Shown here: positions 1 through 64,000 of the stretch, piece after piece
How the letters are laid out: the number at the start of each line of letters is the position of its first letter
Position numbering within the stretch: the stretch's first letter is position 1
NCBI GenBank assembly: GCA_018266835.1
Contig: JAFDZP010000003.1
Coordinates: 290,824 to 354,823 of the forward strand
Reading direction: 5' to 3'
Source of the DNA: Bacteroidota bacterium
GTDB lineage: Bacteria > Bacteroidota > Ignavibacteria > Tepidaquicellales > Tepidaquicellaceae
DNA: 64,000 nucleotides
The notes under the pieces: generated by a model
Seen by the model: the letters and a program-made list of their open reading frames with translations, nothing else
Database searches by the model: none
What the model was told of the DNA's origin: nothing
Program-made: the position numbers and the translations under genes

Positions 1-541
1 TACTCGTAAGAAGTTTAACATTCGGTCTTGAAAATCTGGCATAAAGTAAACCGGTTATAATGGCAAAAACAAGCAAGCCCAGCAGTGATTCTATAGCAGC
101 AATAATATTCATCCACCATCCGGAAGGAGCTAAATGCCCATAGCCGACAGTAGTAATTGTCTGAACTGAGAAGAAGAAGCAGTCACGGTATTTTTCAATA
201 AGGGTTATGCCTTCTGCTCCGCGGAGGTTTTCATGTCCGATTATATAATAAAGCGTTGCAAATATGAAGTTCTCAATTATATAGAATAGAAGGATGTACG
301 TATTGAACTTTGACCAGGAAATAGTCAGGAGATTTTGATAGAAATGGAAACGTTCTTTGAAAGAGAGACCGGTGCGTTTAAGATTAAACGAGCCGTCGGA
401 ATTTAAGAGACGCTGATTTGGATTTATGGCGTTTGTGCCTAAGCCAAGGTCTTTAAAATCTTCTTCTCTGGGTAACGGTTTGGATTTCGGAGAGCGTTTT
501 ATTCCTAACAATGATAATTGAGTTTTATCTAAAATACTCAA
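1..541 (-). CDS. Inward-rectifier K+ channel (Kir/KirBac family), partial
   Basis: About 180 N-terminal residues are visible; the C-terminal part lies beyond the left edge. A hydrophilic N-terminus (LGLGTNAINPNQRLLNSDG) is followed by a slide-helix region, TM1 around FNTYILLFYIIENFIFATLY, the selectivity filter TITTVGYGH and TM2 ending in TGLLYARFSRP, the typical exit to the cytoplasmic Kir domain. It should conduct K+ across the inner membrane. The frame has no good ATG; TTG at 541 is the likely start, 10 nt after the stop of the upstream barrel gene, so it reads as the last gene of a four-gene minus-strand unit with a lipoprotein and two barrels. The family call is firm; the start is uncertain. 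Confidence 0.85.
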   Translation of the reverse strand, partial: MSILDKTQLSLLGIKRSPKSKPLPREEDFKDLGLGTNAINPNQRLLNSDGSFNLKRTGLSFKERFHFYQNLLTISWSKFNTYILLFYIIENFIFATLYYIIGHENLRGAEGITLIEKYRDCFFFSVQTITTVGYGHLAPSGWWMNIIAAIESLLGLLVFAIITGLLYARFSRPNVKLLTS

Positions 542-551
542 AAAAAGCGTT

Positions 552-1430
552 CTAAAAAATAACTATCTTAAAGGTTAACATTATCTTTTGGTAGTTATCG
601 AATTCGATATCATCTATGACATTATCCCCTCTCACAAATTCATATCTGATGCCGGCGCTGTTTTTGCCGTCGTTGATAAAGTAATATGTAAGGTTTGTGC
701 GGAAGAAATTAAAATACTTTTTATGGGATAAATCACGTTCAAACTTGGTACCAAAATGATAATCAACATTTATATCAAACATATCTCTTTTTTCACGGAG
801 GAAATATATACTCCAGTCTAATTTAATCTGGGCAGATGAACTCTGCGCAAAATCGGATAGTTCATCATTTATTTTTTTTGTATAGTCGAATCCCAATGCA
901 AAATTATTTCTGTATTTGAGAACATTTTCTATTATTGAAAGACGTGAGCCGCCGGGTATGATAGCTCTGAGAAAAATATTTTTAATAGAGGGAAAATATG
1001 GATTGATATAAAGAGTAGCAGAATAAGTATTAAATTTTTTACTGACGAAATCGCGCTTATATCTCAGGTCGAGAAAGTTATCCAGAAGAAAATTTTTAGA
1101 GGAATCGGAGATAATGGAATTTAACAATAAGCCGACTCTGTAGTTATCTCGTTTTGTTTTTCTGAAAGTGTTTTTCTCTACTTCTACATAGGGCAGAACA
1201 GAATAGGTTCTTTTTTGATTTAATTTCAGATTATAACCAACTGAAGTATGAAGATTAAAATATGTTGCTCCTGTATCCGGAATATGAATATAGAACTCTG
1301 CAGGACTAAAGGAGTTATCACTGAAAGATCTTACAATATTTAATCCGGGCTGAACGTTATCAGACACAATCTGAGCTTTGAGCGGGATTGCAAAAAGAAG
1401 TAGTACAAATAAAAAAAGTTTGACTTTCAT
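552..1430 (-). CDS. Outer-membrane beta-barrel protein, paralogue of the neighbour at 1510
   Basis: A 292-residue protein with a signal peptide ending PLKA and a mature N-terminus starting QIVSD. The rest alternates hydrophobic and polar residues in strand-like blocks and ends in aromatic-rich strands (KIMLTFKIVIF), as outer-membrane barrels do. It aligns with the product of the next gene upstream (1510-2427): SFSDNSFSPAEFYIHIPDTG here against NFTDNVLTPADVIVSVPDTG there, and the C-terminal strands also match. The specific function is unknown; no plug or TonB box is visible. Its start codon lies inside a terminator-like hairpin (separate entry), and it is followed 10 nt later by the K+ channel gene. 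Confidence 0.7.
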   Translation of the reverse strand: MKVKLFLFVLLLFAIPLKAQIVSDNVQPGLNIVRSFSDNSFSPAEFYIHIPDTGATYFNLHTSVGYNLKLNQKRTYSVLPYVEVEKNTFRKTKRDNYRVGLLLNSIISDSSKNFLLDNFLDLRYKRDFVSKKFNTYSATLYINPYFPSIKNIFLRAIIPGGSRLSIIENVLKYRNNFALGFDYTKKINDELSDFAQSSSAQIKLDWSIYFLREKRDMFDINVDYHFGTKFERDLSHKKYFNFFRTNLTYYFINDGKNSAGIRYEFVRGDNVIDDIEFDNYQKIMLTFKIVIF

Positions 1431-1450
1431 AGATAAGGAAAGTCAAACTT
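1411..1450 (-). promoter_or_regulatory. Terminator-like hairpin overlapping the start codon of the barrel gene
   Basis: Perfect 13-bp inverted repeat: arms 1416-1428 and 1438-1450, loop 1429-1437. Read on the minus strand, the 5' arm AAGTTTGACTTTC lies before the gene, the loop carries the A and T of the ATG, and the 3' arm GAAAGTCAAACTT is formed by codons 1-5, followed by a run of seven T. It has intrinsic-terminator geometry, but the U-tract is coding sequence for the signal peptide. It could terminate transcripts from the 1510-2427 gene and attenuate or mask translation of the barrel and channel genes. The structure is seen directly; the function is inferred. Confidence 0.6.
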
Positions 1451-1509
1451 AGGGAAAAAATAATCTACTAAAAATGTGAAAATCAGAACTTTATGACAAT
1501 GTATTTTTA

Positions 1510-2427
1510 TCAAAAAGCGGGGAATTGTAATTTTGTAACTAAAGATATCTTTATATACTTATCATAATTTTTATTTTCTAACAAATTCTGACCTTTAACA
1601 AAATTTATTGCAACACCAAATTTACTTTCTTCCACTTTTAAGAAATAGAATGCTAGATTCATTTTCAAAAAATTATAATATTTTATTAATAGATAATCAT
1701 AGTCAAATTTTTTACCAAATGAATAGCTTACATCTAAAGCCACTTCTAAATTTTTATTGATTAAATAAACAAGACCTGGATTTAAATTTGCAAAAATGGT
1801 TGTATAATTTTCAAATTGTGGATTGTTATTGTTAGGTTGAAAATTAATACCGATAGAACTTCTGTTATAATATTTTAAATTGGCTATACCTAAAACAAAT
1901 TCTGGTACAATGGTACTTGGTAAAATCCAATCCAAATACCAAATTCCAAAATTTATATCAGGGTTTATTATGTAAGTAAGAGAAAAAGCATCATTGTTTT
2001 TATCTATGTTGTCTTTAATTAAGCTTGAAATTAATGAATTTCTAAAACTTTGACTTTTATTGTCAGAAGTGTAAATATCAAAAAAATTAAATCCTAAATT
2101 TACTCCTATCTTATTTTTATCAAGTGGTGTTTTCTTATCAGTTGTATGCTCAAACTGCATAAATCCAAGTAAGCTAACATCTTTCAAAATTAAGAAATTT
2201 TTAGCTCTAGGAGATTCAGAAAAAAAATTGTATCCAATTGAAAGCAGAAGATTGCCTTGTACATTACCAGTATCCGGAACACTAACAATAACATCAGCAG
2301 GGGTTAAAACATTATCTGTAAAATTTTTTGCAATATAAATTCCGTTTTTAGGTAATTTAGAGGTTAAATCCTGTGCTATTGAGGTATTTAAAATTAATAA
2401 GCCCGCATATAAAAATATTAATTTCAT
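1510..2427 (-). CDS. Outer-membrane beta-barrel protein, paralogue of the neighbour at 552
   Basis: A 305-residue protein with a signal peptide (LLILNTSIA) and mature start QDLTSKLPKNG. It shares the N-terminal TDNVLTPADVIVSVPDTG block and overall strand pattern with the 292-residue protein downstream, so the two arose by tandem duplication and have diverged strongly. It is noticeably more Asn- and Lys-rich than its sister. It starts 1 nt after the stop of the lipoprotein gene, implying translational coupling. An outer-membrane location is inferred from signal peptide and strand pattern; I do not recognise a characterised family. Confidence 0.7.
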   Translation of the reverse strand: MKLIFLYAGLLILNTSIAQDLTSKLPKNGIYIAKNFTDNVLTPADVIVSVPDTGNVQGNLLLSIGYNFFSESPRAKNFLILKDVSLLGFMQFEHTTDKKTPLDKNKIGVNLGFNFFDIYTSDNKSQSFRNSLISSLIKDNIDKNNDAFSLTYIINPDINFGIWYLDWILPSTIVPEFVLGIANLKYYNRSSIGINFQPNNNNPQFENYTTIFANLNPGLVYLINKNLEVALDVSYSFGKKFDYDYLLIKYYNFLKMNLAFYFLKVEESKFGVAINFVKGQNLLENKNYDKYIKISLVTKLQFPAF

Positions 2428-2428
2428 C

Positions 2429-3064
2429 TTAATCCCCTAAATTTTTAAGTATTGCCATTATTAAAGAATCTACATTTTTATATTTTGTATCAACAATTTC
2501 TTGGGGATTTTTTGATCCTTTAAGTTCTAAATACTGAGCTATAACTTCATTCATAAATCTTCTATATGTAGGGTTATTCATTATTGATGAAAATGAAGTT
2601 TTACGATCAATATCATTATCGTTTGTCCAATCTTTCACCAAGTTTATAATGTCATTTGAAATCGTTTTTTCATTATTATAATCGTTTAAACTTTTGTTAA
2701 AAATTTTTAAGATAACATTTAATTCTTCTTTATCAGGCCCTTTATTTCCGGCAGATTCCAAGTCATGTTCTACATTGAAATACCAATTTATTAAATCTAT
2801 AAGAATTGTAATTTGCTTTACTTCAAATGTTAAATTCATTGTTTCGATATTAGTTTTTGAAAGAAGCATAAGGATTTCCGAATTAACAAATTCAGATATC
2901 TTTGTTATACTAGTATCTTTTTTCTGATTACTATCTAACTCGGAGAACAATTTTTGTTTTTTTGTTTCTGATGATGACTTTGATCCTCTATTACACCCCC
3001 AAAAAATTATAATGATAATTAATGCAAGAAAATATAATATGATAGCCCTATTACTTTTTAGCAT
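2429..3064 (-). CDS. Predicted lipoprotein of unknown function
   Basis: A 211-residue protein beginning with a Lys/Arg-containing n-region, a strongly hydrophobic stretch (LALIIIIIFWGC) and a lipobox Cys at about residue 24, followed by a Ser/Lys-rich linker. The remainder is helical and charged, without a motif I recognise. It is the first gene of the unit that continues with two barrels and the K+ channel, with only 1 nt before the next start. A periplasmic or outer-membrane lipoprotein working with the barrels is plausible but not shown. Confidence 0.65.
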   Translation of the reverse strand: MLKSNRAIILYFLALIIIIIFWGCNRGSKSSSETKKQKLFSELDSNQKKDTSITKISEFVNSEILMLLSKTNIETMNLTFEVKQITILIDLINWYFNVEHDLESAGNKGPDKEELNVILKIFNKSLNDYNNEKTISNDIINLVKDWTNDNDIDRKTSFSSIMNNPTYRRFMNEVIAQYLELKGSKNPQEIVDTKYKNVDSLIMAILKNLGD

Positions 3065-3487
3065 AACTAATTAATTTTTAATTTTCAAAATTCATCATTT
3101 CCATAAAAAATATAATTGTATATTTACATCATTTCCAAATAATATAAGATTTTTAAAATAATATTTTTTAACGTAACCCCAACACCAATCCGCTCCGAAG
3201 CCAAGCTTACTCTCCGGAGCGTTTTATGGTTTTTCAATAGGGGAAGAAATGGCGATTCTTCCGGGCAGTGAAACTTATGATTGATTATTTTTTATTGATA
3301 TGCTTGATTGATACAATTATACATCAATCATATTATCTCTGCCGAGAAAAAAATTCGTTATTGTTGGTAAGTATTTATTGCTTTAAGTAAATTTTGGCTT
3401 ATATAAGTTGATTTTTTATTTATTTTTGCGGATTTTAAAATAAGTTTATTGAATAATCTGTTGGCAAAACCACTTTGCCCGAATATT
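3065..3487. other. Intergenic region between divergent genes, with one GC-rich hairpin
   Basis: 423 bases between the minus-strand lipoprotein gene and the plus-strand helical-protein gene. It is very AT-rich apart from an inverted repeat CGCTCCG (3191-3197) / CGGAGCG (3215-3221) followed by TTTTATGGTTTTTC on the plus strand. A TATTTTTG box at 3421-3428 fits the TAnnTTTG promoter element of Bacteroidota, with TTTG at 3393-3396, although the spacing is longer than usual. I see no conserved ORF or tRNA. Confidence 0.4.
3421..3428 (+). promoter_or_regulatory. Possible Bacteroidota-type -7 promoter element
   Basis: TATTTTTG matches TAnnTTTG about 60 bp before the ATG at 3488. A TTTG at 3393-3396 could be the -33 element, but the gap of about 24 nt is long, so support is limited. 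Confidence 0.3.
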
Positions 3488-4960
3488 ATGGATTTTCGCA
3501 GCAATATTACTAAACTCTTACAACCCCTCACAAAAGAAGAAATTCACGGCCTTAAGAAATTTATTTCCTCCCCTTACTTTAATACAAATAAAAATATTTC
3601 AGATATTTTTGATGAACTGATAAAATTCCACCCGAAGTTTGAAAGCAAAAATCTTAATAAGGAATACATATACTCAAAGGTTTTTAAAGGTAAGCCGTTC
3701 AATGATTCAAACATGAGATGGATACTCAGCGAGATAACTCATCTTACTGAAAATTATTTTGCCCAGAAGAGATTTGACAACAATAAACTGCTTAAGGAAT
3801 TTTATATATCGGAAGAATTTGTAAACAGAATGGATGAAGGCAGATTAAAAAAATCTGTGAATGCAATGAAAGCGGAACTTAAGAATGCTCCTGACAAAGA
3901 CTATATGTATTTTTTTTATAAATATTTATGCCAGTCTAATGAACTGAATGAAGTATCTCTTTTTAAAAAAGACAAGAAGGCTAAGGAGATGGATTTATTT
4001 TTTGACATCTATCTGAAATCTTTTGTAAGCTATATAAATCATTTTATAATCGGAATAACTTTTGATTATCTCACAGCAACTTCTCTTGCATCTAAATATT
4101 TAAAGAACGGTATCAGCAAAAAAATAAATGAACTAGTAAAGCTTTTTAATTTCGAAAAGATTGCCGAATTTATGGAAGAAAAAAATGAGGACGCAGAGCA
4201 GATACGAGCTACTGTGAATATGCTAAATATGCATTTGTATCCTGATAACGATTCACTCTATGAAGATTTTAAAAATTACATTGTAAAAAATGAGAGGGGC
4301 ATTGGCACAGAAGAGCTTTCCGGATTTTATCACCAGCTTGTTTCGTATTTAAGGATAAAGATAATCAGGTCAAAAAATAAAAATTATTTTCGCAATGAAC
4401 TGTATATGATATCGGATTATCTTTTTAAAAATAATCTGCATTTCAATCAACGGACACAATCGTTAAATCAGGTTCTATATAAACTAACATTGTTAAATAC
4501 TCTTGAGCTGGAAAAAACAGAAGAAGCAGAAAAGTTTATAATGAAATACTCAGAAGAGATTTCTGAAAATCATAAGGATGACGCCAAAAATTTCAGCAAC
4601 GCATATCTGAGTTTTTATAAAAAGGATTTTGATAAGGCTTTGGACTTTATGAATGAGACTAAAGCAAATTTTTTCTTCACTGATCAAAAAATTCTTAAAA
4701 TTGCGTGCTTTACAGAAATGGCGTATAAAGATGAATGCGCTAACGAAGTAAAGTCGTTCAAAAAATATCTGAAGACGAGTAAATTCTTATCTGCCGAAAC
4801 AAAAGCAACATATAATAAATTTTTATTTTTCATTCCATATCTATGCCGCTCAGGCAAAGGGAAAAACTTCTTATCTAAAAAGAAATTATTGGAAAACTTA
4901 CAGGATGTGAATGCAATTTATCTTACCAGCTGGTTAAAGAGCAAAATAGACGGGCTGTAA
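3488..4960 (+). CDS. Large helical (TPR-like) cytosolic protein, copy 1 of a duplicated pair
   Basis: I chose the ATG at 3488 (MDFRSN) rather than a TTG 39 nt upstream because the paralogue at 6137 begins MDLREH at the same alignment point. The 490-residue product has no signal peptide. The N-terminal ~100 residues share the pattern LTKEEIHGLKKFISSPYFN...YIYSKVFKGKPFN with the paralogue. The rest is almost wholly helical, with a TPR-like hairpin near residues 370-420 (NFSNAYLSFYKKDFDKALDF). Proteins of this layout recur in Bacteroidota as hypotheticals. It converges on a small secreted-protein gene on the other strand. The function is unknown; a protein- or peptide-binding scaffold is possible. 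Confidence 0.75.
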   Translation: MDFRSNITKLLQPLTKEEIHGLKKFISSPYFNTNKNISDIFDELIKFHPKFESKNLNKEYIYSKVFKGKPFNDSNMRWILSEITHLTENYFAQKRFDNNKLLKEFYISEEFVNRMDEGRLKKSVNAMKAELKNAPDKDYMYFFYKYLCQSNELNEVSLFKKDKKAKEMDLFFDIYLKSFVSYINHFIIGITFDYLTATSLASKYLKNGISKKINELVKLFNFEKIAEFMEEKNEDAEQIRATVNMLNMHLYPDNDSLYEDFKNYIVKNERGIGTEELSGFYHQLVSYLRIKIIRSKNKNYFRNELYMISDYLFKNNLHFNQRTQSLNQVLYKLTLLNTLELEKTEEAEKFIMKYSEEISENHKDDAKNFSNAYLSFYKKDFDKALDFMNETKANFFFTDQKILKIACFTEMAYKDECANEVKSFKKYLKTSKFLSAETKATYNKFLFFIPYLCRSGKGKNFLSKKKLLENLQDVNAIYLTSWLKSKIDGL

Positions 4961-4974
4961 TAAATACAGCCCGT
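4950..4974. terminator. Bidirectional hairpin between convergent genes
   Basis: Perfect 10-bp stem ACGGGCTGTA (4950-4959) / TACAGCCCGT (4965-4974) with a 5-nt loop. It overlaps the TAA stop of the plus-strand gene and lies 8 nt beyond the stop of the minus-strand peptide gene. T-rich sequence follows on both strands but no long U-run, so efficiency is uncertain. Confidence 0.6.
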
Positions 4975-4982
4975 GTAGAGAT

Positions 4983-5198
4983 TTATTCTTCCGGATAAGT
5001 CATTATCAGATTTCCTTTATCATCATAAACAAAAATCCACGGAACACCATCTACATCAACTCTAACATAAGTATAATCTGATCGATTGGAAATTGCTTCA
5101 GAAGTGGTTTGAGAAGCATGAATTGTAGTGCAAAATAGGCCGGCAATGAAGAAGCTCAATGCAAGCAGACAGGCTAAGAAAAATGATTTGAGTTTCAT
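4983..5198 (-). CDS. Small secreted protein, copy 1
   Basis: A 71-residue product with a clear Sec signal peptide (hydrophobic FFLACLLALSFFIAGLF, probable cleavage after IHA) leaving about 43 residues. The mature part contains YTYVRVDVDGVPWIFVYDDK and ends in NLIMTYPEE. It is a clear paralogue of the 79-residue protein at 5704-5943, which shares YTY, DG, IFV, the D(E/D)xGxLI block and TYPE. An SD-like AAGGAGA (read on the minus strand) precedes the ATG. It converges on the helical-protein gene at 3488. I know of no characterised homologue; it could be a secreted signal, inhibitor or small structural protein. Confidence 0.7.
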   Translation of the reverse strand: MKLKSFFLACLLALSFFIAGLFCTTIHASQTTSEAISNRSDYTYVRVDVDGVPWIFVYDDKGNLIMTYPEE

Positions 5199-5703
5199 TT
5201 TTATCTCCTTAGGGGTTTGATTTTAACACAAGCAAAATGCCTGTGAAAATCAGCCTGCCCAGCTCGCCATCGATATTAATATAAAGTTAAATTAGTTTTA
5301 TAATTCTCCTATTAAATTAGCAAAATAATTGAAATGTTAGCTTTATAAAAAAAGCATAATATTCCAAACAATTAAAATTACAAAAGTAATTTTAACTTTG
5401 ATTTTAAGAAAACTATATATTGTGATTAAAAAAAGAGAAAAAAAAATACTCCATCCGAAAAAGTATTAAAAAGATGGAGTATTTTAACGAGGTGAGATTT
5501 TAGCTATGAGAAACTTGTTTGGTAAACGGGAGAAAAAATTCTAGGGGGGCTATCATTTACTTCTCCCAAATTTGAACTTAAAAGTCTAATGAACCTTTAT
5601 AGTTCAAAACCTCCCCCGAAAAAACTAAAAAAAACGAGGGAGCGTTTTGATTCACCATTATTAATTCAATTAATTAAAACAATTTTTAAAGAACATTAAA
5701 AAA
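5199..5703. other. Hairpin-rich intergenic region between the two small secreted-protein genes
   Basis: 505 bases containing four successive inverted repeats: 5443-5455/5473-5485 (13 bp), 5528-5534/5561-5567 (GGGAGAA/TTCTCCC), 5571-5578/5601-5608 (TTTGAACT/AGTTCAAA) and 5611-5618/5635-5642 (8 bp, one mismatch). The first and last both have A-rich loops. A plus-strand 12-codon ORF (5506-5544, MRNLFGKREKKF), preceded by GAGGTGAG, overlaps the second repeat. The block could be the 3' end of the 5704-5943 transcript, tandem terminators, or a small structured RNA. No larger ORF is supported. Confidence 0.45.
5433..5485 (-). terminator. Strong intrinsic terminator for the minus-strand peptide transcript
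   Basis: A perfect 13-bp stem (AAAATACTCCATC / GATGGAGTATTTT, 5443-5455 and 5473-5485). Read on the minus strand, the stem is followed by a T-tract from the A-run at 5433-5446. It lies about 220 nt downstream of the stop of the 5704-5943 gene, implying a long 3' untranslated region. Confidence 0.65.
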
Positions 5704-5943
5704 CTAGTTACCTCCGTGGTGTCCACCACAGGATTCAGGGTAAGTATCAATCAATTTTCCGGCTTCATCAAAAACGAAAATAAATAAAACTCCATCAATC
5801 CAAATCTTTTCATATGTATATTCTTCACCGGAAGTTACTTCTATAGATACCGGTTCAGCTGCAATAGCGTTAACCGAAATAGGAGCTAAAAATCCTATTA
5901 AAAAACAAATTATTAAAAAACCTTTTAAAAATACTTTTCTCAT
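5704..5943 (-). CDS. Small secreted protein, copy 2, with Cys/Gly/His tail
   Basis: A 79-residue product with a signal peptide (FLIICFLIGFLAPISVNA) and about 50 mature residues. The core YTYEKIWIDGVLFIFVFDEA and DTYPE match the 71-residue protein at 4983-5198. Unlike that copy it has a C-terminal extension, CGGHHGGN, with one Cys and two adjacent His, which could bind metal or be a processed tail. It diverges from the helical-protein gene at 6137. Transcription probably runs through the hairpin cluster downstream. Function unknown. Confidence 0.7.
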   Translation of the reverse strand: MRKVFLKGFLIICFLIGFLAPISVNAIAAEPVSIEVTSGEEYTYEKIWIDGVLFIFVFDEAGKLIDTYPESCGGHHGGN

Positions 5944-6136
5944 AAGTATAGGACTAAAATTTACTACTACTAAAATCTATTACAAATATTATGATTCTAT
6001 TATTAATATGCAAAGAATAATTTTTAGTATTTCCGCATTATTTAAAAGTCTACACGAAGAATATTCTTTATTTTTGGTTATTTTATTGATATTTTTAGTG
6101 TAATATTTAAGCAATTTTCCGCTAACTTCAGCTAAT

Positions 6137-7612
6137 ATGGATTTAAGAGAGCATAACGTAATACTTATATTAAAATCTTTTTCACCGGTAGAAGTAAGAA
6201 GTTTTAAAAACTTTATTATTTCACCTATATATAATAATCTGAAAAAGATAAATCAATTATACAATGTAATTAAAAAGTTTGCCCCTAATTACAATGATGA
6301 AAGAATAAATACCCTCTATTTATTTGAATCTTTATACGAAGGTAAAAATTATAACCATTCAACAATTACAAATTTGATTTCTAAAATGCAAAAGCTCCTG
6401 GAAGAGTTTTTAATTTTTACCAATATTCATAAAACTCCGATTAAAAAAGACGAATTTCTATTAAAAGAATATTTCGGAAGGAACCTAAAATCACTTTCCT
6501 TTAAAAATATATTTAATCTGAAAGAGCCGGCTACAAATAAAGAAGATATAGATTCCGATTTCTTTCTTCGAAGCTTTACTCATGATGCATACAAGGTTAA
6601 TTATATTGTTAACTATGGAATGGATAATCAAAAAAAATCTACCCAGTTTCTTTCTGAAGGATTATTAAACGTCAATGTCAATTTTATAAATTACTTTGTA
6701 ATGGAGCTAATGTCTAATTATATTAATTCCATAATTTCCCTCTCTGCCAACGATACACATGATATAAAAATAAAACTTGAAAAAATTCTATCAGATTTAA
6801 ACATTGATAAACTTATAAAAAATGTAGAACCCTATAATCACTATACCTATATTATTAACCTGTACCTGAAACTTGTTCAGGCATTCTCAAATCTGAAAAA
6901 TACAGATAACTATTTTATATACAAAAAAGAACTTTTTAAAAGCAAAGATAAGCTAAATAAAAACGAACTGTATTTTCATTACTCAAAATTAATTGCATAC
7001 TGTTCATTACAAAAAGGAAAAACCGGCAATACCGATTTTCAAAAAGAAATTTTTGAAATTTGTGAAATAGTTCTGGAAAACGAATATTACATCAATTTTT
7101 CATCTAAGTTTTTGCCAATCAATCTGTTTAAAATTATAATCTCAGCTTCAATTGCACTTGAAAAATTTGACTGGCTTGAAAATTTTCTCAACACATATTG
7201 TAAAAAAGTAAACCCGAGACTTCAAAAAGATGCAGAGCGTTATGGCTATGCATCACTTAACTTTGCAACTGAAAATTTCAATAACTGTTTAAATCTACTG
7301 AATCAAATTCGTGATAATGCTTTTCTTCTTGAAATCCGCGGAATGAAGCTCATGATATTTTATAATCTTGCATATTATAATGAGGGACTGAACGACCTGA
7401 AATCTTTTCAGAAATTTATAAAAATAAACAAATCTCTTACCCAGCAAAGAAGGCAAACATTAATCAATTTTTTAACTTATATGGATAAGCTATTTTTGTA
7501 TAAGATAGCGGACAGAAAATCAGAAATAGGATATTACCGGAAAAAACTGACTGTCGAAGAAAACTGTCTATATAAAGACTGGCTTGTAAAAACCTATCAA
7601 AAAATAAAATAA
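6137..7612 (+). CDS. Large helical (TPR-like) cytosolic protein, copy 2 of a duplicated pair
   Basis: A 491-residue product without signal peptide, paralogous to the protein at 3488 over its length. Shared features include an N-terminal SPVEVRSFKNFIISPIYNN block, a LYLFESLYEGKNYNHSTI block and a C-terminal helical region (YGYASLNFATENFNNCLNLL, then an LKSFQKFIKINKSL-type motif matching VKSFKKYLKTSKFL in copy 1). It is divergent from the adjacent secreted-protein gene, 193 nt away. The DUF1844 gene follows after 19 nt. Function unknown; repeated pairing with a small secreted protein suggests a functional link. Confidence 0.75.
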   Translation: MDLREHNVILILKSFSPVEVRSFKNFIISPIYNNLKKINQLYNVIKKFAPNYNDERINTLYLFESLYEGKNYNHSTITNLISKMQKLLEEFLIFTNIHKTPIKKDEFLLKEYFGRNLKSLSFKNIFNLKEPATNKEDIDSDFFLRSFTHDAYKVNYIVNYGMDNQKKSTQFLSEGLLNVNVNFINYFVMELMSNYINSIISLSANDTHDIKIKLEKILSDLNIDKLIKNVEPYNHYTYIINLYLKLVQAFSNLKNTDNYFIYKKELFKSKDKLNKNELYFHYSKLIAYCSLQKGKTGNTDFQKEIFEICEIVLENEYYINFSSKFLPINLFKIIISASIALEKFDWLENFLNTYCKKVNPRLQKDAERYGYASLNFATENFNNCLNLLNQIRDNAFLLEIRGMKLMIFYNLAYYNEGLNDLKSFQKFIKINKSLTQQRRQTLINFLTYMDKLFLYKIADRKSEIGYYRKKLTVEENCLYKDWLVKTYQKIK

Positions 7613-7631
7613 TTTAAATTTATATTTCAAC

Positions 7632-7931
7632 ATGGATAAAGATAAATCAACTCAAATGTTTTTTTCGCTCATCTACAGCTTTCAAATGCAGACGATGATG
7701 CACCTTGGAAAAATTAAAAACCCGGTATCAGATAAAATAGAAACGGATTTACCGGCAGCACAGGCAACAATAGATTTGATCGAAATGCTTTTGGAAAAAA
7801 CTAAAGGTAATCTTGCCGACGAAGAAAAGAGATTTATAGAAAGCGCGCTCTCAGATTTAAAATTAAACTATGTTGAAGAAAGCAGCAAACCTGCACAAAA
7901 TTCCGAAGAAAAAAAGGAAGAGCTTAAATGA
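7632..7931 (+). CDS. DUF1844 family protein
   Basis: A 99-residue protein with the hallmark MFFSLIYSFQMQTMMHLGKI, then KNPVSDKIETDLPAAQATID and LLEKTKGNLADEEKRF, as in DUF1844 proteins. The C-terminus is a charged low-complexity tail. No catalytic residues are evident and the family has no settled function. Its stop overlaps the NAD kinase start by 4 nt (ATGA), so the two are cotranscribed and translationally coupled. Confidence 0.85.
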   Translation: MDKDKSTQMFFSLIYSFQMQTMMHLGKIKNPVSDKIETDLPAAQATIDLIEMLLEKTKGNLADEEKRFIESALSDLKLNYVEESSKPAQNSEEKKEELK

Positions 7932-8785
7932 TTTTCGGAATAACCGGAAATATTGAAAAAGAAAATCTTTATGAGGTAATTAAAGATATTGGCGATTTCC
8001 TTTTAAAAAACAAAACAGAATTCTTTATTGATTCTAAGTTGTTTATTAAGTCAACCAAAAGTATTTATAAAAAATATTCTGCACCTATTGCTTCCATATT
8101 AAAGAAAAAAGATTTGATTCTTTTATCTTTAGGGGGCGATGGCACATTTCTTAACTCAGCAAGAGTCGTAGGAAACAGAAACATTCCTATACTTGGAGTA
8201 AACCTGGGTAACCTTGGCTTCCTTGCTGAAGTCCGCGCCAATGAAATTACAGGGTTTTTAAAAGAGATGCTGAAAGGAAAATTCAGAATTACAGAAAGGA
8301 ATATTCTGGAAGCAATGGTTAACAATAAAAAAATCTATGGCTTAAATGACATTGTTATAGATAAGGCGAACTCGATAAGAATGATTAACATTGACGCATT
8401 TTTTAATGATGAAAGAATATTCAAAATGGTAGCTGACGGCATTATTATCTCTACTCCGACAGGTTCAACGGGTTATTCGCTGTCCTCAGGGGGACCTGTG
8501 ATAAGTCCTCATAGCTCTGTTTTCTCTGCAACTCCGATTTGCCCGCACTCTTTAAATATCAGACCAATTATTTTACCTGATGACGGAGAGATAACAATTA
8601 AAACTTTGGGAAGCTCTAACGCAAGAGTGACTGCAGACGGTCAGACTTACGTTACAGGAAAATCTCCTATGGAAGTTAAGTTAAGAAAAGCAGACTACAC
8701 TGTTAAACTTGTTAAAAGGATGGATAGTACTTACTTTGATACTCTTAAGAAAAAATTGTTATGGAGTGAGGATAAACGAAAATAA
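7928..8785 (+). CDS. nadK: NAD kinase
   Basis: ATP-dependent phosphorylation of NAD to NADP in the cytosol. The 285-residue protein has the GGDGT motif at 69-73, the NLGNLGFLAEV block that follows it, and TPTGSTGYSLSSGGPVISP, the second conserved NAD-kinase motif. The length is typical. It overlaps DUF1844 by 4 nt and converges on pdxJ with only 2 nt between stop codons, leaving no room for a separate terminator. Confidence 0.97.
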   Translation: MIFGITGNIEKENLYEVIKDIGDFLLKNKTEFFIDSKLFIKSTKSIYKKYSAPIASILKKKDLILLSLGGDGTFLNSARVVGNRNIPILGVNLGNLGFLAEVRANEITGFLKEMLKGKFRITERNILEAMVNNKKIYGLNDIVIDKANSIRMINIDAFFNDERIFKMVADGIIISTPTGSTGYSLSSGGPVISPHSSVFSATPICPHSLNIRPIILPDDGEITIKTLGSSNARVTADGQTYVTGKSPMEVKLRKADYTVKLVKRMDSTYFDTLKKKLLWSEDKRK

Positions 8786-8787
8786 AA

Positions 8788-9504
8788 TTACTGCAGCTGC
8801 TCTTTATACATTCTCACAACATTTTCAAATCCCATATACAACGAATCACAAACCAAAGCATGCCCTATTGAAACTTCCAGTAAGTTCGGAATATTATCAT
8901 AGAAATATTTAAGGTTATCCAGGTCCAAATCATGACCTGCATTAATCCCAATATTTAATTCAACAGCTTTTAATGCTGCCTCTCTGTATTTTGCAATTGC
9001 AGCTTCTTTCCCTGAATGAAAATCTTTTGCATAAGCCTCAGTATATAACTCTATTCTGTCAGTACCTGTCTTCTTTGCGCCTTCAACCATTTCAACAACG
9101 GGATCAACGAACAATGATGTTCTTATTCCGGCATTTTTAAAAACTGCAATAATTTCTTTAAGGTAATTTTCATTTTCAATTGTATCCCAACCATGGTCAG
9201 ATGTCAACTGATTTTGAGCATCCGGTACAAGAGTTACCTGTGTCGGCTTATTTGCTAAAACTAAATCAACAAATTTTTGCTCCCGCGGATTACCTTCTAT
9301 ATTAAATTCAGTAGTAATAATACTTTTCAATTTAGCCACATCTTCATATTTTATGTGTCTTTCATCGGGTCGGGGATGAACTGTTATACCATCTGCGCCA
9401 AACATCTGTGCGTCTATTGCTACTCTTACGACATCAGGATTATTGTGTCCCCGGCTGTTTCTTAGGAGAGCAAATTTATTAACATTAATTGAAAGCTTAG
9501 TCAT
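8788..9504 (-). CDS. pdxJ: Pyridoxine 5'-phosphate synthase
   Basis: Condenses 1-deoxyxylulose 5-phosphate with 3-amino-2-oxopropyl phosphate, the last step of DXP-dependent vitamin B6 synthesis. The 238-residue TIM barrel shows the start KLSINVNKFALLRNSRG, TVHPRPDERHI (active-site His/Arg/Glu region at 42-51), SLFVDPVV, RIELYTEAYA, GINAGHDL and the phosphate-binding end EVSIGHALV. It lies downstream of the SecB-like gene on the same strand with a 15-nt gap. Confidence 0.97.
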   Translation of the reverse strand: MTKLSINVNKFALLRNSRGHNNPDVVRVAIDAQMFGADGITVHPRPDERHIKYEDVAKLKSIITTEFNIEGNPREQKFVDLVLANKPTQVTLVPDAQNQLTSDHGWDTIENENYLKEIIAVFKNAGIRTSLFVDPVVEMVEGAKKTGTDRIELYTEAYAKDFHSGKEAAIAKYREAALKAVELNIGINAGHDLDLDNLKYFYDNIPNLLEVSIGHALVCDSLYMGFENVVRMYKEQLQ

Positions 9505-9519
9505 TTTAAACAGATGAAT

Positions 9520-10041
9520 TTAATTTTCAGGTAGTTTAATATCATATAATTGCTGTGAGCCTTCATTGTTTCTCTCTTCCATAATTTTCATTACAGTCTG
9601 CTCAACATCTATAGCAGGGAGATAATATGTTCCGCACTCAAACTGTGAAGTGACACTCGCTAAGTACCCGCGTATCTGCCCAAGAAATATTGCAAACGCA
9701 TTTATTATAAATTGTGTATCAGAAGAGTCTTTTGTTTCTTTGCTGCTTACTACTCCGTTTGCAATAAGACTTAGCTGCACTGCGCTTTTATCTAACGGCA
9801 TTCCTTCATCGTCACAATTTGTTTTAAGGTAAACAAATAAGGCGATATCGCCTTCTTCGTTTGCTTCAAAATCCAAAGATAAATCTATAGGGTATCTCTT
9901 AAGAGTATAAACATTATCGAACAGATCTAAGTTCTCACTTTCGGCAATTTCATTTGTGAGGAATGTATCAGGAAGATATGTGATTGAAATTGAACTGACC
10001 TTAAATTTTTTTAAAAATATATCTGATTCTATTGCCTGCAT
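9520..10041 (-). CDS. SecB-like protein (tentative)
   Basis: A 173-residue soluble protein. The beta-rich N-terminal half (FKVSSISITYLPDTF, IDLSLDFEANEEGDIALFVY) and the C-terminal helical segment NAFAIFLGQIRGYLASVTSQ followed by GTYYLPAIDV resemble SecB-fold proteins, where a helix is followed by G..-LP..D/N. If so, it would hold unfolded precursors for Sec export. The match is by pattern only and the family is divergent. It sits 8 nt after the aminotransferase gene and 15 nt before pdxJ, so it may be cotranscribed with the glycan genes. Confidence 0.45.
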   Translation of the reverse strand: MQAIESDIFLKKFKVSSISITYLPDTFLTNEIAESENLDLFDNVYTLKRYPIDLSLDFEANEEGDIALFVYLKTNCDDEGMPLDKSAVQLSLIANGVVSSKETKDSSDTQFIINAFAIFLGQIRGYLASVTSQFECGTYYLPAIDVEQTVMKIMEERNNEGSQQLYDIKLPEN

Positions 10042-10049
10042 ATTATAAT

Positions 10050-11177
10050 CTATTTATAAAATTCTTTTACTTTATCGCAAATATAATTTACTTCGTTTAC
10101 TTCGAGCTCGTGATACAATGGAAGTCTTAATAATCTTTCACTTTCTTTTGTTGTATACCTATCTTCCCCATGAAATCTTCCGTATTTTTTTCCGCCCACT
10201 GATGAATGCAAAGGTACGTAGTGAAATACAGATTGCACTCCGTTCTCACGCAAATGTGCAATCATTGCTTTACGTTGTTCGTAATCATTTAGCTTGAAAT
10301 AAAAGATATGACCGTTCGGTTTGCAATGTTCAGGATAAATTTGTAATTCAATATGTTCCTTATCAGCTAGAACTGACATATTTTCCCTGTAAGTATCAGC
10401 CAGCAGATTCCTTTTCTTTGTAATCTCATCTGCAATTTCAAACTGAGCGTATAAGAATGCAGCATTGAATTCACTGGGAGAATAACTTGAACCGATATCT
10501 ACCCAGCTGTATCTATCAACTATTCCGGCTTTGAATTTATTTATGTTCGTGCCTTTATCTTTTACAACTTCAGCACGCTCAGAATATTTATCATCGTTTA
10601 CCAATATTGCTCCGCCCTCGCCGCATTGAAAATTTTTTGTTTCGTGAAAGCTAAGCGTTCCGAAGTGTCCGATACTTCCTAATTGTTTTCCATGATACGT
10701 TGCATTAATACAATGCGCCGCATCTTCAACTACAAATAAGTTATGCTCTTTTGCAATCTGCATGATTTTATCCATATTGCATCCTACACCTGCGTAGTGA
10801 ACTAACACAATTGCTTTAGTTTTATCAGTAATTGCCTCTTCGATTTTATTTTCATCAATGTTCATTGTATCGGGACGAATATCCACGAACACAATTTTCG
10901 CTCCTCGCAAAACATAAGCATTTGCAGCAGATACAAATGTAAAAGAAGGCATAATAATTTCATCGCCTTCTTCTATATTCATCAATAAAGAAGTTAACTC
11001 CAAAGCATGTGTACATGATGTTGTTAGAAGTGCTTTATTTATGCTGAAATAATTCTCAAGCCATTGGTTGCATTTTCTGGTAAAGTCACCGTCACCGCAG
11101 AACTTATTATTTTTTATAACCTGCTGTAAGTACTTTTCTTCGGATTGCGTTATGAAGGGTTTATTAAATGGAATCAA
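10050..11177 (-). CDS. rffA: dTDP-4-amino-4,6-dideoxygalactose transaminase
   Basis: PLP-dependent sugar aminotransferase of the DegT/DnrJ/EryC1/StrS family that makes dTDP-4-amino-4,6-dideoxy-D-galactose from the 4-keto sugar. It is 375 residues, the normal length. It starts MIPFNKPF, carries TTSCTHALEL, EDAAH (PLP-ring Asp) and SFHETKN with the PLP lysine at K181, then GEGGA. The full-length match to RffA/WecE is good. It lies in a minus-strand envelope-glycan cluster, so the amino sugar probably enters a surface polysaccharide. Substrate stereochemistry is inferred from family. Confidence 0.88.
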   Translation of the reverse strand: MIPFNKPFITQSEEKYLQQVIKNNKFCGDGDFTRKCNQWLENYFSINKALLTTSCTHALELTSLLMNIEEGDEIIMPSFTFVSAANAYVLRGAKIVFVDIRPDTMNIDENKIEEAITDKTKAIVLVHYAGVGCNMDKIMQIAKEHNLFVVEDAAHCINATYHGKQLGSIGHFGTLSFHETKNFQCGEGGAILVNDDKYSERAEVVKDKGTNINKFKAGIVDRYSWVDIGSSYSPSEFNAAFLYAQFEIADEITKKRNLLADTYRENMSVLADKEHIELQIYPEHCKPNGHIFYFKLNDYEQRKAMIAHLRENGVQSVFHYVPLHSSVGGKKYGRFHGEDRYTTKESERLLRLPLYHELEVNEVNYICDKVKEFYK

Positions 11178-11198
11178 ATCTCTATTAATTTTTCTTTA

Positions 11199-12335
11199 TT
11201 AATTCTTCTTTAATGGAATTTTATTGTAAACATCTATAATATTATCAAACATAATATCTAAAGTAAATTTTTTATGCAATAGTTTCAATGCGTTACTTCC
11301 AAATTCCGGGAGGTGGTTTTTATTATTGAGCAAATAAATAATTTTTTCAGCCATAGCTTCGGGATTTTTATCCGCCACAAAAAAACCTGTCTCACCCTGA
11401 TCAATCATTTTTGCAACATCACCTACATCGGTCACAACTGCCGGAATTCCCTGCGCAAGAGAGTATAAGACAGAAAACGGAAACGTCTCGCCTCCCCCTT
11501 CAACAGAAGAATGCAGATAGACATCGAAAGCAGAATAAACTGCCTGCATGTCATCACGGAATCCCGGGAATATTATGTTATCATTCAGACCAAATTCGTT
11601 TGTTAAATCTTTCAATTTTTGTTCAAGATGCCCGTTGCCGACAATCATTAATTTTATATTATCAAAGTGTTTTGCAACCTGAGCGAAAGATTTCACAAGG
11701 TATTCCTGTCCTTTGAACTCAACCAATCTTCCTGTATTACCGAACAAAATCGTGTCATCTGAAATATTAAATTCATCTCGCACTTTTTTTCTTAATGCAG
11801 CATCTTTCCTCATAGAGTCCGGCTCAATGCCAAGATGTATAACTTTTATCTTTTCAGGATCAATTTTATCTTTTGATGCTAATAGTTCTTTTGTGCAAAA
11901 GCCGTCAACAAGAAAATAATTAGTGCAGTATTGATTTCGGAGCCACTGAGTAATATTATGCGAAATGGAATGATATGAATGGTTCATCGTTATATGTCCT
12001 GCTCCTGCAAACTTAGCTGCAAAGCCGGCAGCAGTCCTGTCATAATTATTATTTGTATGAACTATATCAATTTTATTTTTCTTAATATAATCATAAATAA
12101 TTTTTGTGAACTTGAATATTTCACCCTTCACAGGAAAATCAACAGGAAATAAATTTATCCCGAATGCTTTTGCTTTTTCATAAAGCAAAATTCTGGGATG
12201 GCAGCATATAGTAACATCATATCCGCGTTCCTTTAATTTCTTCCCGAACTCAAGAACAAAATACTCTCCGCCGGAATAAATATCTGAACCGTTCGTTAAT
12301 AAAACTTTCGGCTTTCTTTTTTTCTCCTGGCTCAA
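11199..12335 (-). CDS. Glycosyltransferase, family 4 (GT-B)
   Basis: A 378-residue GT-B enzyme. The N-domain has LLTNGSDIYSGGEYFVLEFG and HTNNNYDRTAAG. The C-domain has FGNTGRLVEFKGQEYLVKSF, MIVGNGHLE, IIFPGFRDD and the nucleotide-sugar binding block SSVEGGGETFPFSVLYSLAQ. It transfers a sugar onto a lipid-linked or surface glycan at the cytoplasmic face; donor and acceptor are unknown. Its start overlaps the stop of the ligase-like gene by 4 nt. Confidence 0.9.
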   Translation of the reverse strand: MSQEKKRKPKVLLTNGSDIYSGGEYFVLEFGKKLKERGYDVTICCHPRILLYEKAKAFGINLFPVDFPVKGEIFKFTKIIYDYIKKNKIDIVHTNNNYDRTAAGFAAKFAGAGHITMNHSYHSISHNITQWLRNQYCTNYFLVDGFCTKELLASKDKIDPEKIKVIHLGIEPDSMRKDAALRKKVRDEFNISDDTILFGNTGRLVEFKGQEYLVKSFAQVAKHFDNIKLMIVGNGHLEQKLKDLTNEFGLNDNIIFPGFRDDMQAVYSAFDVYLHSSVEGGGETFPFSVLYSLAQGIPAVVTDVGDVAKMIDQGETGFFVADKNPEAMAEKIIYLLNNKNHLPEFGSNALKLLHKKFTLDIMFDNIIDVYNKIPLKKN

Positions 12336-13576
12336 TTATATATGTATGACTTAAACGTTGTTGAAATGTTGAACTTATAGATGTTAAATGGAATAGCAAG
12401 AATGAAAAACAGTACGGAGAAAACCTCGGCATCGCCATAACTCCACTCAAAAATTCCCGATATGTGGAATGAAATTAAAACCAAAATACATCCGAGTATC
12501 ATCAGTTTATATTCCTGCGCAAGATTCATTTTATAATACCTTAGATATTTTAAAAATATCAGAAGAAAAAATCCCACCCACACAATGAAGCCGAGTATTC
12601 CGTTCGTTGCAAGTATCATCATTATATTGCTGTGTAAATGCGAGTGTTCGTTCGGAGTCATTTCAGGACGGTAATACTGATACACTTCCATCACTTTATT
12701 ATCACCAACTCCCAATATCGGATTGTTAATAAACATCTTCCAGCCGTTCTGCCACATGGTCAACCGTGGAGCGTTACTGTTATGGTCTAAGTTCCAGATA
12801 CTTTTTACCCGGGCAGTATATTTTTCAGGAAGGAAAAATCCACCGAGTATAATTGCAGCAATAAAAATTAAAAGAAATCTTCTGTTTACAACTAATCCTA
12901 CAATTATCATGCAGACAAAAAGAGCGACGAATACATTTCGGGACTGTGTTAAAATCATAGATATGAATACAGGTATCAAAAGTCCAATGAGCATTCTCTT
13001 ATCCATAAAGAGACTTCTTCCTTTAAGAAATAACAAAGGAAAGAATAAAAAGAAAATCAGCATTTTTATTTCACCCGATGTTAAAGGATATGCAAGGTAA
13101 TCAATGCGAATTTCACTGAATGGAGTATCTCCCAAAGAATTTTTCAAGGAGATAAAATATTGAACCAGTTCTCCCAGTGAAATTAAAGACTGTATTGCAA
13201 GCACGGCGATAAGAAGATTGAATAAAATTTTCTTATCATAAACTTTCATTATGCATACAAAGAAAATAAGGAAGAGAAGATTTCGTTTTACTCCTATCAA
13301 AGCATCTTCAGGATAGAATGCAAAAACACGTGAAAGAAAATCAATAAAGATATATAATCCGATAAAAATATTAATCCATTTCAGCTCTTTAAAAGTATCT
13401 ATATCATAAAGAAGTTTTCTGTCTAAGAAAAGAACTTCAATAATCCATAGTCCGCCCCATATACCGAACGCAATAGAAGATACTGCAATTGAAAAACTTG
13501 CAGAAAAAATCTGTATTGTCAGGCAGACGAGAATTGTAATATTTAATCTATGTCTAAGCTTTGCTAAATGTATCAA
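12332..13576 (-). CDS. O-antigen ligase / polymerase family membrane protein
   Basis: A 414-residue polytopic inner-membrane protein with roughly ten to twelve hydrophobic segments and a large periplasmic loop. That loop carries RLTMWQNGWKMFINNPILGV and NEHSHLHSNIM, the Arg and His pattern of the Wzy_C/WaaL family. It would ligate or polymerise polysaccharide on an undecaprenyl carrier. WaaL and Wzy functions cannot be told apart from sequence alone. It lies 10 nt after the GT2 gene and overlaps the GT4 gene by 4 nt. Confidence 0.85.
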   Translation of the reverse strand: MIHLAKLRHRLNITILVCLTIQIFSASFSIAVSSIAFGIWGGLWIIEVLFLDRKLLYDIDTFKELKWINIFIGLYIFIDFLSRVFAFYPEDALIGVKRNLLFLIFFVCIMKVYDKKILFNLLIAVLAIQSLISLGELVQYFISLKNSLGDTPFSEIRIDYLAYPLTSGEIKMLIFFLFFPLLFLKGRSLFMDKRMLIGLLIPVFISMILTQSRNVFVALFVCMIIVGLVVNRRFLLIFIAAIILGGFFLPEKYTARVKSIWNLDHNSNAPRLTMWQNGWKMFINNPILGVGDNKVMEVYQYYRPEMTPNEHSHLHSNIMMILATNGILGFIVWVGFFLLIFLKYLRYYKMNLAQEYKLMILGCILVLISFHISGIFEWSYGDAEVFSVLFFILAIPFNIYKFNISTTFKSYIYN

Positions 13577-13586
13577 TTGAGTTGGA

Positions 13587-14432
13587 TTATTTTTTATTTT
13601 TTATTCTTTTAACTACGGGCTCAAGAAATACTCCGAGCTTTCTTATTAATTCGGGTTTTTGCTCAGCAAGTTTCGGATCAAAATTCCAGTTCGAATTTTT
13701 TATAACTTCTTCCATTACTTTCGGATGCGTTCCTTTAAACTTCTTCAAATGACCAAGGTCATCGTAGTTACTTATTTTATTTTTAATTTCATCAACTTTT
13801 TCATCACTGTGATAAAGCTTTTCAAAATTAATTCTTTTATCTAATAAATTCTGCGGCGGCCTTACCCAGCCGTAATGGAATATCTCAGCTTTTATATCAA
13901 CTGCTTTCACATTCTGATAATTCTTATGGGCAAAATTCATTGCATCGCCCATTGAAACAATATCAGGATTTTTTTTAATTACTCTCACTTCTTTTACATA
14001 CCACTTTCTGTAATTATCCTGAATGTAATCATAGCTGCCGTAAAAATGCTTGTACTTAAATCTTAATCCTTCAACTTCATCATTGTTCAGATGCTGTTCC
14101 ATTTTTGCCTTCACTTCAGGAATATATTTTTCGTGAAGTACTTCATCTGACTGAATATAAAATCGCCAGTCGCCCGAACATCTATCCAGCGCTTTATTCG
14201 TTTCTATTGAAAGAACTTTACCGCCTTCGCGGATACTCATATCCCACTCTGATTCCAATATTTTTATTCTTTTATCACCAATGCTCTTCACCATTTCAAG
14301 TGTGTTATCATCTGACTTCCCCACGTTAACAATAAACTCGTCACACAATGGCAGCACAGATAATATTGCTTCCCTAAAAGGATATGCATACAGAACTCCG
14401 TTCCTTATAATCGTAAATCCTGATACTTTCAT
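13587..14432 (-). CDS. Glycosyltransferase, family 2 (GT-A)
   Basis: A 281-residue GT-A protein: FTIIRNGVLYAYPFREAILS (nucleotide-binding start), DEFIVNVGKSDDNTLEMV, then DWRFYIQSDEVLHE, where QSDE replaces the usual DxD-like metal site. C-terminal residues PPQNLLDKRINFEKLYH are common in this subgroup. It overlaps the ABC exporter gene by 4 nt, so it is translationally coupled to it. Donor and acceptor sugars are unknown. Confidence 0.85.
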   Translation of the reverse strand: MKVSGFTIIRNGVLYAYPFREAILSVLPLCDEFIVNVGKSDDNTLEMVKSIGDKRIKILESEWDMSIREGGKVLSIETNKALDRCSGDWRFYIQSDEVLHEKYIPEVKAKMEQHLNNDEVEGLRFKYKHFYGSYDYIQDNYRKWYVKEVRVIKKNPDIVSMGDAMNFAHKNYQNVKAVDIKAEIFHYGWVRPPQNLLDKRINFEKLYHSDEKVDEIKNKISNYDDLGHLKKFKGTHPKVMEEVIKNSNWNFDPKLAEQKPELIRKLGVFLEPVVKRIKNKK

Positions 14433-16264
14433 CCTTTAAATTCCTGATATCTGAACTGAATATTGTGAAGCTTATTGTATATTCCGTTTTTCTCGAGCAG
14501 CTCTGAGTGCTTACCGACTTCAACAATTTCACCTTTTGCAATCACAACAATTTTATCTGCGTTTTTAATTGTAGATAATCTGTGAGCAATAACTACCGAT
14601 GTTCTTCCTTCCATTAATCTTTCAATTGCCTGCTGAACTAAAATTTCTGATTCAGTATCCAGTGATGATGTAGCTTCATCTAAAATTAAAATCGGAGGAT
14701 TTTTTAACAATGCTCTTGCTATAGATAAACGCTGTCTTTCACCGCCTGAGAGTTTAACTCCCCTGTCACCAATTACCGTGTCGTAACCTGTATCAAGCTT
14801 TGAAATAAAATTGTGTGCGTTCGCTGCTTTAGCAGCATCAATAATTTTCTCCAATGAAATTTCACTTTCACCGTAGGCAATATTGTTTCTTATTGTATCA
14901 TTAAATAACAAAGTTTCCTGTGTCACAATTCCCATGAGTTTTCTTAAGTCCCCCGCCTTAACATTTTTTATATTTGTACCGTCAATTGAAATTTCACCTG
15001 ACTGTACATCGTAAAATCTCGGTATTAAATCTACTAAAGTTGATTTTCCTGCGCCGCTCGGTCCTACAAGTGCTACTATCTCACCTTTATTTATTTTAAG
15101 ATTAACATTCCCTAAAATCTCTTCGGATTTCTCATATTTGAAATTTACATTCTTAAATTCGATTGTTTCTTTAAATTCAGTTAAAGGTTTTGCATCGGGC
15201 AAATCCATTATATCGGGTTTAATATCGATTAACCCAAACACTCTTTCGGATGCTGCCGAACCTTCCTTGATGCTGTTTGTAACTTGACCTATTAGTTTTA
15301 GTGAAGGCATCATCTGCAAAAATGTACCGAGATAAACTATGAAAGTCCCTACAGTCATGTTACTTGTCTTAGTCAGAATCTGATAACCTACTATATAAAG
15401 AATAATTGCAATTGTTATAACTCCAATGGATTCAGATATTGGTGAACCCAATGCTTTCTTTCTTTCAAGCCGGGTCATATCATACTGGTAACGATTATTC
15501 TCGTAATCGAATCTTTGCTGTTCATACTTTTCCATATTGAATGCCTTTACAATTCTTATAGCACCTATGGATTCATCGAGTATCGAAGTAATGTTTGAAA
15601 TTTTTTCCTGCGAGCGCTGGCTGCTTCTTTTTAATGAGTCACCGACTTTACTTAATATTAAAGCTGTGACGGGTGCAAGCAAAAATACAATTAATGTGAG
15701 CTTCCAGTTAATAACAAATAAAATCACCGTATATAAAATCAGCATAGGGGGATCACGGAACATACTATTAATAACGGCAATTGAGGAGTCCCTCATTATC
15801 TGTACATCGTTAATAATTCTTGATATAAGATTTCCTTTTCTTTCTTCAGTAAAAAAACTTAATGGCAGACGAAGATATTGTGAATACAAATCCGAGCGCA
15901 AATCTTTTAAAACTCCCTGTTCAACTATGGTCATGTAGTAAGTCTGCATAAATGAAAAAACATTTTTTAAAACAAATGTCAGAACAATTGCAATGCACAG
16001 AAATAGCAGTACATCAAGCTTATCATACTTGGTTAAAAGAATACTGAATTCGTATATTATTCTATCTTTAATATCTCCGAAAGAAGTGATATTTTGATTA
16101 ACTATCTCTGTAGGTTTTTCCTTAAAAAGCAGGTCCACAAATGGAAAAATTGCAAGAAGGGATAGCAGGCTAAACAGTACCACAAGCAGCATAAACAGGT
16201 TTGCCATTATCAAAGGTTTGATATATGGCTTCAAATATCGCGCAAGTCTTTTATAATATTGCAT
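14429..16264 (-). CDS. MsbA-like ABC exporter (lipid/glycolipid flippase)
   Basis: A 611-residue half-transporter with six TM helices in the first ~330 residues and a C-terminal ATPase: Walker A GPSGAGKST near 401-409, Q-loop VTQE, signature LSGGERQRLSIARALL from 505, Walker B ILILDEATSSLD near 525-536, and H-loop AHRLST. Homodimers of this type flip lipid A or lipid-linked glycans across the inner membrane. As first gene of the glycan unit (GT2, ligase, GT4, aminotransferase follow) it probably exports that glycolipid. It is divergent from the TPR gene at 16348. Confidence 0.92.
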   Translation of the reverse strand: MQYYKRLARYLKPYIKPLIMANLFMLLVVLFSLLSLLAIFPFVDLLFKEKPTEIVNQNITSFGDIKDRIIYEFSILLTKYDKLDVLLFLCIAIVLTFVLKNVFSFMQTYYMTIVEQGVLKDLRSDLYSQYLRLPLSFFTEERKGNLISRIINDVQIMRDSSIAVINSMFRDPPMLILYTVILFVINWKLTLIVFLLAPVTALILSKVGDSLKRSSQRSQEKISNITSILDESIGAIRIVKAFNMEKYEQQRFDYENNRYQYDMTRLERKKALGSPISESIGVITIAIILYIVGYQILTKTSNMTVGTFIVYLGTFLQMMPSLKLIGQVTNSIKEGSAASERVFGLIDIKPDIMDLPDAKPLTEFKETIEFKNVNFKYEKSEEILGNVNLKINKGEIVALVGPSGAGKSTLVDLIPRFYDVQSGEISIDGTNIKNVKAGDLRKLMGIVTQETLLFNDTIRNNIAYGESEISLEKIIDAAKAANAHNFISKLDTGYDTVIGDRGVKLSGGERQRLSIARALLKNPPILILDEATSSLDTESEILVQQAIERLMEGRTSVVIAHRLSTIKNADKIVVIAKGEIVEVGKHSELLEKNGIYNKLHNIQFRYQEFKG

Positions 16265-16347
16265 CGCAAAAAATACTGATTTGTAAATTCAGTTGTAAGC
16301 TACATTTTTTGTAACTTTTTGATCGTCTTTGTTGTTCAATTTTTCAT

Positions 16348-17874
16348 ATGAACCCTAAAATTTTAACTCTACTTTTCCTTTTTTCAATTCTGATATACAA
16401 CCATTCTTATTCAATCGGAATTGACGACGATATCCGCTCGGGGATGAACGACATTTACAATCTTAAATTTGAAGATGCCGAATCAAAATTTATCGATATA
16501 CAAAAACGTAATCCCGATGACATAAAAGGTTACTTCTATCAGGCTGTAGTTTATTACTACAGAGCCTTACCTACAAGAGACGATAAAATGTTTGATAAGT
16601 TCATTGACCTTACCGATAATATTCTGGATAAATGCGATGCCAAGCTTGATAAAAATGAAAATGATATTGAAACACTTTATTATAAAGGGCTTACACATTC
16701 CTACCGCTCACTTATTTTTTTAAACCTGAATAAAAGTTTACTAAAGGCAGCATCTAACGGAAACGATGGATACAGAATTTTATCGGATGTTATCCAGAAG
16801 AAACCTGATTTTTATGATGCGTATATGGGACTAGGTCTCTATAAAATTGCAATCGGCTTCGTTCCTGAAAAATTTCAGTGGCTGCTTTCTATTATAGGAT
16901 TTGACGGGAACATAAAGAACGGTTTAGACCTTTTAAAAACTGCAATGGATAAAGGCAGATTTACCAGAGTTGACGCTAAAGTATATTATGCCATTTCAAG
17001 CATTACAGAAAAAGAAGATGAGAACACTGTTTCAATAAAACTTTCAAAAGAACTTTATGATGAATATCCCGAGAGCCCAATATTTAATCTTATTTATGCA
17101 ACAATGCTTTTAGAGAGAATGAAAGTTGATGAATCAATTGAGTATTGTAAAAAAGCTTTAACACTCAATACACACTCTCTCCAGCCTGAAATAAAAAAAG
17201 GAACATATGCACTTATTGGTAACGCTTACTTCAGAAAAAATGATTTTGTAAATGCTGCTGCAAGCTTAGAAGAACATCTCAAGTATGTTAATAAAGAAGA
17301 CCGCTACAATGTAAGCTGCTACACACTCGGTATCAGCTACGAAATGTCAGGCAACAGAACAAAAGCTGTTGAAAGTTATTCCAAAGCAAGAAATATTTTC
17401 ATTGATGAACGCGACGGTGAAGCAGAAAAGCTTTTCTATAGATTAAGTATGGAGAGAATCAAAAAGCCGTTGAGAGATATAGATTCTATTTCCGTAATAG
17501 CAATGAATTTAAGAGAATCAGGAAACTTTGATGCTGCTATAGAAAAGTACAACACATTACTCGAGACTTCTCAGCTTTCTAAATTTTCAACTGATGACGA
17601 TAAAGCATATTTGTATTCAAATATCGGTCATGCATATTTAATGAAAAAAGATTATAACAAAGCTATTGAGTACTTCAATAAAACAGTAGCTTTATCTCCA
17701 AAAACTGAGTTATGGCATGTGCCTCACTCATATTTTGAGCTTGGTAAAATTTACTGGAGAAAAGGCGATAAGCAAAAAGCCTCAGGATATTTTGAAAAAA
17801 TTTACGATTACTCAGATTATGATTTCAAAAATTTTCTGGAGATGCGGCTTGCTAATTTTAAAGCAAAGAATTAA
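16348..17874 (+). CDS. Secreted tetratricopeptide-repeat protein
   Basis: A 508-residue protein with a signal peptide (LTLLFLFSILIYNHSYS). TPR-like helical hairpins run throughout, clearest at about 265-340 (GTYALIGNAYFRKNDFVNAA, YTLGISYEMSGNRTKAVESY) and 400-480 (YSNIGHAYLMKKDYNKAIEY, YFELGKIYWRKGDKQKASGY). The middle contains PDFYDAYMGLGLYKIAIGF, which resembles the Iml2/TTC39-type TPR family. It is followed 5 nt later by another exported protein, so the pair is probably cotranscribed. A periplasmic scaffold role is inferred. Confidence 0.85.
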   Translation: MNPKILTLLFLFSILIYNHSYSIGIDDDIRSGMNDIYNLKFEDAESKFIDIQKRNPDDIKGYFYQAVVYYYRALPTRDDKMFDKFIDLTDNILDKCDAKLDKNENDIETLYYKGLTHSYRSLIFLNLNKSLLKAASNGNDGYRILSDVIQKKPDFYDAYMGLGLYKIAIGFVPEKFQWLLSIIGFDGNIKNGLDLLKTAMDKGRFTRVDAKVYYAISSITEKEDENTVSIKLSKELYDEYPESPIFNLIYATMLLERMKVDESIEYCKKALTLNTHSLQPEIKKGTYALIGNAYFRKNDFVNAAASLEEHLKYVNKEDRYNVSCYTLGISYEMSGNRTKAVESYSKARNIFIDERDGEAEKLFYRLSMERIKKPLRDIDSISVIAMNLRESGNFDAAIEKYNTLLETSQLSKFSTDDDKAYLYSNIGHAYLMKKDYNKAIEYFNKTVALSPKTELWHVPHSYFELGKIYWRKGDKQKASGYFEKIYDYSDYDFKNFLEMRLANFKAKN

Positions 17875-17879
17875 TAATT

Positions 17880-18626
17880 TTGAAAATCATTTTTTCAATT
17901 ATATTGCTTTTTTACGCTGGGCTTTCTTATTCTCAGTTTACAATATCCACTGATAAAATAATAGTAGCCGGAGATAAATTTTCTCAAATAAAATCTGATA
18001 CCAATTCTATAAATCCCGGCGATAAAGGTGATAATATCACTTGGTCATTCAATTTAAACTTAACTAAAGATACAGTTACAACTCTCTATGTTGGAATAAA
18101 TACTACTCCCGTAGCTGAAGCTTTCCCCACTTCAAATCTTGCAAGTTTTGTTACTCTGAAAAATATGAATGTTTACACATACTATCAGGTAATGAATAAT
18201 GAATTAATTTACCTGGGGACAGCAAACTACTCTAAGAGTTATATCTTCAGTATACCGCTTCAAAATCCCAAAGTAGTTTTTGAGTATCCCTTTGAATATA
18301 AAGATACGCTGGATAGAAATTATAGCTTCTATCTTGAATCAGGCGGAATTAAAAATTACTTCTTCGGAAAAAATTATATAGATTACGATTCATTCGGAAA
18401 AATAAAATTGAACGGCACAGAGTACGACTGCATCCGTCTTCACACAATTGATTACTACGGCGATTCAGAAAATTTTAAAGAGTCAAATTTTTCAAATTAT
18501 ATTGAATCATACGACTGGTACATCAAAGAAAACAAGTTCCCTGTTTTTACAATAAAGTATACTACAAAAAAATCTAAAGAAATGATTACAAAGACTAAGG
18601 AAGTTCTTTTAACTTCCTTAAATTAG
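17880..18626 (+). CDS. Secreted protein of unknown function
   Basis: A 248-residue product apparently starting with TTG at 17880, 5 nt after the TPR gene stop. The signal peptide ends SYS and the mature chain begins QFTISTDK. The body is beta-rich with many Tyr/Asn and no Cys pair in the first half. It lacks the C-terminal NPFNP sorting domain. The pattern PGDKGDNITWSFN...KDTV is common at the start of exported proteins in these bacteria. Probably periplasmic or outer-membrane associated. Confidence 0.65.
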   Translation: MKIIFSIILLFYAGLSYSQFTISTDKIIVAGDKFSQIKSDTNSINPGDKGDNITWSFNLNLTKDTVTTLYVGINTTPVAEAFPTSNLASFVTLKNMNVYTYYQVMNNELIYLGTANYSKSYIFSIPLQNPKVVFEYPFEYKDTLDRNYSFYLESGGIKNYFFGKNYIDYDSFGKIKLNGTEYDCIRLHTIDYYGDSENFKESNFSNYIESYDWYIKENKFPVFTIKYTTKKSKEMITKTKEVLLTSLN

Positions 18627-18685
18627 ATTTTCATTTTTAATATTCAACTCGTTTAGTATCTTATTTCTAAAAGTTAATACCGAAT

Positions 18686-19918
18686 ATGATTTCTGCTGCC
18701 ATTCCTGTAAATGAAAAAGAACGCTTATCCAAACTTAAGGAGTATAATATACTGGATTCACCTGAAGAAGAAAGCTTTGATGAAATTGTAAAGCTTGCCT
18801 CGATAATCTGCAAAGTCCCGATTTCAACAATATCCCTCATAGATGAAAAACGCCAATGGTTTAAAGCGAAGGTCGGCTTACAGAATCAGGAAACTTCAAG
18901 AGAAATTGCATTCTGCGCCCATGCAATTAACGGTGACGACTTAATGATTGTTAACGATGCAATGGAAGATGAACGTTTCTATGATAATCCAATGGTCACT
19001 TCCGATCCAGACATCAGATTTTATGCAGGAGTGCCTTTAATTACTCCCGACGGAAATAAGCTGGGAACAATTTGTGTAATCGATAACGTTCCTCGTACTT
19101 TAACCGATGAACAGAAATTTGCTCTGCAAATCCTTGCTAAAAATGTAATCACCTTACTTGAGCTTAGATTAAAGAACAACAACCTGTCTGATACACTAAC
19201 CACCCTGTACACTCAAAGCAATGAGATTGAGAGAATAAATAATATCAATACACGTCTTCTTTCTATTCTCGCACATGATTTGAAAAATCCGTTGGGAATA
19301 ATACAGCAGGTAACTGAAATGTACATTGCCAATCAGATAAGCCATGATGATATGGACGAAATATTCATTGAGCTTAATAAGAATGCAAGCAATGCTTTAA
19401 CCATGCTTAACGAAGTTCTCCAATGGGGAACTTCTCAGGTTGAAGGCAAAGCGACTGACTTCAAAAGTTTTAATCTTTACAATCTTGTTCAGCAAAAGAT
19501 TGATGATTACTTCCTTCTTTTAAAATCAAAAGGCAACCGCTTAATAAACGAGTGCGAAGAAGATCTCAGTTTCAAAGCTGACCTTAACATGATGCGGTTC
19601 ATTCTCCGTAACCTTATAATGAATGCCAACAAGTTTACCAAAGACGGTACGATAACGGTCCGCACTATTGACAGCGATGACTATGTTGAAGTCATTGTAT
19701 CCGATACAGGCGTTGGTATGAAGCCTTCGCAGATAGCAAGGCTTTTCAAGTGGGAAACAAGGCAAAGCTCTGACGGCACATCAGGAGAGAAAGGAACAGG
19801 TCTCGGACTTCTTATATGCAACGAGTTCGTTCTTAAGCATAAGGGAAAAATTTGGGTAGAGAGCAATTTGGGAAAAGGAAGCTCGTTTCACTTTACAATT
19901 TCTAAGCACTTGAAATAG
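18686..19918 (+). CDS. GAF-domain sensor histidine kinase
   Basis: A 410-residue soluble kinase. The N-terminal GAF domain spans about 15-160 (LKEYNILDSPEEESFDEIV, FCAHAI, RFYAGVPLITPDG, LGTICVID). A HisKA dimerisation helix follows with the phospho-acceptor H197 in LLSILAHDLKNPLG. The HATPase domain is last (N-box NLIMNANKF, G1 DTGVGM, G2 GTGLGLLICNEF). There is no membrane segment, so it senses a cytosolic or diffusible cue. No response regulator is adjacent; the NtrC-like regulator at 44387 is a distant orphan. Confidence 0.93.
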   Translation: MISAAIPVNEKERLSKLKEYNILDSPEEESFDEIVKLASIICKVPISTISLIDEKRQWFKAKVGLQNQETSREIAFCAHAINGDDLMIVNDAMEDERFYDNPMVTSDPDIRFYAGVPLITPDGNKLGTICVIDNVPRTLTDEQKFALQILAKNVITLLELRLKNNNLSDTLTTLYTQSNEIERINNINTRLLSILAHDLKNPLGIIQQVTEMYIANQISHDDMDEIFIELNKNASNALTMLNEVLQWGTSQVEGKATDFKSFNLYNLVQQKIDDYFLLLKSKGNRLINECEEDLSFKADLNMMRFILRNLIMNANKFTKDGTITVRTIDSDDYVEVIVSDTGVGMKPSQIARLFKWETRQSSDGTSGEKGTGLGLLICNEFVLKHKGKIWVESNLGKGSSFHFTISKHLK

Positions 19919-20117
19919 TCTAATTCCAGCTCAAAATCGCAAAAGTTGCGCGAAATTTCAGAGGGTGAAAATAAATTACTATGATTACATAAATTTATTT
20001 CCAGATTATGTAAAGTCGATTTTATTTAACTGTTTTAACAAATAAATAATTGAACGGAAAGTAAGACATTTTTGAGTTAAACATAAAAAAATTTTCTCTT
20101 CAGATTTTTCTGCAGTT

Positions 20118-21446
20118 TTACTTTACCAATACCATCTTCTTTGTTTCCTGAAACTGATTTGCAATAAGCTTGTAGTAATAAACTCCGCTGGGAAGATTTG
20201 ACGCATCAAACTCAATTGAGTAAACCCCCGCATTCTGTATCCCGTTTACTAGCTCAGCGACTTTTTCGCCTTTGATATTATAAACTCTCAGTGTTACATA
20301 ATCGTAGAGCCTCAGTGCATATTTTATAAAAGTATTAGGATTAAACGGATTAGGATAATTCTGAGAAAGAGAAAAACTTTCCGGCACCTCCTCTATAATC
20401 TGATGAACGCCTACAGAAACTTTCATATATTTATGAACTCTTATTCCCACAGCATACGCAAGCGTATCGTTTATAAATCTGAAACGATTTACATTAAACC
20501 CCCAACCGGCCTGATGCCAGCTTACTCCGCCGTTTGTGGTTTCAATAGTAGGCATGTGATTATTGCTGCCCCAGCCCCCTATCCATCCTGTCGTTTCATT
20601 AACAAATCCTATACCTTCAAAATTTACCTGACCCGGTATTGTTGTACTTGACCAGTTCATGCCTCCGTCTGTTGTTTTCAGAAAAAAGCCGCCGCTAAAA
20701 TTTTCAATTGCTATATAGCCTAATTGTCTGTTCACAAACTGGATTTTCCATCCCCATTCATTGGGACGCGAAGGGGGAGATAAATATTTTCTGACAAATG
20801 TCTGTCCTCCATTTGAAGTAAAAAGCACCGATGTTTTGCCCGTATAATAATTATTATTTCCCGCGTAACCTCCGATAACGAATCCCGAATCTGCCGACCA
20901 GAATTTGCAGTCAACCGCAGAACGCATCAAAGATGTATCTATAGGAATTGATATCCAGTTAAAACCGCCGTTTGTTGTTTTGATTAAATTGGAAGGGCAA
21001 TAATATCTTCCGACACCAAATGCAGTCGTAGAGTTTACAATTGAGATTCCGCAGATGCCTTTGGGAACTGTTCCTTGTATTGACGAAACAACTTGTGTCC
21101 AGTTAACTCCTCCGTTTGTTGTTCTGAACAGAATGTTATTGGAATCCAAAGTTCCTATTATTCCTGTCTCCGGAGTAAAAAAACCCACACTTCTTAAATC
21201 ATGATTGAAATTTTGAGCTGTGTTAGTCCAGCTGCTGCCACCATCGGTTGTACGAAAAACTTTGCCTGAATATCCGATAACAAAACCCGTATTTGCGTCA
21301 CAGAAATACATATCTTCGAATCTGCCGTCTGCTGCAGAATCGGCAACGGGCGCATTTGGAAGCGTTGTCCATCCGAAATTTTGAGGGAAACAAGCAGATG
21401 AAAATAAAGTGAGGGAGAAAAAGATAGAGAGAACTACTTTTCTCAT
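20118..21446 (-). CDS. T9SS cargo: Ycf48/BNR-type beta-propeller with sorting domain
   Basis: A 442-residue exported protein. After the signal peptide come repeated propeller blades of the type [45 protein letters not shown] and [12 protein letters not shown] (about residues 25-345), matching the Ycf48-like/BNR family. The last ~80 residues are a type-A T9SS sorting domain ([16 protein letters not shown] ... PSGVYYYKL ... KKMVLVK). It should be exported by Sec, cross the outer membrane by T9SS and be surface attached or released. It resembles the 21839 protein and the N-terminal part of the 58309 protein. No enzymatic function is evident. Confidence 0.88.
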
Positions 21447-21838
21447 TAGGTTATTGTTTTTCTAAGTTAAAATTATTTGATATAAATTACAATCAAAAAT
21501 AAACAGCAAGGCCAAGATTTACATTATTGTTAAACTCCTGCTTCGACAACATAATTTAAAATAGTTCTTAAAAAAAATCACTTGGTAAATTGAAATTTTT
21601 AAATTACACTTCTGAGGGACTTCAATGTAAAACGCCTTAAGCGTGTTTAACGGGCCGAATGGGTTAGGATATTTGTAATATAACCATACCATAACGTTAA
21701 ACTGTCGGAGAGCTTTCGTGCAATTTTTTAAAAGCTAATTTATCGCTTATGAATATTTTCTCATCTTTATTTTGCGCAAAAGAAACGGATGAATGTGAAG
21801 AAAAAAAGTATGAACAGGATTATTATGAATCTAAGCAT
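21447..21838. other. Intergenic region with a possible sorting-domain relic
   Basis: 392 bases between two same-strand cargo genes. On the minus strand around 21640-21680 the translation reads YPNPFGPLN, close to the NYPNPFNP signature that opens the sorting domain. However, the following residues do not continue the domain and no long ORF surrounds it. It may be a decayed fragment of a deleted cargo gene or a chance match. Otherwise AT-rich, with no RNA gene seen. Confidence 0.3.
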
Positions 21839-23077
21839 CTATTTTACCAAAATCATTTTTTTTGTTTCAGAAAAATTTTCAGTAATCAATTTATAAAAAT
21901 AAACTCCGCTTGGAAGTAACGAAGCATTGAAATCAATTGAATGACTTCCTGCATTTTGTTTTTCGTTTACCAGAGTTTGAACTTCATTTCCCAGATTATC
22001 ATAAACTTTAATCGAAACGTAATTTGTAATTGATAATTCGTAATTTATCCGCGTAAGCGGATTGAAGGGGTTCGGATAATTTTGCGAAACAGAAAAATTA
22101 TTAGTTACTGCAGAATGATTTTCCTGTGCAAAAGTTATGTAATCACCTCCCGCATTGGTAGTTTTTAAAATAACCGAGCTATCTCCGCATATCCAACCGG
22201 TTTGAGAATCAATAAAAGTTATCTTCTTTAAATTTGTATTTACTCCGCTATATTGCATTCCCCAATTTGAACCTCCATTGGTAGTAACAATTATTCTGCC
22301 CTTATTACCTGCGACAATTGCATTATTAGAATTAAAATATTTTAATGAATTATAAATTGTATCTGCATTATTACAATTATAAACCTTGTACCAATTTACT
22401 CCCCCATTAGTGCTTTTAACTATTCCTGACTGGAGTGTCCCGCAAGCCATTAAATTGTTAGCGTTAAAATTGGATATACCTCTCAGGCCTTTCAAAGAAT
22501 CCAAATACGCCCAGTTACTCCCGCCATTTGTAGTAAAACCTGAAACTCCGCCTGCTATATAACCAATATTAGAAGTGAGAAATGTAGCATCATATGAACC
22601 ATCTAAATTTACCCAAACATCAGCCCAGTTTGTTCCTCCATTTGTAGTCCTTTCAACAAAAGAGGGACCTATAGCAAAACCAGTATTAGGGTTTAAAAAC
22701 ATTAACTTTTTTAATTCACCCGAATGGGCGTGATTTACTTCCACCCATGTAATTCCGCCGTCAGTTGTTTTCCTGAACATAAAAGATGAAACAAATCCGG
22801 TATTTGCATCTAAAAAACATACCGTAGTAAAAACTTCACCCATTGATGAATCACGAGTCCAACCGACACCACCGTTTGTAGTTTTTAAAAAATACGAATA
22901 AAAATCTGTTCCGCTAAAATAAGGTGCTATTGCTACTGCAAACCCGGTATTCTGATTTATAAACTGAATATCATAAACTTTACTTCCTCTCGGCAGGTCC
23001 GTATTTTGTTTAACCCACTGGGAATATGAGTTGGTTATAAATAATACTGATATAAAAAAAATAATTATTGCTCTCAT
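21839..23077 (-). CDS. T9SS cargo: Ycf48/BNR-type beta-propeller with sorting domain
   Basis: A 412-residue protein with a signal peptide ending SYS and mature start QWVKQNTDLP. About eight blade-like repeats follow (FLKTTNGGVGWTRDS, FRKTTDGGITWVEV, VERTTNGGTNWADV, IVKSTNGGVNWYKV, VTTNGGSNWG). The sorting domain at about 330-412 has [12 protein letters not shown], then SGVYFYKL and KKMILVK. It has the same architecture as the 20118 protein, so the two are paralogues. Extracellular; possibly a binding or scaffold propeller, without catalytic evidence. Confidence 0.88.
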   Translation of the reverse strand: MRAIIIFFISVLFITNSYSQWVKQNTDLPRGSKVYDIQFINQNTGFAVAIAPYFSGTDFYSYFLKTTNGGVGWTRDSSMGEVFTTVCFLDANTGFVSSFMFRKTTDGGITWVEVNHAHSGELKKLMFLNPNTGFAIGPSFVERTTNGGTNWADVWVNLDGSYDATFLTSNIGYIAGGVSGFTTNGGSNWAYLDSLKGLRGISNFNANNLMACGTLQSGIVKSTNGGVNWYKVYNCNNADTIYNSLKYFNSNNAIVAGNKGRIIVTTNGGSNWGMQYSGVNTNLKKITFIDSQTGWICGDSSVILKTTNAGGDYITFAQENHSAVTNNFSVSQNYPNPFNPLTRINYELSITNYVSIKVYDNLGNEVQTLVNEKQNAGSHSIDFNASLLPSGVYFYKLITENFSETKKMILVK

Positions 23078-23139
23078 AGCTTATTAGTTTATAAAAATTA
23101 ATCTTCTTAACTAATTTGATAAAGTCAAAACCATCAATA

Positions 23140-25128
23140 TCACTTTACCAATACCATTTTTTTTGTCTCAGAATTTTTTTCAGTTTTAAGAGTATAGAAA
23201 TAAATTCCGCTGTTTAAAGTTGATGCATTGAACTGATAATTATAATATCCCGCATTTAATTCTTCCCCCAATAAAGTCATTACTTCCCTGCCAAGCATAT
23301 CGTAAACAATTAATGATGTAAAAGATTTTTCCGATAACTGGAATTTTATATTTGTGGAAGGATTAAATGGATTAGGAAAATTATTTTCGAGTTTAAACTT
23401 ATCAGGAATCTGAGTTGAAATATTCTGAATACCAACTGAAGTTGATTTGAATGTTATTCGCAATGAGTTTGCTGAAGCAACCGAATCCAATCCGTTATAA
23501 GCAGTAACTTTACAAATAGTGACTATTGAATCCCCGGTGAGACCCAGCTGATGCGCAATGGAATCCAGTCTGCTTTTTGTAAAAGTAATAGCCGTATCCT
23601 GCCCATTGTGATTTGAAAGATAATAATTTTCAGTTGATGCGCCGTTCTTCTTTATTCTGAATTTATAAGTAATATTAACGCCTCCGATAGACGAGTTTGT
23701 CCAGTTAAAATTTACCTTCGATGTATCGTTTGGATTCGTAATTATAGTTTGTATTACATCACTCGTTAAACTAAATCCTGATAAAACGCTTCCGTTCACT
23801 TTTATATAATCAGTCTTTGTAAGAGAATCAGAGCCGAATGCGTTTGATACTTTTAACTTCACAGTGTAATATCCGACTGTATTAAAAGTTATAAAAGGAT
23901 TTGGTACATCAAAAGAATAATTTTGCGGACCGGTAATAGTCCACTGATATGTAGTTGGATTATTGGAAGCGCAATCAATTAGCTGCGCAGTGTTTCCGTT
24001 GTAATAAATTGTACCGTTCGTCATAAAATCTGCTTTAGGTGCAGCATTCTGCGGCGGAGCATATCTCAGAACATAAAGCCCGCGGGTTCTATCAGATGCA
24101 ATAATTTTTCCCGAAGGAAACATATAAACTCCCCAGCATCCGTTAAATTCATTGGAATTGTTTTCAGGATATGTATCGTACCATCCCATCTCAACAGGAT
24201 TTGAAGGAGTAGAAACATCTAACAATTTTACTCCTGCAGTATAATAAGCAACCGCTAACTGATTTCCGTACAGCTCAACATTGTGTATAATACAATTTGA
24301 AAAAATATTTGACGGTGCCCATGTATTTGCCAGAATAATATTTGAGAGGTCCTGCACATTCCAGATTTTCAATCTTCCGGGAGGTGTTGATGTTTCATCG
24401 GTAACAAAAGCAAACTTTCTGCCCGGAGTTATTGCGCAATTATGAGGGAAAGGATTCTGACCGTTAGTCCAGTTTGTAATATTTGTAAGATTGTTTTTGT
24501 TTGCCGCATTAATAATTGAAACCTTACCGTCATAAATATTCGCAGCCCAAATAGTATCGTTTATAACTCTGCAATCGTGCACATAATAATCGTTCCATTT
24601 ACCTCTAAGCACAGGAACTTCCGGATTTACCGATAAATCAAGCACTGCTATACCGTGCCCGAAAGTTGCATTAGCTCCGTTAAGATAAAGGTAAGGTCCT
24701 GATTGTTGAATTGAGTGAGTTGTAGTGTGATCTGTTGCATGGAACTCTCCCACATATGTAACAGAGTTTGGCAGCCCGGCTAAGTCAAAAATCTGCACTC
24801 CCATTCCTCCTTCAGAAACAACATAAGCATAATGTGAATAAGTTTTCATTTCGCGCCACTGACTAAACACACCGCTTAAGGCAGCGCAAACTCGTATATT
24901 CGTTGAATCTGTAATATCTATAAAGTAAGTATTTCCTACTCCTCCAAGGATAGCGTATTCTCTTCCATTTGCAGAGTATCCCCAAAGCGCAGAATAATTG
25001 ATGCCTGAATTTCCATTGAGGGGGTTTGATTTTCCGATTAATCTGATATTTTTGCCCTGAGAAAAACTTTCTTGAAAATTTAATACGAGGGATACTAAAA
25101 CTAAGAGGGTGAAAAAAATTCTATTCAT
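23140..25128 (-). CDS. T9SS cargo: choice-of-anchor-B (LVIVD-repeat) protein with PKD-like domain
   Basis: A 662-residue protein with a signal peptide ending ESFS and mature QGKN. Residues ~25-350 match the choice-of-anchor-B family: ALWGYSANGREYAILGG, YAYVVSEGGMGVQIFDL, HDCRVINDTIWAANIYDG and NCIIHNVELYGNQLAVAYYT are LVIVD-type repeats forming a propeller. A PKD-like domain follows at ~360-440 (TVKLKVSNAFGSDSL), then a fibronectin-like stretch. The sorting domain is last (NFPNPFNPSTNIKFQL, SGIYFYTL, KKMVLVK). Extracellular; no catalytic role is known for the family. Confidence 0.88.
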   Translation of the reverse strand: MNRIFFTLLVLVSLVLNFQESFSQGKNIRLIGKSNPLNGNSGINYSALWGYSANGREYAILGGVGNTYFIDITDSTNIRVCAALSGVFSQWREMKTYSHYAYVVSEGGMGVQIFDLAGLPNSVTYVGEFHATDHTTTHSIQQSGPYLYLNGANATFGHGIAVLDLSVNPEVPVLRGKWNDYYVHDCRVINDTIWAANIYDGKVSIINAANKNNLTNITNWTNGQNPFPHNCAITPGRKFAFVTDETSTPPGRLKIWNVQDLSNIILANTWAPSNIFSNCIIHNVELYGNQLAVAYYTAGVKLLDVSTPSNPVEMGWYDTYPENNSNEFNGCWGVYMFPSGKIIASDRTRGLYVLRYAPPQNAAPKADFMTNGTIYYNGNTAQLIDCASNNPTTYQWTITGPQNYSFDVPNPFITFNTVGYYTVKLKVSNAFGSDSLTKTDYIKVNGSVLSGFSLTSDVIQTIITNPNDTSKVNFNWTNSSIGGVNITYKFRIKKNGASTENYYLSNHNGQDTAITFTKSRLDSIAHQLGLTGDSIVTICKVTAYNGLDSVASANSLRITFKSTSVGIQNISTQIPDKFKLENNFPNPFNPSTNIKFQLSEKSFTSLIVYDMLGREVMTLLGEELNAGYYNYQFNASTLNSGIYFYTLKTEKNSETKKMVLVK

Positions 25129-25154
25129 TTGCGGTAGATATAAATATAAAAAAA

Positions 25155-25202
25155 GAACTTTTGGTTGGTAATAATAAAATACAATTACTAAATCAAAAGT
25201 TC
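25155..25202 (-). terminator. Intrinsic terminator after the LolA-like gene at 25239
   Basis: Arms GAACTTTTG (25155-25163) and CAAAAGTTC (25194-25202) around a long 30-nt loop. On the minus strand the hairpin is followed by a run of seven T. It sits about 37 nt past the stop of the 25239-25928 gene. The long loop lowers certainty. Confidence 0.5.
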
Positions 25203-25238
25203 AAATGTTTTGGATAAACTATAAAAAAAACTAAATAT

Positions 25239-25928
25239 TTATTTATCGAATATTAGCACCATAGGATCTAAAGGAACATTTATTTCATATTTATCGACAG
25301 TTCCCAGAATTCCACCTTTTTCATTGTAATAAGGTAATTTTAAATTTGTGCCCGGTACAGTTTTATATTTATCATAGAATATTTTTACTGAGTTCATACC
25401 CGGAGTTTCTACCATAACTAAATAGAAAGAGTCCTTACTAAAATATTGAATATTCTTTTCCTGACCGTTACGTGTGAATTTAATTTTATATGTATCCGTT
25501 CCGTTAATCTTTTCCTCTCCAAGCAGTTCAGTTTTTATTCCTCTGCTTTCCATATCGCTAAGGTAAAAATATGTTCCGTCTTCAATAGCCGGTAATAGTG
25601 ATTCGACTGTTGCCATAGAGAGACTCGATTTTACTCCGTTCTGAACAGTCCACCCTGATTTAGTATCGAAGTATGTTTTTATATCATAATCTATTCCGCT
25701 TACATGAGCAAACTGGTACTTTTCAACAGCATCTTCGTAAGCTAAAAGGTCGTAAGTATTTAATCCTGAGATTGCTTTCCCATACAGAGTTAATTGTTTT
25801 ATTTTTTTTACTTCATCAATTCCGCCAATAGCTGAAATATATTTTTGTACAATTTCATCAGATGTTAGTGTCTGAGAGAATAAATTTGATGTGAGAACTA
25901 AAAATATAAAAATGTAAATTTTTTTCAT
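25239..25928 (-). CDS. LolA/outer-membrane-lipoprotein-sorting-like secreted protein, copy 1
   Basis: A 229-residue protein with a signal peptide ending LFS and mature QTLTSDEIVQKYISAIGG. This start is shared almost identically with the 26011 product and is typical of Bacteroidota proteins annotated as outer membrane lipoprotein-sorting proteins. The body is an open beta-sheet pattern (GEEKINGTDTYKIKFT, YLVMVETPG, NLKLPYYNEKGG). It probably binds a lipid or hydrophobic ligand in the periplasm. Actual LolA activity is not established for this subgroup. It is a tandem duplicate with 82 nt to the neighbour. Confidence 0.75.
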   Translation of the reverse strand: MKKIYIFIFLVLTSNLFSQTLTSDEIVQKYISAIGGIDEVKKIKQLTLYGKAISGLNTYDLLAYEDAVEKYQFAHVSGIDYDIKTYFDTKSGWTVQNGVKSSLSMATVESLLPAIEDGTYFYLSDMESRGIKTELLGEEKINGTDTYKIKFTRNGQEKNIQYFSKDSFYLVMVETPGMNSVKIFYDKYKTVPGTNLKLPYYNEKGGILGTVDKYEINVPLDPMVLIFDK

Positions 25929-26010
25929 TTTTGAGATAAGTATTAATTTAAAATTTAATCATTACACTCAAAAAAATAAATAAAGTTTCATTGGATTTTA
26001 AGAATAAAAT

Positions 26011-26709
26011 TTACTTATTTCCTAAAACAATTTTTGGTTCTACGGGCATATTAATTTCGTATTTATCAATTGTACATTTTAATGGACCTCTTTCAATCCC
26101 ATACGGCAAAATTAACTTTGTACCGGGTACTTCCTTAAAATCAGTGTTATTTACAATTATAAGATTACCTTTGCTCGAAATAGATTCTACTCTTATAGGA
26201 TAAAAAGTGTTCTTATCAATATACTGAGTATTTTTATCTGTACCTTTATGAGTGAATTTAACTTTATAACAGTCTTTGCCGTCAATTTTTTCTTCACCTA
26301 AAACCTCGGTTTTAATACCTTTTCCTTCCATATCTGCCAAATAAAAATATGTTCCGTCTTCCACCGTTATTTTTATTGTATTCATTTGTTCAGGAGTAAT
26401 ATCTTCTTTAGCTCCGTTTTGCGAAACCCAGCCAGCAGTCATATCATAATAATTGGCAGCGGAAAAACCTTCACCGGTTACCAGGGAAAACATACATTTT
26501 TGAACAGCATCTTCATAGAAAATAACATCAGCCGTTACATGTCCCATAATAACAGCTTTTCCGGTGATTGATAACTGATTGATTTTTTTAAGCTCTGAAG
26601 TTCCGCCGATAGCAGAAATATATTTCTGAACTATTTCATCTGAGGTTAAAGTCTGAGAGAATGCGCTTGAAAATAGGAATAAACAAAGAAGAGTGTAAAT
26701 TTTTTTCAT
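26011..26709 (-). CDS. LolA/outer-membrane-lipoprotein-sorting-like secreted protein, copy 2
   Basis: A 232-residue paralogue of the 25239 product: same signal peptide style (SSAFS), same mature start QTLTSDEIVQKYISAIGG, and matching VEDGTYFYLADMEGKGIKTE and EEKIDGKDCYKVKFTHKG blocks. Much of the middle has diverged, which points to specialisation rather than recent duplication. It is predicted periplasmic with a LolA-like fold. The upstream region is shared with the divergent mutase gene at 26869. Confidence 0.75.
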   Translation of the reverse strand: MKKIYTLLCLFLFSSAFSQTLTSDEIVQKYISAIGGTSELKKINQLSITGKAVIMGHVTADVIFYEDAVQKCMFSLVTGEGFSAANYYDMTAGWVSQNGAKEDITPEQMNTIKITVEDGTYFYLADMEGKGIKTEVLGEEKIDGKDCYKVKFTHKGTDKNTQYIDKNTFYPIRVESISSKGNLIIVNNTDFKEVPGTKLILPYGIERGPLKCTIDKYEINMPVEPKIVLGNK

Positions 26710-26816
26710 AAAGTTATTGTTGTAAAGTTTGAATTACTAAATAAGACTTATATTTTACCCCAAAAGTTTCAGATATTGGGCTCACTAATTGAGTTTATTT
26801 TACAAATTTAAAGAAT

Positions 26817-26824
26817 TATCTTTG
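26817..26824 (+). promoter_or_regulatory. Possible -7 promoter element for the acyl-CoA mutase gene
   Basis: TATCTTTG matches the Bacteroidota consensus TAnnTTTG about 45 nt upstream of the ATG at 26869. No well-spaced TTTG -33 element is clear; a TTG at 26789-26791 is about 25 nt upstream. Confidence 0.4.
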
Positions 26825-26868
26825 CCCTACTTCTTTTTGAACTTAAATTCTACACATCCATATAAAAA

Positions 26869-28530
26869 ATGAGCAATATAGAACCTAAAAAGAGCGCTTC
26901 AAAAGCAGAGTGGAACGAAACTGCTAAATCCCAGAAAACAAACGGAATGAAATTCACTTCCCTATCGGGAAGAGAGCTTGATATCTGTTACACTCCTGAA
27001 GATACGAAGGAAACGAATTACTATAATGAGATTGGATACCCGGGCGAATACCCTTATACAAGGGGCATTCACCATAATATGTACAGAGGAAAATTATGGA
27101 CGATGAGGCAGTTTGCAGGATTCGGAACTCCCGAAGACACAAACCAAAGGTTCAAATATTTGCTTGAGCACGGACAGACAGGTCTATCTACAGCATTTGA
27201 TATGCCGACACTTATGGGTTGGGATGCAGATGCGCCGCTTGCAGAAGGTGAAGTCGGTATCTGCGGAGTATCGGTTTCTTCATTAGCCGATATGGAAAGA
27301 TTGTTCGATGGAATTCCGCTTGATAAAGTTTCTACTTCGATGACAATTAATTCGCCTTGTATAATGGCATACGCTTTTTATTTAGCTGTTGCTGAAAAGC
27401 AGGGAGTAGCATTCAATAAGTTAAGAGGAACATTACAAAACGATATCTTAAAAGAATACATAGCCCAGAAAGAATATATTTATCCTCCGAAACAATCAAT
27501 GAGAATTATTACTGACATGATGGAGTATTCTACAACCGAAGTTCCGCAGTTCAATCCTGTTTCTGTCAGCGGATATCACATAAGAGAGGCCGGCTCGACA
27601 GCAGCGCAGGAACTTGCATTCACACTTGCAGACGGATTTGCTTATGTAGAGCATTGTATAGAAAGAGGAATGGATGTAGATGCATTCGCTCCGAGAATTT
27701 CTCACTTCTTTAATTCACATTTAGATTTTTTTGAAGAGATTGCAAAGTTCAGAGCAGCAAGAAGAATTTATGCAAAGAGAATGAAGAATAAGTACGGCGC
27801 AAAAAATCCGAAATCATGGGTATTAAGATTCCACACACAAACAGCAGGATGCTCACTTACAGCTCAGCAGCCTGAAAATAATATTGTAAGAACTGCAATC
27901 GAGGCTTTAGCAGCAGTGCTTGGCGGAACGCAGTCATTACATACAAACTCAATGGATGAAACGCTTGCATTACCATCCGATAAAGCAGTGAAAATCGCAT
28001 TAAGAACTCAGCAAATAATTGCTCACGAACATGGAGTAATAAACGTAGCTGACCCGTTAGGCGGAAGCTATTACATTGAAAAATTAACTGATGATATAGA
28101 AGCAGAAGCAAACAGATATTTTGATCTGATAGAAGCACAGGGCGGAGTTATTCCATGTATAGAAAACGGATTCTTCCAGAGAGAAATTGCAGATGCTGCA
28201 TACAGATATCAGGTTGAGCTTGATAAGAAAGAAAAAATCGTTGTAGGCGTGAATGACTTTATTGAAGAAGATGAGAAGATTGATATCCCGATCTTACAAA
28301 TTTCAAAAGAAGTTGAAGAAAGCCAGGTCAGATTATTAAAAGAATTAAAGGCATCAAGAAATCAGGAAGATGTTAAGACCGCTCTTGCAGAGTTGAAAAA
28401 ATCTGCTGAAGATGGAACTAACTTAATGCCAAGAGTGCTTGACTGTGCAAGAAAATATGTAACGCTCGGTGAGATGTGCGGCGAGCTGAAGGAAGTATTC
28501 GGAGTATACGAAGAAACTGCAGTGTTTTAA
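26869..28530 (+). CDS. B12-dependent acyl-CoA mutase large subunit, isobutyryl-CoA-mutase-like
   Basis: A 553-residue TIM-barrel subunit of the methylmalonyl-CoA mutase family ([66 protein letters not shown]). It has no C-terminal cobalamin-binding domain (no DxHxxG), so it needs a separate small subunit, which is not in this window. Substrate-pocket positions read F82 and Q200, as in isobutyryl-CoA mutase (Phe/Gln), not the Tyr/Arg of methylmalonyl-CoA mutase that hold the substrate carboxylate. A109 stands where 2-hydroxyisobutyryl-CoA mutase has Asp. It probably rearranges a branched acyl-CoA such as isobutyryl-CoA/butyryl-CoA. The enzyme class is sure; the substrate is inferred. Confidence 0.9.
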
Positions 28531-28547
28531 TTTTTAATTAAAATGTT

Positions 28548-28784
28548 ATGAGCATAGCAGAGTTAAAAAAAGAAATTGTAAAGTTTGTTGAGGCATCGCA
28601 GGATGAACAAAAACTTCAATTTTTTTATCAATCTTTCAAAGTTGATTCTGATAAAGACTTTTGGGATGAACTTACAGAAGAAGAAAAAGAAGATATTCTT
28701 CAAGCGGAGAAAGAAATTGAAAGAGGTGAATTTATTGACAATGAAGTAGTAATGGACAAACTAGCTCAATGGATTTCAAAATAG
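28548..28784 (+). CDS. Antitoxin of a ParD/ParE-type module
   Basis: A 78-residue acidic protein: MSIAELKKEIVKFVEASQDE, then DFWDELTEEEKEDILQAEKE and a C-terminal toxin-binding helix ending MDKLAQWISK. This WDELTEEEKE layout is typical of small antitoxins paired with ParE-like toxins in Bacteroidota. Its 3' end overlaps the toxin start by 16 nt, the classical coupled arrangement. It should neutralise the toxin and may autoregulate. It is followed by a related orphan copy at 29064. Confidence 0.8.
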   Translation: MSIAELKKEIVKFVEASQDEQKLQFFYQSFKVDSDKDFWDELTEEEKEDILQAEKEIERGEFIDNEVVMDKLAQWISK

Positions 28785-29059
28785 TTTGGCATAGCAAAGC
28801 GATTGATGATTTAGAAAAAATTATTATTTATCTGCAAACTAATTGGTCAACAAGGATCCGAAATAATTTTTCACGAAGTTTAAAAGACAAATTACAAACT
28901 TTAAAGAAGTTTCCTTTATCTGGAACCGCATCAGGTAAAAAACATTTTAGGAAAAAATTAATTACAAAGCATTCTTACCTAGTTTATAAAGTTTTTGAAA
29001 ATAGAATAGAAATTCTATTTATAAAAGATACACGACAGAATACCAACGCAAATAATTAA
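28769..29059 (+). CDS. RelE/ParE-family toxin
   Basis: A 96-residue basic protein with the ParE/RelE pattern: FKIVWHSKAIDDLEKIIIYL, LQTLKKFPLSGTA, KHSYLVYKVFENRIEILFIK and a terminal DTRQN. The fold class is clear. Whether it is a gyrase poison (ParE) or a ribosome-dependent RNase (RelE) is not decidable here, though the C-terminal DTRQNT favours the ParE side. Its start lies inside the antitoxin gene. Confidence 0.85.
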   Translation: MDFKIVWHSKAIDDLEKIIIYLQTNWSTRIRNNFSRSLKDKLQTLKKFPLSGTASGKKHFRKKLITKHSYLVYKVFENRIEILFIKDTRQNTNANN

Positions 29060-29063
29060 TGCA

Positions 29064-29261
29064 ATGTCCATTAAAGAATTAAGAAAAGAGATTCACAAAT
29101 TAATCGACAGCATAGAAGATAGAAATCTTCTTGAGAGCTACTACGATATGATGAAAATAGATACGGAACAGGTATCGTGGGATGACCTGACTGAAGAAGA
29201 GCAGAACGAAATAATGCAGACAAAGAAAAATGCTGAAGATGAAGGAATTGAATTTATCTAA
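29064..29261 (+). CDS. Second antitoxin-like protein without its own toxin
   Basis: A 65-residue protein that mirrors the antitoxin at 28548: MSIKELRKEIHKLIDSIED against MSIAELKKEIVKFVEASQD, and SWDDLTEEEQNEIMQTKK against FWDELTEEEKEDILQAEK. It lacks the C-terminal helix (MDKLAQWISK) that would contact the toxin. It starts 4 nt after the toxin stop. It may be a decayed duplicate left by loss of a second toxin, or an accessory antitoxin or regulator. Confidence 0.7.
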   Translation: MSIKELRKEIHKLIDSIEDRNLLESYYDMMKIDTEQVSWDDLTEEEQNEIMQTKKNAEDEGIEFI

Positions 29262-29290
29262 ATCGTTTTAATAAAATTTAATCCTTAACT

Positions 29291-29575
29291 ATGGAACTTT
29301 CACAGGAAGAATTATACAGCCGGGCTGCTGCAAAAGTAAAAGCAAGAAAATCTTTTTACATCAATCTGATTAATTATGTAATCATAAATTTGCTGCTCGC
29401 CTTGATAAATTACATTAATTATACAGGCAACTGGTGGTTCTACTGGGTTTCCATCGGCTGGGGTATAGGAATTATGTTCCATGCATTCTCGGTTTTCGGA
29501 AAGGGCGGCTACTTCGGAGACGACTGGGAGAAAAAGAAGATACAGGAACTGATCGAAAAAGATAAACAAAAATAA
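29291..29575 (+). CDS. 2TM-domain membrane protein
   Basis: A 94-residue protein of the 2TM family. An amphipathic start YSRAAAKVKARKSFYINL leads into two hydrophobic helices (YVIINLLLALINYINY and WWFYWVSIGWGIGIMFHAF). The diagnostic end FGKGGYFGDDWEKKKIQELI follows. It is an inner-membrane protein with both ends in the cytosol. The domain is often fused to LytTR or histidine-kinase proteins; here it stands alone. A hairpin terminator follows. Confidence 0.88.
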   Translation: MELSQEELYSRAAAKVKARKSFYINLINYVIINLLLALINYINYTGNWWFYWVSIGWGIGIMFHAFSVFGKGGYFGDDWEKKKIQELIEKDKQK

Positions 29576-29600
29576 TTTTAAATCTAAGGAGCAAGCATAT

Positions 29601-29625
29601 AAAGGCGAATCTGATTCGCCTTTTT
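29601..29625 (+). terminator. Intrinsic terminator after the 2TM gene
   Basis: AAAGGCGAATC t GATTCGCCTTT, about 9-10 bp of stem, directly followed by a T-run (29621-29625). It lies between the 2TM stop (29575) and the glycosyltransferase start (29631). Confidence 0.8.
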
Positions 29626-29630
29626 CATAT

Positions 29631-31217
29631 ATGAATAGTATTCACAGTAAGAACTACATCACAATAATTTCACTCTGTCTCATCTCATTCGGGATTTATC
29701 AGATATTCAATTATTATTTTACCCATGGAATCCTCGGAGTTCCGCTGGATGATACATGGATTCATTTCCGCTTTGCAGAAAATTTTGCAAAAGAGTTCAA
29801 TTTTACTTTCAATCCGGGAGAGCCGACTGCTGGCACAACTTCTCCTCTATGGGTTGTTGTATCAGGATTGGTAAGCTTTATCTCCCCTGCTTTTATGCTG
29901 AACTCTGTAATACTCTCAGGATTATTTTTTATCCTCAGCTGCATATTTATATATAAAATTTCTGTTACGATTTTTTTTGATTCCGATGTACTGGATTTCG
30001 AACTTGATTTCAGTCCGCTTTATCTTGCCTTATTAGTTGCATTGCTAACAATAATGTCGGGAAGACTTGAATGGGCAGCTATGTCTGGAATGGAAACTAC
30101 AATGTTTATCTTCTTCACCCTCCTTGGAATTTATTTTCATATAAAAGATATACAGAATCAGAAAATCTCTCTAATACCGTCCATTCTTTTTGCTTTATCA
30201 ACTGCATCAAGACCTGAAGGACTAATGCTGTTCGGTTTGTATTTATTCGATGCATGGACATTTTCTTTTACAGTAAAAAAAGTTTTAAAGACTACACTTG
30301 ACTTAATTGCAGGTGTAATAATTTTTGTGATAATTGCAGGTGGATATTTCTTGTTCTCTTATTATACAAGCGGCAACATTCTGCCGAATACTTTCAGAGG
30401 GCAGGGAGGAAATTTTGAATTCCTTCCGAATCTTGAATATTTAAGAATAAGTCTTGTATTATTTATTCGCGATAATCCGATAACTTGTGTACTGTATCTG
30501 TTCTCTTTCTTTTTTTACTTTGCTAATATCAGAAGATTTTTTAGCAAATTAAGGAGTTTAAATTTAATTTATTTATGGGTAATTTTGCTCCCGATAGCAT
30601 CATCAATATTCGTACCTAACTGGAGACATCACGGCAGATATCTTATGCCGTTAGTTCCGTTTATAAATTTGATTTCTGTATATGCTATTTTAGTAATTCT
30701 GAATAAATACAAAAGCAAAAGTTCTTTAAAGCTATTACACAGCACAAAGTTTTTAACATCGCTGCTTTTATTTTTCTCATTCACTTATTATATAGTGTAC
30801 GGAGTGGCACTTGGAAAAAATTCAGATAACATTAACAGCCAGCAGGTGAAACTTGCTCACTGGGTAAAAGATAATGTTTCACCGAATGATGTAATTGCGC
30901 TTAATGATATCGGTGCTATTACTTTCATATCGAAGAACAGGATAGTTGATATGGCGGGACTTGTAACTCCGCAGATACTTGACTACAGGAAATACAGACT
31001 TGAAGATAATATGGATTCCATGCTGACTCTTTTAAAGAACAACGACGTAAAATATCTGATAATATACGACCACTGGTTCACACCTTTTTTACAAAGACAC
31101 GGGAAATATTTTGAATACCTGCTTTCAGCTAAGCTTGAAGAAAATACAATCTGCGGCGGAGATGAAATGAAAGTGTATAAAGTAAACTTTTACAGGAAAG
31201 AAAATGAAAATCATTAA
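29631..31217 (+). CDS. Polytopic membrane glycosyltransferase (GT-C, family 39-like)
   Basis: A 528-residue protein with about ten TM segments. The first periplasmic loop contains GVPLDDTWIHFRFAENFAKE with the acidic DD pair expected of GT-C enzymes, and AGTTSPLWVV follows. Loops NWRHHGRYLMPLVPFINL and the C-terminal soluble part (NDVIALNDIGAITFISKNRI, VDMAGLVTPQI) match GT39/ArnT-like proteins that use polyprenyl-phosphate sugars. Its stop overlaps the UbiA gene by 14 nt. The pairing suggests the UbiA protein makes the lipid-linked pentose donor. Confidence 0.75.
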   Translation: MNSIHSKNYITIISLCLISFGIYQIFNYYFTHGILGVPLDDTWIHFRFAENFAKEFNFTFNPGEPTAGTTSPLWVVVSGLVSFISPAFMLNSVILSGLFFILSCIFIYKISVTIFFDSDVLDFELDFSPLYLALLVALLTIMSGRLEWAAMSGMETTMFIFFTLLGIYFHIKDIQNQKISLIPSILFALSTASRPEGLMLFGLYLFDAWTFSFTVKKVLKTTLDLIAGVIIFVIIAGGYFLFSYYTSGNILPNTFRGQGGNFEFLPNLEYLRISLVLFIRDNPITCVLYLFSFFFYFANIRRFFSKLRSLNLIYLWVILLPIASSIFVPNWRHHGRYLMPLVPFINLISVYAILVILNKYKSKSSLKLLHSTKFLTSLLLFFSFTYYIVYGVALGKNSDNINSQQVKLAHWVKDNVSPNDVIALNDIGAITFISKNRIVDMAGLVTPQILDYRKYRLEDNMDSMLTLLKNNDVKYLIIYDHWFTPFLQRHGKYFEYLLSAKLEENTICGGDEMKVYKVNFYRKENENH

Positions 31218-32097
31218 ATTAATAAAGCTTATAAGACCGAAGCAATGGCTGAAGAACGTCTTCTGCTTTGCGCCGATCTTGTTCTCAGGAAATTTATTCT
31301 ATTGGGATAAGCTTTCTATTAATTTAATTGCATTCATTGCCTTCTGCGGGATTTCAAGCTGCGTTTATATACTTAATGATATTTCAGATGTTGAAAGTGA
31401 CAGAAACCACAAGAAAAAAAGATTCAGACCCATTGCCTCAGGAGATGTTTCAATAAAAGAAGCCTGGGCATTTTTTGCACTGCTGCTTGCATTAGTTGCT
31501 TCTGCGTGCATATTTTATCTTCCGGTATCTTTTGGTATTGTAATAGTTTTATATCTTGTAAATAATTTCTTGTACTCATACAAATTGAAACACATGGTGC
31601 TTTTAGATGTGTTCTCAATTTCTATAGGCTTCATGTTAAGAGTTGTAGGCGGCGGTTTTGCAATCGATGTACAGCTTTCAAGCTGGATGATTATCACCAC
31701 AATTTTTATTTCACTCTTTCTTGGTATTTCAAAAAGAAGAGCAGAACTCTCAAATGCAGATGAGGGTGGTGCGACCAAACAAAGAAAAGTACTTGATGAC
31801 TACTCCATTGATTTTGTTGAACAGTTAAATACAATTGCTGCAACAGGAACAATTTTATCTTATGCTCTTTACACTGCATCGGATAAAACCATCACAACAT
31901 TTCACACTGATAAATTAATTTATACAACTCCATTCGTAATTTACGGAATATTCCGTTATCTTTATTTGATTCATAAGAAAAATCTTGGCGAGAATCCTGC
32001 ATCCATTGTTACTAAAGATATTCCGATTATCGTGACAGGAATTCTATGGGTAATAGTCTGTGCCTCTATTATTTATAAAGCCAAATTAGGACTTTAA
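31204..32097 (+). CDS. UbiA-family decaprenyl-phosphate phosphoribosyltransferase-like protein
   Basis: A 297-residue membrane prenyltransferase. It starts with LIRPKQWLKNVFCFAPILFS, carries the first Asp-rich motif YILNDISDVESDRNHKKKRF with RPIASG following, and the second site VLLDVFSISIGFMLRVVGGG. The RPKQWxKN start and N..PxASG block fit the subgroup that joins PRPP to polyprenyl phosphate to make polyprenyl-phosphoribose, the precursor of lipid-linked arabinose or ribose. It overlaps the GT-C gene, supporting a lipid-linked furanose pathway, but no DprE1/DprE2-like epimerase genes are in the window. Confidence 0.85.
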   Translation: MKIIKLIKLIRPKQWLKNVFCFAPILFSGNLFYWDKLSINLIAFIAFCGISSCVYILNDISDVESDRNHKKKRFRPIASGDVSIKEAWAFFALLLALVASACIFYLPVSFGIVIVLYLVNNFLYSYKLKHMVLLDVFSISIGFMLRVVGGGFAIDVQLSSWMIITTIFISLFLGISKRRAELSNADEGGATKQRKVLDDYSIDFVEQLNTIAATGTILSYALYTASDKTITTFHTDKLIYTTPFVIYGIFRYLYLIHKKNLGENPASIVTKDIPIIVTGILWVIVCASIIYKAKLGL

Positions 32098-32104
32098 TAC
32101 TTAA

Positions 32105-33010
32105 TTGAAAAATAAAATTTCCCGCGTATCACATTATAAAGCAGAGCTGCTTTTACTTTCTATTACTGTATTCTGGGGAATTTCATTTCCATTCACAAAA
32201 TTTGCTTTAGAAGATTTCTCCCCTATTGCACTAGTATTCCTTCGATTCTCTATAACTGTCGTTGTTTTCTTTGCTATATATTATAAGAAATTACAGATAA
32301 GAGGATTTAAGCAATGGCGCTACGGCTTTATTCTGGGTTTCTTATTATTCCTGGGTTTCATCTCACAGACGACGGGTATGAAATACACTACTGCTTCCAA
32401 CTCTGCATTTATTACCGGCACAAATGTTCTGCTTGTTCCATTCGCTTTATATTTTGTCAGTGGTAGGAAACCGAAAATTCAGAATATCATAGGGATTATT
32501 ATAGTAACAGTCGGACTTTATTATCTAACAGGAATCGGAGTATCGGGATTAAACTACGGTGACTTCATTACAATCTTCTGCACTTTCTCATTTGCACTTC
32601 ACATAGTGTTACTTGATAAGTACTCTAAGATAACAGATATAATACATCTTGTCTTCGGTCAATTTCTTGCAATGGCAGTTCTAAGTTTTGTATACATGAT
32701 GGTGATGGAATATTTTGTTTATGATAATTTAAAAATGAATTTCACCACAAGTTCAACATCCTTAGTACTTTTCTTAGCGCTCTTTGGAACTTTATTGGTG
32801 TTTTTTTTGATGACAAAGTTTCAGGGGATGACTAATCCTATCAAAGCTAGTATTATCTATAACATGGAGCAGGTCTTCGCAACATTTTTTGCATATTTTC
32901 TTTTGGATGAAAGACTGACATTTAGCCAGATAATCGGAGCACTGATAATGATTAGCGGTTTGATAGTCTCCGAATTTTCGGATTTAATTTTCAAAAGAAA
33001 ATTAAAATAA
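32105..33010 (+). CDS. EamA/DMT-family transporter
   Basis: A 301-residue inner-membrane protein with about ten TM helices in two EamA repeats (ITVFWGISFPFTKFALEDFS; MEQVFATFFAYFLLDERLTF). The likely TTG start at 32105 is 7 nt after the UbiA gene. The internal motif MKYTTASNSAFITGTNVLLV is typical of the family. Substrate unknown; the repeats end with GALIMISGLIVSEF. Confidence 0.9.
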   Translation: MKNKISRVSHYKAELLLLSITVFWGISFPFTKFALEDFSPIALVFLRFSITVVVFFAIYYKKLQIRGFKQWRYGFILGFLLFLGFISQTTGMKYTTASNSAFITGTNVLLVPFALYFVSGRKPKIQNIIGIIIVTVGLYYLTGIGVSGLNYGDFITIFCTFSFALHIVLLDKYSKITDIIHLVFGQFLAMAVLSFVYMMVMEYFVYDNLKMNFTTSSTSLVLFLALFGTLLVFFLMTKFQGMTNPIKASIIYNMEQVFATFFAYFLLDERLTFSQIIGALIMISGLIVSEFSDLIFKRKLK

Positions 33011-33018
33011 AATAGTTT

Positions 33019-33297
33019 ATGGATGTCACATATAAAGTAATTCTTAAAGGACTTGTTCAGGGCGTGGGCTTCAGACATTTCGCATACAAAAGAGCACACG
33101 AACTTGGATTAAAAGGATGGGTTAAAAATTTAAACACCGGAGAAGTTGAAGTGATTGTTCACGGAAGCAAAGATACAGTGAACCACTTTATTTTTACCGA
33201 TTTGAAAAGCGGTCCCTCAGAAGCACAGGTGAATGATATGAGCGTCGATGAATACCACAGTCCCGGAGAGCTTCCATTTTTTCTCGTTCATCATTAA
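33019..33297 (+). CDS. acyP: Acylphosphatase
   Basis: A 92-residue enzyme that hydrolyses acyl phosphates. It contains the signature LVQGVGFRHFAYKRAHELGL with the phosphate-binding loop and catalytic Arg, then GWVKNLNTGEVEVIVHG with the catalytic Asn. Typical length, cytosolic. It is cotranscribed with the EamA gene 8 nt upstream. Confidence 0.96.
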   Translation: MDVTYKVILKGLVQGVGFRHFAYKRAHELGLKGWVKNLNTGEVEVIVHGSKDTVNHFIFTDLKSGPSEAQVNDMSVDEYHSPGELPFFLVHH

Positions 33298-33421
33298 TTT
33301 CAATATAAATAAGAACTCTTATCTCTCTTGAAATTCAGAAAGATAAATTTTAATATTACAGTAAAATAAAAAAGGATACGATAGAAAATATTTACTGTTC
33401 AAGTAAATAAAATAATTTATT

Positions 33422-34363
33422 ATGCTCAAGAAAATCCTTCCCGGAATTTTATTCCTCCTAGTTTCATCAAATTTTATTTATTCTCAAACCAACACGACTT
33501 ACAATTTCCTTCGTCTTGATGTTGGCGCGCGCGCTTCTGCCCTTTCAGGAAGCTTCACGGCTATGGAAAATGACGTGAACGTTATTTTCTATAATCCCGG
33601 CGGAATTGCAACCGTTAAGGATAAACAGGCATCGGTAGGATTTTATAAATATCTGCTTGATATAAATTCAGGGAATGCAGCCTACATCCAAAAGTATAAA
33701 GATATAGGATATATCGGCGCTGGTATTCAGTATATTAATTACGGAAGTTTTGATAAGTATGATGTAAACTCAAATAACTTAGGAACATTCGGAGCAAGTG
33801 ATATTGCTCTATCTCTCGGATACGGAAATGTGTACGATAATTTATATTATGGAGCGAATGTAAAGTTTATATACTCATCTTATGATACATATAAATCAAC
33901 AGCGGCAGCAATAGATTTCGGAGCTATTTATAAAGTTCAGAAGGCAATGATGACATTGGGCGTAAGCTTACTAAATGTTGGAGCCCAGCTTTCTTCCTAT
34001 GAAGATTATAAAGAAAAGCTCCCGGTGGATTTGAGAGTTGGTGTTACTAAGAAATTAGAGAACTCCCCTCTTACTTTAAGCGTGGGCTTCTACAGTTTAA
34101 ATGAGAGCTACGATAAATTTTTTGACAGATTTAAAAACATTACTGCAGGCGCAGAGATTGAAGTTTCAAACACTATAAATTTAAGAGTTGGTTACGATAA
34201 CCAGGTAAGGCAGCAGTTAAAAACAGGAAGCGCAATCGGTCTTGGCGGATTTTCAGCGGGACTTGGATTCAAACTTCAGGAAAAATATCAGATTGATTAC
34301 GGGTTCAATTCTATGGGTAAACTTGGTTCAACGCACAGAATAAATGTAGGATTTAATTTGTAA
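33422..34363 (+). CDS. PorV/PorQ-family outer-membrane barrel protein
   Basis: A 313-residue protein with signal peptide ending FIYS and mature QTNTTYNFLRLDVGARASAL. The block LRLDVGARASALSGSFTAME and NVIFYNPGGIATV are diagnostic of the PorV/PorQ (UPF0164) family. The rest is strand-rich and ends in an aromatic/hydrophobic strand (HRINVGFNL). PorV shuttles type IX cargo from the translocon to the sortase; PorQ-like proteins play related roles. The nine proteins here with T9SS sorting domains are its natural clients. PorV and PorQ cannot be told apart from sequence alone. Confidence 0.85.
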   Translation: MLKKILPGILFLLVSSNFIYSQTNTTYNFLRLDVGARASALSGSFTAMENDVNVIFYNPGGIATVKDKQASVGFYKYLLDINSGNAAYIQKYKDIGYIGAGIQYINYGSFDKYDVNSNNLGTFGASDIALSLGYGNVYDNLYYGANVKFIYSSYDTYKSTAAAIDFGAIYKVQKAMMTLGVSLLNVGAQLSSYEDYKEKLPVDLRVGVTKKLENSPLTLSVGFYSLNESYDKFFDRFKNITAGAEIEVSNTINLRVGYDNQVRQQLKTGSAIGLGGFSAGLGFKLQEKYQIDYGFNSMGKLGSTHRINVGFNL

Positions 34364-34387
34364 ATAATTTTAAATCGAAAATTTTAG

Positions 34388-34421
34388 AAGCCCTGAGGTT
34401 TAATTACTTCAGGGCTTTTTT
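34388..34421 (+). terminator. Bidirectional intrinsic terminator
   Basis: AAGCCCTGA (34388-34396) pairs with TCAGGGCTT (34409-34417), followed by T's through 34421. It lies between the convergent PorV-like and glutaminyl cyclase genes. Confidence 0.85.
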
Positions 34422-34432
34422 GTTGTATAAAC

Positions 34433-35509
34433 TTATTCAGAAATTTTTATTTCAAAAATTTTATTCCAAAGCTTACCTGTAACAAGTAAATTTCCTGTTG
34501 CGGGATTAATAGTTATACCGTTCAGCACATCAATTTCCTGTAAATTTCCTGCCTGCTTCATCAGCTCTTCTAAATCCATTCTTCCTAATACTTTTCCTGT
34601 CGCAGCATCTATTTTAAGAATCAAAAAAGTTCTCCATACATTTGCATATATATTTCCTTTGTAGTATTCAAGCTCATTTATATTTGTTATTGCTCCCATG
34701 TTATCATAGACTTCAATATTAGAAGTAATTGCAAACGAATACGGATTCATATAATAAATTTTATTTGTACCGTCGCTCATAATTAATTCTTTTCCGTTAT
34801 TAGTCATACCCCAGCCTTCAGTGTTATAAGTAAAATTCTGAATGAACTTGAAATCATCAAGATTATATACAAATCCTTTTTTATTCTTCCATGTTAGCTG
34901 ATAAATTTTATTATCGAAGATTGTTATTCCCTCACCGAAATATTGTTTATCAAGCGGAATTTCCTTCAATGTTTTACCTGAAGCTAAATCATATTTTTTT
35001 ATTAACGATTTCCCTTCAAGTCCCGTGCTTTCATAAATATATCCCTTGTAAAATTCAAACCCTTCAGTGAAATCTGCTTTTGAGTGCGGATAAGTTTTGA
35101 CTACAGTAAATTTTTCAGGCTTTGGAATTACATCTGATAAAATTTTTATGTTCGATTCAAGCGTTTCGTTCTTTCCGTCTTCATAAAATGTTTTCAGAGA
35201 GACTTTATGTACGCCGAGTTTTCCTGCTGATGGTAGAAAAGAATATGACGTTACTCCATTTTTTAGAGAAGATATATAGTTGTTATCAAAAAATACCTGA
35301 GATGAATCCAGCTTAACGTTTTGCTTTGAAATTACGAATGAGACTTTGAGACTGTCATTTAACTTTGCCGAAGAATTATTTGCTGGAGCTGTAAGCTTGA
35401 AATATACTTCCAGCTTTTTATCTATTACCGGTGTGTTCTCGTTTTTACATGAAAAAAATATTACGCTTAGTGCAATTGAACAAATACAAACTAAAAATTT
35501 ATTATACAT
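34433..35509 (-). CDS. Lipoprotein glutaminyl-peptide cyclotransferase
   Basis: A 358-residue protein with a lipobox (SVIFFSCKN, Cys at about 21), a ~95-residue Ig-like N-terminal part and a C-terminal five-bladed propeller of the glutamine cyclotransferase family: ADFTEGFEFYKGYIYESTGL, YFGEGITIFDNKIYQLTWKN, TEGWGMTNNGKELIMSDGTN, INELEYYKGNIYANVW and DVLNGITINPATGNLLVTGK. It converts N-terminal Gln to pyroglutamate. As a lipoprotein it acts outside the cytoplasm and could cap the many exported proteins here whose mature N-terminus is Gln. It overlaps the upstream VOC gene by 1 nt (TAATG). Confidence 0.88.
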   Translation of the reverse strand: MYNKFLVCICSIALSVIFFSCKNENTPVIDKKLEVYFKLTAPANNSSAKLNDSLKVSFVISKQNVKLDSSQVFFDNNYISSLKNGVTSYSFLPSAGKLGVHKVSLKTFYEDGKNETLESNIKILSDVIPKPEKFTVVKTYPHSKADFTEGFEFYKGYIYESTGLEGKSLIKKYDLASGKTLKEIPLDKQYFGEGITIFDNKIYQLTWKNKKGFVYNLDDFKFIQNFTYNTEGWGMTNNGKELIMSDGTNKIYYMNPYSFAITSNIEVYDNMGAITNINELEYYKGNIYANVWRTFLILKIDAATGKVLGRMDLEELMKQAGNLQEIDVLNGITINPATGNLLVTGKLWNKIFEIKISE

Positions 35510-35862
35510 TAATGATCCTCTTTATTTACTAACTGAAACCAGTTGCCGTCATTATCTGTAAAAGTCAGACATTTATCCGAGCCGTCAGTTCCTTTAAATT
35601 TAACTCCTTTAGATTCAAAATATTCTTTTGCATCATCCAGGTTATCGGTATAAATTACAAATGCTATGTTTGCTTTCTGATAAGCTGATGGGTTAACGGG
35701 ATTGCCAGGCCGGAGAAGAATAATATGCGAACCGCGCTTAAGCCAGACAAATTTTTCATGCTGAATAACTTCAATCTCATATCCTAATACATCAACATAA
35801 AAATTTTTAGCCTCAAGGGGATTTTTAACAAAAATTTCTGTGTGACCAATTTCTATTTTCAT
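35509..35862 (-). CDS. VOC-family (glyoxalase/bleomycin-resistance-like) protein
   Basis: A 117-residue vicinal-oxygen-chelate fold protein: IEIGHTEIFVKNPLEAKNFY, VDVLGYEIEVIQ, the second half NIAFVIYTDNLDDAKEYFES and the end TFTDNDGNWFQLVNKE. Metal ligands (His6 and a Glu) are partly visible. Substrate unknown; detoxification or isomerase roles are possible. Its TAA overlaps the cyclotransferase ATG by one base. Confidence 0.85.
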   Translation of the reverse strand: MKIEIGHTEIFVKNPLEAKNFYVDVLGYEIEVIQHEKFVWLKRGSHIILLRPGNPVNPSAYQKANIAFVIYTDNLDDAKEYFESKGVKFKGTDGSDKCLTFTDNDGNWFQLVNKEDH

Positions 35863-35886
35863 GGTTCAAAGATAGTGAAATATATT

Positions 35887-36432
35887 TTAAAGATTGATAG
35901 CAAAAATTTCTTTATGCTCTGCTCCGGTTGTTGAAATTATACTTTGCATTATACTAAGCTTATTAACCGAAAAATTTACTTTGAGATTTATATCTGAGAT
36001 ATCTTTCAATTTAGTTCTTCCTTTAATTCTTGCAAGTGTTATATGAGGATGGAAATTTTTATCCTGTGTAAAACCAAACTCTCCTAATATTGTCTTTACT
36101 TCTTCTGCTAACTCAAAAATTTTATTCTCCGAATCTTTACAATTCAGAAAAATTACTTTTGGATTTTTTAAATTCGGAAAAGCATTTATTCCTGAGCACT
36201 CAAAATTCAGCTGCCCGAATTTATTCTCAATTTTTGTTACAACTGTTTCATATATCTTTGTTAATTTAATTTCATCCACTTCTCCAACAAAGAAAATAGT
36301 AAGATGAAAGTTCTCAGGTTTCTCAAAACGGGCTAAATAAGGCTTTTCAATCTTTTCTTTAACTAAATTCTGAATTTTTTGTATCTTTTCCTTACTTTTT
36401 AAATCAATATTAAGTGAAATAAAGCTTCTCAA
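35887..36432 (-). CDS. thpR: RNA 2',3'-cyclic phosphodiesterase (2H family)
   Basis: A 181-residue 2H phosphoesterase. The first HxT motif is in NFHLTIFFVGEVDE and the second in NFHPHITLARIKG. It starts at TTG (36432, M-R-S-F-I-S-L), matching the RxFI start of the family. It hydrolyses 2',3'-cyclic phosphate RNA ends. It lies 24 nt upstream of the VOC gene on the same strand. Confidence 0.9.
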   Translation of the reverse strand: MRSFISLNIDLKSKEKIQKIQNLVKEKIEKPYLARFEKPENFHLTIFFVGEVDEIKLTKIYETVVTKIENKFGQLNFECSGINAFPNLKNPKVIFLNCKDSENKIFELAEEVKTILGEFGFTQDKNFHPHITLARIKGRTKLKDISDINLKVNFSVNKLSIMQSIISTTGAEHKEIFAINL

Positions 36433-36536
36433 ATGAGTAATTATTGTTGAAAATCGCTAAAAAACTAAATTGAATAACTATATTAAATTACGTATATTTA
36501 ACGATTAAATCAAAAAATTTTGGGAGATATACCATA

Positions 36537-37478
36537 ATGAAAGCAATAAAGATATTCACCGTACTTTTAACATTAGCCCTTACCTCAAGTTTTGTTTATT
36601 TCACAGGATGCACATCAGCAGAATCCACCACAGGAAAATTAGCATTCCAGCAAAAAGATTATCAAAAGGCTGAAATAGAATTAAAGAAAGGTGTAGCAGT
36701 TGATAAAAATGATGCAGAAGCATGGTACATGTTAGGATATTCACAAGTTGAGAACGGACACTTTGAAGAATCAAAAGAATCTTTTGCAAATGCAAAAAGA
36801 TTATCAGGTGAATACGGTGACAGAGTTACTGCTTATTGGGTAGAAAAATATAACCAAGGTGCCAGCAGTTTTGGAATTGGCGCAAAAGCAAAAGATACTT
36901 TAACAGCAAATCCAAGCTACAGACAGGCATTACGATATTTTCAGGCAGCATATAATATTCAGCCCGATTCAACTAAAGGTATAGAAGCATTAGGCAGAAC
37001 ATATTTTGCCTTAGGTGATAAAGATAAAGCTCTTGAATTATTCCAAAGTGTTATTGCAAAAACAAACAGTAAAGAAAGCGCAATAAGAGTTGCAGCAATT
37101 TTATTTGATGAAGGCAGTACATTACTTACTCTTAAAAAGAACGACGACGCAGCAGCAACATTCCAAAAAGTATTAAACATTCCTTCTCTCCCAAAAGATG
37201 ACCAGTACTATGAAGTTTCTTCTTATAACTTTGGTTTGGCAAAAGTAAAAGCTGCTGAAGAAATGAAATCAAAAAATGAAAACGATCCGAACATAAAGCA
37301 GTACTACATGGATGCATTAGCAGTGGTCGAACCGTTATCAAAAACAAATATCAATAATAAAGATATCAAACCAAGAGTTTGGGATTTATTAGTTGTATTA
37401 TATGGCAATACAGGTCAGACAGATAAAGCTACAGATGCTTACAAAAAAGCTGAAGAATTAAAGAAAGAAAACAAATAA
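36537..37478 (+). CDS. TPR-repeat lipoprotein
   Basis: A 313-residue protein with a lipobox-type signal (SFVYFTGCTSAES, Cys about 25). TPR units follow: LAFQQKDYQKAEIELKKGVA, AWYMLGYSQVENGHFEESKE, YFQAAYNIQPDSTKGIEALG and LGDKDKALELFQ. It is probably anchored to the inner face of the outer membrane and acts as an assembly scaffold; the specific partner is unknown. SD-like GGGAGA precedes the ATG. The gene ends 9 nt before a hairpin and 42 nt before sppA. Confidence 0.85.
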   Translation: MKAIKIFTVLLTLALTSSFVYFTGCTSAESTTGKLAFQQKDYQKAEIELKKGVAVDKNDAEAWYMLGYSQVENGHFEESKESFANAKRLSGEYGDRVTAYWVEKYNQGASSFGIGAKAKDTLTANPSYRQALRYFQAAYNIQPDSTKGIEALGRTYFALGDKDKALELFQSVIAKTNSKESAIRVAAILFDEGSTLLTLKKNDDAAATFQKVLNIPSLPKDDQYYEVSSYNFGLAKVKAAEEMKSKNENDPNIKQYYMDALAVVEPLSKTNINNKDIKPRVWDLLVVLYGNTGQTDKATDAYKKAEELKKENK

Positions 37479-37487
37479 ATTTTAAAA

Positions 37488-37513
37488 TCCTGACTGCTGA
37501 AATGCAGTCAGGA
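37488..37513 (+). terminator. Hairpin between the TPR lipoprotein gene and sppA
   Basis: Perfect 10-bp stem TCCTGACTGC (37488-37497) / GCAGTCAGGA (37504-37513) with a 6-nt loop, then AACATTT and the sppA ATG at 37521. It could be a terminator or an attenuator partly covering the sppA ribosome-binding region, since no SD lies between it and the ATG. The T-run is short. Confidence 0.55.
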
Positions 37514-37520
37514 AACATTT

Positions 37521-38516
37521 ATGGAACAGCAAAATCCTCCTCCTTATAATTACAATTACAACTATCCGAAGAAATCCTCCGGTGGTTCAAAAGTATTCTG
37601 GGGAATTTTTATTTCCATTCTTGTAATAGCTCTAATTTTTACCGCAGCATCTTTTTTATTTCTTGCCAAAGTCATAAGTTCAGCAGAAGGCGGAGACAGG
37701 TATGAATATAATTACAGAAGCGGTAAAGGAAACGGAAAGATAGCAGTTGTAGATTTGGATTTTACCATAATAACTTCCGACCCGATTGTAAGACAGTTTA
37801 AGAAATACCGCGAAGATAAATCTATCAAAGCAATTGTATTAAGAATTAACTCTCCCGGCGGCGGCGTTGCTGCTTCACAGGAGATGTATGAAGAAATAAG
37901 AAAAACCCGAGACAGCGGTAAACCTGTAATAGTTTCATTTGCATCACTTGCTGCAAGCGGCGGATATTATGCTGCATGCGGCGGAAGTATTATAGTTTCT
38001 AATCCGGGTTCTTTAACAGGAAGTATCGGAGTAATAATGTCTTTCGTGACTATTCAGGAACTTGCAAAGAAACTTGGAATAGATGAAACCACAATTAAAA
38101 GCGGTGAACTGAAAGATGCAGGAAGTCCTTTCAGATATCCTACTGAAAAAGATAAAGAGTATTTTCAGGATATAGTTGATGACAGTTACAAGCAGTTTTT
38201 AGATGTTGTTTCCAGAGAGAGAAAAATCGATATGGAAGACCTCAAAAAAATTGCTAACGGAAGAGTCTTTACAGGAAGCCAGGCAAAGAAATTAGGACTT
38301 GTTGATTCACTGGGAACATTCGAAGATGCAATCAGAATAGCCGGTAAGATGGGCGGCATTGAAGGCGAGCCAACAATTGTAAAAGAGAAAACACGCTTAG
38401 GAATTGTAGAAAGACTTACAGAAGGTTCTACCTCTTCTGAGATTAAAGAGCTTAAGCAGGAATTGAAAAACGAATTCATAGATAAACCTGTTTTACAATA
38501 TAAATTCGAAAAATAA
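37521..38516 (+). CDS. sppA: Signal peptide peptidase SppA
   Basis: A 331-residue inner-membrane serine protease with a Ser/Lys dyad. A Pro/Tyr/Asn-rich cytosolic start (NPPPYNYNYNYPKK) precedes one TM helix (IFISILVIALIFTAASFLFL). The S49 domain has LRINSPGGGVAASQEM, catalytic Ser146 in SFASLAASGGYYAA and Lys198 in GELKDAGSPF. The length matches the short, half-size SppA type that forms octamers. It degrades cleaved signal peptides, relevant given the many exported proteins nearby. Confidence 0.93.
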   Translation: MEQQNPPPYNYNYNYPKKSSGGSKVFWGIFISILVIALIFTAASFLFLAKVISSAEGGDRYEYNYRSGKGNGKIAVVDLDFTIITSDPIVRQFKKYREDKSIKAIVLRINSPGGGVAASQEMYEEIRKTRDSGKPVIVSFASLAASGGYYAACGGSIIVSNPGSLTGSIGVIMSFVTIQELAKKLGIDETTIKSGELKDAGSPFRYPTEKDKEYFQDIVDDSYKQFLDVVSRERKIDMEDLKKIANGRVFTGSQAKKLGLVDSLGTFEDAIRIAGKMGGIEGEPTIVKEKTRLGIVERLTEGSTSSEIKELKQELKNEFIDKPVLQYKFEK

Positions 38517-38533
38517 TTTTTAAATAAAAAATT

Positions 38534-38821
38534 ATGACAAGAGCGCAAATTGCCGCTAAAATTTCAGAAGCTACAGGACTAAGCAAGAAAGAGACAGAGA
38601 TAGTTGTTGAAGGTTTCATCAGTTGCATAATTGAATGCCTGAAGGAAAACGGAAATATTGAAATCAGAGGTTTCGGAACATTTAAAAATAATGTGAAGGA
38701 ACCAAGAACTGCAAGAAACCCAAGAACAGGTGAAAGTATTTCACTTGGAAAAAGATTTATCCCGATGTTCAAGGTATCAAAGGAGTTCAAAAAAGCGGTT
38801 CAGGACGCGCTAGTAAAATAA
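38534..38821 (+). CDS. HU/IHF-family DNA-binding protein
   Basis: A 95-residue histone-like protein: MTRAQIAAKISEATGLSKKE, EGFISCIIECLKENGNIEIR, GFGTFKNNVKEPRTARNPRT and ending MFKVSKEFKKAV. The RNPRTGE beta-arm that inserts into the minor groove is intact. It compacts and bends DNA. It lies 17 nt after sppA. Confidence 0.95.
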   Translation: MTRAQIAAKISEATGLSKKETEIVVEGFISCIIECLKENGNIEIRGFGTFKNNVKEPRTARNPRTGESISLGKRFIPMFKVSKEFKKAVQDALVK

Positions 38822-38872
38822 CAGAAATTTTTTAAAATAAGTTTTATAAACAATCTATAAAGGAGAAACACT

Positions 38873-38968
38873 ATGCCTTGTGGCAAGAAAAGAAAACGTG
38901 CGAAGATGTCTACGCATAAGAGGAAGAAAAGACTCAGAAAGAACAGACATAAAAAGAAAATCAGATAA
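38873..38968 (+). CDS. mS38/AURKAIP1 (COX24)-like small ribosomal protein
   Basis: A 31-residue, extremely basic protein missed by usual length cut-offs: MPCGKKRKRAKMSTHKRKKR followed by LRKNRHKKKIR. This KKRxxxxxTHKRKKRxRKNRHKKK pattern is the AURKAIP1/COX24 domain, the bacterial counterpart of mitochondrial mS38, found as a short ORF across Bacteroidota. It has a very good SD (AAAGGAG, 38859-38865) and is followed by a strong hairpin. Expected to bind 16S rRNA in the small subunit. Confidence 0.85.
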   Translation: MPCGKKRKRAKMSTHKRKKRLRKNRHKKKIR

Positions 38969-38976
38969 AAATTTTT

Positions 38977-39020
38977 TGCAGATGCTGAGGTTGAAAAACT
39001 TCAGCATCTGCATAAATTTT
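38977..39020. terminator. Strong hairpin terminator with GAAA loop
   Basis: 16-bp stem TGCAGATGCTGAGGTT (38977-38992) / AACTTCAGCATCTGCA (38997-39012), one G-U pair, closed by a GAAA tetraloop and followed by TAAATTTT. It ends the HU/mS38-like transcript; on the minus strand T's also follow after a short A run. Confidence 0.75.
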
Positions 39021-39087
39021 ATCTTCAAAGAGCCAAGATTATTTGTAACTCCTGCCTGTAACAAAATCCAGATTGATAATAATTTCG

Positions 39088-39933
39088 CTACCCTTTTTGT
39101 AATTCAAAAATTGTTATTTCCGGTCTTACATTAAATCTCACTTGCCATAAGTGTCCCAATGCTCTATTTATATATAGAGTTCTGTCATTTCTCAATTCAT
39201 ATTGTCCGGCAGAGTATTTTTTGTTTTTTACCGGAAGCATTGGCGGCGGAAGAAATGGCGGTTTAACTTGTCCACCGTGAGTATGTCCTGATAGTATCCA
39301 ACTATTATATTCGCCCCAAACATCTAAATCGCAAACATCAGGATTATGACACAATACTATATTTGCTTTTGATTTGTCAAAACCTTTCATAGCTTTTTCG
39401 GGATTGAAGTTCAGTCCCCAATAGTCATCAAAGCCAATAAAGTTTATTCCGTTTACTTCAGCACTGTCATTTCTTAATAGTTGAATGCCTTTGCTAATAA
39501 GCATTTCTGAAATTTTATCTGCAACATCATTTTGCGACCAATTTTTTCCATAATCGTGATTGCCTAAAATTCCAATAGTTGCTATTTTCCCCTTAACAAT
39601 ATTATTTAATGTATCTTCTAACTTATCATATTGAACTGCATCTTTGTTAATGCTTACATAGTCACCTGTGTAAACAATAAAGTCAGGGTTAAATTCTTTT
39701 GCTTTTTTGAATGAGTTAATTATGAAGTGATAGTCAAAGCGATTTCCAATATGGATGTCACTTATTTGCATTAGAGTCTTGCCAATCAGTTCATCGGGTA
39801 AATTCTTGATTGGCATTTTTACTTTCACAAACTCCAGCCAGAATGGTTCAATTTGCCAGCAATACAAACCGCCGAAAAGTCCTATACCTGAAAGTCCCCA
39901 AAATGTATTTTTTATAAACTTTCGTCTATTCAA
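39088..39933 (-). CDS. Metallophosphoesterase, membrane-anchored
   Basis: A 281-residue protein with an Arg-rich start (MNRRKFIKNTFWGLSGIGLF) and one hydrophobic segment (GLSGIGLFGGLYCW). A calcineurin-like domain follows with all metal motifs: QISDIHIG, VYTGDYV, GILGNHDYG, IVLCHNPD and LSGHTHGGQV. It resembles the YkuE/YaeI family, which includes lipid-A-precursor and nucleotide hydrolases; the substrate is not clear. Its start overlaps the gltX stop by 4 nt. Confidence 0.9.
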   Translation of the reverse strand: MNRRKFIKNTFWGLSGIGLFGGLYCWQIEPFWLEFVKVKMPIKNLPDELIGKTLMQISDIHIGNRFDYHFIINSFKKAKEFNPDFIVYTGDYVSINKDAVQYDKLEDTLNNIVKGKIATIGILGNHDYGKNWSQNDVADKISEMLISKGIQLLRNDSAEVNGINFIGFDDYWGLNFNPEKAMKGFDKSKANIVLCHNPDVCDLDVWGEYNSWILSGHTHGGQVKPPFLPPPMLPVKNKKYSAGQYELRNDRTLYINRALGHLWQVRFNVRPEITIFELQKG

Positions 39934-41375
39934 TGCATTTGTCTGAGTGCAGCCAAGACCTTATCTTTTCCTAAAATCTGAATAGTTAAAGGAAATTCAG
40001 GACCGTGAGTTTGTCCTGTTATTGCAATTCGCAATGGCTGGAAGAACTTCTTGCCTTTTATCCCTGTTGCTTTCTGTGCTTCGCTGAAAAGATTTTTTAT
40101 ATTATCAATTTCACTGAAATCAGTTTCGCTTATTGCGGGAATTAAATAATTGAAAATTTTCTTCGCATCATCTGAAGTAACAATTTCCCTATCTTCATCA
40201 CTTTCAACAACAACTTTATCCTGATAGAACATTTTAATATGCTCCCCTACTTCATTCAGTTTATTCAGATAAACACGGATTGCAGAAACCACTTTTTTAG
40301 TCTTCTCAAAATCTGATGCGTCATATCCCGCTTCTTTTATATAAGGGATTAAAAGATGAGTAAGTTTATCCAGATCGTAATTTTTAATGTAGTCATTATT
40401 CATCCAGTTCAGTTTATCAATATTGAAAACCGCTCCCGCACTGTGAACTTTTTCTAATGAGAATAATTCAATCAGCTTTTCCATAGAAAAAATTTCTTCT
40501 TCAATTCCGTCACCGGGATGCCATCCGAGTAATGCAATGAAATTAATTAATGCTTCATTCAGATAACCTTTTTTCATATAATCTTCTACTGCAACGTCAC
40601 CTTGTCTTTTGCTAAGCTTCGTCTTATCCGGATTTAATAGCAACGGCAAGTGTGCCATCTTAGGCACTTCCCAGCCGAAAGCTCTGTATAAAATAATATG
40701 TTTAGGAACCGAAGTTACCCATTCTTCACCTCTTATAATATGAGAAATATTCATTAAATGGTCATCGATAACATTTGCTAAATGGTATGTCGGAAATCCG
40801 TCAGCTTTTAATAAAACCTGGTCATCAATTATATTCGTCTCGATCTTTATTGTGCCTCTTATTAAATCTTCGAAAATTATTTCTTCGTTCAGCGGGACCT
40901 TCAATCTTATAACATGTGGAATTCCTGAATCTAATTTTTCTTTTACTTCTTCAGACGTAAAATCTCTTGCACGTCTGTCATACATTGTCTGCCTTCCCTC
41001 AATCTGCTGAAGCTTTCTCATTTCATCAAGCTCTTCTGGAGTTTCAAACGCATAATAAGCCATGCCCTTTTCGATAAGCTCATCACAGTATTTTTTATAA
41101 ATATCCAATCTTTCTGACTGATAGTAGGGACCAAAGTCTCCGCCTTTGAACGGACCTTCATCTAAATCTAGTCCTAACTTATTCAATGCATCTATAATGT
41201 TTTCAACTGCGCCTTCAACTTTTCGTGTCTGGTCAGTGTCTTCTACTCTTAAAATAAATTTCCCGTTATTGTGTTTTGCAAACAGGTAATTGAACAGAGC
41301 TGTTCTCAATCCCCCCACGTGTAAATATCCTGTAGGTGACGGCGCAAAACGAACTCTTACTTCTGAATTTGACAT
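39930..41375 (-). CDS. gltX: Glutamyl-tRNA synthetase
   Basis: A 481-residue class I synthetase: RFAPSPTGYLHVGGLRTALF carries the HIGH-type motif, and LLLNPDKTKLSKRQGDVAVE the KMSKS-type motif KLSKR. It charges tRNA-Glu (and perhaps tRNA-Gln, if the cell relies on GatCAB; that is not visible here). Length is typical. It is followed by the metallophosphoesterase with a 4-nt overlap and preceded by rsmI (17-nt gap). Confidence 0.97.
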   Translation of the reverse strand: MSNSEVRVRFAPSPTGYLHVGGLRTALFNYLFAKHNNGKFILRVEDTDQTRKVEGAVENIIDALNKLGLDLDEGPFKGGDFGPYYQSERLDIYKKYCDELIEKGMAYYAFETPEELDEMRKLQQIEGRQTMYDRRARDFTSEEVKEKLDSGIPHVIRLKVPLNEEIIFEDLIRGTIKIETNIIDDQVLLKADGFPTYHLANVIDDHLMNISHIIRGEEWVTSVPKHIILYRAFGWEVPKMAHLPLLLNPDKTKLSKRQGDVAVEDYMKKGYLNEALINFIALLGWHPGDGIEEEIFSMEKLIELFSLEKVHSAGAVFNIDKLNWMNNDYIKNYDLDKLTHLLIPYIKEAGYDASDFEKTKKVVSAIRVYLNKLNEVGEHIKMFYQDKVVVESDEDREIVTSDDAKKIFNYLIPAISETDFSEIDNIKNLFSEAQKATGIKGKKFFQPLRIAITGQTHGPEFPLTIQILGKDKVLAALRQMH

Positions 41376-41391
41376 GTATTATATATTGTAA

Positions 41392-42102
41392 TTAATTATT
41401 ATTAATGATGATTACAAACTCACCTTTTATTTTTAAATTGTTTTTATTTTGTAATAAATCTTTTACTCTTCCTCTTTTTATCTCTTCAAATTTTTTTGTC
41501 AGTTCTCTCCCTAAGCAAACTTCTTTATTTCCGAGGTATCTGTTAATATCTTCAAGTGTTCTTAAAATTCTGAAGGGTGATTCAAAAATTATTATAGGCA
41601 TCTTCATACTCTTAAACTCATTAAAAAGAGTTTCCCTTCCTTTTTTCAGAGGAAGAAAGCCATGATAATAAAATTTATCGGTCGAAAATCCTGAAAGTAC
41701 CAATGAATGTATTAACGATGATGCGCCCGGAATTGAAACAACTTCAATATTTTCTTTAACACAATTGCTTACTAAAATACTCCCGGGATCTGAAATACAG
41801 GGAGTACCTGCATCTGATATCAATGCAATTGACTTACCTGATTTTAATTCGCCTAATATAAATTCAAGCTTGGATGATTCTACCTGTGAATAATAACTGA
41901 TTAATTTCCGTTTTATTCCGTAAGCAGCTAATAAAATTCCGGAAGTTCTTGTATCTTCAGCTGCAATGTAATCCACGTTATTTAAAACGTAAATCGCTCT
42001 GAAAGAAATATCCTCAAGATTTCCTATAGGAGTTGAAACAATATATAACGTTCCTGCTTCAATTTTTAAATCAGGAAATTCTATCTGAGGCAGTTCTATC
42101 AT
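41392..42102 (-). CDS. rsmI: 16S rRNA (cytidine(1402)-2'-O)-methyltransferase
   Basis: A 236-residue SAM methyltransferase of the tetrapyrrole-methylase fold: GTLYIVSTPIGNLEDISFRA, YIAAEDTRTSGILL, SGKSIALISDAGTPCISDPG and IPGASSLIHSLVLSG. It 2'-O-methylates C1402 in the ribosomal P site. Slightly short but complete. It sits 7 nt after aspA in the minus-strand run. Confidence 0.96.
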   Translation of the reverse strand: MIELPQIEFPDLKIEAGTLYIVSTPIGNLEDISFRAIYVLNNVDYIAAEDTRTSGILLAAYGIKRKLISYYSQVESSKLEFILGELKSGKSIALISDAGTPCISDPGSILVSNCVKENIEVVSIPGASSLIHSLVLSGFSTDKFYYHGFLPLKKGRETLFNEFKSMKMPIIIFESPFRILRTLEDINRYLGNKEVCLGRELTKKFEEIKRGRVKDLLQNKNNLKIKGEFVIIINNN

Positions 42103-42109
42103 TTATTTT

Positions 42110-43510
42110 TTAATGCTTTCTTTTATGTCCCGTCATGTTTTCGGGAGACATAATTATATCGAGCTCTTTTTTAGAAACAAGATTTCTTTGTATTATTAAT
42201 TCATAAACAGATTTCCCTGTTGCCAACGCTTCCTTTGCAATCTCTGAAGATTTTTCGTAACCGATAACAGGCACCATTGCTGTTACAAGTCCTATACTGT
42301 TCTCAACATATTTTCTGCAGACATCTACGTTTGCTGTTATTCCATTTATACATTTTTCATAAAGCGTTCTGCATCCGTTATTCAAAATTGAAATCGTATC
42401 AAATAGTCTGAACGCAATAACCGGTTCCATTACATTAAGCTCAAGCTGTCCTGCTTCCGCGGCCATAGTAATAGTTAAATCGTTTCCGATAACCTGGAAT
42501 GCAATCTGATTGACAACTTCAGGTATAACAGGATTTACTTTACCCGGCATAATAGAAGAGCCCGGCTGTAAAGGGGGTAGATTTATTTCATTAAAACCTG
42601 CTCTTGGTCCGGATGAAAGTAATCGCAAATCATTGCAAATCTTCGAGAGCTTCACAGCAAATCTTTTGAACACTCCGCTTACCTGAATGTATGCACCTGT
42701 ATCTTGGGTAGCTTCAACTAAATTGATAGAGACGCTTAATGGAATTCCTGTTATCTGTTTTAAATTTTCACATACCATTTTTGCATAGTCAGGATGAGAG
42801 TTTATTCCCGTTCCAATAGCAGTCGCACCCATATTAATTTCAGTGATCAGTCCCATCGCTTCTTTAATTCTCTTCATATCTTCATCTATCATTTCAGCAT
42901 AGGCACCAAACTCCTGTCCAAGCGTCATTGGCACTGCATCCTGCAGCTGAGTTCTTCCCATTTTAATTACATGCTTAAACTCTTTCTCTTTTTTCCTCAA
43001 TGAAGACTTCAGTTCAGAAACTGTCTTCAGCAAATTTAATGTAGAAAGATAAAGAGCAATTCTGAATGCAGTGGGATAAGCATCGTTAGTTGACTGCGAC
43101 ATATTCACATCGTTATTCGGATGAACCTTAGTATACTCACCTTTTTTCCCGCCAAGTTTTTCATTGGCAATGTTAGCAATAACTTCATTTGCATTCATAT
43201 TTGTTGATGTCCCAGCTCCGCCCTGAAGCATATCAACAATGAACTGGTCGTAATATCCGCCCTTAACTATTTCATCACATGCATGAACAATTGCTTTCGT
43301 CTTTGTTTTATCCAGCAGACCTAACTTACTATTTGCAAGTGCTGCTGCCTTCTTAACGTAAGCCAATGAATTTATAAAGATAGGATTTATTGATAACGAT
43401 ATTCCCGTTATCTTAAAATTTTCTGCGGCGCGCATTGTCTGCACACCGTAATATGCTGTATTTGGAATCTGAAGACTTCCCAAGAAATCTTTTTCTATTC
43501 TGTATTTCAT
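42110..43510 (-). CDS. aspA: Aspartate ammonia-lyase
   Basis: A 466-residue fumarase/aspartase enzyme releasing ammonia from aspartate to give fumarate. Motifs: GSLQIPNTAYYGVQTMRAAE, GGAGTSTNMNANEVIANIAN, QSTNDAYPTAFRIAL and the signature GSSIMPGKVNPVIPEVVNQI. The start is placed at the ATG MKYRIEKDF (43510), where the family begins; the frame extends 28 residues further upstream but with non-homologous sequence. Its upstream region faces the divergent rlmB gene. Confidence 0.93.
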   Translation of the reverse strand: MKYRIEKDFLGSLQIPNTAYYGVQTMRAAENFKITGISLSINPIFINSLAYVKKAAALANSKLGLLDKTKTKAIVHACDEIVKGGYYDQFIVDMLQGGAGTSTNMNANEVIANIANEKLGGKKGEYTKVHPNNDVNMSQSTNDAYPTAFRIALYLSTLNLLKTVSELKSSLRKKEKEFKHVIKMGRTQLQDAVPMTLGQEFGAYAEMIDEDMKRIKEAMGLITEINMGATAIGTGINSHPDYAKMVCENLKQITGIPLSVSINLVEATQDTGAYIQVSGVFKRFAVKLSKICNDLRLLSSGPRAGFNEINLPPLQPGSSIMPGKVNPVIPEVVNQIAFQVIGNDLTITMAAEAGQLELNVMEPVIAFRLFDTISILNNGCRTLYEKCINGITANVDVCRKYVENSIGLVTAMVPVIGYEKSSEIAKEALATGKSVYELIIQRNLVSKKELDIIMSPENMTGHKRKH

Positions 43511-43638
43511 ATTATAATTGTATAACTGTAAAATTAACTTTTTTAGCTCGGAATTGTAATGAAAAACATAGCCCCAAAAATGTATAGAGAGCAAAATTAG
43601 AGGAACGAATTTATCTTACTAATTCGGTAAATTGTTGC

Positions 43639-44382
43639 ATGCTAGTTATAGGAAAAAACCCAATCTTCGAAATTCTCAAGAATAACCCGAAGGACATAAA
43701 TAAAATTCTCGTTCTAAAAAAAATAGACCCGGATAAACGTTCAAAAGAAATTGTTAAAATGGCAGAGGATTTACAAATCCCTGTTCATTTTATGAATGAC
43801 CATCAGTTCAAAGTTTATTTTGATAAAAAAAATAAAGCTGAAGGCATTGACCAGGGAATAATTGCATTCATTAAAGATTACGAATATACAGAGCTGCGTT
43901 CAATAGTAAATAAATGTAAGGATAAGCCCCGAAGTGTAATTGCAATTCTTGATGAAATAACTGACCCGCATAATTTCGGAGCGATAATCCGTTCTGCTGT
44001 CTGCTTGGGAGTTGATGCAATTGTAATTCCGAAACATAACTCAGCTGAGGTAAACCACACCGTAATGAAAACATCTTCCGGAACTGCAAAGATGATTGAT
44101 ATTGCAATGGAAGGTAACCTGAATAATTCAATGAGATTTTTGAAAGATAACGGATACTGGATAGCGGGCGCAGATTTAGCAGGTGATAAATTTATTCATG
44201 AAGCGGATTTCAAAGGCAAAGTTGGAATTGTTCTCGGAAGTGAAGGCACAGGCATGAGAAAAACTGTTAGAGATAATTGTGATTTTTTAGTAACGATTCC
44301 TATGAGCGGAAAAACAGATTCATTGAATGTTTCTGTATCTGCAGGGATTATTTTTTATGAGATATTGAGGCAGAACTTATAA
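43639..44382 (+). CDS. rlmB: 23S rRNA (guanosine(2251)-2'-O)-methyltransferase RlmB
   Basis: A 247-residue SpoU-family enzyme: MLVIGKNPIFEILKN, ILDEITDPHNFGAIIRSAVC, VNHTVMKTSSGTAKM and the SAM-knot LGSEGTGMRKTVRDNCDFLV with PMSGKTDSLNVSVSAGI. It 2'-O-methylates 23S rRNA. TrmH-type substrate assignment is by overall similarity, so a related rRNA target cannot be excluded. It converges on the NtrC-like regulator gene with a 4-nt gap. Confidence 0.92.
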   Translation: MLVIGKNPIFEILKNNPKDINKILVLKKIDPDKRSKEIVKMAEDLQIPVHFMNDHQFKVYFDKKNKAEGIDQGIIAFIKDYEYTELRSIVNKCKDKPRSVIAILDEITDPHNFGAIIRSAVCLGVDAIVIPKHNSAEVNHTVMKTSSGTAKMIDIAMEGNLNNSMRFLKDNGYWIAGADLAGDKFIHEADFKGKVGIVLGSEGTGMRKTVRDNCDFLVTIPMSGKTDSLNVSVSAGIIFYEILRQNL

Positions 44383-44386
44383 CTTA

Positions 44387-45748
44387 TTATAAATCTTGTT
44401 TAGTCTTTGACGGCAAAGGTATATCATACTTTGCCATAAGTTTATACAAATGGCTTCTTTGTATTTGCAATGCCTCTGCGGTGTGGCTTACATTGTATTT
44501 GTAATCATGAAGCATCTTTTCAATAAATAATCTCTCCGATTCATTCTGAAAATCGTTCAGAGACATATCTTTATTCAGCAATTCATTGTAAAGTTTCAGC
44601 TCCCTGTTAGCAGGTAAATCAATATCATCTTCATCAATAACTTTTCTGTCACTGGTAATAATCAACCTCTCAACTAAATTTTTTAACTCTCTTACGTTTC
44701 CGGGATAACGGAATGTTGTTAACAGCTCCAATGCCTTATCGGAAAATTTCTTCACAGGTAATCCATTTTGAGTGCAGATTGTTTTCGCAAAATACTCAAC
44801 AAGTTCTTTTACATCTTCTGAATGTTCACGAAGTGAAGGTAAATTTATCTGAAGTACATTTATTCTGTGATACAGATCTTCTCTGAAATGTTTTGCTTCA
44901 ACCTCAGGCATTAAATCTTTATTCGTAGAAAAAATAAATCTAACATCAAGCTTTATCGAAATATTGCTTCCTTCACGGGTTATAACATTGTCTTCAATCA
45001 CCTTCAGCAGCTTGGATTGTAAATCCATAGATAAGTTACTTATTTCATCTATGAAAACCGTTCCGCCCTCGGCAAGTTCAAGCGAACCTTTGATAACGTT
45101 GTTGTCATCTAGTCCTCCGAAAAGTTTTAATTCAATATTCTCTTCGGTAAGATTTGCACTGTTAAGTTCAATAAATTTATTATCCGCTCTTGATGAACGG
45201 TAATGAATCTGTCTGGCAACTAACTCTTTGCCCGTCCCGCTCTCTCCGCAAATCAATACATGAGAGTTCACCTTAGAATATTTATCAATGAGACTGTTTA
45301 CTTCTTTTATCTTTTCGCTCGAACCGATAATTTTACTTTCTTCGAGAGCTTTTGATTTATATGACTTTAGTTCATCTAGCGACATCTTATAATCAACGGC
45401 ATTTTTTATTATAAGCTTAAACTCATATAAGTCAGGAAGAGGTTTCTGAAGGAAATTATATGCGCCTTTTTTAGTTGCTTCGACCGCTGTTTCAATTGTG
45501 CCGTGACCGGAAATCATAATCACAACTGCATCTTTATCAATCTCTTTTATTTTTTCAAGTGCTTCCAGTCCGTCCATCTTAGGCATCTTTATATCAAGCA
45601 AGATGAGGTCGTATATGTTGGATTTTACTTTGTTGACTGCAGTTACCCCATCGTTCGCGCTGTCAATTTCATAGCTGTCCTGACTTAATATCATAGAGAT
45701 ACTGTCAACAATGCTTCGCTCGTCGTCTACTATTAAAATTTTGCTCAT
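44387..45748 (-). CDS. NtrC-family response regulator lacking the GAFTGA loop
   Basis: A 453-residue protein. The receiver domain spans 1-120 with phospho-acceptor D52 (LILLDIKMPKMDG). The AAA+ domain has Walker A GESGTGKE near 168-175, Walker B GGTVFIDEIS near 228-237 and arginine fingers in FREDLYHRI. The C-terminal Fis HTH reads NVSHTAEALQIQRSHLYKLM. Where sigma-54 activators have ESELFGHEKGAFTGA, this protein reads LKLFGGLDDNNVIKGSLELA, so the sigma-54 contact loop is missing and shortened. It may act as an ATP-dependent DNA-binding regulator not using sigma-54. TAAATTTG (45753-45760, minus) fits a -7 promoter box just before the ATG. Confidence 0.92.
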   Translation of the reverse strand: MSKILIVDDERSIVDSISMILSQDSYEIDSANDGVTAVNKVKSNIYDLILLDIKMPKMDGLEALEKIKEIDKDAVVIMISGHGTIETAVEATKKGAYNFLQKPLPDLYEFKLIIKNAVDYKMSLDELKSYKSKALEESKIIGSSEKIKEVNSLIDKYSKVNSHVLICGESGTGKELVARQIHYRSSRADNKFIELNSANLTEENIELKLFGGLDDNNVIKGSLELAEGGTVFIDEISNLSMDLQSKLLKVIEDNVITREGSNISIKLDVRFIFSTNKDLMPEVEAKHFREDLYHRINVLQINLPSLREHSEDVKELVEYFAKTICTQNGLPVKKFSDKALELLTTFRYPGNVRELKNLVERLIITSDRKVIDEDDIDLPANRELKLYNELLNKDMSLNDFQNESERLFIEKMLHDYKYNVSHTAEALQIQRSHLYKLMAKYDIPLPSKTKQDL

Positions 45749-45839
45749 AGTGCAAATTTAACAAGAATGATTGAAATAAAAAGTCAGATAGGATTTGTAT
45801 ATTTTTTTGTATATTATGGAGTATAAAGAGCATAGAATT

Positions 45840-45872
45840 CCATACTCTCCAGTTTGCTTCCGGAGAATATGG
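45840..45872. repeat. Imperfect hairpin downstream of the 105-residue gene
   Basis: CCATACTCTCC (45840-45850) pairs with GGAGAATATGG (45862-45872), 10 of 11 positions. It lies 25 nt beyond the stop of the minus-strand 45897 gene. No T-run follows on either strand, so it may be a weak terminator or an RNA 3'-end stabiliser. Confidence 0.45.
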
Positions 45873-45896
45873 ATTAAAACAATATTAATAACAGAA

Positions 45897-46214
45897 TCAG
45901 AATGCAGGGTGCAGCAAAACATCCATTGCAGTCAAAAGCGTAACAATTTTTTCGAAATAGATATCTCTTTTACTTTTTTCAAAAAATACCAGTTCAAATA
46001 ATTTATCTACGTTTGAAGTAGAACCTGACAGACCGCGAAAATCGTAAAAGAATTCTATAAGGAAAAATTCACGGTTATCAATAATTTTTGTATCATTCTT
46101 TATATAGATTATTCTGTTCAGATCTAAGATAAAAGTGTTTCCGCCTACTGGCATGTCACTCGTGCCTTTCAAATAGAGGAATCTTCCTTTCAAGCTTATA
46201 GCATTATCGTTCAT
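45897..46214 (-). CDS. Hypothetical protein, 105 residues
   Basis: I do not recognise this one. Its product starts MNDNAISLKGRFLYLKGTSD, has a beta-strand-like first half (NTFILDLNRIIYIKNDTKII, FFLIEFFYDF) and an amphipathic C-terminal helix (FEKIVTLLTAMDVL). No signal peptide, no Cys. A purine-rich stretch with GGAG (46221-46230, minus) precedes the ATG. It lies 65 nt downstream of mutS2 on the same strand and has a hairpin after its stop. It looks like a small cytosolic protein. Confidence 0.6.
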   Translation of the reverse strand: MNDNAISLKGRFLYLKGTSDMPVGGNTFILDLNRIIYIKNDTKIIDNREFFLIEFFYDFRGLSGSTSNVDKLFELVFFEKSKRDIYFEKIVTLLTAMDVLLHPAF

Positions 46215-46278
46215 ATTTTTCTCCGTTTAGGATTGGAGCCTCTAATATATTAAACGATATATTCTTGTGAAAGTTCTC

Positions 46279-48654
46279 TTACTTTGATAACTCCACTATT
46301 GTTACTCCCGTATCGCCTTCATTCCAATTGCCAAGTCTGTGAGATAATACCACCGGATTTGATTTCAGATATTTCTGAACTTCTGTTCTGAGCTTACCTG
46401 TTCCCTTTCCGTGAATAATCTCCACACTCTTTAATCCGTTGTTGATTGATTTATTTAAGAACTTATCAATCATATCATAAATTTCTTCTGTGTATTTGCC
46501 CCGCAGGTCTAAACTTCTTTCAACAGGTCCTTCATTAATTTCTATTGTCGAAGTCTTTGCATGTTCTTTTTTTGCTTCTGCTCTTTTTACTTTTTCAATC
46601 TCGGAAAGTTTTGATTTTACCAGCAAGCCATTCATATTAATTGAAACATGGTCATCTTTTATTTCCATAAGCTCACCCATGGAGTTTGTACCGGATATTT
46701 TCACAAAGTCACCGACCTTTACACTTTTCTTTTCGGCTTCAGACATCTCTTCCACTAATTCTTTTTCAGCATCTTCTTTTTTTATTTCAGTAATTTTCTC
46801 AACTTGTGACTGGAACGATTCCTTTATTTCTTTCGCTGAAAAATTCTGCTTCTCTCTTATTTCTCTTATAGTATTTTCAATCAGCTTATTTGCATTCTGA
46901 AGAACATCTTTGGCTTCTTCTTTCGCTTTCTTTAATATCTCCTTCTCGTTTGCTTTTAGCTGACTGACTTTGGTTTCATACAGAGAATTCAAGCCTTTTA
47001 ATCGTGTAGCTTCTCTGTTATATTCATCTTTTAGTTCAGAATATTTCTGTTTGTTTTCATTTAGCTCTTTTAACAGATCTTCAAGTTTGTTTTCACTGTC
47101 AGTCAGATATGATTTTGCTTCAGTGATAACTTCATTCGGGAAATCATATTTCTCTGCTATCTCAAATGTAAAGCTCTGCCCCGGAATCCCGATATTAAAT
47201 TTGAAATTCGGTGAGAGCGTTTCGTTATTAAATTCTAGCGAAGCATTTTCAATCTTGGCATGATTATATGCAAATGCTTTCAATTCAGAATTATGTGTCG
47301 TAACAACTGATAATGAATTTCTATCCGAAAGATTTTGAATAATTGAGCAAGATAATGCACTGCCGAGAACAGGGTCAGTGCCTGAACAAATTTCATCGAT
47401 AAGCACCAATGATTTATCATCAGCTTCATCAAGAATTTTCTTCAGATAAGCAATGTGAGAACTGAATGTACTTAAATCATTTTCAAGTGACTGCTGATCA
47501 CCGATGCTTACAAAAATCTGGTTTAAAACTCTGAACTTACTTTCGTAATAAACAGGGACAAGAATCCCTGACTGAACCATCAACGCAAGCAATCCGACAG
47601 TCTTAAGCGACACTGTTTTACCACCTGCATTCGGACCGGATATAATAATAGAATTAAATTCTTTCCCGATTTTAAAATTTAGCGGAACTACTTCATCGCG
47701 TTTATGATTTTGCATTAGCACAGGATGATATCCCTGCTTTATTTCATACTTTTCATCGCTCAGTAAAGGTTTCTCTGCAAGTATCTCAATTCCATACTTT
47801 GCTTTCGCCTGAAGAAAATCAATCTCTGCCATAATTTCGCAGTTTGATTTTAATTCAGTCACATGCACTCTGACTTTTTTTGCAAGTTCCGCAAGTATTC
47901 TTTCAATCTCCCTTTTCTCTTCGTACTGAAGTTCAGTGATATCATTGTTCAGTTCGATTGTAGCAGCAGGTTCGATAAATACCGTTTGCCCTGTATTGGA
48001 TGAACTATGAATTAGTCCAGGGACTTTCCTTTTATTCTCAACTTTTACCGGTACAACAAATCGTCCGTCACGCTGAGTAATAATATCATCCTGTGAATAA
48101 TCTTTATCTGAAATATCCTTTAAAATTTTCTCTAAAGATTTTCTTAAGCTTTCTGTTTTTTTCCTGATTGTAATTCTTATTCTCTTAAGCTCTGCGGAAG
48201 CAGTTTCTCTTACAGTTCCCGTTTCATCAATTGTAGAATCGATATTACTCTCGAGGATTTTATCGGAGAATAAATTGGAAGTAATTTTAGGAATAAGTTT
48301 ATAATCATACTCACTTCCGATATTCAGCCGTGAAAAATATCCTTTTGTTAATCTGGAAATTCTTAAAAAAGTAAGTATACCTAAAAATTCAGTTGAGGGA
48401 ATATAGCTTCCTTCAACATTTAGCTTTGAAAGGGTTTTTCTTATATCCTGCAAACCGTCAAGCTGAAGATACTCTTCACGTGTAAGAATGTCTTTCATCT
48501 CTGATGTCTTGTCAAGTTCAAGCTGGAGTAAATTTTTATCTGTAAAAAATGAAATCTCTTCAGTCAGTTGATGTCCGAGACCGGAATAGACGTAAGATTG
48601 AATTCTGTTTAATATTTTTTCAAACTCAAGTAATGAGTATATATTTTCGTTCAT
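46279..48654 (-). CDS. mutS2: Endonuclease MutS2
   Basis: A 791-residue MutS-family ATPase without mismatch-recognition domain. It has Walker A GPNAGGKTVSLKTVGL (around residue 340), Walker B LVLIDEICSGTDP, then FSFEIAEKY-like FTFEIAEKYDFP and a long coiled-coil of charged residues. The C-terminal Smr domain has LDLRGKYTEEIYDMIDKF and IIHGKGTGKLR. It suppresses recombination and/or acts on stalled ribosomes in other bacteria. It lies 2 nt after cvpA. Confidence 0.95.
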   Translation of the reverse strand: MNENIYSLLEFEKILNRIQSYVYSGLGHQLTEEISFFTDKNLLQLELDKTSEMKDILTREEYLQLDGLQDIRKTLSKLNVEGSYIPSTEFLGILTFLRISRLTKGYFSRLNIGSEYDYKLIPKITSNLFSDKILESNIDSTIDETGTVRETASAELKRIRITIRKKTESLRKSLEKILKDISDKDYSQDDIITQRDGRFVVPVKVENKRKVPGLIHSSSNTGQTVFIEPAATIELNNDITELQYEEKREIERILAELAKKVRVHVTELKSNCEIMAEIDFLQAKAKYGIEILAEKPLLSDEKYEIKQGYHPVLMQNHKRDEVVPLNFKIGKEFNSIIISGPNAGGKTVSLKTVGLLALMVQSGILVPVYYESKFRVLNQIFVSIGDQQSLENDLSTFSSHIAYLKKILDEADDKSLVLIDEICSGTDPVLGSALSCSIIQNLSDRNSLSVVTTHNSELKAFAYNHAKIENASLEFNNETLSPNFKFNIGIPGQSFTFEIAEKYDFPNEVITEAKSYLTDSENKLEDLLKELNENKQKYSELKDEYNREATRLKGLNSLYETKVSQLKANEKEILKKAKEEAKDVLQNANKLIENTIREIREKQNFSAKEIKESFQSQVEKITEIKKEDAEKELVEEMSEAEKKSVKVGDFVKISGTNSMGELMEIKDDHVSINMNGLLVKSKLSEIEKVKRAEAKKEHAKTSTIEINEGPVERSLDLRGKYTEEIYDMIDKFLNKSINNGLKSVEIIHGKGTGKLRTEVQKYLKSNPVVLSHRLGNWNEGDTGVTIVELSK

Positions 48655-48656
48655 AT

Positions 48657-49169
48657 CTACTTAGTGAGTGATTTTATCTCTTCGTAAAAAGATTTATAGT
48701 TTGGCAAAAATGAAGCTATTGTATTAAAAGTTCTCGGAGCAAAGTCATTCACAAAAACATACAGCTTGGAATTGTTTATGGTTTCTTTGTTCACCAGGTC
48801 AAAATTATTTACTGCAATAACACATAAACTTGCAATTATCATCCCCTGTATTATTCCTATAAAAAGTCCCAATGTTTTATCGACTGACTTAGTTAAAGAA
48901 TTTATATTTGAAATTTTCTTCGCGATATAAATCCCCAGAGTATAAATACCCATTATAATTACCACGAATGATAGTATGTTGGATGTTTTCAGCGACATTC
49001 CCGAAAACTTCATTATAAATGTGGTTAGCTCAGTGTTGAACTTTGTTGCAAGGTACAAACCCAAAATAAGCGAGACCAATGAAAACACCTTTCGTAAAAA
49101 TCCTTTTGAAAGCCCTATCAACGCAGGGATTGCAATGAGAACTACTATTAAAATATCAAGTTTATTCAT
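48657..49169 (-). CDS. CvpA-family membrane protein
   Basis: A 170-residue protein. I chose the ATG at 49169 (MNKLDILIVVLIAIPALIGL), since the upstream six codons overlap a terminator hairpin. Four TM helices, with GLSKGFLRKVFSLVSLILGL after the first, typical of CvpA/colicin V production family. Function outside colicin export is unsettled. It is translationally adjacent to mutS2, a conserved pairing. Confidence 0.88.
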   Translation of the reverse strand: MNKLDILIVVLIAIPALIGLSKGFLRKVFSLVSLILGLYLATKFNTELTTFIMKFSGMSLKTSNILSFVVIIMGIYTLGIYIAKKISNINSLTKSVDKTLGLFIGIIQGMIIASLCVIAVNNFDLVNKETINNSKLYVFVNDFAPRTFNTIASFLPNYKSFYEEIKSLTK

Positions 49170-49170
49170 A

Positions 49171-49198
49171 TAAAAAAAAATCCGCATTAAGCGGATTT
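49171..49198 (-). terminator. Intrinsic terminator after the YqeY gene
   Basis: Read on the minus strand: AAATCCGC, loop TTAAT, GCGGATTT, then a T9 run (from 49172-49180). It separates the YqeY-like gene from cvpA. Confidence 0.85.
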
Positions 49199-49227
49199 AT
49201 AAGTAAAAAATTAAATTTTCTTATCTA

Positions 49228-49674
49228 TCAACTTAACTTCGATTTAACTATTTCCTGAATTATTTTTCCGTCAATCTTTCCTTTTAATTCTTTAGAGGCT
49301 GCGCCCATTACTTTTCCAAAATCTTTTTGTGTCGATGCACCTGTATCTGCAATAATTTTATTTATAATTTCTTCAGCTTCTTCTTTTGAAAGCGGCTTTG
49401 GAAGATACTCCATTAAAATATCAAGTTGTCCTTGTTCCTTATCAACTAAGTCTTGTCGTCCTGCTGCGGCAAACATCTCTATCGATTCTTTTCTTTGCTT
49501 TGCTTGTTTGGTGAGAAGAGCAATTTCCTCTTCCGGAGTCATTTCCCTGTTCATGCCTGACTTATCCATTTTCAGAATTTCAGCGCGGATAGAACGGATA
49601 GTGTCCAGTCTTATACTTGGACCTGCAAGCATTGCATTCTTTAAATCTTCGTTAATTTTTTCTTTTAAACTCAT
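49228..49674 (-). CDS. GatB/YqeY domain protein
   Basis: A 148-residue YqeY-type protein: SLKEKINEDLKNAMLAGPSI, TIRSIRAEI, then EQGQLDILMEYLPKPLSKEE and TQKDFGKVMGAASKELKGKI with a final DGKIIQEIVK. It shares the tRNA-binding tail domain of GatB but stands alone; function unproven (tRNA-related). It lies 10 nt from the YfgM-like gene. Confidence 0.93.
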   Translation of the reverse strand: MSLKEKINEDLKNAMLAGPSIRLDTIRSIRAEILKMDKSGMNREMTPEEEIALLTKQAKQRKESIEMFAAAGRQDLVDKEQGQLDILMEYLPKPLSKEEAEEIINKIIADTGASTQKDFGKVMGAASKELKGKIDGKIIQEIVKSKLS

Positions 49675-49684
49675 GTCCGATAAT

Positions 49685-50320
49685 TTAATCTACGTTATAA
49701 TTATATCTTTGTGACTGTGCAATGTATTTTGATTTTGGGAAATCATTTTTCAGCTGGTCAAAAACTCTTTTTGCTGATGCATTATCTTTACCCATTGCAA
49801 AATCTCTTCCTGCGTAGAATAAATATTCATCTCTGAAAGGATTTTCTTTATCATAATTTGCTGCGCGTTCAAATTCTTTTCCTGCGCCAATGTAATCATT
49901 CTGTGCTTCCTTTACACTTGCAATACCTGATATAGCTGCGACTTTTGAAAGCTTATTGCTCCCTCCAAAGTCATCATAATATTTTAAAGCATTCTGAAAA
50001 TCTCTTAATGCATAATATGAATTAGCCAGCATAAGCTTTGCAAGTTGACCGTTTTCAGATGAGCCGTATTCATTAACAATAAATAATAAACCTTTATTGC
50101 CAAGTGAATCTCCGTTAATAGCTGCCTGGAAATTTCCGCCTTCATATACAGCTTTAATTTTTCCGATAGCTACAGCTGCGTCTTCGTTCTGTGATGCTCG
50201 TTTAGACGTGAATAAAATTATACCAACAACTATAATAACTATTGCTCCTGCAATAATCATTACCTGGTTTTTATTCCTGTTATAATAATCGCTTACGACT
50301 GCAAATGGATTATCTGACAT
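49685..50320 (-). CDS. TPR membrane protein (YfgM-like)
   Basis: A 211-residue protein with a short cytosolic start, one TM helix (VMIIAGAIVIIVVGIILF) and a periplasmic TPR-like domain (LAKLMLANSYYALRDFQNAL, FRDEYLFYAGRDFAMGKDNA, VFDQLKNDFPKSKYI). It resembles YfgM, an accessory of the Sec translocon and periplasmic chaperones. The layout is clear, the specific role inferred. Confidence 0.8.
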   Translation of the reverse strand: MSDNPFAVVSDYYNRNKNQVMIIAGAIVIIVVGIILFTSKRASQNEDAAVAIGKIKAVYEGGNFQAAINGDSLGNKGLLFIVNEYGSSENGQLAKLMLANSYYALRDFQNALKYYDDFGGSNKLSKVAAISGIASVKEAQNDYIGAGKEFERAANYDKENPFRDEYLFYAGRDFAMGKDNASAKRVFDQLKNDFPKSKYIAQSQRYNYNVD

Positions 50321-50461
50321 TGTAATCTTTTAAATTTAAAATTTGGTAAACAATAAATATAGTGAATAATATTATGTTTTTAAATGAGAATTTTTAGGTA
50401 TCTTTATCTTTAATTAAAGGTTAAAATAAACGTTTATGGATTTCCAAATGTTAATAAAACT

Positions 50462-51256
50462 ATGAATATTAAAAACTTCTTTTCAGCTTCTCTTCTCACA
50501 GTAATTTTACTGTTCACAAATCACATAAATGCACAGGAACTCATTTCAAGCGGTACAAACAGAACAACAGGATGCTCTAAGCAGGCAATTGAAGACCTCC
50601 TCAAAGCAATAAATGAATACAGGTCAGACAGCAAAAACTGGAACTCTAATGTTACCCAATTTGAGTTTACATTAGGCGGCGTAAATGAAGAACAAAGAGG
50701 AATCTTAAAGTTACCAATAAACAAAGACCTTATTACTTCTGCAAATTTAACAGCGGAAAAATTTGCTAAGGGTACATATCCAATATGGGACCATATCATT
50801 AACGGAGAAGGACCAACAATGCGTGCTATTAAAGACGGATGGATTCCTTCAATGAATAGGTTATTTTATGCCAATGAAGAACCTGTCTTTACTATGCTTG
50901 CCGAAAATCTTTTTTCCGGAAGCCTTGGTTACACGTGGAGAGATGTTCTCAATGCGTGGGAAGGCAGCCCCGGACATAATACAACTTTGCTCAGCCGCGG
51001 AGCAGTTTCAATCGGCTGCGGATGCGCCGATACAAAATCGAACACTTCCGGTGAACAGGAAACTTACTGGGTATTATTAGTTGAACTTGAGAACAGTATG
51101 ACAGAAAACGACGACATTATGGATAAATATTTTAAGGAAGGCACATTCTATAAACTTAAATCCGGAATAAAAAGAAGTAAGCTTTCACAGTACAAAGCTC
51201 TTGATGCTTTTGATTTTATTGATAGAGGCATTCAAAACATAAGGGACAAAAAATAA
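50462..51256 (+). CDS. Secreted CAP (SCP/PR1)-domain protein
   Basis: A 264-residue protein with signal peptide ending HINA and mature QELISSG. A CAP domain covers about residues 35-205: AIEDLLKAINEYR, ITSANLTAEKFAKG, AENLFSG, WRDVLNAWEGSPGHNTTLLS (with the SPGHN signature) and AVSIGCGCADTK...YWVLLVELE. A helical tail follows. CAP proteins are extracellular, with proposed protease-like or lipid-binding roles. A GGGGCG hairpin lies just after its stop. Confidence 0.88.
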   Translation: MNIKNFFSASLLTVILLFTNHINAQELISSGTNRTTGCSKQAIEDLLKAINEYRSDSKNWNSNVTQFEFTLGGVNEEQRGILKLPINKDLITSANLTAEKFAKGTYPIWDHIINGEGPTMRAIKDGWIPSMNRLFYANEEPVFTMLAENLFSGSLGYTWRDVLNAWEGSPGHNTTLLSRGAVSIGCGCADTKSNTSGEQETYWVLLVELENSMTENDDIMDKYFKEGTFYKLKSGIKRSKLSQYKALDAFDFIDRGIQNIRDKK

Positions 51257-51278
51257 AGGGGCGCCTCGTTGACGCCCC
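51248..51278 (-). terminator. Intrinsic terminator at the end of the cargo array
   Basis: GGGGCG (51258-51263) pairs with CGCCCC (51273-51278). On the minus strand the hairpin is followed by TTTATTTTTTG, ending transcripts from the 51319 gene. It lies directly next to the stop of the plus-strand CAP gene. Confidence 0.75.
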
Positions 51279-51318
51279 TATACGAAAGGAGTATTTTCTT
51301 GAAAGTGGATTCAAAAAA

Positions 51319-52977
51319 TTACTTTATAAGTGACATTTTCTTAACTTCAGTTGAACCCAGGTTTTCAAGTTTATAAAAATAAACTCCGCTAGGTAAATTT
51401 GCAGCATTAAACTCAAATTCATAGCTTCCTGCATTAAGATTCTGATTTACAAGCTTAGCAACTTCTTTTCCTGTAACATCAAAAATACTTAGTGAAGTAA
51501 AACCTGATTTAGTAATATCAAAGTTTATCTTAGTAGATGGATTAAACGGATTAGGATAATTTTGATATAAGCTGAATTTCTCAGGTACTTCAGTTGAAAT
51601 TGAATTTATCCCGATTACAAAACTTGTATTGTAAGCTGCCTGTACATTTGTTGCCATTGCTTTTAAAAGTGTTACTGAATTTTTATTGTTAGTACCTCTT
51701 GCAATCATTTGAGCTACTACAAATGTCTGTGTATCTAACGGATTTACTTTTAAGTTAGATGCGCCTGATGAAATTATTAATCTTCTGTCACCCGGTGCAC
51801 TTGCCTCTACTTGTCCGGAAGTAACTCCGCCGCAATTTTTAATCATACCTGTATATTCAGTCCAGCCGACGTTTGATTCCGGATCTCCGGGATAACAAAA
51901 CTTTGTTGGTGATGGAGGAACTAATGTCGGATTCAACCATGGAGTTCCATCTTTTTTTAATCCTCTCAGGTAATTATATGCCTGAATTGGTCCGCTGCTG
52001 GGATCCTGTTCGCAAACAGGACCGCCGGAACTGGTGTTTGAGAAATAGTCAAAAGATGTCATACCAATATCAGCTGTAGAACCATTTCTTGCACCTTTCA
52101 ATAATTTAATACCTACTGCAGGAGGATTTGCTCCATACTGGCCCGGGGCTCCTGTTCCGTCCTGATTTGTTGAATTATAACAATAACCTAAGTTACGTGT
52201 AATATCGCAGCCAATGTAATCGTCCGGAGCGTAACCAAGATCCGGGTCTGCTACAATTCCGAAATAGGTGCTATCCCAAAGCGAACTGTTCTTATTAATG
52301 ACCTGCATTTTCATAAACTGCACGTCCATCAATGTAGCTACGTTGTCATAGCTCCATGAAGTCAGGTGCATCTCTGAAAGCATTGGAGTTGTACCACCGC
52401 TGAAGCCTTCTGATGCTGAGTGATTTGAAGGGTCTGCATCTGTTAAACAAACAAAAATTGTTTGTGCAGCGCTTTTTACACCGGGTTTATCTACACCGGC
52501 ATCATATACTCCATTATTATTAACATCATCGTAAGGAGCGCCATACGGGACCATCAGTCCCCAGTTTGCGTAATCAGGATTATTTAAAGCATTATCGCCT
52601 CTGCTGACTTTATAAAGCTTGAAAGTTGCATTGGTTGTAAATACTCCGTTCAATACGTAACCCGGGGCGTACTCTCCATTATATGATACAGAAGCCAAAC
52701 GAAGGCCTCCATCAACATAAGCGCCTAAGGATAAACCTGCTGTAAAGAGTGCAAATTTACCGGAACCTTTGGGCCACTCAAAACCGGGAGTATTACTGGT
52801 ACGTAAGTCCTGGTCAAAGACTCCTGTGTTCCAAATCCAGGTGGAGATATTATTACTGTTTGTAATTACTTGAGTCTTTATTACTGTAAAAGGGTTTGGT
52901 GTAAAATTTTCCTTAGGTCTTGCTGAGGATGAACCTGCAAGGAAAACGCAAAAGAAGAAAATAAACAGTGTCTTCAT
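51319..52977 (-). CDS. T9SS cargo protein, array member 1
   Basis: A 552-residue exported protein: signal peptide, a ~440-residue module of unknown function and a type-A sorting domain ([35 protein letters not shown]). The module has blocks shared by all six members: STWIWNTGVFDQDLRTSNTP, GFEWPKGSGKFALFTAGLSL, SYNGEYAPGYV, NNPDYANWGLMVPYGAP, DVNNNGVYDAGVDKPG (Ca-loop-like), AAQTIFVCLTDAD, SEMHLTSWSYDNV and IGCDITRNLGYCYN. Unlike members 2, 3, 4 and 6, its sorting domain is distinct in sequence. It should end up on the cell surface or released. Confidence 0.85.
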   Translation of the reverse strand: MKTLFIFFFCVFLAGSSSARPKENFTPNPFTVIKTQVITNSNNISTWIWNTGVFDQDLRTSNTPGFEWPKGSGKFALFTAGLSLGAYVDGGLRLASVSYNGEYAPGYVLNGVFTTNATFKLYKVSRGDNALNNPDYANWGLMVPYGAPYDDVNNNGVYDAGVDKPGVKSAAQTIFVCLTDADPSNHSASEGFSGGTTPMLSEMHLTSWSYDNVATLMDVQFMKMQVINKNSSLWDSTYFGIVADPDLGYAPDDYIGCDITRNLGYCYNSTNQDGTGAPGQYGANPPAVGIKLLKGARNGSTADIGMTSFDYFSNTSSGGPVCEQDPSSGPIQAYNYLRGLKKDGTPWLNPTLVPPSPTKFCYPGDPESNVGWTEYTGMIKNCGGVTSGQVEASAPGDRRLIISSGASNLKVNPLDTQTFVVAQMIARGTNNKNSVTLLKAMATNVQAAYNTSFVIGINSISTEVPEKFSLYQNYPNPFNPSTKINFDITKSGFTSLSIFDVTGKEVAKLVNQNLNAGSYEFEFNAANLPSGVYFYKLENLGSTEVKKMSLIK

Positions 52978-53103
52978 AGCATTTAAAGTTTAATTTGTTA
53001 AATCTATTACAAGTTACTTTATTTATTAGTTCAGGGCAAAGACATTTTTTTCATTTTTTACCCTCGTGTAAATGCATACAAAACAATATCTTATGAAGAA
53101 AAA

Positions 53104-53371
53104 TTACTTTACTAAAATCATCCGGTTTGTTTGTGTAAAGTTATCTGTACTCAACCGGTAAAAGTATATTCCCGAAGAAATATTTTTTGCAGTGAAGTTC
53201 ACTTCGTAAATGCCTTCATTTAATTTTTCATTTACAAGCTGCTCTACAACTTTACCGCTTAAATCAAATACAGTCAAATTCACAAAATCGCTTTTAGCAA
53301 TTTCGAATTTGATTTTAGTTGAGGGATTAAAGGGATTGGGATAGTTTTGGAATAAAGAGAATTTATCAGGG
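53104..53371 (-). repeat. Homogenised sorting-domain repeat, copy 1
   Basis: About 265 bp encoding the final ~88 residues of array member 2. Nearly identical DNA recurs at 54885-55143, 56562-56826 and 60816-61083; a few base differences separate the copies, although the rest of each gene is much more divergent. This pattern suggests gene conversion or module copying. Confidence 0.85.
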
Positions 53372-54771
53372 ACATCATTTGATATCGGTCTTATACCTAT
53401 AGCAAAATTATTATCGTAAACCGTCTGAACGTAATCATCAAGCTGTTTTAGTTTTGTTACTGAGTTTAAATTACTTGTCCCTCTTGCAATCATTTGAGCA
53501 ATTACAAAAGTTTGTTTTTCATTGGGAAATATTGTTAAGTTATCCGCACCGGAGCTCATAACAAATCTTATTTCGCCAGCGTATGCTGTATCAAATGGTC
53601 CTGACAAGGCTCCGCCACAATTATTTATTTTTCCTTTATGCTGTGTCCATCCTTCATCTGTTTCCGGGTCACCTGAATATACAAATTTTGTAGAATGCAT
53701 TGTTAAAGGATTGATAAAAGGTGTTAAATCTTTTTTTGCCCCCGTTAAATAATTATAAGATTCAACAGGACTATTTAAAATTTCATTTTCACATGGCGGA
53801 CTTGGTTGACTTTCTTTTTGATAAAAATGAAAAGACGACATCCTTAATTCAACATTTGGAAAGACATGTTTATTTACTGCGCTTCTAAGAAAATCATATC
53901 CTACAGCAGGAGGATTTGCTCCATATGTTGCACCAATTCCATTACCGTCCATATTATCAGCATTATAACAGTATCCAAGGTTTCTATTTGAATCGCAGCC
54001 GGTAAAGTCATCATGACTATCACCTAAATCAGGGTCGCAAACTATACCGAAATAAGTTTTCTCCCAATTATAATCGCTTTTATTTAATATTTCCATTTTG
54101 AGAAATTGTACATCACTCAATCCGTTTATATTATCATAACACCACGCGGTTAAGTGCATTTCAGAATACAACGGCAAAGTTCCCCCGTAAAATCCTTCTG
54201 AAGTTGAATGCAGGTCAGGGAACCCGTCTGTAATACATTCGAATATTGTTTGTGCGGCATTTTGTACTCCAGGTTTATCAATTCCTGCATCATAAACTCC
54301 GTTATTATTGACATCAAGATATGGGGCGCCGTAAGGAACCATACGTCCCCAATTTGCATAATCGGAATTGTTTGAGGAGTTATCTCCTTTGTTTACTTTA
54401 TATACTTTAAATGTTGAGTCTTCTAGTGCAACTCCACTTACTATATAGCCGGGTCCATATTCACCGTTATAAGATATAGCAGCCAATCTCAAATTATTAT
54501 TTATATATGCGCCGATAGTTAACCCTGCAGTATAAATTGCAAATTTGCCGGAACCTTTTGGCCATTGAAATCCCGAAGTATTAGTGGTTCTCAAATCCTG
54601 ATTGAAAACCCCTGAATTCCAAACCCATGTTGAAATATTATTTGCATTCAGACCTGACTGAGTCCTTATAATAAAGTAAGGTGTTATAGAATCCAGTAAT
54701 AAAGGCTCTAGATGCGCTTCATTGAACTGAAGTAAAAATAAAACACAAAATACTATAATTAATTTTTTCAT
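53104..54771 (-). CDS. T9SS cargo protein, array member 2
   Basis: A 555-residue paralogue of member 1 with the same blocks (STWVWNSGVFNQDLRTTNTS, YANWGRMVPYGAPYLDVNNN, HLTAWCYDNING, FTGCDSNRNLGYCYN). Its mature N-terminus does not begin with Gln. The sorting domain ([35 protein letters not shown]) is nearly identical in DNA to those of members 3, 4 and 6, while the body has diverged. Function unknown; expected surface display. Confidence 0.85.
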   Translation of the reverse strand: MKKLIIVFCVLFLLQFNEAHLEPLLLDSITPYFIIRTQSGLNANNISTWVWNSGVFNQDLRTTNTSGFQWPKGSGKFAIYTAGLTIGAYINNNLRLAAISYNGEYGPGYIVSGVALEDSTFKVYKVNKGDNSSNNSDYANWGRMVPYGAPYLDVNNNGVYDAGIDKPGVQNAAQTIFECITDGFPDLHSTSEGFYGGTLPLYSEMHLTAWCYDNINGLSDVQFLKMEILNKSDYNWEKTYFGIVCDPDLGDSHDDFTGCDSNRNLGYCYNADNMDGNGIGATYGANPPAVGYDFLRSAVNKHVFPNVELRMSSFHFYQKESQPSPPCENEILNSPVESYNYLTGAKKDLTPFINPLTMHSTKFVYSGDPETDEGWTQHKGKINNCGGALSGPFDTAYAGEIRFVMSSGADNLTIFPNEKQTFVIAQMIARGTSNLNSVTKLKQLDDYVQTVYDNNFAIGIRPISNDVPDKFSLFQNYPNPFNPSTKIKFEIAKSDFVNLTVFDLSGKVVEQLVNEKLNEGIYEVNFTAKNISSGIYFYRLSTDNFTQTNRMILVK

Positions 54772-54884
54772 TGCTAAATTTTATTTACTACAATTTAGAA
54801 CAAAAAGGGAAACGGAGCAAAGACTATTTTTCGCAAAATTCTGAAAAATATTTTACTGAGAATACATGTATTTATGTGGCATTT

Positions 54885-55143
54885 CTATTTAACTAAAATC
54901 ATGCGATTTGTTTGTGAAAAGTTCGATGAACTTAAACGATAAAAGTATATTCCCGAAGAAATATTTTTTGAAGTAAAGTTCACTTCGTAAACGCCTTCAT
55001 TTAATTTTTCATTTACAAGCTGCTCTACAACTTTACCGCTTAAATCGAATACAGTTAAATTTACAAAATCGCTTTTAGCAATTTCGAATTTGATTTTAGT
55101 TGAGGGATTAAAGGGATTGGGATAGTTTTGGAATAAAGAAAAA
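54885..55143 (-). repeat. Homogenised sorting-domain repeat, copy 2
   Basis: 3' end of array member 3, near-identical to the repeats at 53104, 56562 and 60816. It differs mainly in the last ~50 bp (FSQTNRMILVK version) and at a codon in the TSKNISSG block. Confidence 0.85.
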
Positions 55144-56543
55144 TTTTCGGGGATTGAAGATGAAATACTTCTTACGTTTACAGAAAAATTTGAGTTGTAA
55201 ATATTTTGTATTTCATCATCTAAATTTTTCAGCCAGGTAACAGAGTTCTTATTATTTGATTTTCTTATTGCAAACTGTGATATGATAAAAGTCTGAGTAT
55301 CACCCGGAGAAACAGTTAAATTAGAAGAACCTGAACCAATTACAAATCTTCTATCGCCAGGATTACTACCATTTATATTCCCTGTAGTAGTGCCTCCGCA
55401 ATTTTTTATTACTCCCATAAACTCAGTCCAACCGCCCCCAATTTCAGGGTCACCGTTATAGCAATACTTTGTAAGATTTCCTGTCCGGGCATTTACCCAT
55501 CTCGTACTATCCTTTTTCAGTCCTCTAAGATAATTGTATGCTTCAATTGGCAGCTGGGGATCTTGTTCGCATGATATCCCACCTTCACTTGGTTTTGTAA
55601 AATAAGTAAAGGAAGTCATTTTTAAATCCACAGGGGTTGGTCCTGATTTATCCACTGCACCTTTTAATAAATCTACACCTACTGCAGGGGGAGAAAGACC
55701 ATAAGTTATTCCTGCTCCGGTTCCATCCTGATTATCTGAATTGTAACAGTATCCAAAACTTCGAACCGAATCGCATCCAATATAATCATCAGTTTTATCT
55801 CCTAAGTCAGGGTCGCATACTATTCCAAAATAGGTTTTAGTCCATGAGGAAACATTTTTATTGATTACAGCAAATTTTAAAAATTGAGCTTTATGTAAAG
55901 ACGTATCAGTATCATAACACCAGGCTGTCAGGTGCATTTCAGAAAATATCGGTAGAGTTCCTCCGCTAAAACCTTCTGCTATATTATGGTTTTCAGGAAA
56001 GGCATCAGTCAGACAAATAAATATAGTTTGGGAAGCGTTTCTCATACCTGGTTTATCCACATCTGGATCAAAGACATTATTGTTGTTAACGTCCACGAAC
56101 GGGGCTCCATATGGAACCATTAATCCCCAATTGGCATAATCAGGATTATTTGAACTGTTATCGCCTCTGGATATTTTATATAGTTTAAAAAGTGAATTTG
56201 TAATGCCTGCGTGATTATTTATATACCCCGGGGCATATTCTCCATTATAGGATATAGATGCCAACCTAAGAGAATCATTAATATATGTTCCAATACTTAA
56301 GCCGGAACTGTAGATTGCAAATTTCCCGCTTCCTTTTGGCCATTCAAATCCCGGAGTATTTAAAGTCCGGGCATCCTGATTAAATACTCCTGTATTCCAT
56401 ATCCATGTTGACATATTACTACCATTTAAAGATGCCTGTGTAATAGGAATTGAAAAAGGAAAAAGTAAATACGGTGAATGAATTTCAGATTTTAAATTCT
56501 TAAATAAAAATATTAGAAAAATAATTAGAAGAACTTTTTTCAT
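54885..56543 (-). CDS. T9SS cargo protein, array member 3
   Basis: A 552-residue paralogue. Blocks seen: STWIWNTGVFNQDARTLNTP, GFEWPKGSGKFAIYSSGLSI, NNPDYANWGLMVPYGAPFVD, DVNNNNVFDPDVDKPGM, EGFSGGTLPIFSEMHLTAWC and YIGCDSVRSFGYCYN. The signal peptide precedes EIHSPYLL. The sorting domain belongs to the homogenised type (KIKFEIAKSDFVNLTVFDLS, SNFSQTNRMILVK). Its central stretch PISSEGG-like Gly/Ser segments vary most. Function unknown. Confidence 0.85.
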   Translation of the reverse strand: MKKVLLIIFLIFLFKNLKSEIHSPYLLFPFSIPITQASLNGSNMSTWIWNTGVFNQDARTLNTPGFEWPKGSGKFAIYSSGLSIGTYINDSLRLASISYNGEYAPGYINNHAGITNSLFKLYKISRGDNSSNNPDYANWGLMVPYGAPFVDVNNNNVFDPDVDKPGMRNASQTIFICLTDAFPENHNIAEGFSGGTLPIFSEMHLTAWCYDTDTSLHKAQFLKFAVINKNVSSWTKTYFGIVCDPDLGDKTDDYIGCDSVRSFGYCYNSDNQDGTGAGITYGLSPPAVGVDLLKGAVDKSGPTPVDLKMTSFTYFTKPSEGGISCEQDPQLPIEAYNYLRGLKKDSTRWVNARTGNLTKYCYNGDPEIGGGWTEFMGVIKNCGGTTTGNINGSNPGDRRFVIGSGSSNLTVSPGDTQTFIISQFAIRKSNNKNSVTWLKNLDDEIQNIYNSNFSVNVRSISSSIPENFSLFQNYPNPFNPSTKIKFEIAKSDFVNLTVFDLSGKVVEQLVNEKLNEGVYEVNFTSKNISSGIYFYRLSSSNFSQTNRMILVK

Positions 56544-56561
56544 ATGAGATATAATCAGAAT

Positions 56562-56826
56562 TTATTTTAGTAAAATCATTCGGTTTGTTTGTGTAAAGTT
56601 ATCTGAACTCAACCGGTAAAAGTATATTCCCGAAGAAATATTTTTTGCAGTGTAATTCACCTCGTAAACGCCTTCATTTAATTTTTCATTTACAAGCTGC
56701 TCTACAACTTTACCGCTTAAATCGAATACGGTCAAATTCACAAAATCGCTTTTAGCAATTTCGAATTTGATTTTAGTTGAGGGATTAAAGGGATTGGGAT
56801 AGTTTTGGAATAAAGAAAATTTATCC
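56562..56826 (-). repeat. Homogenised sorting-domain repeat, copy 3
   Basis: 3' end of array member 4, near-identical to the repeats at 53104, 54885 and 60816. The terminal residues read MILLK instead of MILVK. Confidence 0.85.
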
Positions 56827-58223
56827 GGAACCTGGTTTGAAACAGTATTTACACTCACACTGAAGTTAGCATTATAATACAGTTGTACCATATCACTTAG
56901 TTGTTTGAGTTTTGTAACAGAATTTCTATTATTTGCGCCTCTTGCAATCAGCTGAGCAAATACAAATGTCTGCTTTTCACCGGGGACAATTGTGAGATTT
57001 TCTGCCCCCGAACTCATAACAAATCTTCTATCAAAAGGAACAGAAGTAACGATTGGTCCGGTTGTATCACCGCCACAATTATTAATTTTCCCTACGAATT
57101 CTGTCCATTCATTCCCTGATTCAAGGTCACCGGGATAACAATATTTTGTTCTAAGCATTGTCAGAGGATTTATATATGGAGTTGAATCTCTTTTAGTTCC
57201 TTTTAAATAGTTATATGAAGCAATTGGTGCAGTGGATGGATCTGTTTCACATATTATTCCTCCTGACCCTGTTCCAAAGAAACTAATAAACGAAGTCATA
57301 TATAAATCCGTATTTGGTGTAACGCTTCTGTTCACTGCACCTTTAAGCATATCAATTCCTACAGCGGGAGGATTTGCACCATAAGAGTGTCCTGTTCCAT
57401 CACCATCAAGATTATCAGCGTTATAGCAAAAGCCTAAATTTCTCGCTAAATCACATCCAACATAATCATCACTTGCAGAACCTAAATCAGGATCAGCTAC
57501 TATTCCGAACTGCGTTCTTGTCCATGGTGAACTGTTTTTATTTACAACTTCCATTTTAAGAAACTGAACATCTTCAAGTCCTGCAACATTGTCATACGAC
57601 CATGTTGTAAAGTGCATTTCAGAAAATAAAGGGGCCGTACCTCCACTGAATCCTTCTGCAGTAGTATGATTAGTTGCATCTGCGTCGGTAAGACATACAA
57701 AAATTGTTTGAGCAGAATTTTTTACTCCCGGTTTATCTGTTGCAGGATCAAACACTCCGTTGTTATTAACATCTTCATAAGGCGCGCCAAATGGAACCAT
57801 TAATCCCCAGTTAGCATAATCAGGATTTGTATTGTTATTATCACCGCGATTTACCCGATATAGTTTGAATGTTGAATTGGTAGTAAAGACTCCGTTGAGA
57901 ACATATCCCGGACCATACTCTCCATTATAAGAAACACTTGCCAATCTCAAGCCTCCGTTAACATATGCCCCCATAGATAATCCGGTTGAAAAAATAGCAA
58001 ATTTTCCGGAGTTCTTGGGCCATTCAAATCCCGGTGTATTATTTGTGCGCAGGTCCTGATTAAATACACCCGTATTCCATATCCAGGTCGAAACATTATT
58101 ACTGTTTGAATTTGACTGTGCTTTAATTACGGTATATGGTAGTTGTTGAATTTCATCATTGGGTTTTGAAAATGATGAAATTGTAAAAATGATGCAGAAG
58201 AAAAAAATTAATAGAGTCTTCAT
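56562..58223 (-). CDS. T9SS cargo protein, array member 4
   Basis: A 553-residue paralogue: signal peptide (FFFCIIFTISSFS), STWIWNTGVFNQDLRTNNTP, GFEWPKNSGKFAIFSTGLSM, SYNGEYGPGYVLNGVFTTNS, DVNNNGVFDPATDKPGVKN and YVGCDLARNLGFCYN. It is closest to member 1 in the first half and to members 2, 3 and 6 in the sorting domain. It lies only 18 nt upstream of member 3, so the two are probably cotranscribed. Function unknown. Confidence 0.85.
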   Translation of the reverse strand: MKTLLIFFFCIIFTISSFSKPNDEIQQLPYTVIKAQSNSNSNNVSTWIWNTGVFNQDLRTNNTPGFEWPKNSGKFAIFSTGLSMGAYVNGGLRLASVSYNGEYGPGYVLNGVFTTNSTFKLYRVNRGDNNNTNPDYANWGLMVPFGAPYEDVNNNGVFDPATDKPGVKNSAQTIFVCLTDADATNHTTAEGFSGGTAPLFSEMHFTTWSYDNVAGLEDVQFLKMEVVNKNSSPWTRTQFGIVADPDLGSASDDYVGCDLARNLGFCYNADNLDGDGTGHSYGANPPAVGIDMLKGAVNRSVTPNTDLYMTSFISFFGTGSGGIICETDPSTAPIASYNYLKGTKRDSTPYINPLTMLRTKYCYPGDLESGNEWTEFVGKINNCGGDTTGPIVTSVPFDRRFVMSSGAENLTIVPGEKQTFVFAQLIARGANNRNSVTKLKQLSDMVQLYYNANFSVSVNTVSNQVPDKFSLFQNYPNPFNPSTKIKFEIAKSDFVNLTVFDLSGKVVEQLVNEKLNEGVYEVNYTAKNISSGIYFYRLSSDNFTQTNRMILLK

Positions 58224-58308
58224 TTTTATGAATATTTATGTTTCTAAATATACTCAGGTTACTTCTAAAAGTAATTATGAGCCGAACTTTTTATTTTAAT
58301 TGAAAATA

Positions 58309-60801
58309 TTATTTCAGTAAAATCATTTTCTTTGTTTGTGTGAATGAAGAAGTTTTTATTTGATAAAAATAAACTCCGCTCGGAAGACCTGAAGCATCGT
58401 ATTTATAGGAATAAGTTCCTTCAGCCAGATTTTGGTTAACCAAATTATTAAGTTCTTTACCGTTAATATCAAATACAATAAGTGAAACAAATCCCGTCTT
58501 ACTGATATCAAATTTTATTTGTGTATCGGGGTTAAAAGGATTTGGAAAATTCTGATACAATGAAAATTTTTCCGGAGTAAATGTATTTATAGTCTGAAGA
58601 TTCACAGAAAATCTTGGAATGTAGTACATATCTTTTACAGTCTGTACGAAGTCCTTCAGTTTAGTAACGGAGTTTTTATTATAACTTCCTCTTTGAACCG
58701 CCTGCATTAACACAATAACCTGTTTATCACCCGGATTCATTGTAAGATTATCCGAACCGGTAGAAAAGATAATATTTCTTTGAGAAGGAGTTGAAGGAAC
58801 TTCGGTAGGCCCGGTAGTACTTCCACCGCAATTAAGAACTCTTCCATTAAATTCGGTCCATCCTATACCTGTTTGAGGGTCACCGGTATAATTAAATTTT
58901 GTAGGCTGATTATTTAGAATATTTATCCATGGTGTTCCGTCTTTTTTAAAACCTTTAGCCATATTATACAATTCATCTGAAGTCATATTATCTGATGTGC
59001 AGCCGGTAGTTCCGTAAAAATATCCCATCGAAGTCATACCCAAATCAACAGTAGGATTGGAATTTAAAAAAGCTCCTTTATACATTGCGATTCCATAAGC
59101 AGGAGGCGCGGCTCCATACTCACCCGGAGCTCCCGTCCCGTCTGTATTAGTCGAATTATAATAATAAGCTATTTTTCTGACGGAATCACTTCCGATGTAA
59201 TCATCCGTTTCATTCCCAAGATACCCGTCATTTAAAAATGAAAAATATGCACCCGTCCAGGGAGTATTACTTTTATTAAAAATCTCATACTTCATAAAAA
59301 CAGCATCATCTACAAAATGTAGAGTTGCTGTATCCTGGATAAAATGAGCAGCCCAAATAGTAAAGTGAATTTCAGCACCTAATGGTAATGTACCCGCCCC
59401 ATATCCATTTGATAAATGATGAGCAGTATCTGAAGCATCTGTAACGCAAATGAAATTAGTTTCGCCCGCATCTTTTACACCGGGTTTATCAATTAAAGGT
59501 TCATAGATTCCATTCTGATTTATATCGACATAGGGAGCTCCAAAAGGCACTGCTTCCCCCCATTTCTGCCAATTGTAACTGGAAGGTAAATCATTTTCTT
59601 TAACCTTGTAAATTCTGAATCTGCTATCGAATGTATAATTTCCGTTCTGTACGTAACCGGGAGCAAATTCGCTTTTCTGAAAAGTAGTAGCAGTCCTCAA
59701 CACTCCGTTTACTTTGGCCGTAATGTTTAAACCGAATGCATCAGAAAGAAACCTTCCGGCACCTCTTGGCCATTCCAAACCTCTGCCATTAATGCTTGAA
59801 TTTTTATTTATTACAAGTCTGTCATTAAAATATTCTGCAAAATTATTATAGGTCAGTGACGTATTAAATGTATAAGTAGTATCTATTCGTCTGACGAATG
59901 CAGTTCCGTTATCACCGCATGCATAACCGATTTCCGCAGAGAACGCAACAGCATTCAGATTTTGAGATGTAAAAGAATTCTGAGTTATCCAGTTTGTTCC
60001 CATGTTAGATGTTTTTAACACAAGACCTCCATTGCCTGATATAAATGCTGATGGAAATGAACTTATACTGACCGAATTTAATTTGGTAGTAACATTTGAA
60101 TTTTGCTGAACCCATGAACTTCCGCCATTTGTTGTTAAAGCAATTAATCCATTATCTCCTGTTATCCACCCTGTGTTTGAATCATAAAAATTAATTGAAT
60201 TTAAATTAGTGGAACCAATTGAAACATTATTCCAAGTAGAACCAAAATCTGTGGTTTTAAAAATCACACCTGCATTTCCACAGACATAATATACTGCACC
60301 CCCTGTAGCTGAACAATTAAGTGTCTGGTTAGTAAAGTTTGGTTTCACGCTCCACGTTACACCTGCATCACTAGATTGAACATAAGCTCCATTTACTCCT
60401 AACGCAGCAATAGTAACATTATTAATTCGGAGAATTGTTTTAAGGTTGGAAGTAGTAGTTGAATTCACCGCTATCCAGTTAGTTCCTATATTCGTAGATT
60501 TAAGTATTACTCCATTATTGCCGCATATCCATAATGTTGTTGTAGCATTCACAGCGAAAGAGTTCAGATCGGAAGTTGTAGTTGAATTCTGAGAAACCCA
60601 CAGCGCTGTATTAAAAGATTTGTATAGAATGGTTCCGTTTTTTCCTAAAATAAATTCGCTGCCATCGGCAATTTGTTTTGCAAAAAGCAAATTATTATTG
60701 GTCGGAATATTAAGCTGATACCAGTCATAATAAGGCTGTGCATAAAGTTCATTCAATACCAGTAAAAATAAAACAACTAATAAGTACTTATTTGTTTTCA
60801 T
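58309..60801 (-). CDS. T9SS cargo protein, array member 5, fused to a Ycf48/BNR propeller
   Basis: An 830-residue protein with mature start after LYA (QPYYDWYQ). Residues ~25-300 are a beta-propeller of repeats such as TLWICGNNGVILKSTNIGTN, VCGNAGVIFKTTDFGSTW, WITGDNGLIALTTNGGSSWV and AFISGNGGLVLKTSNMGTNW, like the 20118 and 21839 proteins. The array module then follows (GLEWPRGAGRFLSDAFG, FAPGYVQNGNY, VDINQNGIYEPLIDKPG, YIGSDSVRKIAYYYN). The sorting domain is its own type (NFPNPFNPDTQIKFDI, SGVYFYQI, KKMILLK). Propeller plus module is a domain fusion not seen in its neighbours. Confidence 0.86.
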   Translation of the reverse strand: MKTNKYLLVVLFLLVLNELYAQPYYDWYQLNIPTNNNLLFAKQIADGSEFILGKNGTILYKSFNTALWVSQNSTTTSDLNSFAVNATTTLWICGNNGVILKSTNIGTNWIAVNSTTTSNLKTILRINNVTIAALGVNGAYVQSSDAGVTWSVKPNFTNQTLNCSATGGAVYYVCGNAGVIFKTTDFGSTWNNVSIGSTNLNSINFYDSNTGWITGDNGLIALTTNGGSSWVQQNSNVTTKLNSVSISSFPSAFISGNGGLVLKTSNMGTNWITQNSFTSQNLNAVAFSAEIGYACGDNGTAFVRRIDTTYTFNTSLTYNNFAEYFNDRLVINKNSSINGRGLEWPRGAGRFLSDAFGLNITAKVNGVLRTATTFQKSEFAPGYVQNGNYTFDSRFRIYKVKENDLPSSYNWQKWGEAVPFGAPYVDINQNGIYEPLIDKPGVKDAGETNFICVTDASDTAHHLSNGYGAGTLPLGAEIHFTIWAAHFIQDTATLHFVDDAVFMKYEIFNKSNTPWTGAYFSFLNDGYLGNETDDYIGSDSVRKIAYYYNSTNTDGTGAPGEYGAAPPAYGIAMYKGAFLNSNPTVDLGMTSMGYFYGTTGCTSDNMTSDELYNMAKGFKKDGTPWINILNNQPTKFNYTGDPQTGIGWTEFNGRVLNCGGSTTGPTEVPSTPSQRNIIFSTGSDNLTMNPGDKQVIVLMQAVQRGSYNKNSVTKLKDFVQTVKDMYYIPRFSVNLQTINTFTPEKFSLYQNFPNPFNPDTQIKFDISKTGFVSLIVFDINGKELNNLVNQNLAEGTYSYKYDASGLPSGVYFYQIKTSSFTQTKKMILLK

Positions 60802-60815
60802 TATTTATAAATTTA

Positions 60816-61083
60816 CTATTTTACTAAAATCATCCGGTTTGTTTGTGTAAAGTTATCTGTACTCAACCGGTAAAAGTATATTCCCGAAGAAATATTTTTT
60901 GCAGTGAAGTTCACTTCGTAAACGCCTTCATTTAATTTTTCATTTACAAGCTCCTCTACAATTTTACCGCTTAAATCGAATACGGTCAAATTCACAAAAT
61001 CGCTTTTGGCAATTTCGAATTTGATTTTAGTTGAGGGATTAAAGGGATTGGGATAGTTTTGGAATAAAGAAAATTTATCAGGG
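60816..61083 (-). repeat. Homogenised sorting-domain repeat, copy 4
   Basis: 3' end of array member 6, near-identical to the repeats at 53104, 54885 and 56562, despite member 6 having the most divergent body. Confidence 0.85.
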
Positions 61084-62444
61084 ATTTCTGTGGAGACAGG
61101 AGTAATGCCTATTATAAATCCATGCTCATAAAAATTCTGAGCTTTATCAGCGAGCAGTTTTAACTTTGTAACTGAGTTTTTATTATCTGTACCGCGTGCT
61201 ACTAATTGTGCGTATTGAAACTGAATATATGACGGGCATGGTACACTATAACTATCAGAGCCTGAGCTCATTAAAAATGTTCGTCTGTTTGAATAATTAG
61301 GCGTAACTTGACCTGAAGTTGAGCCAAAGCAATTGTCTATAACACCGGTATATTCCGTCCATCCGCTGCCGGTTTCAGGGTCGCCGGGAAAAGTAAACTT
61401 TGTTGCTTTCGGCGGAGATGCTGTGGGGTCAAGCCAGGGAGTATTATCTTTTTTATATCCGCGCATTAAATTATAAGCTTCTAATGGTGTATACGGAAAT
61501 TCTTCACATGGCGGACTTGGTTCAATTTGTTCAGGAATTACATAATGGAAAGATGTCATAGACAGTCCATCATTTTGATCCAATAACTTTATACCAACTG
61601 CAGGAGGAGCAGCTCCATAACTATTTCCCTGTCCTGTTCCGTCATTGTTATCTTTATTGTATGCGTAACCCAGTCTCCTTATTGTATCGCATCCGACGTA
61701 ATCATCAAGTGAATCTCCTATCTGCGGATTCATAAACATTGAAAAATACGTCTTCTTCCATTCAACTAAACTCTTATTTAAAACAACGTATTTTATAAAT
61801 TGAATATCTTCATAACCGGGAATATCATAAACCCAGGCTGTTAAATGAATATCGGCAAACAGAGGCGCAGTTCCTCCTGAAAATCCTTCCGAAATTGAGT
61901 GGTTCGCTAAAAAACCATCGGTAAGACAAACGAAAATTGTTTGTGCAGCATTTTTTACTCCGGGTGAATCTATTCCTATATCATAGATTCCGTTATTGTT
62001 CACATCATTATAAGGAGCTCCAAGTTCAGTCATTAGATACCAGTACATATAATCAGGGTTATTAGAGGCGTTATCTCCTTTGGAAACTTTATATAAATGA
62101 AATGATTCGGATGTTTTTGCATAAGGAACAGAGCTGTTAATAATATAACCAGGTGAAAATTCTCCTTTGTATGTAGCATTTGCCAATCTTAGCTCACCAT
62201 TAAAGTAAGCTCCGATGCATAAACCTGCAGAAAGACCTAAAAATTTTCCAGAATTATCATGCCACTGAAGTGAAGGGGAATTTTCAAAATTAACATTCTG
62301 ATTGAAGATTCCTGTGTTCCAGATTGAAGTTGAAAAACTGTTAGATTTTAAATATGCCTGAACTTTTATAATTGAAGTCTGAGGAAAACTACCGGAAAGT
62401 AAAATCGAGGGTAAAAATAAAAGGGTAAAGAGAATTTTTTTCAT
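60816..62444 (-). CDS. T9SS cargo protein, array member 6
   Basis: A 542-residue paralogue and the first gene in transcription order, 15 nt before member 5. Blocks: STSIWNTGIFNQNVNFENSP, YKGEFSPGYIINS, NNPDYMYWYLMTELGAPYND, DVNNNGIYDIGIDSPGVKN, EGFSGGTAPLFADIHLTAWV and YVGCDTIRRLGYAYN. It has the most divergent body but carries the homogenised sorting domain (KIKFEIAKSDFVNLTVFDLS ... TNRMILVK). Function unknown; predicted surface protein. Confidence 0.85.
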   Translation of the reverse strand: MKKILFTLLFLPSILLSGSFPQTSIIKVQAYLKSNSFSTSIWNTGIFNQNVNFENSPSLQWHDNSGKFLGLSAGLCIGAYFNGELRLANATYKGEFSPGYIINSSVPYAKTSESFHLYKVSKGDNASNNPDYMYWYLMTELGAPYNDVNNNGIYDIGIDSPGVKNAAQTIFVCLTDGFLANHSISEGFSGGTAPLFADIHLTAWVYDIPGYEDIQFIKYVVLNKSLVEWKKTYFSMFMNPQIGDSLDDYVGCDTIRRLGYAYNKDNNDGTGQGNSYGAAPPAVGIKLLDQNDGLSMTSFHYVIPEQIEPSPPCEEFPYTPLEAYNLMRGYKKDNTPWLDPTASPPKATKFTFPGDPETGSGWTEYTGVIDNCFGSTSGQVTPNYSNRRTFLMSSGSDSYSVPCPSYIQFQYAQLVARGTDNKNSVTKLKLLADKAQNFYEHGFIIGITPVSTEIPDKFSLFQNYPNPFNPSTKIKFEIAKSDFVNLTVFDLSGKIVEELVNEKLNEGVYEVNFTAKNISSGIYFYRLSTDNFTQTNRMILVK

Positions 62445-62893
62445 AACGCTAACCTATTACTATAAAATATACAAAAAATACTGTTAAAGCAATTAATAAT
62501 ATATGAATATATTTAAAAATTGAAGGTAAACTCCGAATAAATCAATTTTAAGAAAGTATTGTTTTTAAATTTTTTCATCAGAAATAAAATTTACTTTTTT
62601 CATTTTTTTTGAAATGACGGATTTTTGACGGATTTTCCTGTACCTGTATTGTTTTTTCAATACCGATAATTTTCAAATTTTCTTTAATGATGAATTTTAA
62701 ATTCCAAAAAGATTTTTTCTTGACAATTTCTTTCGTCGCAAAAAAGTAACATTTTGCTTTAGCAGAATTATAATAGAACACAGATACAATATACTAATAT
62801 AATATTTTCGACTCAAACATTACTTACCTATACCTACTAATAGGCAAATAATTTATGGATTTAAATTGTGTTTAATTATGGCTATTTTGAATT
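62445..62893. other. AT-rich intergenic region between divergent genes
   Basis: 449 bases holding the promoters of the six-gene cargo array (minus) and of the small membrane protein (plus). No conserved gene: a 67-codon minus-strand frame at 62578-62781 encodes only a Lys/Phe/Ile-rich chain with no motif and is probably noise. No tRNA or hairpin of note is seen. Confidence 0.5.
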
Positions 62894-63097
62894 TTGGAAG
62901 AAAATAAAATAAATACTAATCCCGAAGAAAACAAAGAGCATATAGAAGTTCAGCTGCAGGAAAATTTGCTGCCTGATACTTCGGCTCTAAGCTATAAAAA
63001 AAATCTTGTGCGATTATTAATTTTATCGGGACTGGGATTTTTAAGCATCATTCTTCTCGGAATAAGTTTTTATCTTATTGGCATTAAAATCTTTTAA
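62894..63097 (+). CDS. Small single-pass membrane protein
   Basis: A 67-residue product apparently starting with TTG (62894). The first ~40 residues are hydrophilic and Glu/Asn-rich (NTNPEENKEHIEVQLQENLL); a single TM helix follows (LLILSGLGFLSIILLGISFY). It lies 16 nt upstream of the ygfZ-like gene, so the two are probably cotranscribed. No family recognised. Confidence 0.6.
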   Translation: MEENKINTNPEENKEHIEVQLQENLLPDTSALSYKKNLVRLLILSGLGFLSIILLGISFYLIGIKIF

Positions 63098-63112
63098 TAC
63101 TGTAAACACAAT

Positions 63113-64000
63113 TTGAGTTTAAATCTATATCAAAAAAACTGCGGCGTACTTCTCCTGAAAGGTAAAGATAGAATTGATTTTCTGAACAGAATGTCCACGA
63201 ACGACCTGACCGTAGTTGAACCCTACCACTATAAAAAAACCGTACTGACTTCCGATAAAGGAAGAATAATTGACCTGATAACAATTCTTAATTTTGACGA
63301 CTACTCTATTTTAATCACGACCGAAAATTACGAAGACAGAATAAAAACTCATCTTGATAAATATATTATCATGGATGATGTTGAAATAGAAAAAAGCGGC
63401 GAGGACCAGAAACTTGTAATGCTCTGGGGTGATGACGTAGTCAACAAAGTGAACGCAGCTGAAAATGTAAATCTTTCTAGTGATAATTTTTTTAAACTTT
63501 CTGACAAAGAATTTTTATTCGCAGATGATTTCGGATTTGAAAAAGTGATTTATCTTACAGACGGAATTGAAGTGACAAACATCAGTCAAAAATATTCTGA
63601 TGCCGTAGCAATTACAGACAGTGAGTACGAAAATTTAAGGATTTCACTGGGAATAGCAGAAGGTGAAAACGAATTTAACGATTTAATCAATCCGAAGGAA
63701 TGCGGACTTGAAAAATATATTTCCTATACAAAGGGATGTTACATTGGGCAGGAAGTTATTGCCCGCTTAGATGCGCAGGGAAAAATTCCCAAGCAGATGG
63801 TAAGAGTTAAAACAGTACAATCAATAAACAAAGGCGACAAAATTTTTTCCGATGGTAAAGATGTTGGATTCATCTCAAGCGTTTCAGATAACTTAGGGCT
63901 GGCATTTATTCGCAGCGCTGCGCTTGAACCTTCTAAAGAGTTTCAGGTGAACGGAGAAAAAATTGAGCTTGAATTAATATTTAATTTAGTAAAAAATTTA
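63113..64000 (+). CDS. ygfZ: Folate-binding protein YgfZ (CAF17-like), partial
   Basis: About 296 residues visible, with the C-terminus beyond the right edge. The start at TTG 63113 gives SLNLYQKNCGVLLLKGKDRI. Folate-barrel strands follow (RIDFLNRMSTNDLT, TSDKGRIIDLITIL) and the diagnostic KGCYIGQEVIARLDAQGK with the conserved Cys. YgfZ/IBA57 proteins use tetrahydrofolate to help assemble or repair certain Fe-S clusters. It is coupled to the small membrane-protein gene. Confidence 0.92.
   Translation, partial: MSLNLYQKNCGVLLLKGKDRIDFLNRMSTNDLTVVEPYHYKKTVLTSDKGRIIDLITILNFDDYSILITTENYEDRIKTHLDKYIIMDDVEIEKSGEDQKLVMLWGDDVVNKVNAAENVNLSSDNFFKLSDKEFLFADDFGFEKVIYLTDGIEVTNISQKYSDAVAITDSEYENLRISLGIAEGENEFNDLINPKECGLEKYISYTKGCYIGQEVIARLDAQGKIPKQMVRVKTVQSINKGDKIFSDGKDVGFISSVSDNLGLAFIRSAALEPSKEFQVNGEKIELELIFNLVKNL

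Follow-up and report, generated by a model that had tools for sequence, protein, structure and literature searches.

What connects a large helical cytosolic protein with the tiny exported protein encoded beside it is the question raised by this locus, at which the window (the whole stretch of 64,000 nucleotides that was analysed) carries two genes of each kind. The large proteins, L1 (490 aa, positions 3488–4960, plus strand) and L2 (491 aa, 6137–7612, plus strand), fall in the same supported subclade of what is here called the L family and are 23% identical over 450 aa (E 1e-33), while the small ones, s1 (71 aa, 4983–5198, minus strand) and s2 (79 aa, 5704–5943, minus strand), are 36% identical over 70 aa (E 1e-14). 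All four reading frames are real and both kinds of protein are paralogues, as the preliminary description had it, and the N-termini of s1 and s2 are Sec-type signal-like by our own hydrophobicity heuristic, in agreement with the export that it proposed. Its mention of two copies of the large protein holds for the paralogy but not for the pair, since the source genome (G000, 4.0 Mb) has 44 full-length L genes; 49 copies are found in a related genome. Decayed L copies are also present, and culturable Lewinella-type strains carry an L copy. The s-type genes number three in the source genome, the third adjoining another L gene, L047. No family in the Pfam, NCBIfam or PADLOC libraries matches either L or s, L matching no PADLOC model of anti-phage defence up to E 1, and no description of the L family was found in the open-access literature. 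Matches of s1 to RHS_repeat and COPI were weak (E 0.02–0.06) and were taken as chance.

Within the window L1 and s1 are convergent, 22 bp apart, and s2 and L2 are divergent, sharing an intergenic region of 193 bp (5944–6136) that is predicted to hold a bidirectional promoter/operator and that is 190 bp long, with the same layout, in a genus-mate (G001). This order is not what tandem duplication of one unit gives and, with the s1 orthologue of the genus-mate facing another L gene, leaves the earlier proposal that the pair duplicated as a unit unsupported. That other L gene, divergent from the s1 orthologue at a distance of 195 bp, is truncated to 270 aa and shares an s1–s2 interval of about 5.7 kb with a large ORF and a gene for a secreted protein; no trace of it is seen in the corresponding 505 bp of the window (5199–5703). 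Both the truncated protein and L1 are candidate partners of s1, the former being closest to a different L subclade and L1 belonging to the small-peptide subclade. The divergent upstream neighbour of L1 is a predicted lipoprotein (211 aa, 2429–3064, minus strand) across a gap of 423 bp. The small proteins share a conserved core, Y..V..DG..W..VYD.DG..I..YPE, that reaches the C-terminus, and in s2 the core, YEKIWIDGVLFIFVFDEAGKLIDTYPE, is followed by the tail SCGGHHGGN. Since the orthologue in the genus-mate has a Cys/Gly/His tail too (ESCGPHGGG), this is no recent gain of one copy, as had been suggested.

The pairing of a small exported with a helical cytosolic protein is itself real and conserved in the order. 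Among relatives s is divergent from an L gene, 148–269 bp apart, in 27 of the 28 testable copies, so that the possibility that the small genes are rarely found beside the large ones is answered in favour of the pairing. On a tree of the L proteins built from three genomes, s is confined to the neighbours of one subclade. The divergent layout is the rule for the whole L family. L genes at the head of an operon are divergent to their neighbour in 33 of 38 cases in the source genome (control 38/187, P 8e-15), in 43 of 44 in G029, a genome of a related family (control 32/139, P 4e-20), and in 65 of 75 across Saprospiraceae, Chitinophagales, Ignavibacteria and others (control 70/231, P 4e-18), the layout being found in 20–30% of controls. 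The profile search of contigs used an L subfamily, the full alignment not being conserved enough, and the sample from that search is therefore biased.

The proteins encoded opposite L are mostly exported, being T9SS cargo in many loci and an exported peptide of 45–50 aa of the s1/s2 type in one L subclade. The C-terminal T9SS sorting domain TIGR04183 (type A) is present in 71 of 79 large partners and is enriched over other divergent neighbours in two comparisons (14/33 against 7/57, P 0.002, and 14/43 against 2/44, P 0.0008). A further type of partner is an operon whose first gene encodes a small cytosolic protein and whose next gene encodes an exported one, and some partners are housekeeping-like (sdh cytochrome b, a 4Fe-4S protein and a GNAT protein). 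A signal-like start was seen in about a third of the genes across the sampled loci. The upstream neighbour of L is retained in the genus-mate in 14 of 20 orthologous pairs. Small-peptide partners cluster on the L tree (none of 300 shuffles as low), all lying in a clade of nine rows with an SH-aLRT of 100, as do FN3 partners (1/300) and RHH partners (8/300); large secreted partners as a class show no clustering (102/300).

The AlphaFold model of full-length L2 is helical and confident (pLDDT 92). A fold search of BFVD gave no significant match. No Foldseek match in the PDB had an E below 0.001; the leads that follow depend on re-alignment with VIA-align. For residues 130–491 Rap gave the best row (Z 15.4, rmsd 5.7, 292 residues aligned), Rap and NprR ranking at the top and AimR lower, with unrelated TPR proteins scoring alike (LGN, 13.7); domain III of MalT and a TPR-bearing STAND protein are also among the matches. 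TPR profiles gave no significant match to L2 and weak matches only in members of the family. With the N-terminal domain by itself, DNA-binding domains fill every one of the first 12 rows (CovR, CadC, SaeR, ToxR and sigma region 4, Z 5.3–4.2), though these matches are weak, also those to CovR and CadC at the top (Z 5.3, rmsd 3.2–3.7 over 73 residues), with the wing strands not predicted; Foldseek gave an E of 2.4 for this domain. A search of PDB sequences with a profile of the domain found no DNA-binding domain of the OmpR/ToxR kind, no DNA-binding family was recognised in L from sequence, and Trans_reg_C and BTAD have no Pfam match in the two L proteins of the window and are absent among the matches of the 44 members.

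Within this domain residues 74–83 of L2 (HSTITNLISK, codons at 6356–6385, plus strand) form a putative DNA-recognition helix that is conserved across orthologues and divergent across paralogues: all ten residues are identical in the genus-mate and differ in the paralogues, and the segment is one of two peaks of orthologue-only conservation (rank 3 of 482 windows, paired test P 2.6e-4). A palindrome, ATTGANNNTCAAT, occurs in 8 of 63 intergenic regions from other Bacteroidota, where 0.03 would be expected, and is positioned 31–88 bp before the L start in four independent groups of loci. No common palindrome was found in the intergenic regions of the source genome or G029, inverted repeats conserved between the source genome and the genus-mate are few (2/25), and an EM motif search of the intergenic regions returned AT-rich and promoter-like patterns only.

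Taken together, it would seem likely that L is an undescribed family of cytosolic one-component transcription regulators of HTH/TPR type, each member controlling a mostly exported protein encoded opposite it; DNA binding, regulation and ligand are what we infer. Residues 1–99 or thereabouts would form an OmpR/ToxR-like helix-turn-helix domain and residues from about 100 to 491 a TPR-like superhelical sensor, each L acting on its divergent neighbour, and probably on its own gene too, via its own operator in the shared promoter region. The ligand sensed by the TPR domain might be a peptide, or else the partner's own precursor before its export. Against a regulator count the lack of a DNA-binding family recognisable from sequence, N-domain matches at a Z of only about 5, the missing common palindrome in the source genome and G029, the scarcity of inverted repeats conserved with the genus-mate, the housekeeping-like partners, the large secreted partners that are scattered on the L tree and a TPR fold that scores equally with many unrelated TPR proteins.

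In RRNPP-like signalling, suggested in the preliminary description and in our view unlikely, the s proteins would be pro-peptides whose product is taken up again by the cell and binds in the TPR groove of its partner L, and this L would in turn switch target genes. The signature of such systems comprises a Sec-exported propeptide of 10–100 aa and a TPR receptor of 250–500 aa encoded by adjacent genes, from -60 to 400 bp apart (PMC10075063). Propeptide size (71 and 79 aa), receptor size (490 and 491 aa) and adjacency (193 bp for s2 and L2, 148–269 bp in 27/28 relatives) all fall within these ranges, the fold is closest to Rap and NprR, and s is found almost only beside L and, on the three-genome tree, beside a single subclade. 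To this extent the likeness stands. It speaks against such signalling that most L partners are not propeptides, with 3 s genes to 44 L genes in the source genome, that the core of s is conserved to the C-terminus, unlike a short variable C-terminal pheromone, and that there is no evidence of an importer or of re-import. Nor was sequence homology found: the matches of the L profile among PDB sequences were for the most part designed TPRs and SRP72, with no RRNPP entry, L2 itself having no significant TPR profile match. L resembles Rap, NprR, PlcR and AimR, which work with Phr, NprX or AimP, in having a predicted TPR-like superhelix of similar size behind an N-terminal domain, several copies per genome and, for a single subclade, an adjacent gene for a small protein with a Sec-type signal-like start; it differs in its phylum, in the many partners that are large T9SS cargo, in the conserved core of the small partner and in an N-terminal domain that weakly resembles the OmpR/ToxR type rather than the Xre type found in NprR and PlcR.

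TPR-like proteins often bind extended chains, and the mostly exported partners, which L tends to retain, are also consistent with L proteins acting in the cytosol as cognate chaperones or pilots, keeping the partner until its export by Sec or T9SS. Chaperones usually share an operon with their client, whereas the layout here is divergent; some partners are cytosolic, the N-domain matches are to DNA-binding domains and the large secreted partners do not follow the L clade, making such a role quite improbable. A toxin/immunity or effector/immunity pair spreading as a cassette would explain a small exported protein beside a cytosolic one, in several copies per genome with decayed L copies, but L without s is the rule, PADLOC gave no match, s1 persists in the window without the L that faces its orthologue, and genes for T9SS cargo or sdh are not where one would look for a facing immunity gene; we regard this as very improbable. 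That s and L lie together by chance, secreted proteins being abundant in the genome, as the frequency of signal-like starts might suggest, is scarcely credible given the divergent layout (43/44 and 65/75), the recurrence of the s–L arrangement in separate genera and the retention of partners by orthologues.

As a family of local regulators, L would share with SARP/AfsR-type and MalT-type regulators the combination of a DNA-binding domain and a helical repeat sensor, differing in the lack of a match to Trans_reg_C or BTAD, of an ATPase domain and of predicted wing strands, and in the number of paralogues, which reaches about 50, with a separate partner opposite each of them. Like LysR-type local regulators, L is encoded back-to-back with the gene that it would control; the fold is unrelated and the dominant type of partner is exported cargo. 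PorX, PorY and SigP provide two-component and sigma-factor control of the T9SS machinery in Bacteroidota and, as with the L partners, concern T9SS expression, but that control is global, as opposed to one local regulator for each cargo gene.

Little seems to be described of how individual surface or secreted proteins are controlled in the T9SS-rich Bacteroidota, and a family with one regulator per cargo, if that is what L is, would offer a handle on this control. With no Pfam or NCBIfam entry for the L family, it would also hint at the function of dozens of genes that lack annotation in each genome, and it is a possible peptide-sensing system outside the Firmicutes. The broadest form of the proposal is a superfamily outside the Firmicutes that senses peptides or precursors and has grown to about 50 members in a genome, every cytosolic HTH-TPR protein responding to the exported product, small peptide or T9SS cargo, of the gene that faces it. 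This form is unlikely; if true, transcription of single surface proteins would be tied to their own export or to the signals of neighbours.

The four open reading frames of interest lie at 3488-4960 (L1, plus strand), 4983-5198 (s1, minus), 5704-5943 (s2, minus) and 6137-7612 (L2, plus), as the preliminary description had placed them, in the order L1> <s1 <s2 L2>. The large helical proteins L1 and L2 are indeed paralogues (23% identity, E 1e-33), as are the small exported proteins s1 and s2 (36% identity, E 1e-14). The proposed pairing of large with small protein is also real; the gene order does not show the duplication of a pre-existing gene pair. The usual divergent layout is seen for s2-L2 alone, and this pair is retained in the genus-mate genome G001 with a gap of 190 bp, against 193 bp in the window. 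L1 and s1 are convergent in both genomes, and the divergent neighbour of L1 is a lipoprotein gene in the window and another gene in G001. There the s1 orthologue faces an additional L, truncated to 270 residues and closest to a different L subclade; the matching interval of the window is only 505 bp. Which L is cognate to s1 is uncertain.

With L2 as query, 45 matches were found in its own genome (G000; 4.0 Mb, 8 contigs), 44 of them full length (467-500 residues) after locus extraction. The paralogues are strongly diverged (17-23% identity to L2) yet can be aligned over their full length, and they share the conserved block K.L...E.K.F..F..SPYFN in the N-terminal part. G029, from another family of the same order, has 49 full-length copies; copy numbers outside G000, G001 and G029 are to be read as "at least". 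Broken copies, namely an 80-residue N-terminal fragment at L017 in the own genome, just upstream of a full copy (6110-7582), and a truncated copy of 270 residues in G001 (L205:7503-8315), suggest turnover of the family.

A divergently transcribed upstream neighbour, the partner, was found for 33 of 38 L genes in the own genome, leaving out those standing second in an L-L tandem, against 38 of 187 controls, which were neighbouring non-L, non-secreted genes from the same loci. The corresponding counts were 43/44 against 32/139 in G029 and 65/75 against 70/231 in other Bacteroidota, the latter sample comprising 80 loci from named MAGs and isolates (Saprospiraceae, Chitinophagales, Lewinella, Ignavibacteria) and including close relatives, so that the P value for 65/75 overstates independence. 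Genes at all loci were called with a home-made gene caller, and both gene and signal-peptide calls are heuristic. Most gaps in the own genome are 113-257 bp. Of 20 L genes matched to an orthologue between G000 and G001, 14 have the same upstream neighbour in both genomes, the others being mostly tandem second genes or gene-call artefacts. Tandem L-L pairs occur in the own genome at, for example, L011, L048, L053, L056 and L061, many overlapping or a few bp apart, with a partner at the first L only.

A T9SS type A sorting domain is present at 71 of 79 C-termini of large partners. This domain is enriched in L partners over other divergent neighbours, both in the own genome (14/33 versus 7/57) and in G029 (14/43 versus 2/44). 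Since the own genome encodes at least 150 proteins with this domain, most of them do not face an L. Once divergence is taken into account, signal-bearing partners are by themselves in no significant excess within G000 (P 0.23) or G029 (P 0.16); the features that distinguish L loci are the divergent layout and the T9SS tail. Where the divergent operon opens with a gene for a non-exported protein (small ribbon-helix-helix-like, FN3-like or other), the product of its second gene is exported in 5/12 cases in the own genome and 13/19 in G029. Metabolic proteins are found among the partners in a few cases (sdh cytochrome b, a 4Fe-4S protein, GNAT, GDSL). The ribbon-helix-helix-like proteins (52-69 residues, motif KGYRLKPETHK) recur as first gene of the divergent operon at L178, L184, L190, L193 and L196 in G029 and L012 in the own genome, usually with a secreted protein next. 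Four small cytosolic FN3-like proteins are partners of one L subclade in G029 (L176, L183, L185, L195), an unusual setting for a fibronectin type III domain.

The own genome holds just three s copies: s1, s2 and one adjoining another L. In a profile search of 99 relatives the s family was found in 33 genomes, all of families f1 and f2 in the order, and not in the other tested families of the class. Of 30 loci fetched, 27 have a divergent L at 148-269 bp, two reach the contig end and one lacks an L. The mature part keeps the core Y..V..DG..W..VYD.DG..I..YPE to the C-terminus. L1, L2 and the remaining s-paired L genes fall in one subclade (SH-aLRT 100); the small-peptide label requires 3 changes on the L tree versus 5.8 in shuffles, with 0 of 300 shuffles as low. 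FN3 and the remaining small-partner classes are likewise clustered, large secreted partners are not, and near-copies (G000/G001 orthologues) contribute to the clustering.

An AlphaFold2 model from a 44-row alignment is all helical (pLDDT 92). Foldseek with the full model gave no match below E 0.001. On re-alignment Rap proteins came top (4gyo_B, Z 15.4, rmsd 5.7 over 292 residues; RapI 14.7), followed by NprR (13.8), LGN (13.7) and, lower, AimR (12.2). As a shared arrangement alone can bring helical repeats to Z 13, the predicted likeness to Rap/NprR is suggestive rather than proof. For the N-terminal domain modelled alone (pLDDT 92), the 12 top rows were exclusively DNA-binding domains, all with weak scores, led by CovR and CadC (Z 5.3 over 73 residues) and then response regulators, sigma region 4 and ToxR; no DNA-binding family was seen in this domain by sequence.

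Identity between G000/G001 orthologues was compared with that among paralogues over 482 windows. One of two peaks of orthologue-only conservation is segment 74-83 (rank 3 of 482), which on an HTH-like reading of the modelled domain would be the start of a putative recognition helix. In paired comparison this segment is better conserved than the protein as a whole (P 2.6e-4; the helix was suspected before the test, the exact window picked after the profile was seen). Such a pattern would be predicted if every paralogue recognised a DNA site of its own. The second peak, L2 residues 193-202 (6713-6742) in the TPR-like part, is a candidate ligand-specificity site. Across the broader Bacteroidota sample, 8 of 63 divergent regions contain the palindrome ATTGANNNTCAAT, where 0.03 would be expected; it lies 31-88 bp upstream of the L start and is present in four independent locus groups. 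The regions are those of L155, L158, L159, L105, L107, L112, L162 and L151; L155, L158 and L159 additionally have the inverted repeat GTACA...TGTAC in common. No common palindrome was found in the own genome or G029, which is compatible with individual operators and is no evidence for them.

A role for L as chaperone of its partner fits these observations less well, as does an immunity pair formed by L and s. The analysis shows the family itself, its divergent layout, the T9SS bias among its partners, the predicted fold, the orthologue-specific conservation of the putative helix, and co-inheritance; DNA binding by L, the sign of regulation and the ligand are what we infer, and a peptide-sensing version is possible for the s-paired subclade. 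On the simplest account, the L family would consist of one-component regulators, with each member governing the gene that faces its own.
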